Under the pieces are notes generated by a model. The model was not told where the DNA came from. It saw only the letters and a list, made by a program, of their open reading frames with translations, and searched no databases. A DNA stretch of 47,465 bases from Desulfuromonas sp. (lineage in GTDB: Bacteria > Desulfobacterota > Desulfuromonadia > Desulfuromonadales > Desulfuromonadaceae), in assembly GCA_021162745.1 (NCBI GenBank), contig JAGGYC010000073.1:1-47465 (forward strand), in the 5' to 3' direction. The translations under genes and the position numbers were made by a program. Within the stretch, counting starts at the first letter, position 1, and each line of letters starts with the position of its first letter. Below, in pieces: positions 1-47,465 of the stretch.

Positions 1-2
1 TA

Positions 3-119
3 GATAAGCTCAATGATAGACCAAGAAAATGTTTAAATTTTAAAACACCATACGAGGTGTTCGAAGAAATTACTGGAATTAATGTTAAGCAATGTTGGGG
101 TCATGCACTTATGACTTGA
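3..119 (+). CDS. IS30-family transposase, C-terminal 38 residues (5' end outside window)
   Basis: Reading frame 3 is open from the window edge to a TGA at 117-119. It encodes the end of an integrase-core transposase: LNDRPRKCLNFKTPYEVFEE is the signature that closes IS30-family DDE transposases (LNxRPRKxLxxxTPxEVF). Only the C-terminus is visible, so I cannot tell whether the element is intact. No clear terminal inverted repeat could be fixed in the 60 bases after the stop, although a right end should lie there if the element is complete. Confidence 0.75.
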   Translation, partial: DKLNDRPRKCLNFKTPYEVFEEITGINVKQCWGHALMT

Positions 120-474
120 ATTCAGGATTAACTCCAATCTCGAAATGTACTTTAAGTAGTATTGTCTTGGCACGGACAGTGAAAAAAGTGCTAATAAAAT
201 AGCAAATTCCAAAAACATGTTAATTTATGCCCCCACTGCGTCAGGACCTGAAGAGATTTGGTGCCAGTGTTCTGTCTCTGCTTAATTTTCGTGTAGATCA
301 ATAGCAAATGTGGGAGCGGATAAATCCGCTCCCAAGGGTCAAGCCCAACCCCAATTTTAGCCATGACAGAGCACTGGTTTAAACAGTTGGCGGATGGCGG
401 CAAAGTTCGTACAATGGCAAGTTAGCAGTAAAAATTACTCTGGATTTTCACAAAGAGCCAATAAAGAGGTGTCC
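120..474. other. Non-coding gap between transposase remnant and mtnA, with a REP-like hairpin
   Basis: No convincing gene is seen. A perfect 9-bp inverted repeat, GGGAGCGGA-TAAA-TCCGCTCCC, lies at 312-333 and has no T-run, so it looks more like a REP-type palindrome than a terminator. The stretch near 364-375 (gacagagcactgg) resembles gacagggcactgg near 35661, suggesting shared repeat debris. The mtnA ribosome-binding site closes the gap. Confidence 0.5.
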
Positions 475-1521
475 ATGGCGATCAAACCCATTGAATATAG
501 CAACGGCGTCTGCCGCATGATCGACCAACGCTTGCTTCCGGCCCAAGAAGTGTGGCTGGACTACACTGATTATCAGGGGGTCGCCGAGGCGATCCAAACC
601 ATGGTGGTGCGCGGGGCTCCGGCTATCGGCGTCGCAGCCGCTTTTGGCGCTGCCTTTGCGGCCGACGCGATTGATGCTAGCGACTTTGCCGATTTCGAGG
701 CGCAATTTATCCCTTGTTGTCAGGTACTGGCCGCTACCCGTCCCACCGCCGTCAACCTGTTCTGGGCGTTGGAGCGGATGCAGCGGGTAGCGCGTGAAAA
801 CCAGTCGTTACCCCTGGCACAGCTCAAAAAACGCCTGCTGGCCGAAGCGGTGGAGATCGCCGCCGAGGATGAGCGAATCAACCGCGCCATGGGCCAGTAC
901 GGTCAGGTACTGTTTCCCGAGCAGGGCCGGATTCTCACCCACTGCAACGCCGGGGCCTTGGCTACCGGTGGTTACGGAACGGCGCTGGGGGTGATCCGCG
1001 CCGCCATAAAAGCGGGCAAGCAGATCGAGGTGTATGCCGACGAAACCCGGCCATTCTGGCAGGGCGCGCGTCTCACCGCCTGGGAGTTACAGCAGGATAA
1101 TATTCCGGTGACGGTGATCTGCGATAATATGGCCGGTTACCTGATGCAACAAGGCAAGATCGATGCGGTGATTGTCGGTGCTGATCGGATCGCCGCCAAC
1201 GGCGATGTCGCCAATAAGATCGGCACCTACACCGTGGCGGTGCTGGCCAAAGAGCATGGCATTCCATTTTATGTTGCCGCGCCGCTATCGACTATCGATC
1301 TCAGTTTGAGTGATGGCAGTCAGATTCCCATTGAAGAACGCGATGGTCGCGAAGTGACCCACTGCGGCGAGGTGCAATTGGCACCGGACGGCGTAGCGGT
1401 CTATAATCCCGCCTTCGATGTGACGCCGGCACGGCTGGTGACGGCTATTATCACCGAGCAGGGGATTGTCCAAGGCGATTATGTCGCCGGATTACGATCT
1501 TTAATGTCCTATTCAACTTAA
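475..1521 (+). CDS. mtnA: S-methyl-5-thioribose-1-phosphate isomerase
   Basis: MtnA converts methylthioribose-1-phosphate to methylthioribulose-1-phosphate in methionine salvage; in anaerobes it can also serve 5-deoxyribose disposal. The frame stays open upstream to 394, but I chose ATG 475 because AGAGGTG sits just before it and the resulting 348 residues match the family length. Family landmarks are [16 protein letters not shown] near the N-terminus, the catalytic-cysteine segment [18 protein letters not shown], and the catalytic-aspartate segment [19 protein letters not shown]. No other salvage gene is adjacent; the next gene, glnE, follows after a repeat-filled gap of about 500 bp, so it is probably transcribed alone. 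Confidence 0.93.
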
Positions 1522-1789
1522 ATTGTTTGGTAATGGTTCCCCGTTTGTCGCCGCCGAACGTAATGAGCGTCAACGAGGATGGTTGCCCGAAAACTGTTTG
1601 AGCGCAGCGAGTTTTTTCGGGTTTCTCGGTGGTAGCGATTGAAGAGAGGGAACCCGTAGGGCAAGACATTCGTGGTCATGTTTTGCCTACTTTTGGATGA
1701 TACTAAAAGTAGGGCGGCGTCCGGGGCCGCGCACCCCGGTTCTATTCAGCCAATGTCGCCGTTTAGCAACAAAAAAACATGGATCATGA

Positions 1790-2016
1790 TGCCATAAACC
1801 AAGATCAAGTTCGCGGGTTTCGTCCCGCAGCCGACGTACTTTCTTTGAATAGGCCCCAAAGAAAGTGAGCAAAGAAATGGCCTTTAAAACCAACACCAAA
1901 GTAACTAACGGTGGAGCTAACGGATTCTGTGTGCGGATTTCGTATCCAGCCGAACTGCGGGGCGGGCCTGATCTTTTGCGGCCCACACGTATTTGATTGA
2001 TCATATTTCATCATGA
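1790..2016 (-). repeat. Dispersed intergenic repeat, family C (CTTTCTTTG hairpin core)
   Basis: About 225 bp that match the reverse complement of 35362-35585. The match includes a hairpin core ACTTTCTTTG-N9-CAAAGAAAGT at about 1840-1868, a GGTTTCGTCCCGCAGC block, and the block GCGGGGCGGGCCTGATCTT with flanking AAATACGTG and ATATTTCATCATGAACAG. Partial copies occur near 22141-22210, 22575-22680 and 37829-37906. The spurious ORFs it contains are repeat translations. It fills most of the mtnA-glnE gap and stops about 20 bases before the glnE start. Confidence 0.8.
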
Positions 2017-2038
2017 ACAGCCGAAAAAGGACGCAAAT

Positions 2039-5000
2039 ATGACAACTGCGGCATCAACACTGTCCCCCTTTCTGGAAACCGTCGATCCTGACCAGAAACC
2101 GGCCTTTGAACAGGCTGTTGCCGAGCTGGGTTTTAACGAACCAAGCAAAACCGTTACTAATCTGCTCTTGCTGAGAGAGCTTCTCGATTCACCATCGCTG
2201 GTTACGGCGACGGCGACCCTGGCATTGCAGTGCTCCGATCCCGATATGGCACTGAATAATCTGGAGCGCTGTAGCGATATTGTTGATACTCAAGCGCTCA
2301 AGGTTTGTCTAGAACATCCGCACTACAGCCGTCAGTTGTTGCTGATGCTCGGCGCTTCGACCTTTTTGACCGGCATTCTTTGCCGTCAGGCAGAGTTCTT
2401 TGATGACCTGTTTGTCGCCGGTGAGGTTGAACGTAACAAAGATGTTGAGGTGATGCGCGAAGAGTTGCTGGAACGCCTCGATGCCGCCGCCGACTTTGCC
2501 GAGTTGCAGCGCTGTGTACGCCGTTATAAATATCGCGAGGTGTTGCGCATCAGCGCCCGCGATCTCAGCCAAGTTGCTGATCTCGTTGAAGTGACGGCTG
2601 AGTTGTCGAGCTTGGCCGCAGCAACATTGCAGGTGGCTTGTCGCCATTGCGAACGTCTGCTTCAGGTCGAATGTGGTCAACCGCATCTCGATGAGCCTGA
2701 TGAGAACGGCCAGACCCTGGCGACCTTTACCGTGCTCGGCATGGGTAAATTTGGTGGCTGGGAGTTGAACTTCTCCTCCGATATCGATCTGATCTATTTC
2801 TACTCTTCCAGCCTCGGCCAGACCAGCGGTCTGGCGCTGCCCAGCGGCGAAGTGAAAAACCGTCTCTCCCTCCATCAGTATTTTGTCAAGCTGTCGGATA
2901 TGCTCACCCGCGCCATTGGCCAGGTGACCGCCGATGGCTTCGTGTTCCGGGTTGATCTGGATCTGCGTCCCGAGGGTCGCAGCGGCGAGATGGCCTGTTC
3001 GTTGCGTGGCGCCGAAACCTATTACGAAAGCTGGGGCCAGAACTGGGAACGCTCGGCGATGATGAAAGCGCGTCCCGTCGCCGGTGATCTGGCGTTCGGT
3101 CAACAGCTGCTCAAGGCGTTGGAGCCGTTTATCTATCGACGCTATCTCGACTACGGCATGGTCGAGGACCTCAAGGTGATGAAGCAGAAGATCGACAGTC
3201 GCCAGGCGCAACAGCGCGATAGCGAGCATAATCTTAAACTCGGCAAGGGTGGTATCCGCGAAATTGAGTTCTTTATCCAGGCCCTACAACTGGTGTTTGC
3301 CGGCAAGAATCCGCAGGTACGTGAACGTAGTTCGTTGCAGGCACTCTATCTGTTGCGTGATGAAGGGCACATCAGTGCTGAAGATGCCGCCGTCCTGCGC
3401 GAGGCCTATATTTTTCTGCGTACCGTTGAACACCGTATCCAGGTGGTTCAGGAGCGACAGACCCACAATCTGCCGACGGGAGACAGCGAGTTGCTCTGCC
3501 TGGCGCGGCGCAGCGGTTTTTCCGATCTGGAGGGGTTTCAGCAGGAGCTCGATCGTCATCGCGACGAGGTGACGCGTATCTACCGTGGCCTGTTTTATGC
3601 CGATGAAGATCAGGTCGAGGATGAGATTACTCCCCAGGTTCGTTTTCTCCTCGACGACAGTGATGATAGCGACGAGCCGGAAACCATTGATATGGCCAAG
3701 GATATCCTCGAAGAACATGGGTTCCGCGATGTTGAAACGGCCTATGTCAGTCTGCAGCGTTTTCGCGAAGGAAAATTCGGGGTTCCCATGACCCGGCGGG
3801 TGCGTCGCTATTACCAGCGGGTGTTGCCCCTGTTGTTGCAGGAGGTGCTCGGCTCCCTCGAGCCTGATATGACCCTGGCCAACCTGGAAGAGTTCTTGTT
3901 GCGGGTGCGTGCTCAGGGAACGTTCTATGCCCTGCTGGCTGAGAATCCGGGGATTATTCAGTTGCTGATTCAGCTGTTCGGCACCAGTAAATTTCTGTCG
4001 CGTATTTTTATTCAACGTCCTGAACTTCTCGATTCTTTGGTTTCCAGCAGCTATGCCGTGGATTTTAAATCCCTGGAGGTGTTGCGTGAAGAGCTGACCG
4101 CCCAGATGGCCCAGTCCGCCGATTACGAAGACCAACTCGATACCCTGCGTCGTTTCCGCAATGAGGAATTTTTGCGTATTGCCCTCAACGATCTGCATGG
4201 TGAACTATTGCAGGGGCGCAGCACCATGCAACTGAGCTGTCTGGCCATTGTCTGCCTCGAAGCGGCGGTGGCGATGGCGCGTACGGAGCTGATTCCCCGT
4301 TTTGGACTGCCCTTTGTGCAAACGGAAGACGGCGATTTTCGCGAGGCTGAATTTGCCGTGCTGGGGATGGGAAAACTCGGTGGCATGGAACTCAACTACC
4401 ATTCCGATTTGGATATCATCTTTATTTACAGCGGCCAGGGAAAAAATCGGGCGGTGGAGGGAACCGAGGCGGATCGTTTCAAGCAGATCACCAATCAGGA
4501 GTATTTCTCCAAGTTGGCCCAGCGCATTATTTCGGTGCTGACTCTGTCTACCCGTGAGGGCAGAGTGTATGAGATCGACACCCGCTTGCGACCCTCCGGT
4601 AATCAAGGGCCGCTGGTGACCAGCTTGGTCGCCTATGAAAATTACCATCAGGAGTCCGCCCAGCTGTGGGAGCGTCAGGCGTTGACCAAGGCCAAGGTGG
4701 TGGTGGGTCCTCCCGGAATTACCGCGCAGATCCAACAGATTAATAAGCGGATCACTTGGGAAAAACCGTTACCCGACGAGCTTCAGCAGGAGATCTATCG
4801 GCTGCGTGGACGGATGGAAAAAGAGATTGCCCAAGAGGGGGAGGATCGTTTCAATATTAAGACCGGTCGCGGTGGTATGGTCGATGTTGAGTTCCTGGTG
4901 CAGTATTTCCAGTTGCGCCATGGTTGCGACACTCCACAACTGCGGGAGTCTAATACCCTTGCTGCACTACACGCTATTGGTGAAAATGGTTTGCTCGATG

Positions 5001-5239
5001 GCGAGGCGGTGGAGGTGCTGGTCAGTGGCTACAAATTTTTGCGACGATTGGAAAATAAGCTGCGTCTGGTGCACGACCAGTCGTTCAACCAGATCTCGAC
5101 GGACAAGACCAGTCTGCGTAAGCTGGCGCGTCGCTTAGGTTATCAGGGCCCCGAGTTGCCAGAGCAGCAGTTCCTGGCCGACTATCATCAGGTCACCGAA
5201 CAGATCCGCGCCCTGTTTGATTGCTATCTTAAGCCCTGA
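2039..5239 (+). CDS. glnE: Bifunctional glutamine synthetase adenylyltransferase / adenylyl-removing enzyme
   Basis: GlnE adds AMP to, and removes it from, glutamine synthetase in response to PII and glutamine, so it controls nitrogen assimilation. The 1066-residue product has two nucleotidyltransferase domains: GMGKFGGWELNFSSDIDLI near residue 234 (N-terminal, adenylyl-removing in the E. coli enzyme) and GMGKLGGMELNYHSDLDII near residue 776 (adenylylating). Both keep the G-G-x-E-L-x-x-x-S-D-x-D metal-binding signature. It is about 120 residues longer than the E. coli protein. The frame is open from 1997, but ATG 2039 has AAGGA 7-8 bases upstream, whereas the earlier ATG lies inside the repeat and has no Shine-Dalgarno. 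Unlinked to glnA here; its promoter must lie in or beyond the repeat. Confidence 0.95.
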   Translation: MTTAASTLSPFLETVDPDQKPAFEQAVAELGFNEPSKTVTNLLLLRELLDSPSLVTATATLALQCSDPDMALNNLERCSDIVDTQALKVCLEHPHYSRQLLLMLGASTFLTGILCRQAEFFDDLFVAGEVERNKDVEVMREELLERLDAAADFAELQRCVRRYKYREVLRISARDLSQVADLVEVTAELSSLAAATLQVACRHCERLLQVECGQPHLDEPDENGQTLATFTVLGMGKFGGWELNFSSDIDLIYFYSSSLGQTSGLALPSGEVKNRLSLHQYFVKLSDMLTRAIGQVTADGFVFRVDLDLRPEGRSGEMACSLRGAETYYESWGQNWERSAMMKARPVAGDLAFGQQLLKALEPFIYRRYLDYGMVEDLKVMKQKIDSRQAQQRDSEHNLKLGKGGIREIEFFIQALQLVFAGKNPQVRERSSLQALYLLRDEGHISAEDAAVLREAYIFLRTVEHRIQVVQERQTHNLPTGDSELLCLARRSGFSDLEGFQQELDRHRDEVTRIYRGLFYADEDQVEDEITPQVRFLLDDSDDSDEPETIDMAKDILEEHGFRDVETAYVSLQRFREGKFGVPMTRRVRRYYQRVLPLLLQEVLGSLEPDMTLANLEEFLLRVRAQGTFYALLAENPGIIQLLIQLFGTSKFLSRIFIQRPELLDSLVSSSYAVDFKSLEVLREELTAQMAQSADYEDQLDTLRRFRNEEFLRIALNDLHGELLQGRSTMQLSCLAIVCLEAAVAMARTELIPRFGLPFVQTEDGDFREAEFAVLGMGKLGGMELNYHSDLDIIFIYSGQGKNRAVEGTEADRFKQITNQEYFSKLAQRIISVLTLSTREGRVYEIDTRLRPSGNQGPLVTSLVAYENYHQESAQLWERQALTKAKVVVGPPGITAQIQQINKRITWEKPLPDELQQEIYRLRGRMEKEIAQEGEDRFNIKTGRGGMVDVEFLVQYFQLRHGCDTPQLRESNTLAALHAIGENGLLDGEAVEVLVSGYKFLRRLENKLRLVHDQSFNQISTDKTSLRKLARRLGYQGPELPEQQFLADYHQVTEQIRALFDCYLKP

Positions 5240-5318
5240 ATTGTAACTTTGCAGTTTTTTTGCTGGTTGTTTCTACGCGTCCCTTTCGTGGACGCCTTTC
5301 TATAAAAGGAGAATGTAC

Positions 5319-5405
5319 ATGAAAATGGTAAGACTCATTGGGGTAATCGCACTGCTGGCGGTGTCGCTCAGTGGCTGTGGTTGTCTCGATATCCCCTGCC
5401 TATAA
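5319..5405 (+). CDS. Very small lipoprotein, 28 residues, function unknown
   Basis: ATG 5319 is preceded by a strong AAAGGAG at 5305-5311 and opens a 28-codon frame ending TAA 5403-5405. The peptide has a charged N-terminus (MKMVR), a hydrophobic stretch (LIGVIALLAVS) and a lipobox LSGC with Cys20, leaving a mature lipopeptide of only nine residues (CGCLDIPCL) with two further cysteines. It resembles entericidin- or LptM-type tiny lipoproteins in design only. An intrinsic terminator follows 26 bases later. The ribosome-binding site, lipobox and terminator together make it a credible gene; size filters would miss it. Confidence 0.65.
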   Translation: MKMVRLIGVIALLAVSLSGCGCLDIPCL

Positions 5406-5430
5406 CCTGAATCAGGTATAAGATGAAAAA

Positions 5431-5462
5431 GGCGCTGACCCATTGGGTCAGCGCCTTTTTTC
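5431..5462. terminator. Bidirectional intrinsic terminator
   Basis: Perfect stem GGCGCTGACCC-ATT-GGGTCAGCGCC at 5431-5455 followed by a T-run on the plus strand and preceded by an A-run, so it can end both the lipoprotein transcript (+) and the ttcA end of the efflux operon (-). Confidence 0.9.
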
Positions 5463-6249
5463 AAAATTCTTTGAGCTGCTTGTCGAGCAGGTGGCGGGGT
5501 TGAACATTGCCCATGGCGTTAAGCAGGCTTTTTTTTAACTCTGGGATCTCTTCGCTCAGAGCCGTGACCAACTGCTTGATGCGTTGACGTTTCTGGTCGC
5601 GCCGGACGAGGGCCGGGCAACTGCAATCGATTTGCGGTAACCCTTTGAGCTGTGCCCACTGTTCAATCAATGGTTCCTCCACATAGATCAGCGGACGGAT
5701 CACCGTTTGACGGCCGTTATCAGCCTGTAATTTGGGACTCATGGCCGCCAGGGTGCCGGAATAGAACTGGTTGAGTAGCAGGGTTTCGATGTGGTCATCG
5801 AGGTGATGTCCGAGGGCGACTTTGTTGCAGCCGAGTTGCTCGGCTGTTGCATAAAGGGCACCGCGTCGCAGACGGGCACAGAACGAGCAGTAGGAGGTGC
5901 CGGGGCGCAGATGGCTGTCAATCACCTTGTTGATCTTGGTGTGCTCAATGTGGCCGTTAAAACCGTGTTGTTCAAGGTGGTCGCGGATGTTGCCGGTATC
6001 GAAATCCCCGAATCCTGGATCGATGGTGACCGGGATCAGTTCATAGCGGATCGGTGCCCGGCGCTGCAGTTCAGTCAGGACGTGGAGCAGGGTCCACGAA
6101 TCTTTGCCGCCGGAGATGGCGACTAAAATACGATCATTGTCCTCAATGAGGTTAAAGTCACCGATCGCTTTGCCGGTCAGCCGTCTTATTTTGCCGAATA
6201 GTTTTTGTTCGTTCACGTCAGGTTCCAGTTGCCGCTTAGTGGTGTTCAA
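5461..6249 (-). CDS. ttcA: tRNA 2-thiocytidine biosynthesis protein TtcA
   Basis: TtcA activates C32 of certain tRNAs with ATP and inserts sulfur using a [4Fe-4S] cluster. The 262-residue product has the PP-loop SGGKDS at residues 46-51, the cluster cysteine pair CSFC at 121-124, a further CSC at 209-211 that would supply the third ligand, and the family segments GHHLDDHIETLLLNQFYSG and MSPKL. Its start overlaps the 3' end of the RND pump gene by 14 bases and has no clear Shine-Dalgarno, so translation is probably coupled. It is the last gene before the terminator, in an operon otherwise devoted to efflux. Confidence 0.93.
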   Translation of the reverse strand: MNTTKRQLEPDVNEQKLFGKIRRLTGKAIGDFNLIEDNDRILVAISGGKDSWTLLHVLTELQRRAPIRYELIPVTIDPGFGDFDTGNIRDHLEQHGFNGHIEHTKINKVIDSHLRPGTSYCSFCARLRRGALYATAEQLGCNKVALGHHLDDHIETLLLNQFYSGTLAAMSPKLQADNGRQTVIRPLIYVEEPLIEQWAQLKGLPQIDCSCPALVRRDQKRQRIKQLVTALSEEIPELKKSLLNAMGNVQPRHLLDKQLKEF

Positions 6250-9200
6250 AGGTGCGCGGGGCTATTCCGCACAACCGTCGTAAGTCTTCGAGAATCAGGT
6301 ACATGGAGGGGATGCAGATCAGGGTGATTCCGGTGGCGAATAGAATGCCGAACGCCAGGCTGATGGCCATGGGGATCAAGAATTGCGCCTGGACGCTGGT
6401 TTCAAGAATCATCGGCCCCAGACCAAAGAAGGTGGTAAGCGACGTCAATAAAATGGGGCGAAAGCGACGGCGACCGGCATCGACGATGGCCTGAAATTGA
6501 TCCATCCCTTTTTTGCGGTCCTGATTGATTTTATCGATGAGCAGCAATGAATCGTTGACCACCACCCCGGACAGGGCGATGACGCCAAACAGGCTGAGGA
6601 TGGTCAGATCGAAGCCCATGATCAGATGGCCGAGGATCGCACCGGCCACGCCGAAGGGGATGGCTGCCATGATCAATAGTGGCTGACTATAACTGCGAAA
6701 CGGGATGGCCAGCAAGGCATAAATGCCGAACAGGGCCAGCATAAATCCGCCGCGCATGCTCACCATCGAGTCCTTGCGTTCTTTTTCCTCCCCCTCCAGA
6801 TCGAAGCTCAAACCGGGGTAGTCTGCTTGCAGTTCGGCGAGGATGCTGTGCTCCATGTCGGACAGAATCTCTTTGGCGTTGCCTTTGCTGCTGTCAACCT
6901 GCGCCTGGACATTAATGACCCGCCGCCGATCGGTACGGTTGATCTCGCTGAACCCTCGGCCCTCATCGATGTAGGCGGCACGTTGCAGGGGTAATTCGCC
7001 ACCCTGTGGGGTGCGAATGCGCAATTGATCAAGGCTGTTGGCCAAGTAGCGCTGATCCTGTGGATAGCGCACCATAACTTTGATTTCGTTGCGGCCCCGC
7101 TGAAGGCGGAGGGCTTCAGCACCGTAGTAGGCGGCCCTGATTTGACGGCCCAGTTCGCTTTCTGTGACGCCAAGGGTTTCAGCTTCGGGACGTAAGCGAA
7201 TTTTTAATTCTTTTTTTCCTACGGCATAATTGTCTTCAATGTCGCTGACGCCGGGATACTCCCCCAAGACCTGTTTGAGGCGCCCAGACGCGGCTTCAAG
7301 GACGTTAAAATCGTTGTGTGACAGTTGCACATCAATGTTGGCGCCAAGGTGGACCAGACTGGATTTGAAAGTCAGCATATCAATGCCGGCGATCTCACCG
7401 AGTTGCCGCCGCCATTGTTCAGAGATCTGTGGAGCGGTGATTGTGCGTATTTCGCTGGGTTGTAAAAACATGGCAATCGCACCGAGATGGGGCGCGGATG
7501 ATGAACTTCCCCCCGTTGGCCCGCCACCGGCCAGGGTTCCTCCCGCCAGGGCATAGATATGGCGTAAGATGCTCGCTTCTTCGGGGTGATTGTTATCAAT
7601 CTGTTGTACGGTTTGGCGTCCGGCGGCAACAATGCGTTGCAGGATGTTCTCGGTTTCACTGGCCGGGGTTCCTTGAGGCATCTGCAATGTAACGGTGATG
7701 ATGTCGGAATCGACCTCGGGCATGAAGAGAAATTTGATTTTTCCGCCGCCGACAAGGCCGACACAGAGCAGCAAAATGGCAATGGAGATGCTGATGGTGA
7801 GGTAGCGGTGGTGCAGGGAGGCGATGAGCCAGTGTTGGTAAGGGCCGTTGATGAAACGGTCGAGCTGGCGGCCAAAGCGTAGACGTATCCGTTCGATGAG
7901 ATTCTTTTTCGCTTCTGGTGTTGTTGAATTTACCCCCAGCGCAAGGTGGGCAGGTAACACAAACATGGATTCAACCAGAGAAACAATCAGAACGCTGATG
8001 ACAACTACGGGGATCACTCCCATGAATTTTCCCATGTTGCCGCTGATGTACAGCAGCGGAGTGAAGGCACAAATCGACGTCAGGATGGAAAAGATCACCG
8101 GTGTTGCAACCTCCTGAGCGCCGGCAATGGCTGCAGCTTGCCGGTTTGGGTGGCGACTGCGATGCTCATAAATATTTTCGCCGACAACGATGGCATCGTC
8201 GACCACAATGCCCAGCGCCATGATAAAGGCAAACAGCGAGATCATATTGATGGAAACACCGAGGGCTGGAGCCATAAGGATGGCGCCCAGAAATGAGATG
8301 GGGATTCCCAACATCACCCATAGGGCGAGGCGGATTTCAAGAAACAGCCCTAAGACAAGAAACACCAGGATCAGGCCAATCCAGGCGTTTTTAATCAGCA
8401 GATTCATCCGACTATCGAGCAACTCCGAAGTGTCGTTCCATTCGGAGATGTGCAGGCTGGTGGGCAGCGTTGGCCGCTTGTTGCTGATATAGCGTTGTAC
8501 TGCTGTCGAAATTTCAGTCGGTTTCTGATCTGATACGCGATAGACACGGATCATGGCGGCCGGTTGATCATCAAAGCGGGCGTGTTCATCGGTTTCAGCA
8601 AAGGTATCTTTGATGGTGGCAATGTCGCCGAGGCGCACCTGGCTACCGTCGGTTTGACTGAGGACAATGATATTCTCATAGCCTGCTTCGAAATAACGCC
8701 GTTCGACGGTGCGGAGTAAAATTTCACCTTCCGAAGCCTTGATCGATCCGGCCGGGAGGTCGACGGATGCGGCACGTACCCGTGCGGCAATCTTCTCCAA
8801 CGTCAAGTTGTAGCGGCGCAAGGTGGATTCATCCACCTCGATTGAAATTTCATAGGGGCGAACACCACTTAAATCAACCTGAGTAATCTTCGGCAGTAGC
8901 AACAGTTCGTCGCGAATGGTTTCGGCCTGCTCTCGCAGGCTGCGTTCGGGGGCATCGCCATAGATCACGACCGAAATAACTTCGCGTCGGTTGAGCACCT
9001 TGGTGATCACTGGCTCTTCGGCATCCTCCGGGATGGTGATGATCCGGTCTACAGCGCTTTTAATTTCTTGCAGAATGCGGTCTGGATCTTCGCCACTGCG
9101 CAACTCAGCGACGACGGTGCCGAGTCCTTCGCGGGCCGTGGATTTAAGCTGTTTGATGCCGTCGATCTCGGTGAGGTTGTCTTCTATCTTGAGCAGAATC

Positions 9201-9388
9201 CCTTCTTCAATCTCTTCGGGACCGGCTCCGGGGTAGGCAACGGAGACATTGATCATGTCAAGGCTGACTTCGGGGAACACCTCCTGTTTGAGGGAACTTC
9301 CCATCACCAGGCCACCGATGACAAACATCAGCATCAGCAGATTGGCGGCGACATGGTTTTGTGCCATCCAGCGAATCGCATTTTTCAC
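6236..9388 (-). CDS. RND-family multidrug efflux permease (AcrB/HAE1 type)
   Basis: Inner-membrane, proton-driven pump of a tripartite efflux complex. The 1050 residues match AcrB-type pumps: TM1 near the N-terminus, a first periplasmic domain with AYPGAGPEEIEEGI, TM4 with the proton-relay pair DD at 397-398 (LGIVVDDAIVVGEN), and a second half repeating the pattern (LSGVVVNDSLLLIDKI). The start is GTG at 9386-9388 with AGGAG about 8 bases upstream; it overlaps the adaptor stop as GTGA. The substrate cannot be read from sequence. The closest recognisable type is the pumps sitting with a NodT-like outer-membrane lipoprotein. Confidence 0.93.
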   Translation of the reverse strand: MKNAIRWMAQNHVAANLLMLMFVIGGLVMGSSLKQEVFPEVSLDMINVSVAYPGAGPEEIEEGILLKIEDNLTEIDGIKQLKSTAREGLGTVVAELRSGEDPDRILQEIKSAVDRIITIPEDAEEPVITKVLNRREVISVVIYGDAPERSLREQAETIRDELLLLPKITQVDLSGVRPYEISIEVDESTLRRYNLTLEKIAARVRAASVDLPAGSIKASEGEILLRTVERRYFEAGYENIIVLSQTDGSQVRLGDIATIKDTFAETDEHARFDDQPAAMIRVYRVSDQKPTEISTAVQRYISNKRPTLPTSLHISEWNDTSELLDSRMNLLIKNAWIGLILVFLVLGLFLEIRLALWVMLGIPISFLGAILMAPALGVSINMISLFAFIMALGIVVDDAIVVGENIYEHRSRHPNRQAAAIAGAQEVATPVIFSILTSICAFTPLLYISGNMGKFMGVIPVVVISVLIVSLVESMFVLPAHLALGVNSTTPEAKKNLIERIRLRFGRQLDRFINGPYQHWLIASLHHRYLTISISIAILLLCVGLVGGGKIKFLFMPEVDSDIITVTLQMPQGTPASETENILQRIVAAGRQTVQQIDNNHPEEASILRHIYALAGGTLAGGGPTGGSSSSAPHLGAIAMFLQPSEIRTITAPQISEQWRRQLGEIAGIDMLTFKSSLVHLGANIDVQLSHNDFNVLEAASGRLKQVLGEYPGVSDIEDNYAVGKKELKIRLRPEAETLGVTESELGRQIRAAYYGAEALRLQRGRNEIKVMVRYPQDQRYLANSLDQLRIRTPQGGELPLQRAAYIDEGRGFSEINRTDRRRVINVQAQVDSSKGNAKEILSDMEHSILAELQADYPGLSFDLEGEEKERKDSMVSMRGGFMLALFGIYALLAIPFRSYSQPLLIMAAIPFGVAGAILGHLIMGFDLTILSLFGVIALSGVVVNDSLLLIDKINQDRKKGMDQFQAIVDAGRRRFRPILLTSLTTFFGLGPMILETSVQAQFLIPMAISLAFGILFATGITLICIPSMYLILEDLRRLCGIAPRTFEHH

Positions 9389-10572
9389 TGTGTGACTCCT
9401 GATGATTGAATCGGTGTTTTAATGCGTAATTTCATGCCGTCAGCGGCACCGCTGATGGCCGAAATAATCACCTGTTCGTTGGCGGTTAAACCACGCACCA
9501 GAATGCGATCGCGTTCTTTGCGCACAATGGTGATCGGTTTGATTTTCAGGCGTTGATCTTCATCGACCAGCCACAGACTGCTGTTGTCGCGTAGGGCACT
9601 GCGGGGGATAGTGAATATTTCTTTCAGGGTGATCCCCTGTAGTTCGACGTCGACGAACATTCCCGCTTGCAGAGGTAGTTCCGGGTGGGTGGCATAGGGG
9701 GCGTCCACGGTGACGACGATGCGGCTCATTCGCCCTTGTTCATCGACGGCGGCGAGGGTGCGATCCATATCTCCCGACCAGTGGTAGCGTTGGCGCGGAG
9801 TTGTCAGGCTTATGGTGGCTGCCGGTTTTTTCCTGTCCTGATTGTGTTTGTTGCCGATCTCAAGCCACGGTAGTTCGCTTAAGGGGATAGGGATAACCAC
9901 TTCCGCTTTGGCGGTGCCGATTAAGATCGCAATCTCTCTCCCGCTGGTGAGGTTTTGTCCAAGATCGATCTGTTCACTGAGGATGCGGCTATCAAATGGT
10001 GCGTAGAGTTTTGTCCGGCTCAGATTCAATTCGGCTAGTTGAACATCGGCTTCGGCGGCCCTGACGGCAGCCTGGGCCTGACGTTTTTGCGGTTCAAGGG
10101 CCGCCAACGGTGGTGGTGGCGTGGAGCCGTTGATGACGCGCCACTCGTTGCGAGCCACTTCGGCTTGATTGGTCACCTGCTCAAAATTCAGTAATGCACT
10201 GCTGAGTGAATTTTGCGCCTTGGTCAGCGCCAGAGCGTAATCTCTTGGGTCGATGGTGAGGAGCAGTTCACCCTGGCGGATATCACCACCGGCATGAAAT
10301 TGGGGATGCAGAGCCACCACCTTACCACTGACCTGGGGGGATAAACGCAGTTGTTGTTGAGGTTGAACCGTCCCCGTGGCCAAGATGTGTAACGGAACAT
10401 CCTGCGTTGTCATCTGTTGAACTTCAACCAGCGTGCCACGATCGATAAAAGGGTGCTTAGCCGGGGGCTGCCGTGATTTAATCAGCAGTACCGTTGCTGT
10501 TATAGCGCACAACAACACTATCAGGGGGAGCCATTTTTTATACAATGTTTTGTGGGGTGGCGTCTGGCTCAT
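9385..10572 (-). CDS. RND efflux periplasmic adaptor (membrane fusion protein)
   Basis: This adaptor joins the pump to the outer-membrane channel. The 395 residues show an N-terminal membrane anchor at about 14-31 (WLPLIVLLCAITATVLLI), a barrel-sandwich/lipoyl half (ATGTVQPQQQLRLSPQVSGK), a coiled-coil hairpin (AQNSLSSALLNFEQV and QAQAAVRAAEADVQLAELNL), the second lipoyl half (LYAPFDSRI) and a beta-barrel. An in-frame ATG exists at 10608, but I chose 10572: AAAGGAGG precedes it and its ATG overlaps the stop of the upstream gene as ATGA, the same arrangement as at the other junctions of this operon. Confidence 0.9.
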   Translation of the reverse strand: MSQTPPHKTLYKKWLPLIVLLCAITATVLLIKSRQPPAKHPFIDRGTLVEVQQMTTQDVPLHILATGTVQPQQQLRLSPQVSGKVVALHPQFHAGGDIRQGELLLTIDPRDYALALTKAQNSLSSALLNFEQVTNQAEVARNEWRVINGSTPPPPLAALEPQKRQAQAAVRAAEADVQLAELNLSRTKLYAPFDSRILSEQIDLGQNLTSGREIAILIGTAKAEVVIPIPLSELPWLEIGNKHNQDRKKPAATISLTTPRQRYHWSGDMDRTLAAVDEQGRMSRIVVTVDAPYATHPELPLQAGMFVDVELQGITLKEIFTIPRSALRDNSSLWLVDEDQRLKIKPITIVRKERDRILVRGLTANEQVIISAISGAADGMKLRIKTPIQSSGVTQ

Positions 10573-11966
10573 AAAGCCTCCTTTGCAGAGCGTATCCTGG
10601 TCATCCAATCGCCGCCGACAGCACGGGTCAGTTGAATGGTGTGGCCGAGGTGTTGATAGCGCATGTCGAGCAGTTGGCGATGGCTGCTGATGGCGGCATC
10701 GTTTGCTTCAATGAGATGTAGCGCGTTGTCGAGGCCGCGTTGGTATTGCTGTTTGATGTGGGCCAGATTCGCTTCGGCCTGTTGGTTACGATGGTTGAGT
10801 TGGGCGATGAGCCGTTGTTCCCCGGCAATTTTGTCGAGGAGGTCTTCCACCTCATAAATCGCTTTGAGTAGTGTCAGGCGTGCTTCGTGACGGCGTTGAT
10901 CGACTATTGCCGCGTTTTTGTCGATGATGGCTTGTCGTTTTCCACCGTCGATGATCGGTTGCAGGGCGTTGGCCGCCAACGACCAGAACAGATCGTTGAG
11001 TGTCACCGAACCCAGAGTGTTGTGGAGCAGGCCGATCCCGGCCCGGAGGGAGATCGACGGCAGCCGTTCGGCGATGGCGGCAGCGTGCTGGGCATCGGCG
11101 GCGGAAAACTGGTGCCAGGCGCCGGTCACGTCAGGGCGGTGTAATAATAGATCAGCCGGAATACCAATGTGCGGTTGTTGTATTGCGCGGGGGAACTCCG
11201 GGCTTGGGACCAGGTGGAGTTGGTCGCGGCGAATCCCCAACAGCAGGGCGATGGCGTGTTCACTGCTGATGATGTTGAGGTGTAGTGTCTCGACCACGTT
11301 TTGTGCTGAATCCGCCGCTTGTTCGGCAGTGTAAATCGCTCGGGATTGCTCAAGACCCTGATTGTAGCGTGAGCGGATGAAGTCAAGGTACTGTTGGCGT
11401 AATTGCTGTTGTCGGTTCGCTAACGCATACTGTTGCTGCTGTTCTTGATAGATAAAATAGAGGCTGGTCAGTTGTGCCGTTAAGCTGAGGTACAGACCGT
11501 TGATCTCGGCGTTACTCAGTTGTTGTTGCTGCTCGGCGGCGGCTTGGCGGGCCCCCAGTTTATTCCACAGATCTACTTCATAACCAGCGACGGCCTGTAG
11601 CAGGTGATTGTTTCCCGTGCTGTCCGTGACGATTCCCGGCAGCCGTTTTCGCTCTGCCGTTGCCGACAGGTTCAGCCACGGCAACAGGGCGGCATCGCTT
11701 ATGGCCAAGTTGGCCTCGGCTTGTTTTAAGCGTGCCTGCGCGGTCAACAAGGTCAAATTAGAATTAAACAGTTGCGTGATCAGGTCGTTGAGTTGCTCAT
11801 CATGGAATTGATGCCACCATAGATCGTTGTTGACCTGCTCCGCCGCTGTTCCATGGCGGTAATTCGGCCCGGTCATATCGTCTGCTTGCAGTGTGTTTTT
11901 TGGCGCAAGCGAACTGCATCCACTGCTGAGCAATACGAAGATGATCAGTAGAGTGAATCCTTTCAT
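10569..11966 (-). CDS. Outer-membrane efflux lipoprotein (OprM/NodT type)
   Basis: TolC-like outer-membrane channel of the tripartite pump. The 465-residue precursor has a lipoprotein signal with lipobox SSGC (Cys17), then the two-fold repeated helical hairpins of the outer-membrane efflux family (LTAQARLKQAEANLAISDAA in the first half, IKQQYQRGLDNALHLIEAND in the second) and the NodT-type segment LLLHRPDVTGAWHQFSAADA. Its ATG overlaps the tetR stop and its stop overlaps the adaptor start, both as ATGA, so the operon is translationally coupled. Confidence 0.92.
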   Translation of the reverse strand: MKGFTLLIIFVLLSSGCSSLAPKNTLQADDMTGPNYRHGTAAEQVNNDLWWHQFHDEQLNDLITQLFNSNLTLLTAQARLKQAEANLAISDAALLPWLNLSATAERKRLPGIVTDSTGNNHLLQAVAGYEVDLWNKLGARQAAAEQQQQLSNAEINGLYLSLTAQLTSLYFIYQEQQQQYALANRQQQLRQQYLDFIRSRYNQGLEQSRAIYTAEQAADSAQNVVETLHLNIISSEHAIALLLGIRRDQLHLVPSPEFPRAIQQPHIGIPADLLLHRPDVTGAWHQFSAADAQHAAAIAERLPSISLRAGIGLLHNTLGSVTLNDLFWSLAANALQPIIDGGKRQAIIDKNAAIVDQRRHEARLTLLKAIYEVEDLLDKIAGEQRLIAQLNHRNQQAEANLAHIKQQYQRGLDNALHLIEANDAAISSHRQLLDMRYQHLGHTIQLTRAVGGDWMTRIRSAKEAL

Positions 11967-12610
11967 AACGGCTCCATCCCTGCACTGACAAAAGAGACCG
12001 TCTCGTCAATGAGGGTCTCGATGTCGCTGGCCGGTTGCTGTTGCTGAGCCGATATGGGAATGTCGATCTCCCGCATGGCAAAGGTCAGCGTGCCGAGGGT
12101 GAATTGTAGTCTCATCTGTAGGGTCGTGCTTGGAATCGTCGGTAGCGCCGCCTTGAGGGCGGCGAACAGTTGATCAATGAGTGGTTTCATGATGGAGACA
12201 AATAAGCTGCGAAATTCGTTATGCGGGTTCATCATCAGGGTGCTGACAATGGACATGAAATCTTTGTGCGCCATATTTTTTTGTGAAAAGTGCAACGTTG
12301 GTTCGATAAACGCATGTAATATCTCGGCAACCGTCGTTCGCCGGTTCTCGTCCCTCGCCGTCTGAATGATCGCGTTGAGTTGACGGTGTCGTTCATTGTT
12401 CAGCGGTGTCATGCGGCGCAATAACACGGCTTGTATCAATTGTTTTTTGCTGCCGAAATGATAGTTGACCGCAGCGAGGTTGACCTTGGCGGTACTGGTG
12501 ATGGCACGTAGCGTTGTTGCATGGATACCTTGAGTGGCAAACAGATGCTCTGCCGTATCGAGGATTATCTCTTGGGTCGCGGAATATTTAACTGGGGCAA
12601 TATAATTCAT
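11963..12610 (-). CDS. TetR-family transcriptional regulator, likely autorepressor of the efflux operon
   Basis: The 215-residue protein begins with a TetR helix-turn-helix (ILDTAEHLFATQGIHATTLR, then VNYHFGSKKQLI), followed by a helical C-terminal domain that resembles the CerR/DUF1956 group. It is the first gene of the efflux operon. A 7-bp inverted repeat with 9-bp spacer (CAAACAA/TTGTTTG) begins 2 bases upstream of the start codon and overlaps the predicted -10 box, the classic layout for autorepression released by a pump substrate. The start codon has no Shine-Dalgarno, and the predicted transcription start falls on the ATG itself, so the first cistron may be leaderless. No alternative Met lies nearby. 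Confidence 0.9.
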   Translation of the reverse strand: MNYIAPVKYSATQEIILDTAEHLFATQGIHATTLRAITSTAKVNLAAVNYHFGSKKQLIQAVLLRRMTPLNNERHRQLNAIIQTARDENRRTTVAEILHAFIEPTLHFSQKNMAHKDFMSIVSTLMMNPHNEFRSLFVSIMKPLIDQLFAALKAALPTIPSTTLQMRLQFTLGTLTFAMREIDIPISAQQQQPASDIETLIDETVSFVSAGMEPL

Positions 12611-12611
12611 A

Positions 12612-12645
12612 CAAACAATTTAAACGCTTGTTTGAAGTATGTCAA
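12612..12645 (-). promoter_or_regulatory. Promoter with overlapping TetR-type operator for the efflux operon
   Basis: Reading the minus strand: -35 TTGACA (12645-12640), a 17-bp spacer, then -10 TAAATT (12622-12617). The inverted repeat CAAACAA-N9-TTGTTTG (12634-12612) covers the downstream part of the spacer and the -10 box. A start about 7 bases after the -10 would fall at about 12610, the A of the tetR ATG. A bound repressor would block polymerase directly. Confidence 0.7.
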
Positions 12646-12732
12646 TCGTTAACTGGAGATGTCAGGAGACCCTCTCATAACAGTCTCCCGGAATAATTAC
12701 CCTGATTCAGGATTGAGATGGGTGTGGAGCCA

Positions 12733-12763
12733 TAAAAAAAGGGCCGGTCAAATGACCGGCCCT
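12733..12763 (-). terminator. Intrinsic terminator of the ext operon
   Basis: Stem GGGCCGGTCA-tt-TGACCGGCCC followed by seven Ts when read on the minus strand, 14 bases past the cytochrome stop codon. Confidence 0.9.
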
Positions 12764-12776
12764 CGGTGTTGCAGTG

Positions 12777-14168
12777 TTACTTGGCGTTACCTGAACGATA
12801 CGTGGTTGGTTTTGCTTTCTTGTCGAGACTGATCGTCTCTTCCCACTCTTTCCACAGTACAGCGCCGGACATGGTGCCGAACGGCTTGTACCAGAGTTCA
12901 ACGGTGACGTCCATTTCACGCTCTTCAGCAACTTGCTTGCCATCGTCTCCCTTTTCAGTGACAGGGAAGAATATGTCGAAACGCTCTTCAACTTCTTTGC
13001 CTGGAGCCAGGCCGGTATCTTCGACAATCGAACTCTTCTCGTAGGGACCACGACCCATGTTGTTACCACGTGCCATCAACTTGGGTGTAGGCATGTAGAT
13101 AATTTCTTCTTCAAACAACTCATCGTCTTCTTCAGTTTCCGCTTTTACCGACAGAACCAGTCGGTTAGGAGTCGGTCAGCCATCGGGGATGGAGTGGCCG
13201 CTGCGGTTCACCATTTTAACTTTGACGACGGCCTTGGGCTTGAGTGTGCTGCCGTCGAGCCATTGAGAAACATAGCCTTCAACCTTGAAGTCGACAGCCA
13301 TCTTTTGCATGGTTTCATCGCTGTAGCTGAGGATTTTGTGGCCGAGACCACTCTTTTCCATGTGGCATTCCTGACATGTTTCCATGCCGCCTTCAGCCTT
13401 GTATGCCCACATGTAGCTGCCGTATGCTGTTGCACACTGGGTGGGATTTTCCAGCTCAAGGTTGGGGCCCATGCCGTGACACTGACCGCAGAAGATCGAT
13501 TCGTCCATGATATAGCTGCGCTTCATCTTGTCGAAGGTGTCGTCTTCGTGCTCACCGTCATTGAAACCGTAAACGGTATCATGTTGCGGATAACCATCGG
13601 TCCACTTGTGGGTGATCGCCATGCGGTTGTGGCAGACCAGGCAGTTGATGTTCAGGCTGGTCAGGGTTTTTTGGTGCTTGTCACGAATTTTAACCGCTTT
13701 TTTGTTGTCGGGATCCTTCATGGCTATCTTGGCATTGTCATACCATTCCATCAGAGTTTCTGCCAACTCAACAGCGACTTTGTCTTTTGCATCAGCCAAT
13801 TGCGGCAGGTGGCACTTCATGCAGCCCATCCAATGCTCAACTTTGATATCCTTGGTACTCTTGACGCCGGAGTATTCCCACGCCATAAAACCGTTTTTCA
13901 TGGCGGTGATCATGGTTGCCGCAGCGCGACCGGTGCCGTAGATAGAGCGGGCATGGGGAGATGCTGCCCAGTCGTCATGAACTTCCTCATGGCAATCAAT
14001 GCAGCCGGTCGAATCATACATCTCGATCAGCTCTTTCAAGCTATTGGCTTTGCCCTTTTTCGCCACGATGGTACCATCGCGGCCAACGCCGGCACCTATC
14101 GCGAACGCCATGGAGACGCTTAACCACAGGGCGATGACGGTAAGGCTGATAATTCGTATTATTTTCAT
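12777..14168 (-). CDS. extKL: Five-heme c-type cytochrome selenoprotein, ExtKL type (UGA at 13176-13178 read as selenocysteine)
   Basis: This is one 463-residue protein if the in-frame TGA (codon 331) is decoded as selenocysteine; otherwise it appears as two ORFs of 330 and 113 residues in the same frame. A signal peptide (cleavage near residue 23) exports it. Five CXXCH heme sites lie at residues 56-60, 116-120, 176-180, 227-231 and 265-269. The UGA interrupts a continuous segment, GHSIPDG-U-PTPNRLVLSV, and the downstream part has no start or ribosome-binding site at its head. A hairpin fitting a bacterial SECIS begins 10 bases after the UGA. The neighbours (DUF3373-like barrel, small periplasmic protein) match the Geobacter ext electron-conduit cluster, whose ExtKL cytochrome I recall is annotated as a (seleno)protein. 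Likely role: periplasmic electron carrier or oxyanion reductase. AGGAAA precedes ATG 14168. Confidence 0.85.
13147..13178 (-). promoter_or_regulatory. Bacterial SECIS element with its UGA(Sec) codon
   Basis: On the minus strand, UGA (13178-13176) is followed by 10 bases, then a perfect 6-bp stem ACCGAC (13165-13160) / GUCGGU (13152-13147) closing a 7-base loop UGGUUCU. A guanine in the first two or three loop positions, about 18 bases after the UGA, is the SelB-recognition pattern of bacterial SECIS elements. Confidence 0.8.
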
Positions 14169-14195
14169 TGCAATTTCCTATTCTGAAAGCGGAAA

Positions 14196-14225
14196 GGAAG
14201 CCCCTGTCGTTTGACAGGGGCTTCC
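14196..14225. other. Perfect intercistronic hairpin between extJ and extKL
   Basis: A 13-bp perfect inverted repeat GGAAGCCCCTGTC-N4-GACAGGGGCTTCC lies in the 86-base gap. On the coding (minus) strand it is followed by only TTTCC, too weak for full termination, so it could be a partial attenuator or an mRNA-stabilising or processing element. Confidence 0.75.
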
Positions 14226-14254
14226 TGTTGTTGCTTGTCAAAATGTTAACAGTT

Positions 14255-14488
14255 TTAGCAGCCTGTCAGTGCATCGGAACCTGCGGCAGGTGCAGCACCT
14301 TTTTTGACTTTCATGCTGACTTTGTCGCCAACACTGATTTTTTTAGCGTCTTTTTTGCTGACCTGTACGGTGACGGTGTTGCCTTTAACAGCAGTTACCT
14401 CACCCTTGTAGGATTTTGCCAGGGCAGCGCTGCTCATGCCACCGATGAATGCGGTCATGGCGATCAGTACAATCAGTTTCTTTGTCAT
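14255..14488 (-). CDS. extJ: Small periplasmic protein, ExtJ type
   Basis: The 77-residue precursor has a clear signal peptide (MTKKLIVLIAMTAFIGGMSSAALA, cleaved near residue 24), leaving about 53 residues rich in lysine and valine: KSYKGEVTAVKGNTVTVQV, then ISVGDKVSMKVKKG, and a C-terminal cysteine. The repeated VxxVxGNxVTVxV pattern suggests a small beta-barrel fold. It lies between the beta-barrel gene and the cytochrome gene exactly where Geobacter ext clusters carry extJ; that positional match is the basis of the name. AAGGAG sits 6 bases before ATG. Molecular function is unknown. Confidence 0.75.
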   Translation of the reverse strand: MTKKLIVLIAMTAFIGGMSSAALAKSYKGEVTAVKGNTVTVQVSKKDAKKISVGDKVSMKVKKGAAPAAGSDALTGC

Positions 14489-14520
14489 TGGTTACTCCTT
14501 GTGTTTTTATGTTGTTTTTG

Positions 14521-14562
14521 AAAAGCCGGGACGGCCCCCATGCGGGAACCGTCCCGGCTTTT
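14521..14562. terminator. Hairpin between extI and extJ (weak or partial terminator)
   Basis: A 14-bp perfect inverted repeat AAAAGCCGGGACGG-N14-CCGTCCCGGCTTTT. On the minus strand the stem ends in TTTTC, so some transcripts could stop after extI while others continue into extJ. Confidence 0.65.
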
Positions 14563-14586
14563 CTTGTTTCGTTAGTTATAGCTGTT

Positions 14587-16401
14587 TTAGAACCAAGCTT
14601 CCATGGTCAAGTATACCTGATCCATCGAGTCGACGGGAGCAAAGAACTGAGCGTTGAGGGGATCCTCCAACTCGTCGATGTCCGCCGGAGCACCCAGCCA
14701 GTTGCCGCTGCCGGTGTACTCGTACTCGTAGTGCTGGTAGCCCAAGCGCATGAACGCTTTACACTTGTCGCTGAGCAGATCGCCGACAGGCATGTCCCAG
14801 AGCAGGTAGGCTTCGCCAACATGGCCGCGGGTGGCCAGCTTGGCCAGGGTCATGTCGTCATGACCGGGGGTCATGGAGATCCAGTTTTTGGTGCCGTAGT
14901 TGTACTCAAGACCAAGCTTCAGGCCGATGTCGTCCAGATCGTAACGAACGCCGGCATAGACGCTGTAGCCATCTTTCTGGCCTGGATTTCCCCACCAGGA
15001 ACCGAGCAGGGTGGAACCCATTTCGTCAACGCCATCAGGATCGGTGCGGCTCCAACCGGCGGAAACAAAGTAGTTGAGATCGGCAACTTTATCCAGATAG
15101 ACCATGGAGGTGTGGAAGATGTCGCCGAGGTTCTCGGTGTCGAGGGTGCCGTTGCTGATAGTGTGATCAGGGTCAATGGCGAGCTCAAGAGGGTTCGCGA
15201 ATGTTACGCCGTCAGGTACGTTGACAATGTTGACCGCCATGAACGACTGGATGTTCATGAAACGGGGGCCTTTGTTGATGATGTCCCAGCTGAAACCACC
15301 GAAATCCATGTCGTCAAGGTTGTCACCATTTTCGAGTGGACCGGCTTCAAACCCGCGACCGTAGCAGAAGCGGATTTTACTGTAGCCCATGAAGTCGAAT
15401 GGGTTGTCAAACACCATGCCCAATGAGGCACCGTCAAAGGCGTAGTCCATGTAGTTGACCGGGGTGGCCATCCGCTTGCCTGTGCCTTGACGTATGTGGG
15501 CAGGGGGACCGTCGGTGGTGGGGCGACGACCGATGGAGAACCAGATCGGTTGATCGGCAATATTGGTCCAGTTGATGTAGGCGCGATCAACACGCATGGT
15601 GCTGTCGGTCGGTTGACGGCTGCTGGCGCCATCCATTTCGTTAAAGCTGTTCATGAAGTAGGGGCCGTTGACGGTAGGGTTGGATGTCATACCCCAGGCC
15701 TTGTACATGGCCAGACGACCTTTGAACTCAAGGTTCTCAGCCGCTTTTACTTTCACGCCCAGGCGGAAACGGTTGGTGAACAGGCTGTCGTTCTTATAGT
15801 TGTTTTTTTCAGTCATGCTGTAGCCAATAGGGCCCATTGTAGAGGCCTTCCACGCGCCAATTGCAGCCATCATGGCATTTGGGTCTTGGGGGAAGCCTGC
15901 CATAGCTAATGCGTTAAAGTTTTCAATCATCATTTGGCGACTAGCAGCTGAATAAGATTGCATCATGCCAACAGCACCTTGAACCGCCGACGACATCATT
16001 GTGGTTTTGTCTTCAGTAGTTAAGGTTGGCATGGCGTTGAGTGCGTCAAGATCAAATCCACCGCCTTGAATCATCATTGCGGTTGCGTCTGCAATCTCAC
16101 CAGCACCCCAATACGCCTTGGTGTCGGCGTCGCTGAAGTCCAGGCGGGCACGGTAGTCGCCAGTGAACTCAAAGCGGCTGCTATTATCCCATTTTTCAGA
16201 GCTGCCTTCCAGCAGTTCAACAGAATCGGCGTTGTCGTCGGCTGCTTCTTGAACTTCATCCAGTTGCGATTGCAGGCTGCTCAGCTGTGAGGACAGCAGC
16301 TCAATCTGCTTTGCGAGGTCTGCTGTCGTGGGAGCTGCAAATGCGCCTGAGGGCAGGAGCATCATAGCGGCCAGGATCAGACCGACTGTTCTTTTTACCA
16401 T
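14587..16401 (-). CDS. extI: Porin-like outer-membrane beta-barrel, ExtI type (DUF3373-like)
   Basis: The 604-residue precursor starts with a signal peptide (MVKRTVGLILAAMMLLPSGAFA) and a short coiled coil (LAKQIELLSSQLSSLQSQL). The rest is a long series of amphipathic strands rich in aromatic and acidic residues, ending in the outer-membrane closing signature with a terminal aromatic (VYLTMEAWF). Features typical of the DUF3373 porin-like family include FEFTGDYRARLDFSDADT, NRFRLGVKVKAAENLEFKG and FSIGRRPTTDGPP. In Geobacter the equivalent barrel (ExtI) takes part in extracellular electron transfer and selenite/tellurite handling; I infer the same here from its position ahead of extJ and extKL. 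TGGAGG lies 8 bases before ATG. The rhodanese-like ExtH that precedes extI in Geobacter is absent here. Confidence 0.8.
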   Translation of the reverse strand: MVKRTVGLILAAMMLLPSGAFAAPTTADLAKQIELLSSQLSSLQSQLDEVQEAADDNADSVELLEGSSEKWDNSSRFEFTGDYRARLDFSDADTKAYWGAGEIADATAMMIQGGGFDLDALNAMPTLTTEDKTTMMSSAVQGAVGMMQSYSAASRQMMIENFNALAMAGFPQDPNAMMAAIGAWKASTMGPIGYSMTEKNNYKNDSLFTNRFRLGVKVKAAENLEFKGRLAMYKAWGMTSNPTVNGPYFMNSFNEMDGASSRQPTDSTMRVDRAYINWTNIADQPIWFSIGRRPTTDGPPAHIRQGTGKRMATPVNYMDYAFDGASLGMVFDNPFDFMGYSKIRFCYGRGFEAGPLENGDNLDDMDFGGFSWDIINKGPRFMNIQSFMAVNIVNVPDGVTFANPLELAIDPDHTISNGTLDTENLGDIFHTSMVYLDKVADLNYFVSAGWSRTDPDGVDEMGSTLLGSWWGNPGQKDGYSVYAGVRYDLDDIGLKLGLEYNYGTKNWISMTPGHDDMTLAKLATRGHVGEAYLLWDMPVGDLLSDKCKAFMRLGYQHYEYEYTGSGNWLGAPADIDELEDPLNAQFFAPVDSMDQVYLTMEAWF

Positions 16402-16461
16402 GTTGTTGCCTCCATAGTAGGTTTGTTTTAGGTGGAGCCGGTGCTCCGAAAATTTGTTGCG

Positions 16462-16478
16462 CAGCAGACCGTCTGCTG
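16462..16478. promoter_or_regulatory. 17-bp perfect palindrome in the extI leader
   Basis: CAGCAGAC-C-GTCTGCTG, 61 bases upstream of the extI start. Either a regulator operator or an RNA hairpin; nothing in the sequence names the regulator. Confidence 0.55.
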
Positions 16479-16488
16479 TGGCTTATGT

Positions 16489-16553
16489 CTATTGTTCATT
16501 GTCGCTGTGAGGTTCCGTGACAGGGGATCCTCACAGCGGCAAATTAACAATAG
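16489..16553. promoter_or_regulatory. Long inverted repeat in the extI leader
   Basis: Arms of about 24 bases (16489-16512 and 16529-16553) flank a 16-base loop. The inner CGCTGTGAGG/CCTCACAGCG and outer CTATTGTT/AACAATAG parts are perfect and the middle is imperfect. There is no T-run on the coding strand. It lies 88-152 bases upstream of extI and probably inside its mRNA leader, so it could be a structured regulatory RNA or a double operator. Confidence 0.6.
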
Positions 16554-16578
16554 GCTGATCATGATAACGGTTATTTTT

Positions 16579-16606
16579 AATATACGCATATCACGATGTG
16601 TGCCAG
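16579..16606 (-). promoter_or_regulatory. Candidate sigma-70 promoter of the ext operon
   Basis: On the minus strand: CTGGCA (16606-16601), 16-bp spacer, TATATT (16584-16579). It would give a leader of about 170 bases containing the two palindromes. The match is only moderate. Confidence 0.35.
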
Positions 16607-16753
16607 TTTTTGTAACGATCCGTTTTTGTGGAACTTCTTTGTTTTTTGTTGCGGGAAGGGAGGGTGGTTTTCAGAAATTCGCTGGCGATATAGCTGCTTG
16701 ACTCCGTAATATGACCAGTTTTTTCACTGCGTGAAGAGTGCGCTATAGCACAA

Positions 16754-16789
16754 ACTGAAAAAGGCGAGCTTGCGCTCGCCTTTTTCAGT
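16754..16789. terminator. Bidirectional intrinsic terminator after the glutamate synthase operon
   Basis: Stem ACTGAAAAAGGCGAGC-TTGC-GCTCGCCTTTTTCAGT with T/A tracts on both sides, 26 bases past the stop of the last glutamate synthase gene on the minus strand. Confidence 0.9.
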
Positions 16790-16814
16790 GATCTTTTATG
16801 TTGATTTGCCGTTG

Positions 16815-19139
16815 TTAAACGACCTGTTCCATGGTCCAGATACCGCAGGGGCAGATGCCGGAGCAGATGCCGCAGCCGATGCAGATATGGTCGTCGGAAA
16901 CGTACTCAAATGTACCATTCGGTCCTTCGACGCGCCGGATGGCGGCTTCGGGGCAGGCTTCGAGACACATGGAACAATCGCGACAGGTGCCGCAGGAGAT
17001 GCAGCGGGTGGTCTCTTCACGAGCATCGTGGAGTTTCAGTTGGCCACGATTGCGCGGCCGGAACAGCTCCATGCTCAGGCGGTGTTGTGGAATGGTTTCC
17101 AGTTTTTTCCGTTCGATGATTTCCAGACCGTTGAGCAGTGCATCGCAGTAGTCTGCCGCCTCATGGCCGTGGCCGATGGCGTTGGTTAACAGGCCGGGGC
17201 GGGTGGTATCACCGATGGCAAAGACGTTGTCGATGACATTCTCTTCGGCTTTCACCTGCCAGCAGCCGTTGACGTTCATCATGCCGCGGTCTGTCAGCCA
17301 GTCATGGGGAACGTAGGAGAGGTCGGGACGCTCACCGATGGAGATGATCACCATGTCGGCTTCGATCAATTCACCCTCCTTGGTGTGGAGACCTCTCACG
17401 CTGATGTGGTCGGTATGGATCGGCCAGCGGATCTCTCCACCCAGGGCTTCAACGTGATCGATCTCATTTTTGAATGCTGCCGGACGCTGAACGTCGATGG
17501 CGGTCACTTTTTTTGCTCCCATGGCATAGGCACCGAGGGCAACGTCCATGCCGGCATTACCGGCACCGATTACGACTACTTTTTTGCCGACGGTGGGTTT
17601 TTCACCGGCATTGATTTTTTTGAGGAAATCGAGCCCTTTAACCATCAGTTCGTGGCCGGGGAACGGAATGATCACGGGGTTGTGGGCACCGCTGGCGATG
17701 ATCACTGCTTCGTAATCGTTGCGAATCTGCTCAAACAGGGCACTGTCGACCTTGGTGTTGGTTTGGGTTTTGATCCCCGTATCAAGCATGCGCTGAATTT
17801 CGCTATCGAGAATTTCGCTGGGCAGGCGATCGGTGGGGATTGCTTGATAGAGCTTGCCGCCCAAACGGTTGTCCGCTTCATAGACCGTAACATCGTGGCC
17901 TTTGAGGCGCAGTTGCCAGGCTGCCGACAGGCCGCCGGGGCCGCCGCCGATGATGGCGATTTTTTTGCCGGTATCGGCAGCGCATGGTGGTGCCGGTGTG
18001 TTGACGGACAGCATACCCAGTTGTTTCATCGACACCGGAGTGTCGAGGAAGCGACGGCTGCAGGCGTCCATGCACAGGTTCGGGCACACTTGACCGCAGA
18101 CGCTGGCTGGGAACGGTGAGTAGCGCAGTACCAGCTCTAGCGCTTCTTTCTCTTTGCCTTCGCGCAACAGCTTCAGCCGATCCTGGGTGGGGATAAAAGA
18201 CGGGCAGGAGGATTGGCAGGGGGCGGCATAGCGTTTTTCCAACCAGTGTGGAATTTTCAGTCGATCATCACCGGTGTTAACCAGTCCGGCAACGTGGTTG
18301 TAGTCGTCATCGATGATATCGCCGAAGATCCCCCCCTCGACCCACTTGCCGAGACGGAATTCGTTGAGGGAGATTCGCCCCTTGGCGTTGCGTTCCTCGT
18401 AGGTTCTGGCAACGATCTTTTTCCACTGCCCCATGTCGCTGAGGGTGGCAAGCAGTTCAGGGCGCTCAATGCGTTCAAGAAACTCCGGCAGGCCGCCGGT
18501 GAGAAACTGTTGATCGGCCTCGTCGAGGTCGAGTAGCCAGACATCGTCAGACAGACCGGCCACTGGTCCGCGCACATAGAGGGTGCCGCTAACCATACCG
18601 GCGCAACCACGGTCGCCGAGAATGGAATCGAAGTTTTCGCAGTCGATGCCACAGATAACGCCGATACCGCCGCCCATGAATTCAAAGGAGAATGAGCCGG
18701 TTTTTTTCAATACCCACAGTTCCGGGGCGTCGAATGCCGGGTCATGCTTCATTAGTGAACCACTGCGGGTTCCCACCTGACCGGCGACAAAAATCTTGCC
18801 GCTGGCGGCGCAGTGAGCGGTGGTGTCGCCACTGTCGCCGAGGATGGTCAAAGTGGCACCGGAATTGAGCCAGCCGGCATCGGCCGGAGCCGAGCCGTCG
18901 ACGATGATGTCGGTCCCTTCGAGACCGAAGGAGCCGACACGTTGGCCGGGGTTCTTGACTCTGAACTTTAGCGGCGTGCCATCGGCCGTCCATAGTGGGC
19001 CGCCGATGTTGTGGTGACCCGAGGATAAAATCTCAAATTCGGTTTCACCGTTTTCGAGGGCGGTATAGATCTCTTGTAGCAATATTTGGGTGGAGATGCG
19101 CCGCTTGTCGGCGCCAAATCCATTAATTTCTGCAGCCAT
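16815..19139 (-). CDS. Glutamate synthase subunit: GXGXG domain fused to FAD/NAD(P)H oxidoreductase and two [4Fe-4S] clusters
   Basis: The 774-residue protein combines parts that are separate in ordinary bacterial glutamate synthase. Residues about 20-230 form the GXGXG beta-helix (VAGQVGTRSGSL, FMGGGIGVICGID), normally the C-terminus of GltB. Residues about 310-395 form the GltD-type cysteine-rich Fe-S helical domain (CQSSCPSF, CGQVCPNLCMDAC). Then come the FAD-binding IAIIGGGPGGLSAAWQLRLK and the nucleotide-binding VVVIGAGNAGMDVALGAYAM. Two ferredoxin-type clusters close the chain: CISCGTCRDC from residue 713 and CIGCGICSGIC from 753. It feeds reducing power to the FMN subunit encoded just upstream, 11 bases away, with which it should form the holoenzyme. 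AGGAGA precedes the ATG. Confidence 0.88.
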   Translation of the reverse strand: MAAEINGFGADKRRISTQILLQEIYTALENGETEFEILSSGHHNIGGPLWTADGTPLKFRVKNPGQRVGSFGLEGTDIIVDGSAPADAGWLNSGATLTILGDSGDTTAHCAASGKIFVAGQVGTRSGSLMKHDPAFDAPELWVLKKTGSFSFEFMGGGIGVICGIDCENFDSILGDRGCAGMVSGTLYVRGPVAGLSDDVWLLDLDEADQQFLTGGLPEFLERIERPELLATLSDMGQWKKIVARTYEERNAKGRISLNEFRLGKWVEGGIFGDIIDDDYNHVAGLVNTGDDRLKIPHWLEKRYAAPCQSSCPSFIPTQDRLKLLREGKEKEALELVLRYSPFPASVCGQVCPNLCMDACSRRFLDTPVSMKQLGMLSVNTPAPPCAADTGKKIAIIGGGPGGLSAAWQLRLKGHDVTVYEADNRLGGKLYQAIPTDRLPSEILDSEIQRMLDTGIKTQTNTKVDSALFEQIRNDYEAVIIASGAHNPVIIPFPGHELMVKGLDFLKKINAGEKPTVGKKVVVIGAGNAGMDVALGAYAMGAKKVTAIDVQRPAAFKNEIDHVEALGGEIRWPIHTDHISVRGLHTKEGELIEADMVIISIGERPDLSYVPHDWLTDRGMMNVNGCWQVKAEENVIDNVFAIGDTTRPGLLTNAIGHGHEAADYCDALLNGLEIIERKKLETIPQHRLSMELFRPRNRGQLKLHDAREETTRCISCGTCRDCSMCLEACPEAAIRRVEGPNGTFEYVSDDHICIGCGICSGICPCGIWTMEQVV

Positions 19140-19150
19140 TTATAGTCTCC

Positions 19151-20794
19151 TTAACACACGTACTGGACTTGTAAGCGGTCCGCTACGGATTTGTCCATGG
19201 CAACCAGAGCGTCAGAGCGACCAATCGGTAATGATGAGTTGCCGATCGGGGCCATCAGTTTCTTGAGTTCCTGATCCATAGCCAAAAAGTAGTTGACGAT
19301 GTTTTCCGCCACCTGTTCCGGATCAAGGCGGTGGGCCAAGGCCGGGTTCTGCGAGGTGATCCCTGCCGGGCACAGTCCGGTGTTGCAGGCATTACAGCGG
19401 CCCTGATCGTTACCGACGCAGCCGGCCATCTGTAGAATCAGCTTGCCGGTAAAGACGCCGTTGGCGCCGAGGCACATCATCTTGAAGGCATCGGCGGCGA
19501 GATCGCCGGTCTTGCCGAGGCCACCCGCCGCCCACAGTGGAATCTGACCCTGGCGGCCTTGAGTTACCGCTGCCAGGTAGCAGTCGCGCAGCTTGCTGAC
19601 GATGGGGTGGCCGGTGTGGTCGAGGGAGACCTCATGGGCCGCCGCCGTACCGCCATCAATGCCGTCGAGGAAGAAGCCGCCGACGATGTTGTACGGGTCG
19701 CGTACCAGGTTGTTGAATACCGAAACGCTGGTCGATGAAGCTGCAACCTTGATGGCGACAGGAACACGGAATTTAAAGGCCGCATTGAAGGAGAGGAACA
19801 TCTTCTGCACACTCTCCTCGATGGAGTATAGACCCTGATGGTTGGGTGGGCTGAGCAGGTCGGTCTTGGGCACACCGCGGATGGCCATGACGTGTTCAGC
19901 CACTTTCTGGGCCTGAAGCAGACCGCCGTCTCCGGGCTTGGCGCCCTGGCCGATCTTGATCAAAACCCCGGCCGGATCTTCAATCATCTCCGGCATCGCC
20001 TGGAGAATACGGTTCCAGCCGAAGTGGCCGGAGGCGATCTGCAGGATCATGTACTTGAGGTACTTGCTCTTGAGCAGCCGCATGGGTACGCCGCCTTCGC
20101 CGGAACACATCCGTACCGGCAGGCCGCACTCTTCGTTGAGATAGGCGACGGCCATGGCCACCCCTTCCCACATCCGCCACGACAGGGCACCGATGGACAT
20201 GTCGCCGATGATCACTGGATAGATTGAGTTGACGGGCGGCATATGGCCGTTGCTGACCAGCTTGCCGTTGCTGCCCAATGTCATGGGCAGTTCGTCGGCG
20301 GGCAGGATGCGACCGAAGGGGGCCAGCATGTCAAAGGTGTGCCGTTGGGCATCGAGGCTGGGGTCGGTCATCTGTGAGATGCGACCGACACGCAGCTGGT
20401 CCAGGGTGCGGATGCTGCCGGTCAGGTTCTTGCGACCACCGCGCTTTATTGAGTCGCCACCACTGCAGCGGGTGACAATCGGATGGCGCGTGTCGGGGTT
20501 GCGTACCGGCGCAATGGCGTCATTGGGGCACACTTTTTCGCAGATGCCGCAGCCGCGGCAATAGTTCTTCAGCGAGTTGACCTGCTTGATCACCGGTACC
20601 GCTGAAAAACGGGCACGGGGGTCGGGGAGGTCGCCCTCGGAGAAGATCATCCGTCGGCGCTCGATTTTTGCTTCAATGGCGCGGAAGGAGCAGGCGGCAA
20701 CGCACGAGCCGCACAGGGTGCAGCGGTTGGCGTCGTAGCGCAATTTCCATGGCAGATCGTTGGGGGTTGTATCGTGTATTTTTACTGTTTCCAT
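19151..20794 (-). CDS. Glutamate synthase FMN-domain subunit with N-terminal ferredoxin domain
   Basis: This subunit reduces 2-iminoglutarate (from 2-oxoglutarate and ammonia) to glutamate at FMN. The 547 residues start with two [4Fe-4S] motifs (Cys25/28/31/35 and Cys79/82/85/89) and continue with the FMN-binding barrel of glutamate synthase: GGVPMRLLKSKYLKYMILQI, IKIGQGAKPGDGG, the PPNHQGLYSIEE loop and GGFFLDGIDGGTAAAHE. The [3Fe-4S] ligand region CVGNDQGRCNACNTGLCP starts at 459. This is the short, archaeal-type form, lacking the amidotransferase and GXGXG domains, which are encoded on either side. Its ATG overlaps the end of the amidotransferase gene by 13 bases; TGGAGG lies 7 bases before the start. 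Confidence 0.9.
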   Translation of the reverse strand: METVKIHDTTPNDLPWKLRYDANRCTLCGSCVAACSFRAIEAKIERRRMIFSEGDLPDPRARFSAVPVIKQVNSLKNYCRGCGICEKVCPNDAIAPVRNPDTRHPIVTRCSGGDSIKRGGRKNLTGSIRTLDQLRVGRISQMTDPSLDAQRHTFDMLAPFGRILPADELPMTLGSNGKLVSNGHMPPVNSIYPVIIGDMSIGALSWRMWEGVAMAVAYLNEECGLPVRMCSGEGGVPMRLLKSKYLKYMILQIASGHFGWNRILQAMPEMIEDPAGVLIKIGQGAKPGDGGLLQAQKVAEHVMAIRGVPKTDLLSPPNHQGLYSIEESVQKMFLSFNAAFKFRVPVAIKVAASSTSVSVFNNLVRDPYNIVGGFFLDGIDGGTAAAHEVSLDHTGHPIVSKLRDCYLAAVTQGRQGQIPLWAAGGLGKTGDLAADAFKMMCLGANGVFTGKLILQMAGCVGNDQGRCNACNTGLCPAGITSQNPALAHRLDPEQVAENIVNYFLAMDQELKKLMAPIGNSSLPIGRSDALVAMDKSVADRLQVQYVC

Positions 20795-21888
20795 CGTGCA
20801 ACCTCCAGTTCCTCATTGATCACGACAATTTCTCGTTCGTTGGGGTAAATATCGGTACTCCAGTCCCGTTCGGGCAAAATCTCATTGATGCCGCACACCT
20901 CAGAAGCGATAGCGATGGTGTCTTCAGTCTGGCCGATCACCACCGGGCGCAGTTTTTTGGCATCACAGCAGGTAAACATGGTGTTGTCCGGGAGGACGCC
21001 GATAATGGTGTTCGGGCCGTTGATTTCGAGGTGGGTCAGGGACTGGCGGATGGCGCGGAGTTGCTCTGCATTCTCGCGTTCATTCATTTCGTGGAACGGC
21101 AGTGGTGTGATCACATGCTTAAAATATTGCAGTGGCCATTTCAGTTGGCGATGGATGTAATGCAGACTGTAGAGGAAGCACTGTGAATCGGATTCGAAAC
21201 CGATATAGCCACGGTGCAGCTTGGCCTGCATCTCCTTGTTCTTCTGGTAGAAGGTGTTTTCGCCGTTGGCCAGGCCGGTGTAACCTTGCAGGAAGAACGG
21301 GTGGGCGGCATAGCGAACGATGTCGTAGTTGGTGTTTTGACGACATTGGGCGGTGATCACCTTGGCGGTGAAATTTTCGTCTGCTTCCCACAAATTGAAG
21401 AAGGTGCCGATATCGCGCGGATCACCAATTTCCTTGAGGGTGACGACATCCGGCCAGAATGAGTAGACAAAACCCTGCTCATCAGGCTCAAGAGCAGCGC
21501 GCATCTTCAGGCGCATGTCGAGAAGTAACTCCTCTTTCTCTTCCTGGGTGGCATTCTTGTAGCTCTTGGGGAACGAAAAGGTTTCGAACACGTAGTTGGG
21601 CATGGCAATGATGTCAAGATCATCACTGGGGTATGTTTCCGGCACCCATTGCAGAACGCGGCGGAACCCGGCATCGTGCAGAATATTCTCGGCAAGGTTC
21701 AGACCTTCATCGGTGCAGGCCATGGACAGGGTGGGCAGGTGTTTGTAACCTTCAAAAATTCCGCCCAGATCTTGCATGACCATGGCAAACCCCGAGTTGT
21801 CATGTCCCTTTTGCTGCGATTGCATCAGCAGTAGGGCCTTGCTCGGGTGTGTGTAGTTTTTGCTTTTGATTGCTCCTATACGACACAT
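20782..21888 (-). CDS. Glutamate synthase class II glutamine amidotransferase subunit
   Basis: This subunit hydrolyses glutamine to supply ammonia to the FMN subunit. The 368 residues begin MCRIGAI, so Cys2 is the N-terminal nucleophile exposed after Met removal, as in all class II (Ntn) amidotransferases. Other family landmarks are GHDNSGFAMV, the substrate-loop region ITAQCRQNTNYDIVRYAAHP and TGLANGENTF, and GFESDSQCFLYSLHYIHRQL. It is the first gene of the three-gene operon; GGAGG is 9 bases before ATG and the coding end overlaps the next gene. The split into three polypeptides mirrors the archaeal/thermophile arrangement. Confidence 0.9.
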   Translation of the reverse strand: MCRIGAIKSKNYTHPSKALLLMQSQQKGHDNSGFAMVMQDLGGIFEGYKHLPTLSMACTDEGLNLAENILHDAGFRRVLQWVPETYPSDDLDIIAMPNYVFETFSFPKSYKNATQEEKEELLLDMRLKMRAALEPDEQGFVYSFWPDVVTLKEIGDPRDIGTFFNLWEADENFTAKVITAQCRQNTNYDIVRYAAHPFFLQGYTGLANGENTFYQKNKEMQAKLHRGYIGFESDSQCFLYSLHYIHRQLKWPLQYFKHVITPLPFHEMNERENAEQLRAIRQSLTHLEINGPNTIIGVLPDNTMFTCCDAKKLRPVVIGQTEDTIAIASEVCGINEILPERDWSTDIYPNEREIVVINEELEVARWKQ

Positions 21889-22140
21889 TAGGCATTTTCC
21901 TCCATCGTAGATTTTTCAGATTATGGTTTATGAAGCAAAAAGTATACCAATGTGTGGATGTTTTTGGTTGTTCTGCGTAACTGCTGAATTTATGAAGGAA
22001 GCTGTGAGGGTTGGTTGACGCGGGGTTGAGTTTTTTAAACGGTGTGAGTTGGCGTGTGTTTACTTTGTGTACTCAGATTGCGTTTGGTCTTTGATAAAGT
22101 TTAACGATAACTCAATGTTTAACGACAACCGATGCCTGTA

Positions 22141-22210
22141 GAAGTCCGGGACTCGCCCCGGCAGGCGACCTCCTTTTTGAAAGCCGCCAAAAAGGAGGCA
22201 AAAATCGGCT
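22141..22210. repeat. Family C-like repeat, divergent copy
   Basis: GGGACTCGCCCCGGCAGGCGAC followed by a perfect 10-bp hairpin (22169-22198) has the same order and loop (containing GCC) as the 1790-2016 copy, but with a different stem sequence (CCTCCTTTTT instead of ACTTTCTTTG). Stem identity is lost while pairing is kept. Confidence 0.5.
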
Positions 22211-22574
22211 TTTTTATTTCTGTAGCATTGAAGTGGTGAAATGATGACACTGTTTCTGACAAGACAACCGCAGCGCTGCGTAGCAACAAAAGAGCTTGCA
22301 GGCTGCCTTACGTCGCTTCGCGATTCGCAGCTATTGTTGCGTGATGACGGTGTTCTGATTGAACATGTCCCTCAAGAACTAGCATAGATTCTGTTGCACC
22401 AACATGTTGTCGCATAACGGTGCCACCGCAACACTGAGAACATCACCCACACAACCAAATATTCCTGACGCCAACGCAGTAAAAAAAGAAACTCAGTCGG
22501 CCTCAAGGCCCGACTGTCCGCCTAACTTAGGCATGACGGAAACGGACTCATCATATGTTTGAACAGAAATATCG

Positions 22575-22680
22575 CGAAGCGGGTTTTAGGCGATTTCTTT
22601 GCCCACTTTCTTTGGGGTCAATAAAGAAAGTGGGTCGGCTGCGGGGCGAGTTCCGCGACCTTGACCTTGGTATTTAAACC
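22575..22680 (+). repeat. Dispersed repeat, family C, partial copy
   Basis: CACTTTCTTTGGGG-TCAATAAAGAAAGT followed by CGGCTGCGGGGCGAGTTCC and GACCTTGACCTTGGT matches part of the 35362-35585 copy in the same orientation; the GCGGGCCGCAAAAGATC block is absent. Confidence 0.65.
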
Positions 22681-22717
22681 ACAAAAGGCTCCCGAGATAA
22701 CTCAGGAGCCTTTTGTG
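22680..22717 (-). terminator. ilvE terminator
   Basis: A 13-bp perfect stem CACAAAAGGCTCC-N12-GGAGCCTTTTGTG ends 21 bases past the ilvE stop on the minus strand. A second hairpin at 22494-22516 with a T7 run on the minus strand may back it up. Confidence 0.75.
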
Positions 22718-22737
22718 GTGTTATGTCGATAATGTAT

Positions 22738-23805
22738 TTAAAGAGTCTCTACCCAGTTGTGATCATCCGGGCATTGACCGTATTGAATGCCGGTCAGGGT
22801 GTTATACAGTTTCATGGTCAGCTCACCGGCGTCACCGGTGCCGAGTTTGACGTCGCGGCCTTTGTAGGTGAATTGGCCGACCGGGGAGACCACGGCGGCG
22901 GTGCCGGTGCCGAATGCCTCTGTCAGACGGCCGCTTTCAGCTCCATCAAGGATTTCACCGATGGTGAGCGCGTGCTCTACCACTTCATAGCCGAATTCCT
23001 TGACCAGGGTCAGAATCGAGCGGCGGGTGATGCCGTTGAGGATCGAGCCGGTCAGTGGTGACGTGTAAATCTTGCCGTCGTAGAGGAAGCAGATGTTCAT
23101 GCTGCCTACCTCTTCTACGTATTGGCGGTGAACACTGTCTAGCCACAGTACCTGATCGTAGCCTTTTTCCGCAGCCATGGTTGAAGCGTACAGGCTTGAA
23201 GCATAGTTTCCGCCGGTTTTGGCTTCACCTGTGCCGCCGGATGCAACGCGTATGTACTCGTCGGAAACCCAGATTTTTACCGGACTCAATCCCCCTTTAT
23301 AGTAGGCAGCTACGGGAGAAAGGATGATGTAGAACAGGTAGCTATCCGCTGGTTTCACTCCCAGTACCGGTTCGGTGGCGATCATGGTCGGGCGAATGTA
23401 GAGGCTGGTGCCTTCACTGTGGGGAACCCAGTCCTGCTCCAGTTTGAGTAGCTCGCGCAATGCCTTGAGGCAGAAGTCGACATCGAGTTCCGGCATGCAC
23501 ATGCGGCGGGCGCTGAGGTTGAAGCGCTCAAAGTTGTCCCGGGGGCGGAACAGGGCGATCTGACCGTCTGCGCGGCGGAATGCTTTCAGGCCTTCAAAAA
23601 TCTCTTGGGCGTAATGGAGCACCAGTGCGGCAGGGTCGAGACTGAATGGTCCATACTGTTGGATGCGCGGCGAGTGCCAGCCTTTGCCGGTGTCATATTC
23701 CATGACAAACATTCGGTTGGTAAATTCTTTACCAAAAACGAGATTGCTTTCGTCGCTAACAGGTTTTTTGATCTCATCAACAGGTAATATTTGGATGTCC
23801 GTCAT
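22738..23805 (-). CDS. ilvE: Branched-chain amino acid aminotransferase
   Basis: This PLP enzyme (fold type IV) interconverts valine, leucine and isoleucine with their 2-keto acids using glutamate/2-oxoglutarate. The 355 residues match the long, eukaryote-like BCAT group: VLHYAQEIFEGLKAFRRADG, RPRDNFERFNLSARRMCMP, YIRPTMIATEPVLGVKP, and the PLP-lysine region GEAKTGGNYASSLYA. Towards the C-terminus come VEEVGSMNICFLYDGKIYTS and the phosphate-cup segment EAFGTGTAAVVSPVG. GGAGG lies 9 bases before ATG. It stands alone, with its own terminator, next to the glutamate synthase operon that makes its amino donor. Confidence 0.95.
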   Translation of the reverse strand: MTDIQILPVDEIKKPVSDESNLVFGKEFTNRMFVMEYDTGKGWHSPRIQQYGPFSLDPAALVLHYAQEIFEGLKAFRRADGQIALFRPRDNFERFNLSARRMCMPELDVDFCLKALRELLKLEQDWVPHSEGTSLYIRPTMIATEPVLGVKPADSYLFYIILSPVAAYYKGGLSPVKIWVSDEYIRVASGGTGEAKTGGNYASSLYASTMAAEKGYDQVLWLDSVHRQYVEEVGSMNICFLYDGKIYTSPLTGSILNGITRRSILTLVKEFGYEVVEHALTIGEILDGAESGRLTEAFGTGTAAVVSPVGQFTYKGRDVKLGTGDAGELTMKLYNTLTGIQYGQCPDDHNWVETL

Positions 23806-23867
23806 ATTATGATCCTCCGCAGGAGATATTTAGCCGGATTTCTCATGAAGACCGTCGCGAGAAGTCA

Positions 23868-23985
23868 GGAAGTGCCTTGGATGCAAGGTACACTTGGAAA
23901 AACACTCGCAAGCATACTGTCCGTATGGCGAGAATGTTTTTTCAAGTGTAACGCAGCAGGCTTGGTGCTTCCGGGCTTCGTAGCA
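23868..23985. repeat. Palindromic element related in design to the family A repeats
   Basis: The core is an imperfect inverted repeat, ACTTGGAAAAACACTCGC against GCGAGAATGTTTTTTCAAGT, around CATAC-TGTCC-GTATG. The family A elements have the same plan (TTTTTTCAAG and CTTGAAAAA arms around CATACA-ACA-TGTATG), but the terminal GATGGC ends are not present. Confidence 0.5.
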
Positions 23986-24159
23986 GATTTTTGTGAGAGC
24001 TCCGGGTTCGTTTGATTGTGTGAAGTCAGACTGGTTTATCTAGCATAACTGACCCGATCCCCGCAAGGGGATTGTGTCAATATGCTGAATCCATAGGTAC
24101 GCGGTGGGTCTGTTGCCGGAGGTAATAAGGGCAAGACTGGAGCGTTGATGCGGTTTGCG

Positions 24160-24315
24160 TTAATCGTCGTTGCTTGAAACCGAATCATAGAGCAGGTTTT
24201 TTATGTTGTTACTTTGTTCTTTGTCGCTGAAGTTGCGGATGTGACGCTCAGTCTGAGCTTTTTTGGCTTGATCTTCAAGTTGTTTTGTCGATTGTGAGCT
24301 ATGTCTGCTGTCCAT
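24160..24315 (-). CDS. Small hydrophilic protein, 51 residues, unknown
   Basis: ATG 24315 has GGAG 7 bases upstream. The frame is open further up to 24375, but that start has no ribosome-binding site. The product is highly polar (MDSRHSSQSTKQLEDQAKKA, then TERHIRNFSDKEQ and an acidic SVSSNDD end), with no signal peptide, membrane segment or motif I recognise. The helical middle could be a short coiled coil. It lies alone between ilvE and the comF end. It is a plausible gene mainly because of the Shine-Dalgarno; it could be chance. Confidence 0.4.
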   Translation of the reverse strand: MDSRHSSQSTKQLEDQAKKAQTERHIRNFSDKEQSNNIKNLLYDSVSSNDD

Positions 24316-24480
24316 GCTGGTGCTCCGTCTTGAAGGGATTTTAATTGATTTTATCAGTTCTGTTTGGGGGGTCAAGGAATAAATTACCCTTGCTGGTAAT
24401 TTAGATATTTGTGGGAATACTGATTGAGAAGGTTAGGAGGCTTTTCTATTGTCGGACAGACTCCTGGGGTGGATTATGTG

Positions 24481-24541
24481 TGATGGTGTCGCAAAAACGC
24501 TGCAACGCGAGTAGCGAGCAGACTTTTTGCGATGCCATCAT
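24481..24541. repeat. Short palindromic element, family A, forming the comF 3' end
   Basis: TGATGGTGTCGCAAAAA at the left and the inverted TTTTTGCGATGCCATCA at the right (15 of 17 positions pair) enclose about 27 bases with internal pairing. These are the same ends as the 150-bp copies at 37925 and 47193, but without their long middle. The right end contains the comF stop codon. Confidence 0.7.
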
Positions 24542-25350
24542 GTGTGGCCGATCGCTCGTGCAGCGGCAACGACGGCAACGGTGTGTCCGTGCTTTTGTAG
24601 TTGGATGGTGCAGGCGCGGGCTGTTGCTGTTGTCGTTACAACGTCATCAACTAGTAAAAGTCGTTGTGGCGGCAGGTTCAATGTCGAATGGAATGCGCCA
24701 GCGATGTTGAGGTGGCGCTGGCGTGCGGACAGTTGTGATTGCGGTGGTGTGTAACGGTGTCGCTCTAGTGCTGTTGGCAATAACGGCAGGTCGAGGGTTT
24801 GCGCCAGTCGGCGTGCCAGCAGTAGCGATTGATTAAATCCCCGCTCCTTAAGGCGTTGCGGATGGAGGGGGACGGGGATGATCTGAGTTGGTGCATAGTT
24901 TTGAATCTGTTCACCAAGGGCGCGAACCATAAGTTCGCCCAGTGGAACGGCCAGTTGAGGTTTGTGTTGGTATTTGAACTGTTGGATCAGTTCGCCGAGT
25001 TGGTCAGTGTAGAGGCCGGCGGTCTGTAACCAGATAAAGGGTGCGGGGGTTGTAGAACATTGTCCACACAGGTGTTGAACGCTGCTGGTGACCAGATAGG
25101 GTTCGGCACAGATTGGACAGTTGTCTACAGGTTGGCGCAGTGCTGCGGTGAAGCAGTCGCTACATAGCGATGTTGAACCGTTGCCGTGAAGGGGATTTAG
25201 TGGGGAGCTTATGGGTCTGTGACAGGCATGGCAATGAGGTGGTAATAGCTGATGGTCGAGCCATTGCGCTTCAGCCGAGATTTGACCGCACAGCCAGTGG
25301 CAGATCGGTTGCCACCATGCTCTGGATCTCCGCTGACGTTTCGTTGCCAT
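24538..25350 (-). CDS. comF: ComF-family phosphoribosyltransferase-like protein
   Basis: ComF proteins are linked to DNA uptake and processing of incoming single strands. The 270 residues have an N-terminal zinc-ribbon region (CHACHRPI, CSDCF, CPICAEPY, CGQC), a central QFKYQHKPQLAVPLGELM, and a type I PRT fold with PVPLHPQRLKERGFNQSLLL and the PRPP loop LLLVDDVVTTTATA. GGAGG precedes ATG 25350. It ends the long cluster that starts at obgE. The last codons (ending H-T-stop) run into a palindromic repeat, so the C-terminus may have been trimmed or replaced by insertion. Confidence 0.9.
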   Translation of the reverse strand: MATKRQRRSRAWWQPICHWLCGQISAEAQWLDHQLLPPHCHACHRPISSPLNPLHGNGSTSLCSDCFTAALRQPVDNCPICAEPYLVTSSVQHLCGQCSTTPAPFIWLQTAGLYTDQLGELIQQFKYQHKPQLAVPLGELMVRALGEQIQNYAPTQIIPVPLHPQRLKERGFNQSLLLARRLAQTLDLPLLPTALERHRYTPPQSQLSARQRHLNIAGAFHSTLNLPPQRLLLVDDVVTTTATARACTIQLQKHGHTVAVVAAARAIGHT

Positions 25351-25370
25351 GGTGCCTCCAGGCTGTGGCG

Positions 25371-26906
25371 TTAATCGTTGATCAGGTTTGTGCCGGTCAT
25401 TTCCACAGGTTGGGCCAGGTTGAGCAGGTTGAGGATGGTCGGTGCCAGATCGGCCAGCTTGCCATCAGCGAGGCGGACATTTTTAGCCTGATCGCTGACG
25501 TAGATCAATGGTACATCGTTGATGGTGTGGGCGGTGTAGGGGTTGCCAAGACTGTCCGTCATTTGCTCGCAGTTGCCGTGATCGGCGGTAATCAGCAGGC
25601 AGCCATCGGCCTGTCGTGTGGCATCAACCACCTGTTGCACACAGTTATCGACAGTCTCCATGGCTTGAATGGCCGCAGTGAGGTTGCCGGTGTGGCCGAC
25701 CATGTCCGGGTTGGCGAAGTTGAGGATGATCAGGTCGTAACGGTCACTGCGGATTTGTTCAATTACTTTGCTGGCGACTTGTGCCGCGCTCATCTCTGGT
25801 TTTTGGTCATAGGTTGTCACCTCTTTGGGGGAGAGGACAAGGATTCGGTCTTCACCGGCGACCTTTTGTTCGTTTCCACCGTTGAAAAAGAAGGTGACAT
25901 GGGCATATTTTTCGGTTTCGGCGATGTGGAGTTGTTTCAGTCCTGCCGCCGAGATGGTTTCGGCAAGGATATTTGGATAGTTTTCAGCCGGAAATGCAAC
26001 AGGCAGGTGCAGTTGCTCTTCGTATTCCGTCATGCAGACAAATGTGGCCAATGCCGTTTTGCGAGGGCGCTCAAAGCCGCTGAAGTGGTCGCTGGTGAAG
26101 GCGCGCGAAATCTCTCTGGCGCGATCAGCACGAAAGTTAAAGAAGATGATACCGTCGTCGTCGCTGACCGGATGTGCGCCGTCAATGATGCATGGCTCGA
26201 CAAATTCATCCGTCTGGTTGTTGGCGTAGGCCGCCGTAATCGCCGCTTCACTGGACGGGAAGGCCGTTCCTTCACTGCAGGTCATAGCGCGATAAGCGCG
26301 TTCGACGCGATCCCAACGTTGATCACGATCCATGGCATAAAAGCGGCCGCTGATCGTTGCAATTTGTCCGGCGCCGATACGTGCGAGTTCCGCTTCCAGT
26401 TGCTGCAAATAGTTGGCAGCGCTCTGGGGTGGCGTATCGCGACCGTCAAGAAACGGATGGATGAAGATCTTTTTGATGCCGGAGTCTTTAGCCATCGCTA
26501 CCAGGGCGTAAAGATGACTGTTGAGGGAGTGGACGCCGCCATCGGAAAGCAGACCCATAAGGTGGAGGGCGCCTTGGCGGTTTTTGATCTGATCAAGCGC
26601 TTTGACGAGGGTTTCATTGCTGAAAAAGTCGCCATCGTTGATGCTTTTAGTGATACGGGTTAGATCCTGATAGATAATTCGTCCAGCACCGATATTGAGA
26701 TGTCCCACCTCGGAGTTACCCATTTGACCGTCGGGGAGACCGACGGCCAGTCCCGAAGCTTGAAGTCGGCTGTGGGGGTAGTCCGCCATCAGCTGATCAA
26801 GGCACGGGGTGTTAGCGAGGGCAACGGCATTGCCCTCTTGCCGGGGGCTGATCCCCCAGCCATCGAGGATGGTCAAGACAACAGGGCGCTGAACGGTGGA
26901 ATTCAT
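25371..26906 (-). CDS. gpmI: 2,3-bisphosphoglycerate-independent phosphoglycerate mutase
   Basis: Interconverts 3- and 2-phosphoglycerate using two Mn2+ ions and a phosphoserine intermediate. The 511 residues have the alkaline-phosphatase-like core: LTILDGWGIS near residue 12, catalytic Ser65 in GQMGNSEVGHLNIGAGR, the inserted phosphotransferase domain (FIHPFLDGRDTPPQSA, ISGRFYAMDRDQRWDRVERA, FFNFRADRAREI) and the metal ligands near LNFANPDMVGHTG and LITADHGNCEQM. The start is 6 bases after the lapB-like stop; the Shine-Dalgarno is weak, which suggests coupled translation. Confidence 0.96.
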   Translation of the reverse strand: MNSTVQRPVVLTILDGWGISPRQEGNAVALANTPCLDQLMADYPHSRLQASGLAVGLPDGQMGNSEVGHLNIGAGRIIYQDLTRITKSINDGDFFSNETLVKALDQIKNRQGALHLMGLLSDGGVHSLNSHLYALVAMAKDSGIKKIFIHPFLDGRDTPPQSAANYLQQLEAELARIGAGQIATISGRFYAMDRDQRWDRVERAYRAMTCSEGTAFPSSEAAITAAYANNQTDEFVEPCIIDGAHPVSDDDGIIFFNFRADRAREISRAFTSDHFSGFERPRKTALATFVCMTEYEEQLHLPVAFPAENYPNILAETISAAGLKQLHIAETEKYAHVTFFFNGGNEQKVAGEDRILVLSPKEVTTYDQKPEMSAAQVASKVIEQIRSDRYDLIILNFANPDMVGHTGNLTAAIQAMETVDNCVQQVVDATRQADGCLLITADHGNCEQMTDSLGNPYTAHTINDVPLIYVSDQAKNVRLADGKLADLAPTILNLLNLAQPVEMTGTNLIND

Positions 26907-26912
26907 TGTCCG

Positions 26913-28268
26913 TTAAGCTCCCGCTTGAGGGATAACGGGTTCGACAACCTTGCGGTCTTCGATCAGCTTGCGGAAGGCGATGCTGTAGCTACCCCAAGTA
27001 CCACAGACGTCGCAACGGCTCTTCCACTCCAGGGATCTGTCGCCGCAGCAGTCACAGACGTAGCCAAGGCTGAGCTGGTTGTCAACACCCAGCGCTTTCT
27101 GGTACTCCTCAATGGCTTCGTCGATCCGATTGCGGCGACGATGTGCTTCGGCCAGGAGTAAGTGGATCTGTGGGAAGTCGGGCGCGGAGCTTTCAACCGT
27201 ATAGATGTGCTCCATCGCTTCGTCAACCATCTCCAGGCGCAGGCACAGTTTGCCGTAGAAGAAGCGCAGAACAAGGTCGTTGCTGCGTTCAGTCAGAGCG
27301 CTGGCGTAGAAAGAGAGCAGAGATTGCGGGTCTTCCTGCTGAATATACAGGTTTTCAAGGCGTGACAAAAAGACGCTACGGCCCAGCTTCTTGTAGCCTT
27401 CCTGCCAGATTTTTGCTGCGTCATCAATGTTGTTGGCTTGGATATAGGCGTCACCGAGGGTGACACGAGCCGCCGTGAACTCAGGTGATTCCTTGATGAT
27501 CTGTTTGAGTGCTGACACCGCTTGGTCGCCATCGTTGTTGGCCAGTTTCTGTTTGGCAACTTCGTAACGGATGGAGAGCATTTTTTCTTTTTCTTCCTGA
27601 ATGCGGTTGCCACTCAGGCCGGCTTTGAGCAGTCGCTTTTGCAACTCTTGGGCTTGTTCCCAACGCTGATGTTTCATGTGTAGATCGCGATGGGCGCGGA
27701 TCGCTTTGCGATTGTCTTTTTCCTGCTCCAAGATCTCCTCGTACTCTTTGCACGCTGAATCGTCTTGTTCAAGTTGTTCGTAGGTGGCGGCCAGCTTGAA
27801 CAGCACTTCCAGGCTCTTGCCGTTGATGCTTTTGGCCTTGCGCAGCAGGGTGATCGCGCCCTGGGTGTCGCCCTCCTGGCTGTTGACGCTGGCCAGGGCG
27901 ATGTAGCCCTCTACCTTGTTGGGGTCTTTGTCGATTGCTTTTTGCAGCAGGGTGTGAGCGCGCTTGATATCGCCGGAGAGCAGACGACCAACACCGTCAC
28001 GGTAGATGGTATCGATCTCTTTGGTCTTTTTCTCGCCGCGGCCACGCAGCCAGCCACGTAGTCCGTAGCTGAGAGCTCCATAGAGGTGAAAGCCGTAGCC
28101 GATAAACAGGCCGACGAGGATACAGCCGATAACAATGACGGTAACCGGATAGGTTACCGAGTTGTCCGGCATGAAAAAGATGGTCATTTCCTGGGGATTA
28201 ATGCCTGAAAAGAAGACAAAAAAGGCCAGGAACATAATGACAACTAAGAGAAATGACATGAGAGTCAT
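26913..28268 (-). CDS. lapB: LapA-LapB-like fusion: two-TM domain, TPR repeats and rubredoxin-type zinc domain
   Basis: LapB (YciM) is an inner-membrane TPR protein that controls lipopolysaccharide synthesis by directing LpxC turnover in enterobacteria; LapA is its small two-TM partner. This 451-residue protein starts with a LapA-like segment, two membrane helices around INPQEMTIFFMP (residues about 1-62), then about eight TPR helices from KRAHTLLQKAIDKDPNKVEG to DEAIEEYQKALG. It ends in a four-cysteine metal site (YVCDCCGDRSLEW, CDVCGTWGSY) like that of LapB. I chose ATG 28268 because AGGAGG lies 5 bases upstream; an ATG 30 bases earlier has none. Whether it controls LpxC here is inference. 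Confidence 0.8.
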   Translation of the reverse strand: MTLMSFLLVVIMFLAFFVFFSGINPQEMTIFFMPDNSVTYPVTVIVIGCILVGLFIGYGFHLYGALSYGLRGWLRGRGEKKTKEIDTIYRDGVGRLLSGDIKRAHTLLQKAIDKDPNKVEGYIALASVNSQEGDTQGAITLLRKAKSINGKSLEVLFKLAATYEQLEQDDSACKEYEEILEQEKDNRKAIRAHRDLHMKHQRWEQAQELQKRLLKAGLSGNRIQEEKEKMLSIRYEVAKQKLANNDGDQAVSALKQIIKESPEFTAARVTLGDAYIQANNIDDAAKIWQEGYKKLGRSVFLSRLENLYIQQEDPQSLLSFYASALTERSNDLVLRFFYGKLCLRLEMVDEAMEHIYTVESSAPDFPQIHLLLAEAHRRRNRIDEAIEEYQKALGVDNQLSLGYVCDCCGDRSLEWKSRCDVCGTWGSYSIAFRKLIEDRKVVEPVIPQAGA

Positions 28269-28375
28269 ACGATCCTCCTGAGGGCGTAGCCCAGACAAAA
28301 ATTAAATAAAAAAATATATATACAACATACCAAATGGTTTAACTGTTTATTTTGTGCGCCCTTACCGCTGTCGTG

Positions 28376-28852
28376 CTAACGATTATGATAGGGTTCGCCG
28401 CGGATAATTGTCATGCCACGGTAAAGCTGTTCCAGTAGAAACATCCGTGCCATCTGGTGGGTCAGAGTCATGTCGGACAGTGACAATAATTCATTGCAAC
28501 GCTGCCGAAGGTCGTTTGTCAGGCCGTAGGCGCCGCCGATAATCAAGCAGATATTACTGGTGCCCTGGATCATGTGCCCTTCGAGTTTTTTTGCAAATTT
28601 CTCCGAGCTGGCCCTTTTGCCTGTTTCGTCAAGACCGATGACGTAACTGTCTCGGGGGATTTTGGCGATGATCGATTCGGCTTCGCTGTTGCGAACGAAG
28701 TGTGCATCGGCTTTCTTTCCGCCCCGTTTTTCCTCTTTTAATTCAATAACCTGTAGCGATGTGTAGCGCTTAAGTCGTTGCTCGTATTCCTGTGCCCCTT
28801 GTTTGAGGAACCCAATGGTGAGTTTGCCGATACAGAGTACGGTCAGTTTCAT
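28376..28852 (-). CDS. rlmH: 23S rRNA (pseudouridine1915-N3)-methyltransferase
   Basis: RlmH methylates pseudouridine 1915 in helix 69 of assembled ribosomes. The 158 residues match the SPOUT-fold family throughout: VIGLDETGKRASSEKFA, the AdoMet knot region ICLIIGGAYGLTN, LSLSDMTLTHQMARMFLLEQ and the invariant C-terminal YRGMTIIRGEPYHN. It follows rsfS with a 12-base gap, the usual pairing of two late ribosome factors. Confidence 0.96.
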   Translation of the reverse strand: MKLTVLCIGKLTIGFLKQGAQEYEQRLKRYTSLQVIELKEEKRGGKKADAHFVRNSEAESIIAKIPRDSYVIGLDETGKRASSEKFAKKLEGHMIQGTSNICLIIGGAYGLTNDLRQRCNELLSLSDMTLTHQMARMFLLEQLYRGMTIIRGEPYHNR

Positions 28853-28864
28853 TGTGCTTACCGT

Positions 28865-29230
28865 TTAGTTGCCGACTGTCAGTTCGGCAGGCAGTTCCAA
28901 CTCTTTGGCTTCGGCCCACAAGCCATCGAGGTCGTAAAAGGTGCGCACGTCCTGTTGAAAAACGTGAACCATGACATCACCATAGTCGAGTAGCACCCAG
29001 CGCCCGTCGTTCATCCCTTCCACTGCCAGCGGTTGCAGATCGAAGTTCTGCTTAAGTCCTAAGCGAATCGATTCGGCAATCGCCTGTACCTGGCGATCCG
29101 ATGTACCGGTAGCCAGGAGCAGGTAGTCGGTAAGGGACGATAATTCAGAGACATGAAGGATCTTCACATCGAGGGCTTTTCTGTTGAGAGCGTATTCAGC
29201 GCAAAGTAATGCGCGTTGTTCCGATTGCAA
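28865..29230 (-). CDS. rsfS: Ribosome silencing factor RsfS
   Basis: RsfS binds ribosomal protein L14 and blocks subunit joining when nutrients are low. The 121 residues show the family core: TDYLLLATGTSDRQVQAIAE, VEGMNDGRWVLLDYGDVMVH and FQQDVRTFYDLDGLWAEA. The likely start is TTG at 29228-29230, five bases after the nadD stop, with AAAGGT about 8 bases upstream. There is no in-frame ATG early enough to keep the conserved N-terminal helix (LLCAEYALNRKALDV), so the non-ATG start is well supported. Confidence 0.93.
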   Translation of the reverse strand: MQSEQRALLCAEYALNRKALDVKILHVSELSSLTDYLLLATGTSDRQVQAIAESIRLGLKQNFDLQPLAVEGMNDGRWVLLDYGDVMVHVFQQDVRTFYDLDGLWAEAKELELPAELTVGN

Positions 29231-29235
29231 AGTCG

Positions 29236-29889
29236 TTACCTTTCTGCAGGCGCATATAGATGATGTGCCTGGATATAATCGTTAACGGCCGTTGGTACGA
29301 GGGTGTCAATGGGCCGGTTTTGTTCAATATTGCGTCTGATTTCAGTGGAAGAAATATCGATAAATGTTTCTTCCAAAAAATATAAATGGTGGCCACTTTG
29401 GTGGCAAAAAGTTTTAAGTACGGAATCATAACAGAACTCAGGGCGGATGGCAACGGGCAGAGCTTCTGCTGATGCGGGTGTTTCGCTGCCTGGTCGTCGG
29501 GCGACCACCAGGTGGCACAGTTCAAACAGGCGTCGGTATTCATGCCAGCTGTGCAAGGTGTGCAGGGAGTCCATGCCGATAAGAAAATAAAACTCATCGT
29601 CGGGATACAATTGTTGGAGTTGTTCGAGGGTGTGAACCGAGTAGCTTTTGCCCGAACGGCGTGATTCGATATCGCAGGGCTGGAAGGCGGGCCGATCAGC
29701 GATGGCCCGCGTAACCATCTCCATCCGTTGAGCAAAGGGGGGCAGGTTGGCATCGCTCTTGTGGGGAGGAGATGCTGCCGGAATAAACAACACCCGATCC
29801 AGCTGAAATGCCGCCAGCAATTCCTGGGCAATCAGCAGATGGCCGTTGTGGATCGGGTTGAACGTGCCTCCTATGATGCCCGTTTTCAT
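29236..29889 (-). CDS. nadD: Nicotinate-nucleotide adenylyltransferase
   Basis: Makes deamido-NAD from nicotinate mononucleotide and ATP. The 217 residues begin MKTGIIGGTFNPIHNGHLLI, holding the nucleotidyltransferase GxFxPxHxGH signature, and continue with PAASPPHK, FLIGMDSLHTLHSWHEYRRL and the ISSTEIR motif. The frame is open to 29937, which would overlap proA; ATG 29889 with GGAGA upstream is the better start and leaves a 13-base gap from the proA stop. Confidence 0.95.
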   Translation of the reverse strand: MKTGIIGGTFNPIHNGHLLIAQELLAAFQLDRVLFIPAASPPHKSDANLPPFAQRMEMVTRAIADRPAFQPCDIESRRSGKSYSVHTLEQLQQLYPDDEFYFLIGMDSLHTLHSWHEYRRLFELCHLVVARRPGSETPASAEALPVAIRPEFCYDSVLKTFCHQSGHHLYFLEETFIDISSTEIRRNIEQNRPIDTLVPTAVNDYIQAHHLYAPAER

Positions 29890-29902
29890 GTTGTCTCCGT
29901 GG

Positions 29903-31159
29903 TCAGGGCCTGATTTGGCCGTCGCCAAAGACGACAAATTTGCGTGTGGTCAGATCTTCCAGACCCATGGGGCCAAAGGAGTGCAGCTTGGTGGTCGAGA
30001 TGCCGATTTCGGCCCCCAGTCCCAGCTGGTTGCCGTCGGAGAAGCGTGATGAGGCATTGACCATGATGACGCTGGAGTTGACGGCGCGAACGAACTGCTG
30101 CGAATTGGCATAGCTGTTGGTGATGATCACTTCGGTGTGCAGCGAGGTGTGACGACGGATGTGGTCGATCGCTTCATCCAGGCTATCGACGACGCGCACG
30201 GCCAGTATCAGATCGAGATACTCTTTGTCCCAGTCGGCTTCGGTTGCGGCAACGGCATTTGGCGCCAGGGAGCACGTCACCGGACAGCCGCGTAGTTCAA
30301 CCTTGTGCTGTGCCATGGCCCGCGCAATATGCGGTACGAAGGTTTCGGCAATGTCCTTATGGATTAACAGTGTCTCCATGGCATTGCAGACGCCGGGGCG
30401 TTGAACCTTGGCGTTGATGCAGATCTGTGTGGCCATATCGGTGTCGGCATCGGCATCGACAAAGGTGTGGCAAACCCCTTTGTAGTGCTTGATCACCGGA
30501 ATGCGTGAGTTTTCACTGACAAAGCGGATCAGCCCTTCGCCGCCGCGTGGGATGATCAGGTCGATCTCTTCGTCGAGCTTAAGCAATTCAGTCACCGCCT
30601 GACGATCGGTGGTGGCGACAACCTGTAGAGCCGCCTCGGGTAGCCCCATGCTACTCAATTGTGCTTTGAGGATGGTGCCGATGGCGGTATTGGAATGGAT
30701 CGCCTCGGAGCCGCCTCGCAATACTACCGTGTTGCCGCTTTTCAGACACAGCCCTGCGGCGTCAGCCGTGACGTTGGGGCGTGATTCGAAAATGATGCCG
30801 ATCACCCCGAGAGGGATGCGCATTCGTCCAACCTGGATGCCGTTGGGGCGTCGCCACATGCCGGTAACTTCGCCGACGGGGTCGGGCAGGCCAGCCACTT
30901 CACGTAGACCGTCGGCCATCGATTTGATCCGTTCGTCATTGAGCACCAAGCGGTCGATCATCGCCGCAGATAAATCGTTGGCACGAGCCGCCTGGAGATC
31001 CTTTTTGTTCTCCTGTTGCAGGAGCTCGGCATTGGCTTCCAGGGCGTCAGCCATGTGACATAGCAGGTCGTTTTTTATTGTCGAAGACAATCCCGCCATA
31101 ATGTTGGCAGCCTGTTTGGCGTCGCTGGCCAGTTGTTTCATCTGATCTACAACATCCAT
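29903..31159 (-). CDS. proA: Gamma-glutamyl phosphate reductase
   Basis: Second step of proline synthesis: NADPH-dependent reduction of glutamyl-5-phosphate to the semialdehyde. The 418 residues fit the aldehyde-dehydrogenase-like family: GRMRIPLGVIGIIFESRPNV, GNTVVLRGGSEAIHSN, the catalytic cysteine in KVQRPGVCNAMETLL, and the C-terminal SSRFSDGNQLGLGAEIGIST. GAGGAGA lies 8 bases before ATG. It is 15 bases downstream of proB, giving a complete glutamate-to-semialdehyde pair. Confidence 0.96.
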   Translation of the reverse strand: MDVVDQMKQLASDAKQAANIMAGLSSTIKNDLLCHMADALEANAELLQQENKKDLQAARANDLSAAMIDRLVLNDERIKSMADGLREVAGLPDPVGEVTGMWRRPNGIQVGRMRIPLGVIGIIFESRPNVTADAAGLCLKSGNTVVLRGGSEAIHSNTAIGTILKAQLSSMGLPEAALQVVATTDRQAVTELLKLDEEIDLIIPRGGEGLIRFVSENSRIPVIKHYKGVCHTFVDADADTDMATQICINAKVQRPGVCNAMETLLIHKDIAETFVPHIARAMAQHKVELRGCPVTCSLAPNAVAATEADWDKEYLDLILAVRVVDSLDEAIDHIRRHTSLHTEVIITNSYANSQQFVRAVNSSVIMVNASSRFSDGNQLGLGAEIGISTTKLHSFGPMGLEDLTTRKFVVFGDGQIRP

Positions 31160-31174
31160 TGAGTGGTCTCCTCT

Positions 31175-32311
31175 TTATTCATCAACATTGTTTTCGGTGA
31201 GAACCAAATTGTCGCGGTGGATAATTTCATCGCCATATTTATAGCCGAGAACCTGTTCGATTTCAGCGGTTTTTTTACCCATGATCTGTAGCAGTTCCGC
31301 TAACGCGTAGTTGGTGACCCCTTTGGCAAATTCAACACCTTCAGTATTGCACAAACGTACGGCATCGCCGCGGTCAAAGCCACCCTCGACCCCTTTAATT
31401 CCCGCTGGCAGCAGGCTGCGACCATGGTGGACAATGGCATTAAAAGCGCCGTCGTCGAGGAATAGTTTGCCACGCGGTTTCTTGGTAAAGGCGATCCAGT
31501 GTTTTTTTGCCGCCATGCGCGTGGTGTTGGGGATGAAGTAGGTGCCGATATCTTCACCATCGAAAAAGCGCAGCAGGTTACCCGATTTGGTACCGTTGAT
31601 GATGGCGGTGCCGACACCATGCAGGGTGGTGCGTTTGGCTGCTTTGAGCTTGGTGGCCATACCGCCGGTGCCGAGATCGCTGTCGGCTAATCCGGCCATG
31701 TCGACGATCTTGTCGTTGATCCGCTCCACTTCGTGAATCAGCTTCGCATCGGGGTTGCTGCGGGGATCGCAGTCAAACAGGCCGTCGACATCGGAAAGGA
31801 TCACCAGCAGGTGGGCCTCGACCAGATTGGTGACCATGGCCGACAGGTTGTCGTTATCGCCGAAGCGAATCTCATCGACAACGACGGTGTCATTTTCGTT
31901 GATGATGGGGACAATGCCGTATTCGAGTAGTGTCATCAGGGTGTTGCGGGCATTGAGGTAGCGACGGCGATTTGCCAGGTCATCGCGCGTCAATAGTACC
32001 TGGGCAACATTTTCACCGCGACCGCGAAATGCGGTGCGATAGCTGCGCATCAGCCGACTTTGGCCGATGGCTGCAGCCGCCTGCTTGAGGGGGATGGTCT
32101 GCGGTTTACCCGTGATGCCAAGATCTCTTTTGCCTGCAGCGACCGAACCGGACGAAACGACAATGATTTCATAGCCGCGTTGACGCAGGGCGCAGATGTC
32201 ATCAGCCAACAGGTTGATTCGTTCACGATTTAGTCCGTTGCTATCCGAAATGACTGCGCTGCCGATCTTGATGACAATCCGTTTTGTCGGAGATATCAAT
32301 GTATTACGCAT
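31175..32311 (-). CDS. proB: Glutamate 5-kinase with PUA domain
   Basis: Phosphorylates glutamate, the first and feedback-inhibited step of proline synthesis. The 378 residues have an amino-acid-kinase domain (KRIVIKIGSAVISDSNGLN, EIIVVSSGSVAAGKRDLGI, PIINENDTVVVDEIRFGDND, DVDGLFDCDP, GGMATKLKAAKRTTLHGV) and, from about residue 285, a C-terminal PUA domain (GKLFLDDGAFNAIVHHGRSL). It is preceded by obgE with a 17-base gap. The Shine-Dalgarno is poor (AGGA about 10 bases away). Confidence 0.96.
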   Translation of the reverse strand: MRNTLISPTKRIVIKIGSAVISDSNGLNRERINLLADDICALRQRGYEIIVVSSGSVAAGKRDLGITGKPQTIPLKQAAAAIGQSRLMRSYRTAFRGRGENVAQVLLTRDDLANRRRYLNARNTLMTLLEYGIVPIINENDTVVVDEIRFGDNDNLSAMVTNLVEAHLLVILSDVDGLFDCDPRSNPDAKLIHEVERINDKIVDMAGLADSDLGTGGMATKLKAAKRTTLHGVGTAIINGTKSGNLLRFFDGEDIGTYFIPNTTRMAAKKHWIAFTKKPRGKLFLDDGAFNAIVHHGRSLLPAGIKGVEGGFDRGDAVRLCNTEGVEFAKGVTNYALAELLQIMGKKTAEIEQVLGYKYGDEIIHRDNLVLTENNVDE

Positions 32312-32328
32312 GGTTTGACTGTCCTGAA

Positions 32329-33387
32329 TTATTCTTCGTTTTCTTGATCTGCTTGATCTGCTTGATCTGCTTGATCTGCCGCCTGGCGGGATACATCAAG
32401 GCGGGCGCCGATTTCATCAACCAGTTCCTTGATGCCGTCGCCACTGATGGCCGAAATTGAAAAGACGGAATAACCACGCTCTTCAAATAGCGGCGTAACC
32501 TGTTTGGCCAGTTCTCTCACTTCGGTGACATCATTTTTTGTCAGTACGACCAGTTGGGGTTTCTTTAACATCTCGGGGTCGTGACGCTCCAACTCGGCGT
32601 TGATGGTATCGAAGTGTTCGAGGTAGTTGTCTTCCGGAGCTGAGGTTAAATCAACCAGATGTAAAAAGAAGTCAGTCCGCTCAACGTGGCGTAGGAAGCG
32701 GGTACCCAGACCGTGGCCTTCACTGGCACCTTCAATCAGGCCGGGGATGTCAGCCATGACAAAACTTTTAAAACCGCCATAGCGGACGACGCCGAGGTTG
32801 GGAACCAGGGTGGTGAACGGATAGTCGGCCACCTTGGGGCGGGCCGCAGAAACCGAACGGATCAGGGTTGATTTGCCCGCATTGGGCATCCCGACCAGGC
32901 CGACGTCGGCCATCAGTTTCAGGTCGAGGCGCAGCTTGATGGTTTCACCCGGCTCACCGGGTTGGACGTGGCGCGGCGCGCGGTTGGTGCTGGTGGCAAA
33001 ACGGGCATTGCCTCGTCCGCCCATGCCGCCGCTGAGCAGCTTGTGCGTTTGACCCGGTTCGGTGAGGTCGATCAATAACTCGCCGCTGTCGGCATCGTAC
33101 ACCAAGGTGCCGGGGGGGACGTTGATGGTCAGTGGTTCCCCAGCCTTGCCGTGCATGTGCTTGCCCATACCGTGCACACCGTTACCTGCCTTGTAGTGGG
33201 CATTGTAGCGGAAGTCGAGCAGTGTTGTCAGGCTGGAGTCGGTGTGCAGGTAAACATCACCGCCGTGACCGCCGTCGCCGCCGTCTGGTCCTCCGCGGGG
33301 GATAAACTTTTCGCGACGAAATGACAGGCAGCCGCGACCACCGTCACCGGACTTAACATTGATTTTTACTTGATCAACAAAACGCAT
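32329..33387 (-). CDS. obgE: GTPase ObgE/CgtA
   Basis: Obg GTPases bind the 50S subunit and couple ribosome assembly to ppGpp and the cell cycle. The 352 residues have the glycine-rich Obg fold (1-158, with GDGGRGCLSFRREKFIPRGG and GMGGRGNARFATSTNRAPRH), then the G domain with P-loop GMPNAGKST at 166-174, switch YPFTTLVPNLGVV, DIPGLIEGASEG, TKND and SAISGDGI. The C-terminal tail is short and carries a 9-bp tandem repeat giving QADQADQADQ. There is no Shine-Dalgarno before ATG 33387 and a hairpin (33411-33433) lies in its leader. A terminator at 33501-33538 separates it from rpmA, so it needs its own promoter. Confidence 0.96.
   Translation of the reverse strand: MRFVDQVKINVKSGDGGRGCLSFRREKFIPRGGPDGGDGGHGGDVYLHTDSSLTTLLDFRYNAHYKAGNGVHGMGKHMHGKAGEPLTINVPPGTLVYDADSGELLIDLTEPGQTHKLLSGGMGGRGNARFATSTNRAPRHVQPGEPGETIKLRLDLKLMADVGLVGMPNAGKSTLIRSVSAARPKVADYPFTTLVPNLGVVRYGGFKSFVMADIPGLIEGASEGHGLGTRFLRHVERTDFFLHLVDLTSAPEDNYLEHFDTINAELERHDPEMLKKPQLVVLTKNDVTEVRELAKQVTPLFEERGYSVFSISAISGDGIKELVDEIGARLDVSRQAADQADQADQADQENEE
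32343..32378. repeat. 9-bp tandem repeat (4 copies) inside the obgE 3' end
   Basis: CTTGATCTG repeated four times without interruption; on the coding strand it encodes repeating D-Q-A. Because the unit is a multiple of three, copy-number slippage would change tail length without shifting frame. Confidence 0.9.
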
Positions 33388-33500
33388 GGTTTAAATTCTA
33401 GTACTTTATTGCGTCGCCATGGTGGGGCGACGCTCCCTGTGGCGGGATAGGTTGATGAGTCACAACGGCGATTGTCTCGTTGTGATGTCAAACTACCACA

Positions 33501-33538
33501 AAAAAACCCGGAGTTCACAATTAGAACTTCGGGTTTTT
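33501..33538. terminator. Terminator between rpmA and obgE
   Basis: Stem ACCCGGAGTTC-N7-GAACTTCGGGT with an A-run on the left and a T-run on the right, able to stop transcripts in both directions; it probably ends the rplU-rpmA transcript on the minus strand. Confidence 0.8.
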
Positions 33539-33578
33539 CTGTGTTGTGTTGCCAGAAGTCTTGAAGACTCCTGAAGCG

Positions 33579-33748
33579 ACTAGGAGGTTGTCGGGCTTTG
33601 CGGATCGTAGCGAGAAATCGACTGTTCGAGGGCAGATTTTCTTAGATTTGAGAACGAATAGCACCGCTATTTGTCGAAAATCTAGGGAAATGTGAACCGA
33701 TCAGACGGTTTCGCAGTAGATTCTTGTAAGGTCCGACGGCCTCCTTAG
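33579..33748. repeat. Palindromic MITE-like element, family B, abutting the rpmA stop codon
   Basis: About 170 bp with inverted ends: CTAGGAGGTTGTCGGGC at the left and GTCCGACGGCCTCCTTAG at the right (one gap and a few mismatches). The inside folds as well: AGATTTTCTTAGATTTGAGA and AATAGC pair with GCTATT and AAAATCT around ACC. The right end overlaps the rpmA stop (TAA at 33747-33745). No protein is encoded. Confidence 0.65.
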
Positions 33749-33999
33749 TTAGCGTAAACGCTAATTTTTTGACGCTTTTTGTCCTTGCGCTCAAACTTTA
33801 CAACACCGTCGACCAGAGCAAACAAGGTGTAATCCTTGCCGCAGCCTACGTTGTTGCCTGGGTGAAAAGTGGTACCGCGCTGACGTACCAAAATGGAGCC
33901 AGCGGTTACTTCTTGACCACCAAAACGCTTGACGCCAAGGCGCTTACCAACACTGTCGCGACCGTTCTTGGAACTGCCGCCTGCTTTTTTGTGAGCCAT
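33745..33999 (-). CDS. rpmA: 50S ribosomal protein L27
   Basis: Bacterial L27, whose N-terminus reaches the peptidyl-transferase centre. The 84 residues open [20 protein letters not shown] and contain [20 protein letters not shown] and [20 protein letters not shown], all diagnostic. There is no N-terminal extension of the kind cleaved by Prp proteases in Firmicutes. AAGGAGG lies just upstream, and it follows rplU by 11 bases. Confidence 0.98.
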
Positions 34000-34010
34000 G
34001 GGTAGCCTCC

Positions 34011-34319
34011 TTAAGCTTCAATGCCTGTAATTTTCAGACGAGTGATGGGTTGACGGTGTCCATAGGTCTTGCGAAAGCCTTTACGACGCTTTGATTTAAA
34101 AACAAGAACTTTCTTGTCTTTGCCCTGCTCGACAATACGAGCCATGACTTTAGCGCTTGGCAATAGAGGTGTCCCGATTTGAACCTCTTCTCCGCCGACC
34201 ATGAGGACCTCGTTGATTTCAATCGTTTCACCGACCGAACCCGCGATTTTTTCGATTTTTACTGTGTCACCTTCGGATACTTTATACTGCTTTCCTCCGG
34301 TCTTGATCACCGCATACAT
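34011..34319 (-). CDS. rplU: 50S ribosomal protein L21
   Basis: The 102 residues match L21: [20 protein letters not shown] at the start, then [17 protein letters not shown] and the basic C-terminal [21 protein letters not shown] chose ATG 34319 over an in-frame GTG nine bases upstream, because GAGGTG is 6 bases before the ATG and the GTG is itself part of that Shine-Dalgarno. First gene of the rplU-rpmA pair. Confidence 0.97.
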
Positions 34320-34443
34320 GTACTTCACCTCGCTCTCAAATTTTATTCATTGTCTCTTGTAACGGCGCACCGTACTGCTTCGGTGTCCGACTGTCAAGGA
34401 TTATTTGACTTGGGGTGATCCGTCATGCCCATGGTTAGGGGTG

Positions 34444-34860
34444 TCAGCTGTTGTCGGGAGTTTTGTCGAATTTCTTCATGAACTCTGGGTAGTGTTTGGT
34501 TATGCAGTCATCACAGATACCGTGAGTGAACGTGGTGTCCGAATGTCTGCTGAGATAGTCCTCAAGCTCTCGCCAGGAACCGTCATCGTCGTGAATTCTA
34601 TTGCACCAGGCGCAAGCCGGCAGCATGCCGCTAAGGGTGTTGACATCCTCAAGGGCTTTTTCCAACTTGGCGATTTGCTGCATATGCAAACCGCTGGCGG
34701 CAAGACTCATGTTGACGCTGTTTGCGATCTGTTCCCCTTTGTGTTGAAAGTGGTCATTAAGCGCATGCTTGGCATTGTAGCCACTGATTGCAACCAGCAT
34801 CAGATCGGACAGGGCGATAAGAATGCTGAGGGCAAGGAACATTTTCGTCGTTTTTTTCAT
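34444..34860 (-). CDS. Membrane-anchored small protein with a CxxC...HGICxxC domain
   Basis: The 138 residues have one membrane helix (about 7-29), a short helical middle, and a C-terminal domain with PACAWCNRIHDDDGSWRELE and HSDTTFTHGICDDCITKHYP. Cys83, Cys86, Cys116 and Cys119 plus His107 could bind a metal. This domain (LPICSxCKxIRDDxGxW...HSxxxFSHGICxxC) usually sits at the end of PAS or response-regulator signalling proteins in Deltaproteobacteria; here it is freed from a kinase and tethered to the membrane. The frame is open to 34917, but ATG 34860 begins the natural K-K-rich signal-anchor start. Neither start has a good Shine-Dalgarno. Function is unknown. Confidence 0.7.
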   Translation of the reverse strand: MKKTTKMFLALSILIALSDLMLVAISGYNAKHALNDHFQHKGEQIANSVNMSLAASGLHMQQIAKLEKALEDVNTLSGMLPACAWCNRIHDDDGSWRELEDYLSRHSDTTFTHGICDDCITKHYPEFMKKFDKTPDNS

Positions 34861-35004
34861 AGGGTATGCGTATCGTTTGGGTAGCGTTTGAAATCCAATG
34901 GACTGGCGGAATCCCATTAAAATGGGATAGATTCATGGACTGTTTTAAAGTGTACTTGCTCTTTCAGGCGGGGCAAGCTTATTACACTCGGAAAAAGTTT
35001 TCAG

Positions 35005-35090
35005 GTTCGTTTCTCCCGCGAAGGCGGGAGTCCAGAACTCTCTGTAAAGCCACTGGATACCCGTCTTCGTGGGCATGACGAATGCAGAGG
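35005..35090. repeat. REP-like element
   Basis: CTCCCGC-GAAG-GCGGGAG (35013-35030) is followed 30 bases later by CCCGTCTTCGTGGGCATGACGAA. This is the common 'proteobacterial REP' form (CCGCGxxGCGGGxATGACG) that yields spurious DSRLRG-type peptides when translated. Confidence 0.6.
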
Positions 35091-35361
35091 CAGGTCGTTG
35101 AACTTTTGATCGTTTGAGACCTTGTTTTTACAGGACGTGTTGAAGGATCACCGAAAGCGTTGCGTCTGTCCCGTTTTTTCGGCACAACTCCAGAATTCTG
35201 GTTGAATCTGCAAATGACGTTTGAACTCAGAACAGCAGAAGAAACAGCAGGTGACAGGATTGATCAGATTAAGCTTTTCAGTGCTTTTTCTCATGCTTGA
35301 GGTATGGCAGTCTGTAGGTTGGGTAGAGTAAAACGAAATCCAACGGCTGTTGCTGCTGTTC

Positions 35362-35585
35362 ATGAAGAAATATCATCGATCAAATACGTGCGGGCCGCAA
35401 AAGATCAGGCCCGCCCCGCAGTTCGGCCAGATACGCAATCCGTACAAAAAAACCGTTACAAACCACCGTAAGTTACTTTGGATTTCGAGGCTATTTCTTT
35501 GCTTGCTTTCTTTGGGGCTTATTCAAAGAAAGTACGTCAGCTGCGGGACGAAACCTGCGAACTTGATCTTGGTTTTAAAGAGCAT
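35362..35585 (+). repeat. Dispersed repeat, family C, nearly complete copy
   Basis: Contains AAATACGTGCGGGCCGCAAA, the GGCCCGCCCCGCAGTTCGGC block, the hairpin CTTTCTTTG-GGGCTTATT-CAAAGAAAG, GCTGCGGGACGAAACC and GAACTTGATCTTGG, in the same order as the reverse complement of 1790-2016 over about 225 bp. Confidence 0.8.
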
Positions 35586-35718
35586 GAATGTGTAAAAATA
35601 GTTGTCGGGTTTACGCTTCGCTAAGCCGACCATTGATGACAGATTACCCGAAAACTAGGTTTTGACAGGGCACTGGGTTGTATCCTGCGATTACCACCGA
35701 AGTAAGTCAACCGTAGAC

Positions 35719-35750
35719 TTGACCCCATTTTACATTGACCCCATTTTACA
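35719..35750. repeat. 16-bp direct tandem repeat
   Basis: TTGACCCCATTTTACA occurs twice back to back. A leftover of a transposon end is possible, but no transposase is nearby. Confidence 0.85.
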
Positions 35751-35890
35751 TTTTATTGAACCCTCCATTGCTGATCACTAACACAGAAGTCTGTTTCGAT
35801 AAAATATTTGCACGATAAGTGATTGGGGATGGATTCCATCAATATTGAACTGACAACCCTTTCATTGTCATGCCGCCTGCCCTGCTGCTT

Positions 35891-36847
35891 CTACCGCGAC
35901 ATGGACTTGTTGGACGAATTCAGGTGATAAAAAACGCCGCGTTTCTGTTCAACTACCTCGATTTTTCCAGCCGCATCCAGCACGTCAAGATATTTGTTGA
36001 TTTCATTCACATGTAGACTCAGGATCTGTGTCAGGTCGACCAAGGTGCAGGGGCGGCGGGCGATGGTTTCAAGGATCGCGTTTTCGGCATCGCTACGGTA
36101 GGCCGGCAGGTTTTTTCTTTTGAGCGCGGCAGCGATGATTTCAACATTGTCCAGTGCCAAAATGTCAACTACGCGGCGTAGCTCTGTTTTCGTGGCACCT
36201 CGCAGACCGGACTCGGTTCCGGGGCGGTCAAGGGTATTGATCTGCACGGAATCGGGATTTATCTTGCGAATTGCTTTAGCCAGGGCCGCGATCTCCTCTT
36301 CTGAGTCATTGTAGCCGGGGAGAATCAGCACCTCAAGCCAAGTTTTGCCGCTGAATTCGCGTTGAAAATCGATTAGCCCCTGAACACAATCTGCAAGGCG
36401 CAAACCAGGTGCTGGGCGATTGATTCTGGCAAAAGTCGCTTCTGTGGCTGCATCCAGCGATGGTAAAACAATATCCGCATCCATTAATTCTTTTCGGACC
36501 TGTGGATCATAGAGCAGGGTTCCGTTGGTGAGCACGGCAATGGGAATATCGGGTCGGGTGTGTTTAATAAAGGCGATTACCTCACCCATCTGCAGATTCA
36601 GGGTGGGTTCCCCGTAGCCGGAAAAGGTAATGTAGTCGGGATCGGGATTGGTGGTGAAATAGTCGCTTAATTCCTCGATGATTCCTTCATAGAGGATGTA
36701 TCCCTTACGTTCGAGGGTCAACTTTGTTGTTTTGCCCACTTCACAGTAAACGCAATCTAAAGTGCAGACTTTTTTCGGGACGAGATCAATGCCCAGGGAC
36801 ATACCGAGTCGCCTGGAGGGTACAGGACCGAATAGATACTTATACAT
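35891..36847 (-). CDS. Radical SAM protein with C-terminal winged-helix-like domain (COG0731-like)
   Basis: The 318 residues open with FGPVPSRRLGMSLGIDLVPK and the [4Fe-4S] motif CTLDCVYC (Cys28, Cys32, Cys35), followed by the AdoMet-binding GEP segment (YITFSGYGEPTLN) and LTNGTLL. This is the group of short radical SAM enzymes related to archaeal wyosine-synthesis proteins; the substrate is unknown. After about residue 245 comes a helix-turn-helix-like domain (NAILETIARRPCTLVDLTQI, then LHVNEINKYLDVLDAAGKI), suggesting nucleic-acid binding or regulation. It stands about 110 bases from the thioesterase gene and may form a unit with the two genes upstream. Confidence 0.85.
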   Translation of the reverse strand: MYKYLFGPVPSRRLGMSLGIDLVPKKVCTLDCVYCEVGKTTKLTLERKGYILYEGIIEELSDYFTTNPDPDYITFSGYGEPTLNLQMGEVIAFIKHTRPDIPIAVLTNGTLLYDPQVRKELMDADIVLPSLDAATEATFARINRPAPGLRLADCVQGLIDFQREFSGKTWLEVLILPGYNDSEEEIAALAKAIRKINPDSVQINTLDRPGTESGLRGATKTELRRVVDILALDNVEIIAAALKRKNLPAYRSDAENAILETIARRPCTLVDLTQILSLHVNEINKYLDVLDAAGKIEVVEQKRGVFYHLNSSNKSMSR

Positions 36848-36960
36848 GATAGATCTCCGACATCAATTGAGATAATCGCCTCCGACGATCTTGCGGCTGT
36901 CGGGGGAATCAGTAGGGAAAAAGGGTAATCAGATTTGACAACCTGACAACTCTTGCCGTC

Positions 36961-37398
36961 TCATACAGGTGATTCCAGCGTTTCAAACTCCATGAACTTG
37001 GCTCTGGCTTTGGCCATGAGCTCGCCGTTGTGATGGATTTCGGCCTTGACCCGGTATAGGGGAGGGATGGCGTCGTCGATGGTGGCGCTGATATCGAGCA
37101 GGGCATCACAGGGGATGGGCGCAATGAAGCGGACTTTGAGTTCTCCGGTGAGGGCCTTGATGTTGTGATGAAACAGGCAGTGGGTCATGGCGGCATCGAG
37201 CAGTGCGCTGGTGATGCCGCCATGGAGGATGTCGGTGTAGCCCTGTAGCCATTGATGGCTTTGAAATTGGGCCGACACCTTCCCCTGCGCATCGCCGCTG
37301 AAATTGAGGCGAAACGACAGGGGATTGATGGTGCCGCACATCAGGCAGCGGTTGTGGCCGATGTCCTGCTGAGATGTGGACGGTTGATCAGTGGTCAC
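36961..37398 (-). CDS. PaaI-type hotdog-fold thioesterase
   Basis: Likely hydrolyses acyl- or aryl-CoA thioesters. The 145 residues contain the hotdog signature LHGGITSALLDAAMTHCLFH, with the Asp/Gly active-site helix, and the strand pattern GELKVRFIAPIPCDALLDI. An N-terminal CLMCG suggests a possible metal site not universal in the family. Its start overlaps the end of the NifX-like gene by 11 bases, so the two are cotranscribed. Confidence 0.82.
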   Translation of the reverse strand: MTTDQPSTSQQDIGHNRCLMCGTINPLSFRLNFSGDAQGKVSAQFQSHQWLQGYTDILHGGITSALLDAAMTHCLFHHNIKALTGELKVRFIAPIPCDALLDISATIDDAIPPLYRVKAEIHHNGELMAKARAKFMEFETLESPV

Positions 37399-37726
37399 AG
37401 AGGTTGATCCCGGTGGTTAGCGTTCCGGCCAGGTATTGTTTAATCAGGGAGGTCGGTTCTTCGGCACAGGCTCCGACGATCACCTTGATCCCTTGATCGC
37501 TGAACAGCTGTTGAGCACGTTGTCCCATGCCGCCGGCAATGATCACATCGACCTTTTGTTCCCCCAACCAGCGTGGTAACACACCCGGTTCATGGGTTGG
37601 TGGTTGCAGTGTTTCCGTTCCGGTTACGGTGTTGGTGTCGGTATCGATAGTTAGCATGGTAAAAATTTCGCAGTGACCAAAGTGGGTGGCCAGCTTGCCT
37701 TGAGCGGTAGGAATAGCAATTTTCAT
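37388..37726 (-). CDS. NifX/NafY-type dinitrogenase iron-molybdenum cofactor family protein
   Basis: The 112 residues (MKIAIPTAQGKLATHFGHCE, then VDVIIAGGMGQRAQQLFSDQ and IKVIVGACAEEP) match the RNase H-like NifX/NifB-C-terminal fold that carries Fe-S or FeMo-co precursors. Stand-alone members occur in many anaerobes next to redox or MRP-type genes without nitrogenase. No nif gene is in the window, so a nitrogenase role is not supported. It starts a short operon with the thioesterase and perhaps the radical SAM gene. Confidence 0.82.
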   Translation of the reverse strand: MKIAIPTAQGKLATHFGHCEIFTMLTIDTDTNTVTGTETLQPPTHEPGVLPRWLGEQKVDVIIAGGMGQRAQQLFSDQGIKVIVGACAEEPTSLIKQYLAGTLTTGINLCDH

Positions 37727-37828
37727 GTGTTGTTCTCCGTAGTAGTGAAAGTGCGTAGTGCTTTGTCAAATCTGAATATTGGAGTCAGGGCGGGCACTGT
37801 CTCCGCCATTAAGCAATAGGTGCTGCTG

Positions 37829-37906
37829 TTTATGATGAAATATTATCAATCAAATACGTGCGGGCCGCAAAAGATCAGGCCCGCCCCGCAGTTCGGCTGG
37901 TCTGAA
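37829..37906 (+). repeat. Dispersed repeat, family C, truncated copy
   Basis: Carries ATGATGAAATATTATCAATC, AAATACGTGCGGGCCGCAAA and the GCCCGCCCCGCAGTTCGGCT block, corresponding to the left 75 bp of the 35362 copy; the hairpin half is missing. It is directly followed by a family A palindromic element. Confidence 0.75.
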
Positions 37907-37924
37907 ACAGTTATACGCCACAGT

Positions 37925-38076
37925 TGATGGCGTCGCAAAAAGTCCGCCCTCCTGCGTTGCAGCGTTTTTTCAAGACTTCGACATACAACATGTATGCCTT
38001 CACCCTTGAAAAACCACTACGCCTTGTAGGTCGAAATTTTTGCTTAGCCATCTTATTTGTTTTTGCGAGACCATCA
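37925..38076. repeat. MITE-like palindromic element, family A, copy 1 (152 bp)
   Basis: Inverted ends TGATGGCGTCGCAAAAA and TTTTTGCGAGACCATCA. Nested inside are AAGCAAAAA/TTTTTGC, TTTTTTCAAG/CTTGAAAAA, and a centre CATACA-ACA-TGTATG. The sequence is almost identical (about four differences in 150 bp) to 47193-47346. The strand-symmetric frame explains the CNAGGRTFCDAI-type hypothetical peptides it yields. Confidence 0.85.
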
Positions 38077-38168
38077 AAATTGGACAGACTCCCCATACAT
38101 TCTCTTTTCAACCAATCACAACATTTCCCCAGTTGACAGCCACTAGAGTTCGTGCAATTTATGTCCGT

Positions 38169-38657
38169 ATGAATACACACTTAATCCGAATAGAAATTCT
38201 CATGCTAATCGCATGCATTTGTCTGGTCATCTCTTCACCTCTTTGGGCGACTGAACCGGCACAGCCCCCTGCCGAAAACAATGAAGCAGAATCCTTCGAA
38301 CGCAGTCGAAGACCAGCAGAGAAAAAAGGGAATATCCTCAATATCATTCTCGATAAGGCGCCGGAACTCTCCACCGAACGCGGTACATTGATTATCGAAG
38401 CCTTCCTCGACAACAACAGCAACAGCCTTTGGGACGACGATGAACAGAGCTTGAAAGGTCAGGTGTCCTGTGTCCTCGACGATATTGACTACCCTATCCC
38501 CGCATTTATCCCCGCCCTGGACTACAATGCCCGCTACAAGCTCAGTTGCCAGGGCAATAATCATTATCAGCCGACATTGAGTCAGAAGAATGTTCTTGTT
38601 GCCCGTCGTGGACAAATCATCAAGCTATCCATCCCCTGCCGATCGCTAGCGGATTAA
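38169..38657 (+). CDS. Secreted protein with an SdrD-B-like DxNxN motif, unknown function
   Basis: From ATG 38169 the 162-residue product has a signal peptide (IRIEILMLIACICLVISSPL, cleaved after WA near residue 27). The mature part includes LIIEAFLDNNSNSLWDDDEQ, which resembles the FxDxNxNGxxDxxE calcium-loop of SdrD-B or Cna-B-like surface domains, and a pair of cysteines (SCVLDD, LSCQGN) that could form a disulfide. The frame is open from 38040, inside a palindromic repeat; that part is not credible. No Shine-Dalgarno is evident at 38169 or at the alternative ATG 38202. Probably exported and monocistronic. Confidence 0.6.
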   Translation: MNTHLIRIEILMLIACICLVISSPLWATEPAQPPAENNEAESFERSRRPAEKKGNILNIILDKAPELSTERGTLIIEAFLDNNSNSLWDDDEQSLKGQVSCVLDDIDYPIPAFIPALDYNARYKLSCQGNNHYQPTLSQKNVLVARRGQIIKLSIPCRSLAD

Positions 38658-38747
38658 CCCTCAGCGATCAACTGAACCCGTCCATGGCAATAACACCACG
38701 TCAAAAGAGCTGCTACTGGCCGCTCTTCGGCCCATAAACATTTTTTA

Positions 38748-38776
38748 TTGCCTTGTTTCGACATGGTGAATATAAT
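38748..38776 (+). promoter_or_regulatory. Promoter of rpoH
   Basis: TTGCCT (38748-38753), 17-bp spacer, perfect TATAAT (38771-38776). The start point falls in the CIRCE operator that follows. Confidence 0.65.
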
Positions 38777-38778
38777 TG

Positions 38779-38805
38779 TTAGCACTCACCATAATAGAGT
38801 GCTGA
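38779..38805 (+). promoter_or_regulatory. CIRCE operator (HrcA binding site) controlling rpoH
   Basis: TTAGCACTC-N9-GAGTGCTGA matches the CIRCE consensus TTAGCACTC-N9-GAGTGCTAA at 17 of 18 positions, including the exact 9-base spacing. It lies 2 bases after the -10 box and 25 bases before the rpoH start, so HrcA binding would block rpoH transcription until heat shock. Confidence 0.93.
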
Positions 38806-38830
38806 CAAATTCAAGACAAGGATTCACACC

Positions 38831-39667
38831 ATGTCCAATTTTCCATTAGTCACTGATGGTTTTGAGCACTATATGACTCAAATCAATCACCTTGAGCCGT
38901 TGGACCGCACAACCGAACAGCGGTTAGCACGGCGCTACAAACAGTTTAATGACCTGGAAGCGGCCCATCAACTCACCTGCGCCAATCTCCGCTTTGTCGT
39001 AAAAATTGCCTACGAATACCGTTCATACGGCCTGAAAATGATTGATCTTGTTCAGGAGGGCAATGTCGGGCTGATGATGGCGATCAAAAAATTTGATCCA
39101 GAAAAAAACATCCGCCTGATCAGTTACGCAGTATGGTGGATTCGCGCCTACATCCACAACTTCATTATCAACAGTTGGTCACTGGTAAAAATTGGCACCA
39201 CCCAAGCACGAAAAAAACTGTTCTTCAAACTACGCCAAACACGGGATGCGCTCAAACAACTCACCGGCGAAGAAGACCACAGCGCAATCGCCAGGGAGCT
39301 TGATGTCACCACCAGCGAAGTAGCTGAGATGAGTGTACGGATGGGTGGTAGAGACAGCTCACTGGACGGTGAGATCACTCCGGGGAGTTCAACCAGCCAT
39401 TTAGAGAACCTCGCTGATGAGCGCAACAATCAGGAACAACGATTAATCGAGAATGAGACCCAGAGTCTGAAACAGCAGCGTATCAAACAGGCGATGCAAA
39501 CCCTCAAGCCGCGCGAACAACATATCATCAACTGTCGGATTCTGAAGGAAGACAAAGAGACGCTGCAAGGACTTGCCGACCATTACAACATCAGCAAGGA
39601 ACGGGTTCGACAGATCGAAAAAAGAGCATTGGAAAAACTGCAATCGGCGCTGACAACAACAGAATAA
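38831..39667 (+). CDS. rpoH: Heat-shock sigma factor RpoH (sigma-32)
   Basis: Directs RNA polymerase to heat-shock promoters. The 278 residues show region 1.2/2.1 (DRTTEQRLARRYKQFNDLEA), region 2.2-2.4 with LVQEGNVGLMMAIKKFDPEK and ISYAVWWIRAYIHNFIINSW, the RpoH-specific LVKIGTTQARKKLFFKLR, and a region 4 helix-turn-helix (LQGLADHYNISKERVRQIEK). The ATG is downstream of a promoter with a CIRCE operator, linking the sigma-32 and HrcA regulons in a cascade. AAGGA at 38817-38821 provides the ribosome-binding site. bamD follows by about 100 bases and may be partly cotranscribed. Confidence 0.95.
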   Translation: MSNFPLVTDGFEHYMTQINHLEPLDRTTEQRLARRYKQFNDLEAAHQLTCANLRFVVKIAYEYRSYGLKMIDLVQEGNVGLMMAIKKFDPEKNIRLISYAVWWIRAYIHNFIINSWSLVKIGTTQARKKLFFKLRQTRDALKQLTGEEDHSAIARELDVTTSEVAEMSVRMGGRDSSLDGEITPGSSTSHLENLADERNNQEQRLIENETQSLKQQRIKQAMQTLKPREQHIINCRILKEDKETLQGLADHYNISKERVRQIEKRALEKLQSALTTTE

Positions 39668-39765
39668 GAAACAACGACCACAAAACACTTGAGTCATGCA
39701 CGCCCTTGATTTACAATTTCGCTCTTACCCTATTCTCGCAACACTGCAAAAAAAAAGGATATTCC

Positions 39766-40512
39766 ATGAATCGGAGTTTCATCCTAGGTTTGATTGTCCT
39801 GGCGCTCTGCGCTTGCTCGACGACTCAACCTAAACAACCGCAGAACAAAGATGCACATTACTACTTACAACAAGGTGAAATCGCCTTTGAAAAAGAGCAC
39901 TATCCCGAAGCTATTGAGCACTGGCAAAAAGTTCGAGACAGTTTCACCTCTCCTGAACTGACCGCCTTGGCCGAACTGAAGATCGCCGATGCCCAGTTCA
40001 ACAACGATCAGTTGATTGAAGCCATTGCCGCCTACGAGGATTTCCTCAAGCAACACCCTGGTCACTCACAAACATCGTCCATTTTATTCCGCCTGGGTAA
40101 TGCACATTACAAGCAAATCCTCGATGAAGATCGTGACCAGACGGCAACACGCAATGCACTAGCCACCTTTGAACAGGTTCAAGCCAACTATCCGGAAAGC
40201 GTCGATCCGGCAAAACTGACTGAACTAATACTCAACTGCCGTGATCGTCTCGCTGCCAATGAAAAATACATTGGCCAGTTCTACCTGAAAACCAAACGCT
40301 ACAGCGCCGCCATTAGCCGACTAAAAAAAATCAGCAGCGACTACCCGGAATATACGGGTCTAGACCATGTACTTTTCTCCCTGGCCCAAGCGCAAAGACT
40401 TGAGGGGCAAACCGAACAGGCGACGGCAACACTCAATCAGTTAGAGACGAACACTACTGACGCCGAACTACGCAAATCGGCTACCAAGTTTCGTGACAAA
40501 TACGGCATCTAG
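39766..40512 (+). CDS. bamD: Outer-membrane assembly lipoprotein BamD (YfiO-like TPR lipoprotein)
   Basis: BamD is the essential lipoprotein partner of BamA in inserting beta-barrels in the outer membrane. The 248-residue precursor has a lipoprotein signal with lipobox LCAC (Cys17), then tandem TPR units: DAHYYLQQGEIAFEKEHYPE, AIAAYEDFLKQHPGHSQTSS, TFEQVQANYPESVDPAKLTE and a later YLKTKRYSAAISRLKKISSD. The run of helices with the tRDRLAANEKYIGQFYLK-type segment fits BamD. I chose ATG 39766 (AAGGA 6-7 bases upstream) instead of the frame opening at 39706. A related TPR lipoprotein is a possible alternative. Confidence 0.85.
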   Translation: MNRSFILGLIVLALCACSTTQPKQPQNKDAHYYLQQGEIAFEKEHYPEAIEHWQKVRDSFTSPELTALAELKIADAQFNNDQLIEAIAAYEDFLKQHPGHSQTSSILFRLGNAHYKQILDEDRDQTATRNALATFEQVQANYPESVDPAKLTELILNCRDRLAANEKYIGQFYLKTKRYSAAISRLKKISSDYPEYTGLDHVLFSLAQAQRLEGQTEQATATLNQLETNTTDAELRKSATKFRDKYGI

Positions 40513-40535
40513 CCCGTTGATATCTAGATAAAAAA

Positions 40536-40561
40536 AGCCTTCCCGGCATACCGGGAAGGCT
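40536..40561. terminator. Hairpin after bamD (T-run on the minus strand)
   Basis: AGCCTTCCCGG-CATA-CCGGGAAGGCT, 11-bp perfect stem with seven As on the left and no T-run on the right, so it is a terminator only for minus-strand transcripts; for bamD it may protect the mRNA 3' end. Confidence 0.6.
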
Positions 40562-40571
40562 CATACTGTTG

Positions 40572-40609
40572 ACAAAACCCTCGCCTCCAGGCGGGGGTTT
40601 TGTGTTTTT
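40572..40609 (+). terminator. Intrinsic terminator of bamD
   Basis: A 14-bp stem ACAAAACCCTCGCC-TCCA-GGCGGGGGTTTTGT (one G-T pair), then GTTTTT. Confidence 0.85.
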
Positions 40610-41234
40610 ACAGCTCGAATTCCTGTAAAATGCCCGGATGTTAGTTGATACCGTTTACATGGTTCACAAACCCACCAAAAAGAATCCTAATAGCTCTTTG
40701 AGTTAAAAGCAAACAACCCATCCCCGGACAAAACAATTCCCGTCATATTTTCACATGACGGGAATTGTTTTATTCCCCGATTAAAACCTGTCTGTTCTAG
40801 CCAACGATTCCAACAAAATCCCCCAGCCGTCTCTTCTTAATAAGAATGTACAATATCACTATTTATTAAAAATTAAACCTCGGCAAGGAGAGAAAAACCC
40901 TGTCCACTACCTCAGATCGGGCAAACATTGCAAACAGGAATAATCTATATTCCAAATGGGTTACAGACTTCAGGCCACTCTCTACAGGCAATGAACCTTC
41001 AACCCAAGACAGCGCAAAAATTTCCAAATTTCGCTTGACAATTTTTCACACATATAGTATTTGATACACGTATACAACATGAGTCAAACATGGTTTTAAT
41101 TCAAGAAACAACACCGAGCAAAATATCGACAAACTTTATTTTACTCAGTCTCTTTTTCCAGCAGTAAACGATAAGGCCTTTCTGAGATTCACATCGTTCC
41201 TGCATATAATATCCTGTCAACATTCCGTGACAGG
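40610..41234 (+). other. Long leader region of the first CoA-transferase gene
   Basis: No gene is supported. A further terminator-like stem lies at 40730-40771 (AAACAATTCCCGTCAT and its complement). The rest is AT-rich and holds the promoter at 41035-41063, a leader of about 195 bases, and a hairpin CCTGTCA-N8-TGACAGG (41213-41234) just before the AAGGAGG of the next gene, which could modulate its translation. Confidence 0.6.
41035..41063 (+). promoter_or_regulatory. Candidate promoter of the first CoA-transferase gene
   Basis: TTGACA (41035-41040), 17-bp spacer, TATTTG (41058-41063), preceded by TTTCGC. The same TTTCGCTTGAC block and spacing precede the second paralog at 43191. A palindrome-like GATACACGTATAC follows the -10 box. 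Confidence 0.55.
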
Positions 41235-41266
41235 AAATGATTAAATCGTATCAAGGAGGAAAAACA

Positions 41267-42847
41267 ATGTCAGAATTCGGTACTCTCGAAAGTCGTGTAC
41301 ATCGTAAAGCGTTGATGGACAAAGTCATGTCAGCTGAGGATTGCATCAAATTCTTCAAACCGGGCATGGATCTTGGTTGGTCTGGTTTTACTCCGGCCGG
41401 CTATCCCAAAGCTGTACCCATTGCGCTGGCAGATCACGTTGAAAAGAACAACCTGCAAGGCAAACTGAAGTTCAACCTATTCATCGGTGCTTCGGTTGGT
41501 GCCGAGACAGAAGATCGCTGGGCAACATTGGACATGATCGACCGTCGCTGGCCTTACCAAACCGGCAAGAACATCGCCAAAGGGATCAACACCGGCAAAA
41601 TCCGCATGGGCGACAAGCACCTCTCCTTGTTTGCCCAAGACCTGGGCTACGGTTTCTACACCCCAAAGATTGATATCGCCATCATTGAGGTTTCTGAGAT
41701 CCTCGCAGACGGTTCACTGGTTCCCACCTCTTCCTGCGGTGTTATCGGTGAGATCCTGATGATCGCTGACAAGATTATCATCGAGGTCAACACCGGACAG
41801 CCTTCTTTCCGTGGCATGCACGACTGCCTGGTCCCCCTGAACCCACCCAACCGTCAACCTTTCCTGATCAGCAAAGCCGGCGATCGTATCGGCACTGACT
41901 CTTTTGCCTGCGATACCGACAAGATCATCGCTGTTGTTGAGTCCAAGCACCGTGATAAAGGTCGCGCTTTCGCTGACATGGATGAGACCTCCGAAGCCAT
42001 CGCCGGTCACATCATCGACTTCTTCAGTGCTGAAGTTAAGGCCGGTCGCCTGCCTAAAAACCTGCTGCCCCTGCAATCAGGTGTTGGTTCAATCGCCAAC
42101 GCTGTTGTCGGTGGTCTGGCTAACGGCCCATTCGAAGACTTGACCGTATTTACCGAGGTTCTTCAGGATACCATGCTGGACTTCCTGGACTCCGGCAAGC
42201 TCAAGTACGCTTCCGCTTGCTCCCTGTCCCTGTCTGAAGAGCCTGGCTTCCCACGCTTCCTCGACAACTGGGACAAGTATGCCGACAAGATCGTACTTCG
42301 CCCACTATCGATCTCTAACGCTCCTGAGCCTATCCGTCGTCTGGGTTGTATCGCCATGAACACCCCGGTTGAGTTTGATATGTACGCGCACGCTAACTCT
42401 ACCCTGGTTGGCGGTACCCGTATGATCAACGGCCTCGGCGGTTCCGGCGACTTCTTGCGTAACGGCTTCCTGAAGATTATGCACTCCCCTTCAACACGCC
42501 CGAGCAAGACCGATCCTCGCGGTATCACCTGCGTGGTTCCGAAGGCGCCGCACATCGACCACACCGAGCACGACCTCGACGTTCTGGTTACCGAGCAGGG
42601 TCTGGCCGACTTGCGTGGCATGGCTCCGAAAGATCGCGCTCAGAAGATCATCGACAAGTGCGTGCATCCTGACTACAAGCCGATCATCCAAGAGTACTTC
42701 GACATGGCCAAAACCGAGTGCCTGGCCAAAGGGATCGGTCACGAGCCTCAACTGTTCGACCGCTGCTTCAAGATGCAGCAGAACCTAGCTCAAAACGGCA
42801 CCATGAAGATCAAAAACTGGGACATCAAAATTGATCTTTGCGAATAA
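41267..42847 (+). CDS. Acetyl-CoA hydrolase/transferase family, likely succinyl-CoA:acetate CoA-transferase (copy 1)
   Basis: Transfers CoA from succinyl-CoA to acetate, activating acetate and closing the TCA cycle in acetate-oxidising Desulfuromonadales (Ato type); acetyl-CoA hydrolysis is the alternative activity in this family. The 526 residues contain the family glycine-rich oxyanion segment LQSGVGSIANAVVGGLANGP and the catalytic glutamate Glu297 in VFTEVLQD, and end with the conserved VVPKAPHIDHTEHDLDVLVT and EQGLADLRGMAPKDRA. AAGGAGG lies 7 bases before ATG 41267; the frame opening at 41237 has no ribosome-binding site. A strong terminator follows. The codon bias looks strong, as expected for an abundant central enzyme. 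Confidence 0.92.
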   Translation: MSEFGTLESRVHRKALMDKVMSAEDCIKFFKPGMDLGWSGFTPAGYPKAVPIALADHVEKNNLQGKLKFNLFIGASVGAETEDRWATLDMIDRRWPYQTGKNIAKGINTGKIRMGDKHLSLFAQDLGYGFYTPKIDIAIIEVSEILADGSLVPTSSCGVIGEILMIADKIIIEVNTGQPSFRGMHDCLVPLNPPNRQPFLISKAGDRIGTDSFACDTDKIIAVVESKHRDKGRAFADMDETSEAIAGHIIDFFSAEVKAGRLPKNLLPLQSGVGSIANAVVGGLANGPFEDLTVFTEVLQDTMLDFLDSGKLKYASACSLSLSEEPGFPRFLDNWDKYADKIVLRPLSISNAPEPIRRLGCIAMNTPVEFDMYAHANSTLVGGTRMINGLGGSGDFLRNGFLKIMHSPSTRPSKTDPRGITCVVPKAPHIDHTEHDLDVLVTEQGLADLRGMAPKDRAQKIIDKCVHPDYKPIIQEYFDMAKTECLAKGIGHEPQLFDRCFKMQQNLAQNGTMKIKNWDIKIDLCE

Positions 42848-42874
42848 CCAGATCACTGTTTCAGTTGTAAAACA

Positions 42875-42909
42875 CAAAAAAGCCCCGCTGCTCGCAGCGG
42901 GGCTTTTTT
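42875..42909 (+). terminator. Intrinsic terminator of CoA-transferase copy 1
   Basis: AAAAAA-GCCCCGCTG-CTCG-CAGCGGGGC-TTTTTT, 28 bases past the stop. Confidence 0.95.
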
Positions 42910-43360
42910 GTACACACAACAAAAACCGAACACATCAAAGGGATCGAGCACCTACCTAGCCATTCGCAGCATTATTTCCATCAAGCAACATTAACCACCA
43001 CCTACAATTGATAATAAAACACCATATCTGTAACAAGACTAAATCAGACCGGACCACTCTAAAACAAATAAAAATTAACCAGAAAGTATTTCTAAATTTA
43101 CCACACTATTTCAGCCAGTTAAGGTCCACACAACTCCAACAATAAAATCCACAGACAAACTCATCCTCTCGAAAAACTCATTTTTTTCGCTTGACTAAAA
43201 AAACAGCGCATACTATACGTGCTTTCCATAACAGCATTTTATTTACAAAACACAACTACAGCTTTATCGAGCGTTCGCGCTTATTTTTAATGACGAGTAC
43301 CGGTTTTCACGCCGCTGTACTCACTGCATTGAGTAACCACACCTAAAAGGAGAGACAAGC
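42910..43360 (+). other. AT-rich gap with the promoter and leader of CoA-transferase copy 2
   Basis: No gene is supported. Very A-rich sequence precedes the promoter at 43191-43219, and a leader of about 135 bases ends in AAAGGAGAG before ATG 43361. Confidence 0.55.
43191..43219 (+). promoter_or_regulatory. Candidate promoter of CoA-transferase copy 2
   Basis: TTGACT (43191-43196), 17-bp spacer, TATACG (43214-43219), preceded by TTTCGC as in copy 1. The upstream A/T tracts could act as an UP element. Confidence 0.6.
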
Positions 43361-44911
43361 ATGGCAGACACATTGCAAGACAGAGTTCGCTGTAAAGAAC
43401 TGCTCAAACTGGTCAAAACACCCGAGCAGTGCGTTGACTACTTCAAGGACGGCATGAATGTTGGTATGTCCGGTTTTACTCCGGTCGGCTACCCCAAGGT
43501 TGTCCCTGTTGCTCTGTGTGATCACGTCGAAAAGAACAACCTACAAGGCAAACTAAAGTTGAACCTGTTCATCGGTGCTTCTATTGGTGCCGAGGTTGAA
43601 GACCGCATGGCGTCTCTCGACATGATCGACCGTCGCTGGCCTTACCAGACCGGCAAAGAACTGGGTAAATCGATCAACCGCGGCGATATCCGCATGGGCG
43701 ACAAACACCTGTCGATGTTTGCTCAAGATTTGAAGTTTGGTTTCTACACCAAAGACAGCGGCGGCGGGCTTGACCTTGCAGTTATCGAAGCTTCAGCCAT
43801 CACTGAAAACGGCGACATCATCCTCTCCGGTGCTGTTGGCGCTGCCAACGAGGTTATCGATATTGCCGACAAGATCATTGTTGAGATCAATACCGGCCTC
43901 CCTTCATTTGAAGGTATGCATGACATCTTCATGACCGACGTTCCTCCTTATCGTCAGATTATTCCTATTACCGATGCCAAGCAACGTATCGGTACCCCAT
44001 GGGTTCCAACTGACACCAGCAAAATCGTTGCTATTGTTGAATCCGACAAGAAGGACAACGGTCGCGCTCTGCGTGGTACTGACCCCACAGCTCAGGCTAT
44101 TGCTGACAATATCGTCGACTTTTTCCAGGTTGAAGTTAAGGCTGGTCGTCTGCCTAAAAACCTGCTGCCTTTGCAATCAGGTGTTGGTTCCATCGCCAAC
44201 GCTGTTGTTGGTGGTCTGACCACATCACCATTTGAAGATCTCATCGTCTTCACCGAAGTACTCCAAGATACATTCCTTGACTTCATGGACTCCGGTAAGT
44301 GTAAGTACATCAACTGTACCTCACTGTCACTGTCCAACGAAGGCTTTGAACTGTGGTGGAAAGACTTTGCCAAGTACAAGGACATGGTTCTCATGCGTCC
44401 TCAGCAGATTTCCAACAACCCGGAAATCATCCGTCGTCTCGGTGCTATCGGCATGAACACTCCTCTTGAGTTTGATATCTTTGCCCATGCCAACTCCACC
44501 CACGCTGGTGGTACCCGCATGCTGAACGGTATCGGCGGTTCTGGTGACTTCGAGCGTAATGCTTACATCTCCATGATGCACTGCCCATCCTGTCGTGCAA
44601 GTAAAACGGATGAGTTCGGTATCTCCGGTGTTGTTCCGAAGGTTCCACACGTTGACCATACTGAGCATGATATTGATGTTCTGGTCACCGAGCAGGGTCT
44701 GGCTGACCTGCGTGGCATGTCCCCACTGGATCGTGCCCGTGAAATCATCGCCAAATGTGCTCACCCATCCTACAAAGATTACCTCACCGACTATCTTGAG
44801 CGGGGCATCAAGGCAACCGGTGGTCATCACGAGCCACAACTGCTGGACGAGTGCTACAACCTGCACCTCAACCTCGCTAAAAACGGCACCATGCGTTTTT
44901 GGGAGAAGTAA
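43361..44911 (+). CDS. Acetyl-CoA hydrolase/transferase family, likely succinyl-CoA:acetate CoA-transferase (copy 2)
   Basis: A close paralog of the preceding gene: 516 residues with the same landmarks (DHVEKNNLQGKLKLNLFIGA, LQSGVGSIANAVVGGLTTSP, catalytic Glu299 in VFTEVLQD, EQGLADLRGMSPLDRA). It differs by a short insertion (KDSGGGLD near residue 130) and a different C-terminus (NLAKNGTMRFWEK). GGAG lies about 9 bases before ATG. It has its own promoter and terminator, so the copies can be regulated separately. Either may prefer a different acyl-CoA; sequence alone does not separate them. Confidence 0.92.
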   Translation: MADTLQDRVRCKELLKLVKTPEQCVDYFKDGMNVGMSGFTPVGYPKVVPVALCDHVEKNNLQGKLKLNLFIGASIGAEVEDRMASLDMIDRRWPYQTGKELGKSINRGDIRMGDKHLSMFAQDLKFGFYTKDSGGGLDLAVIEASAITENGDIILSGAVGAANEVIDIADKIIVEINTGLPSFEGMHDIFMTDVPPYRQIIPITDAKQRIGTPWVPTDTSKIVAIVESDKKDNGRALRGTDPTAQAIADNIVDFFQVEVKAGRLPKNLLPLQSGVGSIANAVVGGLTTSPFEDLIVFTEVLQDTFLDFMDSGKCKYINCTSLSLSNEGFELWWKDFAKYKDMVLMRPQQISNNPEIIRRLGAIGMNTPLEFDIFAHANSTHAGGTRMLNGIGGSGDFERNAYISMMHCPSCRASKTDEFGISGVVPKVPHVDHTEHDIDVLVTEQGLADLRGMSPLDRAREIIAKCAHPSYKDYLTDYLERGIKATGGHHEPQLLDECYNLHLNLAKNGTMRFWEK

Positions 44912-44940
44912 AGCGCTCTTAGCAAGCTTAAATTACAACA

Positions 44941-44973
44941 AAAAAACCCCGCCATTTTTGGCGGGGTTTTTTT
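44941..44973 (+). terminator. Intrinsic terminator of CoA-transferase copy 2
   Basis: AAAAAACCCCGCC-ATTTTT-GGCGGGGTTTTTTT, about 30 bases past the stop; the A-run also allows use by minus-strand xerC transcripts. Confidence 0.93.
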
Positions 44974-45011
44974 GTTGCTCAATAAAACATCCATCGCGGA
45001 TTGCGTAACTA

Positions 45012-45908
45012 TTATTCCTTCTTCCGACTATGCGGGTGAGCCTTGTCGTATTCCTCCATCATCCGGTTAATGCTGACCTGGGTATATTTCTGCGTCGTCG
45101 ACAACGACGAATGACCGAGCATCTCCTGAATCGCCCGCAAATCAGCGCCACCATCGAGCAGATGAGTGGCAAAACTATGACGTAATGAATGCGGCGTAAC
45201 GCTGGTCGACAAGCCGAGATGCAACAACAGTTTTTTAAGATTACGCTGCACGGTCCGCGGGCTTAATCGTCCACCATTGCGATTAAGAAACAGCGGCTGT
45301 CGACGCTCAATACGACCACGGGTTCCCAAGTAAAGTTCAACAGCCTGCAACGCCTTGCTGCCCAGCGGGACAATGCGCTCCTTGCCCCCCTTACCCATCA
45401 CCCGCACCAACTGCTGACTGCGATCCAGGTCGCCGACATTGAGCGATGTAAGCTCGCCGACACGCAATCCACACGAGTACAACAGTTCAAAAATCGCATG
45501 GTCACGCAACGACTGCGGTCGACCATCATTGGCCCGATCCAGCAGGCGATAGATATGGTCGATATCGAGGGTAGTCGGCAAATAGCGTTCTTTACGCGGT
45601 ACACGCACCTGCAATAGCGGATTGATTGCAAGCAGTCCCTCGCGATTGAGATAGCTGAAAAAGGAGCGAACCGACGCAATTTTACGCGCTACCGTGACCT
45701 TTTTATTCTTCTTTTGCAGACTTGCCATCCAGCGCCGGGCAGTAACCTTATCCACTTGACGCAGGCATGACTCGAGTGTATCGAGATCTTCCCCACAGAT
45801 AAAACGACAAAAAGAACGAACATCACGCAAGTAGGCTTGACCCGTATGTGGCGACACGTTTCTCTCAACGTGCAAAAAACGACGATAGTCGTCGATCCAT
45901 TGAGACAT
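45012..45908 (-). CDS. xerC: Tyrosine recombinase XerC
   Basis: Resolves chromosome dimers at dif together with XerD. The 298 residues have the N-terminal SAM-like core-binding domain (FLHVERNVSPHTGQAYLRDV) and the catalytic domain with Arg149 (CGLRVGEL), Lys173 (GKGGKERIVPLG), His240/Arg243 (TPHSLRHSFATHLLDGG), His266 (LGHSSLSTTQKYTQ) and the nucleophile Tyr275. All six are present. The frame is open to 45950; ATG 45908 with GGAGA upstream gives the usual XerC length. The housekeeping sequence, and the lack of phage or island genes nearby, argue against a mobile integrase. Confidence 0.92.
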   Translation of the reverse strand: MSQWIDDYRRFLHVERNVSPHTGQAYLRDVRSFCRFICGEDLDTLESCLRQVDKVTARRWMASLQKKNKKVTVARKIASVRSFFSYLNREGLLAINPLLQVRVPRKERYLPTTLDIDHIYRLLDRANDGRPQSLRDHAIFELLYSCGLRVGELTSLNVGDLDRSQQLVRVMGKGGKERIVPLGSKALQAVELYLGTRGRIERRQPLFLNRNGGRLSPRTVQRNLKKLLLHLGLSTSVTPHSLRHSFATHLLDGGADLRAIQEMLGHSSLSTTQKYTQVSINRMMEEYDKAHPHSRKKE

Positions 45909-45971
45909 GGGATTCTCCGAAATCATAACATCAGGTTTGACGCTTCTCATGATTTAAGGTAACATTCACCC

Positions 45972-46838
45972 ATGCAAAATCACATGGATATTTTATACTT
46001 ACTGCCGCTGACATTTATTGGATTCGCAGCATTTTTTTCACTATTAAATGTCACCCTCAGCTACCTGCTGTTCTGGTATGAACTGGCCAACCTCCATCCA
46101 GAAAAGATTGATGAGCGCTTCAAATTCAAGACACTTAAACGTGCTGCGCTCGTCTACTGTAGCGAGTATTGTTGCTGTTTTTTGTCCTGCATCCTCTACC
46201 CGTTCGGTTGGCTGCCATCGTTTTCAACCTCAAGAACTCCACGGGGACCGGTGGTGCTCCTTCTCCACGGTCTATACCAGAGCAGGGCCAGTTGTTTCTA
46301 CCTGCAACTGCGCTTGCGCCAGCAGGGATTTACCGTTTTATCCATCAATCTACCGCCATGGAAAGAGATCGAGAACCTGACAGAGTGTGTCGATCGAAAG
46401 ATCAACGAACTACACCAACAGGGCTATAGCGGTCCGATCGACATCGTCGGTCACTCCATGGGAGGGATCATCGCGCGTAACTACATCCAGCGTCGCGGTG
46501 GAGCCCGACACATTCGACACTGTGTGACCCTTGGCGCCCCACACTGCGGCACCAAACTCATTCCATTTGCCGTCACCCGCCTGGCACGCCATCTCTCGCC
46601 CAAAAGTACATTTATTGAGCAACTGAGCCAGAGTGACTGGCCGCAAAGCGTCTCCTTCACCTCGATCTATAGTGAAACAGACAACATTGTCCTGCCACCG
46701 GGCTGCAGCAAACACCCGCAAGCGAATAATCACGCCATCGACCTCTGCGGTCACATAGCCCTTCTCTATCACCCGCAGTGCTTTCAACGCGTGCGACAAA
46801 CCCTTATCGAGGCGGCCCACCATGATCATCGAGATTGA
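45972..46838 (+). CDS. Membrane-anchored alpha/beta hydrolase (lipase-like)
   Basis: The 288 residues begin with a membrane anchor (LPLTFIGFAAFFSLLNVTLS, residues about 11-36) and a second hydrophobic, cysteine-rich stretch near 62-76. The hydrolase core starts at PVVLLLHGLYQS (oxyanion HG at 99-100) and has the nucleophile elbow GHSMGG with Ser162, followed by VTLGAPHCGTKLIPFAVTRL as in triacylglycerol lipases and PGAP1-like esterases. A likely catalytic His lies in NNHAIDLCGHIALLYHP. It is divergent from xerC, 63 bases away. The start may be ATG 45972 or 45984; neither has a strong Shine-Dalgarno. The substrate is unknown. Confidence 0.82.
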   Translation: MQNHMDILYLLPLTFIGFAAFFSLLNVTLSYLLFWYELANLHPEKIDERFKFKTLKRAALVYCSEYCCCFLSCILYPFGWLPSFSTSRTPRGPVVLLLHGLYQSRASCFYLQLRLRQQGFTVLSINLPPWKEIENLTECVDRKINELHQQGYSGPIDIVGHSMGGIIARNYIQRRGGARHIRHCVTLGAPHCGTKLIPFAVTRLARHLSPKSTFIEQLSQSDWPQSVSFTSIYSETDNIVLPPGCSKHPQANNHAIDLCGHIALLYHPQCFQRVRQTLIEAAHHDHRD

Positions 46839-46896
46839 CAGTGAAAAACGTGATCAATTCATCGGCTCGCTTTAACAATTCTCCGACAGTTTAAAC

Positions 46897-46930
46897 AAAA
46901 AAAGGGAGCCGAAAGACTCCCATTTTTTTG
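46897..46930. terminator. Bidirectional terminator between the hydrolase and nfu
   Basis: AAAAAAA-GGGAG-N8-CTCCC-ATTTTTTT serves the convergent genes on both sides. Confidence 0.85.
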
Positions 46931-46944
46931 TCTACACCTAAAAA

Positions 46945-47169
46945 CTAATGAACCTGGACAACCTCTTTAACGCCCGGAACCTTCTCCAGCAGAACCCGTT
47001 CAATGCCCATTTTCAAGGTCACGGTAGCCATGGGACAAGAACTGCACGCTCCTACCAGCTTGACACTGACCACCCCATCATCACTGACATCGACCAATTC
47101 AACGTTGCCACCATCAGCCATCAACGTCGGTCGCACCTCGTCCAAAACCGCTTCGATCTGTTCTCTCAT
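46945..47169 (-). CDS. NifU-like (Nfu) Fe-S cluster scaffold domain protein
   Basis: A 74-residue stand-alone NifU C-terminal domain: MREQIEAVLDEVRPTLMADG, then VELVDVSDDGVVSVKLVG and the cluster-binding ACSSCPMATVTLKMGIE with Cys42 and Cys45. It holds a [4Fe-4S] cluster at a dimer interface for delivery to apo-proteins. GGAGTAT lies just upstream of ATG 47169. A palindromic element begins 24 bases before the start codon, so the promoter must lie in or beyond that element. Confidence 0.93.
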   Translation of the reverse strand: MREQIEAVLDEVRPTLMADGGNVELVDVSDDGVVSVKLVGACSSCPMATVTLKMGIERVLLEKVPGVKEVVQVH

Positions 47170-47192
47170 CGGATATACTCCTTTGTCTATAA

Positions 47193-47346
47193 ATGATGGC
47201 GTCGCAAAAAGTCCGCCCTCCTGCGTTGCAGCGTTTTTTCAAGACTTCGACATACAACATGTATGCCTTCACCCTTGAAAAACCACTACGCCTTGTAAGT
47301 CGAAATTTTTGCTTAGCCATCTAATTCGTTTTTGCGAAACCATCAT
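47193..47346. repeat. MITE-like palindromic element, family A, copy 2 (154 bp)
   Basis: Ends ATGATGGCGTCGCAAAAA and TTTTTGCGAAACCATCAT are inverted repeats over 18 positions with two mismatches; the interior is almost identical to 37925-38076 and is itself palindromic. It separates nfu from whatever lies beyond the window edge. Confidence 0.85.
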
Positions 47347-47465
47347 AAATGCTTACTGTCACTTGTCTGTTTTTATGAGCTGAGAGCGAGTGACTCCAGC
47401 GAAATTTCCTGAATCGAGCGTTGACACAGCAACACAGGAGTAGCTACCCCTTTTCCCTGAACCAA
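47347..47465. other. Window end, nothing recognised
   Basis: The last 119 bases show no open frame with a ribosome-binding site and no clear repeat. Confidence 0.4.

Follow-up and report, generated by a model that had tools for sequence, protein, structure and literature searches.

The stretch upstream of extI, on the minus strand of the window (the whole 47,465-nucleotide stretch of DNA that was analysed), is very probably a regulatory mRNA leader and not a chance palindrome. Judged by comparison with related genomes, this structured leader in front of extI is real, conserved, and lineage-restricted. We give roughly even odds to the reading that the leader RNA of the extI-extJ-extKL operon acts after transcription initiation, either through a trans-acting factor bound to the loops of its hairpins P1 and P2 or through packing of these loops.

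The operon lies on the minus strand in the order extI-extJ-extKL, extI being the first gene:

14587 to 16401, minus strand, extI, encoding a DUF3373 outer-membrane porin-like protein of 604 aa
14255 to 14488, minus strand, extJ-like gene for a small protein of 77 aa with a signal-peptide-like start, named from its position alone
12777 to 14168, minus strand, extKL, encoding a multiheme cytochrome selenoprotein, with an in-frame TGA at 13176-13178

The extI open reading frame matches the Pfam family PF11853 (DUF3373), which is the family of ExtI, with an E value of 5.9e-129 across its C-terminal two thirds. The NCBIfam model NF040886, named "multiheme c-type cytochrome (seleno)protein ExtKL," matches both halves of extKL, on either side of the TGA. 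Since the TGA (SGHSIPDG-U-PTPNR) and the sequence following it are kept in relatives, the TGA is read as a selenocysteine codon and the gene as unbroken; open reading frame callers will cut extKL in two at this position.

The gap between extI and extJ holds a very stable intercistronic hairpin (14525-14558, minus strand) followed by TTTTC; hairpins of other sequence are found there in two relatives (L006 and L011), while most relatives have none. The next gap, which separates extJ from extKL, has a terminator-like hairpin, GGAAGCCCCTGTC-AAAC-GACAGGGGCTTCC (14196-14225, minus strand), some 30 nt ahead of where extKL begins. On the other side of the leader, just before the extI promoter region, a bidirectional-looking terminator at 16754-16789, with a 16-bp stem and A and T runs, probably ends an upstream glutamate-synthase-like operon. 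There, at 16815-21888 on the minus strand, glutamate-synthase-like domains are apparently split over three separate genes, the first (GXGXG plus oxidoreductase/ferredoxin) recognised by domain scan and the other two (FMN-binding and amidotransferase-like) read from the open reading frame list.

The earlier note had described a 17-bp palindrome at 16462-16478 and a long inverted repeat at 16489-16553; both are present at exactly these positions, as neighbours 10 nt apart and not nested as it had called them. The palindrome, CAGCAGACCGTCTGCTG on the plus strand, consists of two 8-nt arms that match perfectly and a single base between them. About 0.7 perfect palindromes of this 8+1+8 type are expected by chance in 47 kb (47465/4^8) and two are observed, so the palindrome alone is unremarkable, and it is its context and conservation that make it notable. 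The inverted repeat is 65 nt long and imperfect and consists of two arm pairs, one within the other: inner arms of 18 nt (89%, 16499-16516 and 16525-16542) and outer arms of 12 nt (92%, 16489-16500 and 16542-16553). The 199-nt leader folds on the minus strand with -67.1 kcal/mol, compared with -39.0 +/- 4.2 kcal/mol for shuffled sequences (z of -6.7), and the P1 stretch ranks 37th in folding energy among 4739 minus-strand segments of 75 nt. A third hairpin, P3, which is absent from the earlier note, sits between the palindrome and the ribosome-binding site. The predicted elements of the leader are as follows:

16489 to 16553, minus strand, hairpin P1, the long inverted repeat, from an inverted-repeat search and folding
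16517 to 16523, minus strand, apical loop of P1, CTGTCAC, found 109-122 nt before the ATG across the eight genus members that have it
16460 to 16480, minus strand, hairpin P2, 21 nt with the apical core GACGGTC, containing the 17-bp palindrome
16433 to 16448, minus strand, hairpin P3, CGGAGC-ACCG-GCTCCA, from folding
16406 to 16413, minus strand, Shine-Dalgarno sequence GGAGGCAA, the same in all 12 upstream regions compared

The three hairpins leave the Shine-Dalgarno sequence unpaired by them, in an A/C-rich surrounding stretch, and its unpaired probability in free folding is 0.3-0.8 across species. The stems are stable, which might suggest a transcription terminator or attenuator, but in an intrinsic element of this kind a T-run comes after the stem on the coding strand, and the coding (minus) strand of the window carries none after P1, P2, or P3. 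The sequence thus contradicts this explanation, which we regard as highly improbable, and bears out the earlier judgement that P1 and P2 are not terminators.

We compared 12 orthologous upstream regions from 12 related genomes of the family Desulfuromonadaceae; the 11 genomes other than that of the window encode ExtI proteins that are 67-76% identical. From far to near, the order upstream of extI is an activator-type element, the TGGCACACATTGTGWTAT block, P1 with its CTGTCAC loop, P2, P3, CACCACAAGGAGGCAAC, and the ATG. In L006 and L010 the leader is kept although the sequence further upstream differs, and its conservation is therefore not simply that of the neighbouring gene. Of 14 extI homologues that we inspected in other families of the order, none has the leader, and most directly follow a cytochrome-like gene. 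The earlier note had proposed comparing the regions upstream of extI homologues for conserved pairing and had counted a lack of conservation in close relatives as half of a case against its reading. In the comparison, the relatives carry covarying pairs in P2 and in P2 and P3 together, supporting a structured leader RNA between the promoter-like block and extI, and the leader is conserved among them.

The candidate start signals for the transcription of the leader lie upstream of P1:

16586 to 16605, minus strand, promoter-like block TGGCACACATCGTGATATGC, with a sigma-54-like -24 box and atypical at -12
16684 to 16716, minus strand, direct-repeat-like halves GGTCATATTACG ... GCTATATCGCC, a candidate activator (enhancer) site
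16579 to 16584, minus strand, TATATT, an alternative sigma-70 -10-like sequence with 9/12 in a consensus scan

The promoter-like block lies upstream of the palindrome, the inverted repeat, and extI, where the earlier note had placed a candidate promoter, and the block is conserved in 12/12 regions, as is its TGGCAC. The block matches 9-11 of 13 sigma-54 consensus bases, with A or T in place of the -12 C in all 12. The pattern that marks sigma-54 promoters, GG at -24 and GC at -12 ten bases apart, is thus incomplete here, the GG and the following G being present. Since none of the 12 regions has the -12 C, we do not claim membership and describe the block as resembling a sigma-54 promoter in the way it would work. 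In most of the 12 regions, TGGCAC is preceded by the halves of the upstream element at distances of about 106-107 and 85-87 nt (with a 12-nt shift in L003 and no clear halves in L013); the upstream activator site of a sigma-54 promoter is expected at about 80-150 nt. A strict form of the element occurs only at extI in four of the five genus genomes searched, and the copy in the window diverges from it. Most relatives have TATATT too, but L006 and L011 have lost it and in L013 it is altered. The promoter is better described as sigma-54-like, accompanied by an activator-type site upstream, than as a weak sigma-70 match. An activator-dependent promoter of the sigma-54 type would start transcription near 16572-16580, giving the extI-extJ-extKL mRNA a 5' untranslated leader of roughly 170-180 nt. 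With either sigma factor the start would fall about 20-30 nt before P1, so P1, P2, and P3 would all be transcribed; for both palindromes this is also probable because the upstream promoter-like block is so strongly conserved (12/12).

Hairpin P2 is present in 10 of the 12 upstream regions. Its ten orthologues align without gaps. Pairing is kept in 93% of the alignment cells, and 6/9 pairs have changes on both sides, a covariation that no shuffle out of 500 equals; in controls with slid partners, 17-58% pair. G-U pairs occur at three positions, and the apical core GAYGGUC is kept in nine of the ten. For P3, changes on both sides are found in 2/6 pairs. The compensatory changes expected of a structured leader RNA are found in P2 and in P2 and P3 together, and the comparison shows that the two are kept as predicted base-paired hairpins through paired mutations.

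The earlier note had suggested a regulator binding site at the 17-bp palindrome, which would be an operator on the DNA, within the transcribed leader, for a regulator that binds as a dimer. The near-perfect symmetry and the core CAGAYGGTCTG, shared by every one of the eight genus members in alignment A3, point in this direction. We consider it a doubtful reading. The arms vary on both sides while pairing, including G-U pairs, is kept, and in 5/10 members the centre (TGG in four, AGA in L013) is not symmetric as DNA. The inferred start would be about 95-110 nt upstream of the palindrome. The palindrome is found in one copy per genome, always at extI and with no regulon, whereas an operator has a conserved symmetric half-site, usually in several places. 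Other palindrome matches carry mismatches and have a frequency close to the control level. At the thresholds used, the palindrome, the promoter block (a single match in its own genome), and the upstream element were each found only at extI, giving no sign of a regulon. The pattern of changes favours P2 being an RNA-type helix over the operator, bearing in mind that paired changes can also occur in DNA operators.

For P1, the conserved part is the loop: CTGTCAC is identical in all eight genus members that have extI and the leader (L002 and L004-L010). The flanks form a hairpin better than shuffled flanks do, with single-species p values of 0.002-0.085 and a Fisher p of 1.6e-7 over nine sequences, in which the failing L011 is included and relatedness is uncorrected. 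The stems are too different to align between L002, L006, L007, L010, and the L004 group, and covariation was not significant in the four alignable species. CUGUCAC is mostly unpaired in free folding of L002, L004, L006, L007, and L010 and is unpaired with a probability of only 0.21-0.46 in L005, L008, and L009. L011 and the family members from other genera lack P1 or have a different one, and the P1 of the window is very long, which is seen in no other genome compared. By this comparison P1 is shown to be kept as a putative hairpin presenting a CUGUCAC loop, with weaker support than P2.

Three stable hairpins before an open, A/C-rich ribosome-binding region, with a P1 stem that drifts in sequence while the hairpin stays, would also suit a stabiliser of the ompA type, in which the hairpins do no more than shield the mRNA 5' end or set the spacing of the ribosome-binding site and have no specific sensing partner. 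A plain stabiliser would not need the CUGUCAC and GAYGGUC loops, which are kept as the stems drift, and we take this explanation to be possible though unlikely.

RNAalifold proposed that UUGUC pairs over a long range with GGCAA at the ribosome-binding site; we do not claim this pairing, since it is conserved in sequence only and shows no compensatory change. GGA loops of the CsrA type, read from the alignment, are carried by too few members, and a leader peptide was discarded by inspection, the ATG-started frames differing between species.

From P2, P3, and the ribosome-binding site we built a covariance model, with which 136 genomes of the order were searched. Scores higher than 70 bits came only from the extI loci of eight genus members; three other genomes in the family (G011, G004, and G013) reached 23-31 bits, likewise at extI. 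No convincing homologue of the leader was found away from extI in these 136 genomes. The best off-target match, on contig 80 of G054 (L088, 6321-6395), has 30.8 bits and an E value of 1.5e-5 for one genome. This locus, in a genome from another family, has a different cytochrome gene preceded by a near-canonical sigma-54 box, TTGGCACATGATATGC, and by two hairpins in the leader ahead of AGGAGG; the P2 loop is missing, and we rejected it as a homologue and regard it as a similar arrangement only. A repeat element was discarded as well, the 299-nt leader being present once in the genome, and no plasmid match to the leader was found.

A structured leader with conserved unpaired loops ahead of a respiratory gene raises the question of a small-molecule riboswitch of an undescribed class, the more so as cGAMP (GEMM-type) riboswitches are known for extracellular-respiration genes of Geobacter. 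Up to an E value of 10, the leader hairpins have no meaningful match to a GEMM or other Rfam covariance model, one chance miRNA model aside; the miRNA and sRNA models that match at chance level hit the upstream terminator in nearly every case. An aptamer would be expected to have more conserved unpaired sequence, and no expression platform, such as a terminator or a masked ribosome-binding site, is evident. A riboswitch therefore seems quite improbable.

With a TGA-containing cytochrome in the operon, P2 could also be imagined as a SelB/SECIS-like element through which the operon would be expressed according to selenium supply, extKL being a selenoprotein, and its core GGUCUG recalls the SECIS loop of Escherichia coli fdhF. 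A bacterial SECIS is a hairpin soon after an in-frame UGA with the loop of its own species, and P2 sits in the untranslated leader. The strictly conserved sequence after the extKL TGA can itself fold into an ACCGAC-UGGUUCU-GUCGGU hairpin at the SECIS position, whose loop is unlike P2. We give this explanation hardly any weight.

In the reading of a post-initiation leader RNA, a protein or RNA acting in trans would most likely bind the conserved loops of P1 and P2, or else the two loops would pack together, and either event would set the stability or translation of the respiratory mRNA. The leader would work after transcription initiation and not as a terminator. Simple masking of the ribosome-binding site is not predicted, since P1 to P3 leave it unmasked, which favours stability control or a bound factor. 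CUGUC of P1 and GAYGG of P2 are complementary if G-U is allowed and co-occur in the species having them; a pairing of the two loops has no covariation support. We suggest only very tentatively that they meet in a loop-loop contact or together provide a two-site docking surface, in a lineage-specific regulatory RNA class controlling a selenoprotein-containing extracellular-respiration operon.

GEMM riboswitches are the main known case of extracellular-electron-transfer operons being controlled at the RNA level, and a conserved non-Rfam leader before a porin and selenoprotein-cytochrome operon would, if true, be a second kind of such control. The element is compact and testable, with a 21-nt covarying hairpin, a 7-nt loop, a 12-genome alignment, and complete genomes among the relatives. 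The GEMM-type (c-di-GMP or cGAMP) leaders of Geobacter resemble the extI leader in being structured and in preceding extracellular-respiration genes in related bacteria, whereas the extI leader matches no Rfam model and has no terminator-type expression platform. Structured 5' leaders of the ompA type, protective or regulatory, are known on mRNAs of bacterial outer-membrane proteins. They share with the extI leader the stable hairpins near the 5' end, the open ribosome-binding site, and the outer-membrane protein gene; the extI leader differs in its conserved loop motifs and probable sigma-54-type promoter, and has no known homology to them.

In Geobacter sulfurreducens, the porin-like outer-membrane protein ExtI is implicated in selenite and tellurite reduction and belongs to the extHIJKLMNOPQS cluster (PMC5877670). 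The gene order there is the same, with extI, a small gene in the extJ position, and the selenoprotein gene extKL, but here extI comes first in a separate operon and has a promoter-like block and a leader to itself. The G. sulfurreducens sigma-54 consensus is TTGGCACGGTTTTTGCT, and primer-extended promoters of this species score in the same range, 9-11 of 13 (PMC2725144). The block upstream of extI shares their -24 box TGGCAC and falls within the reported range, whereas the -12 C is missing from it in all 12 regions.
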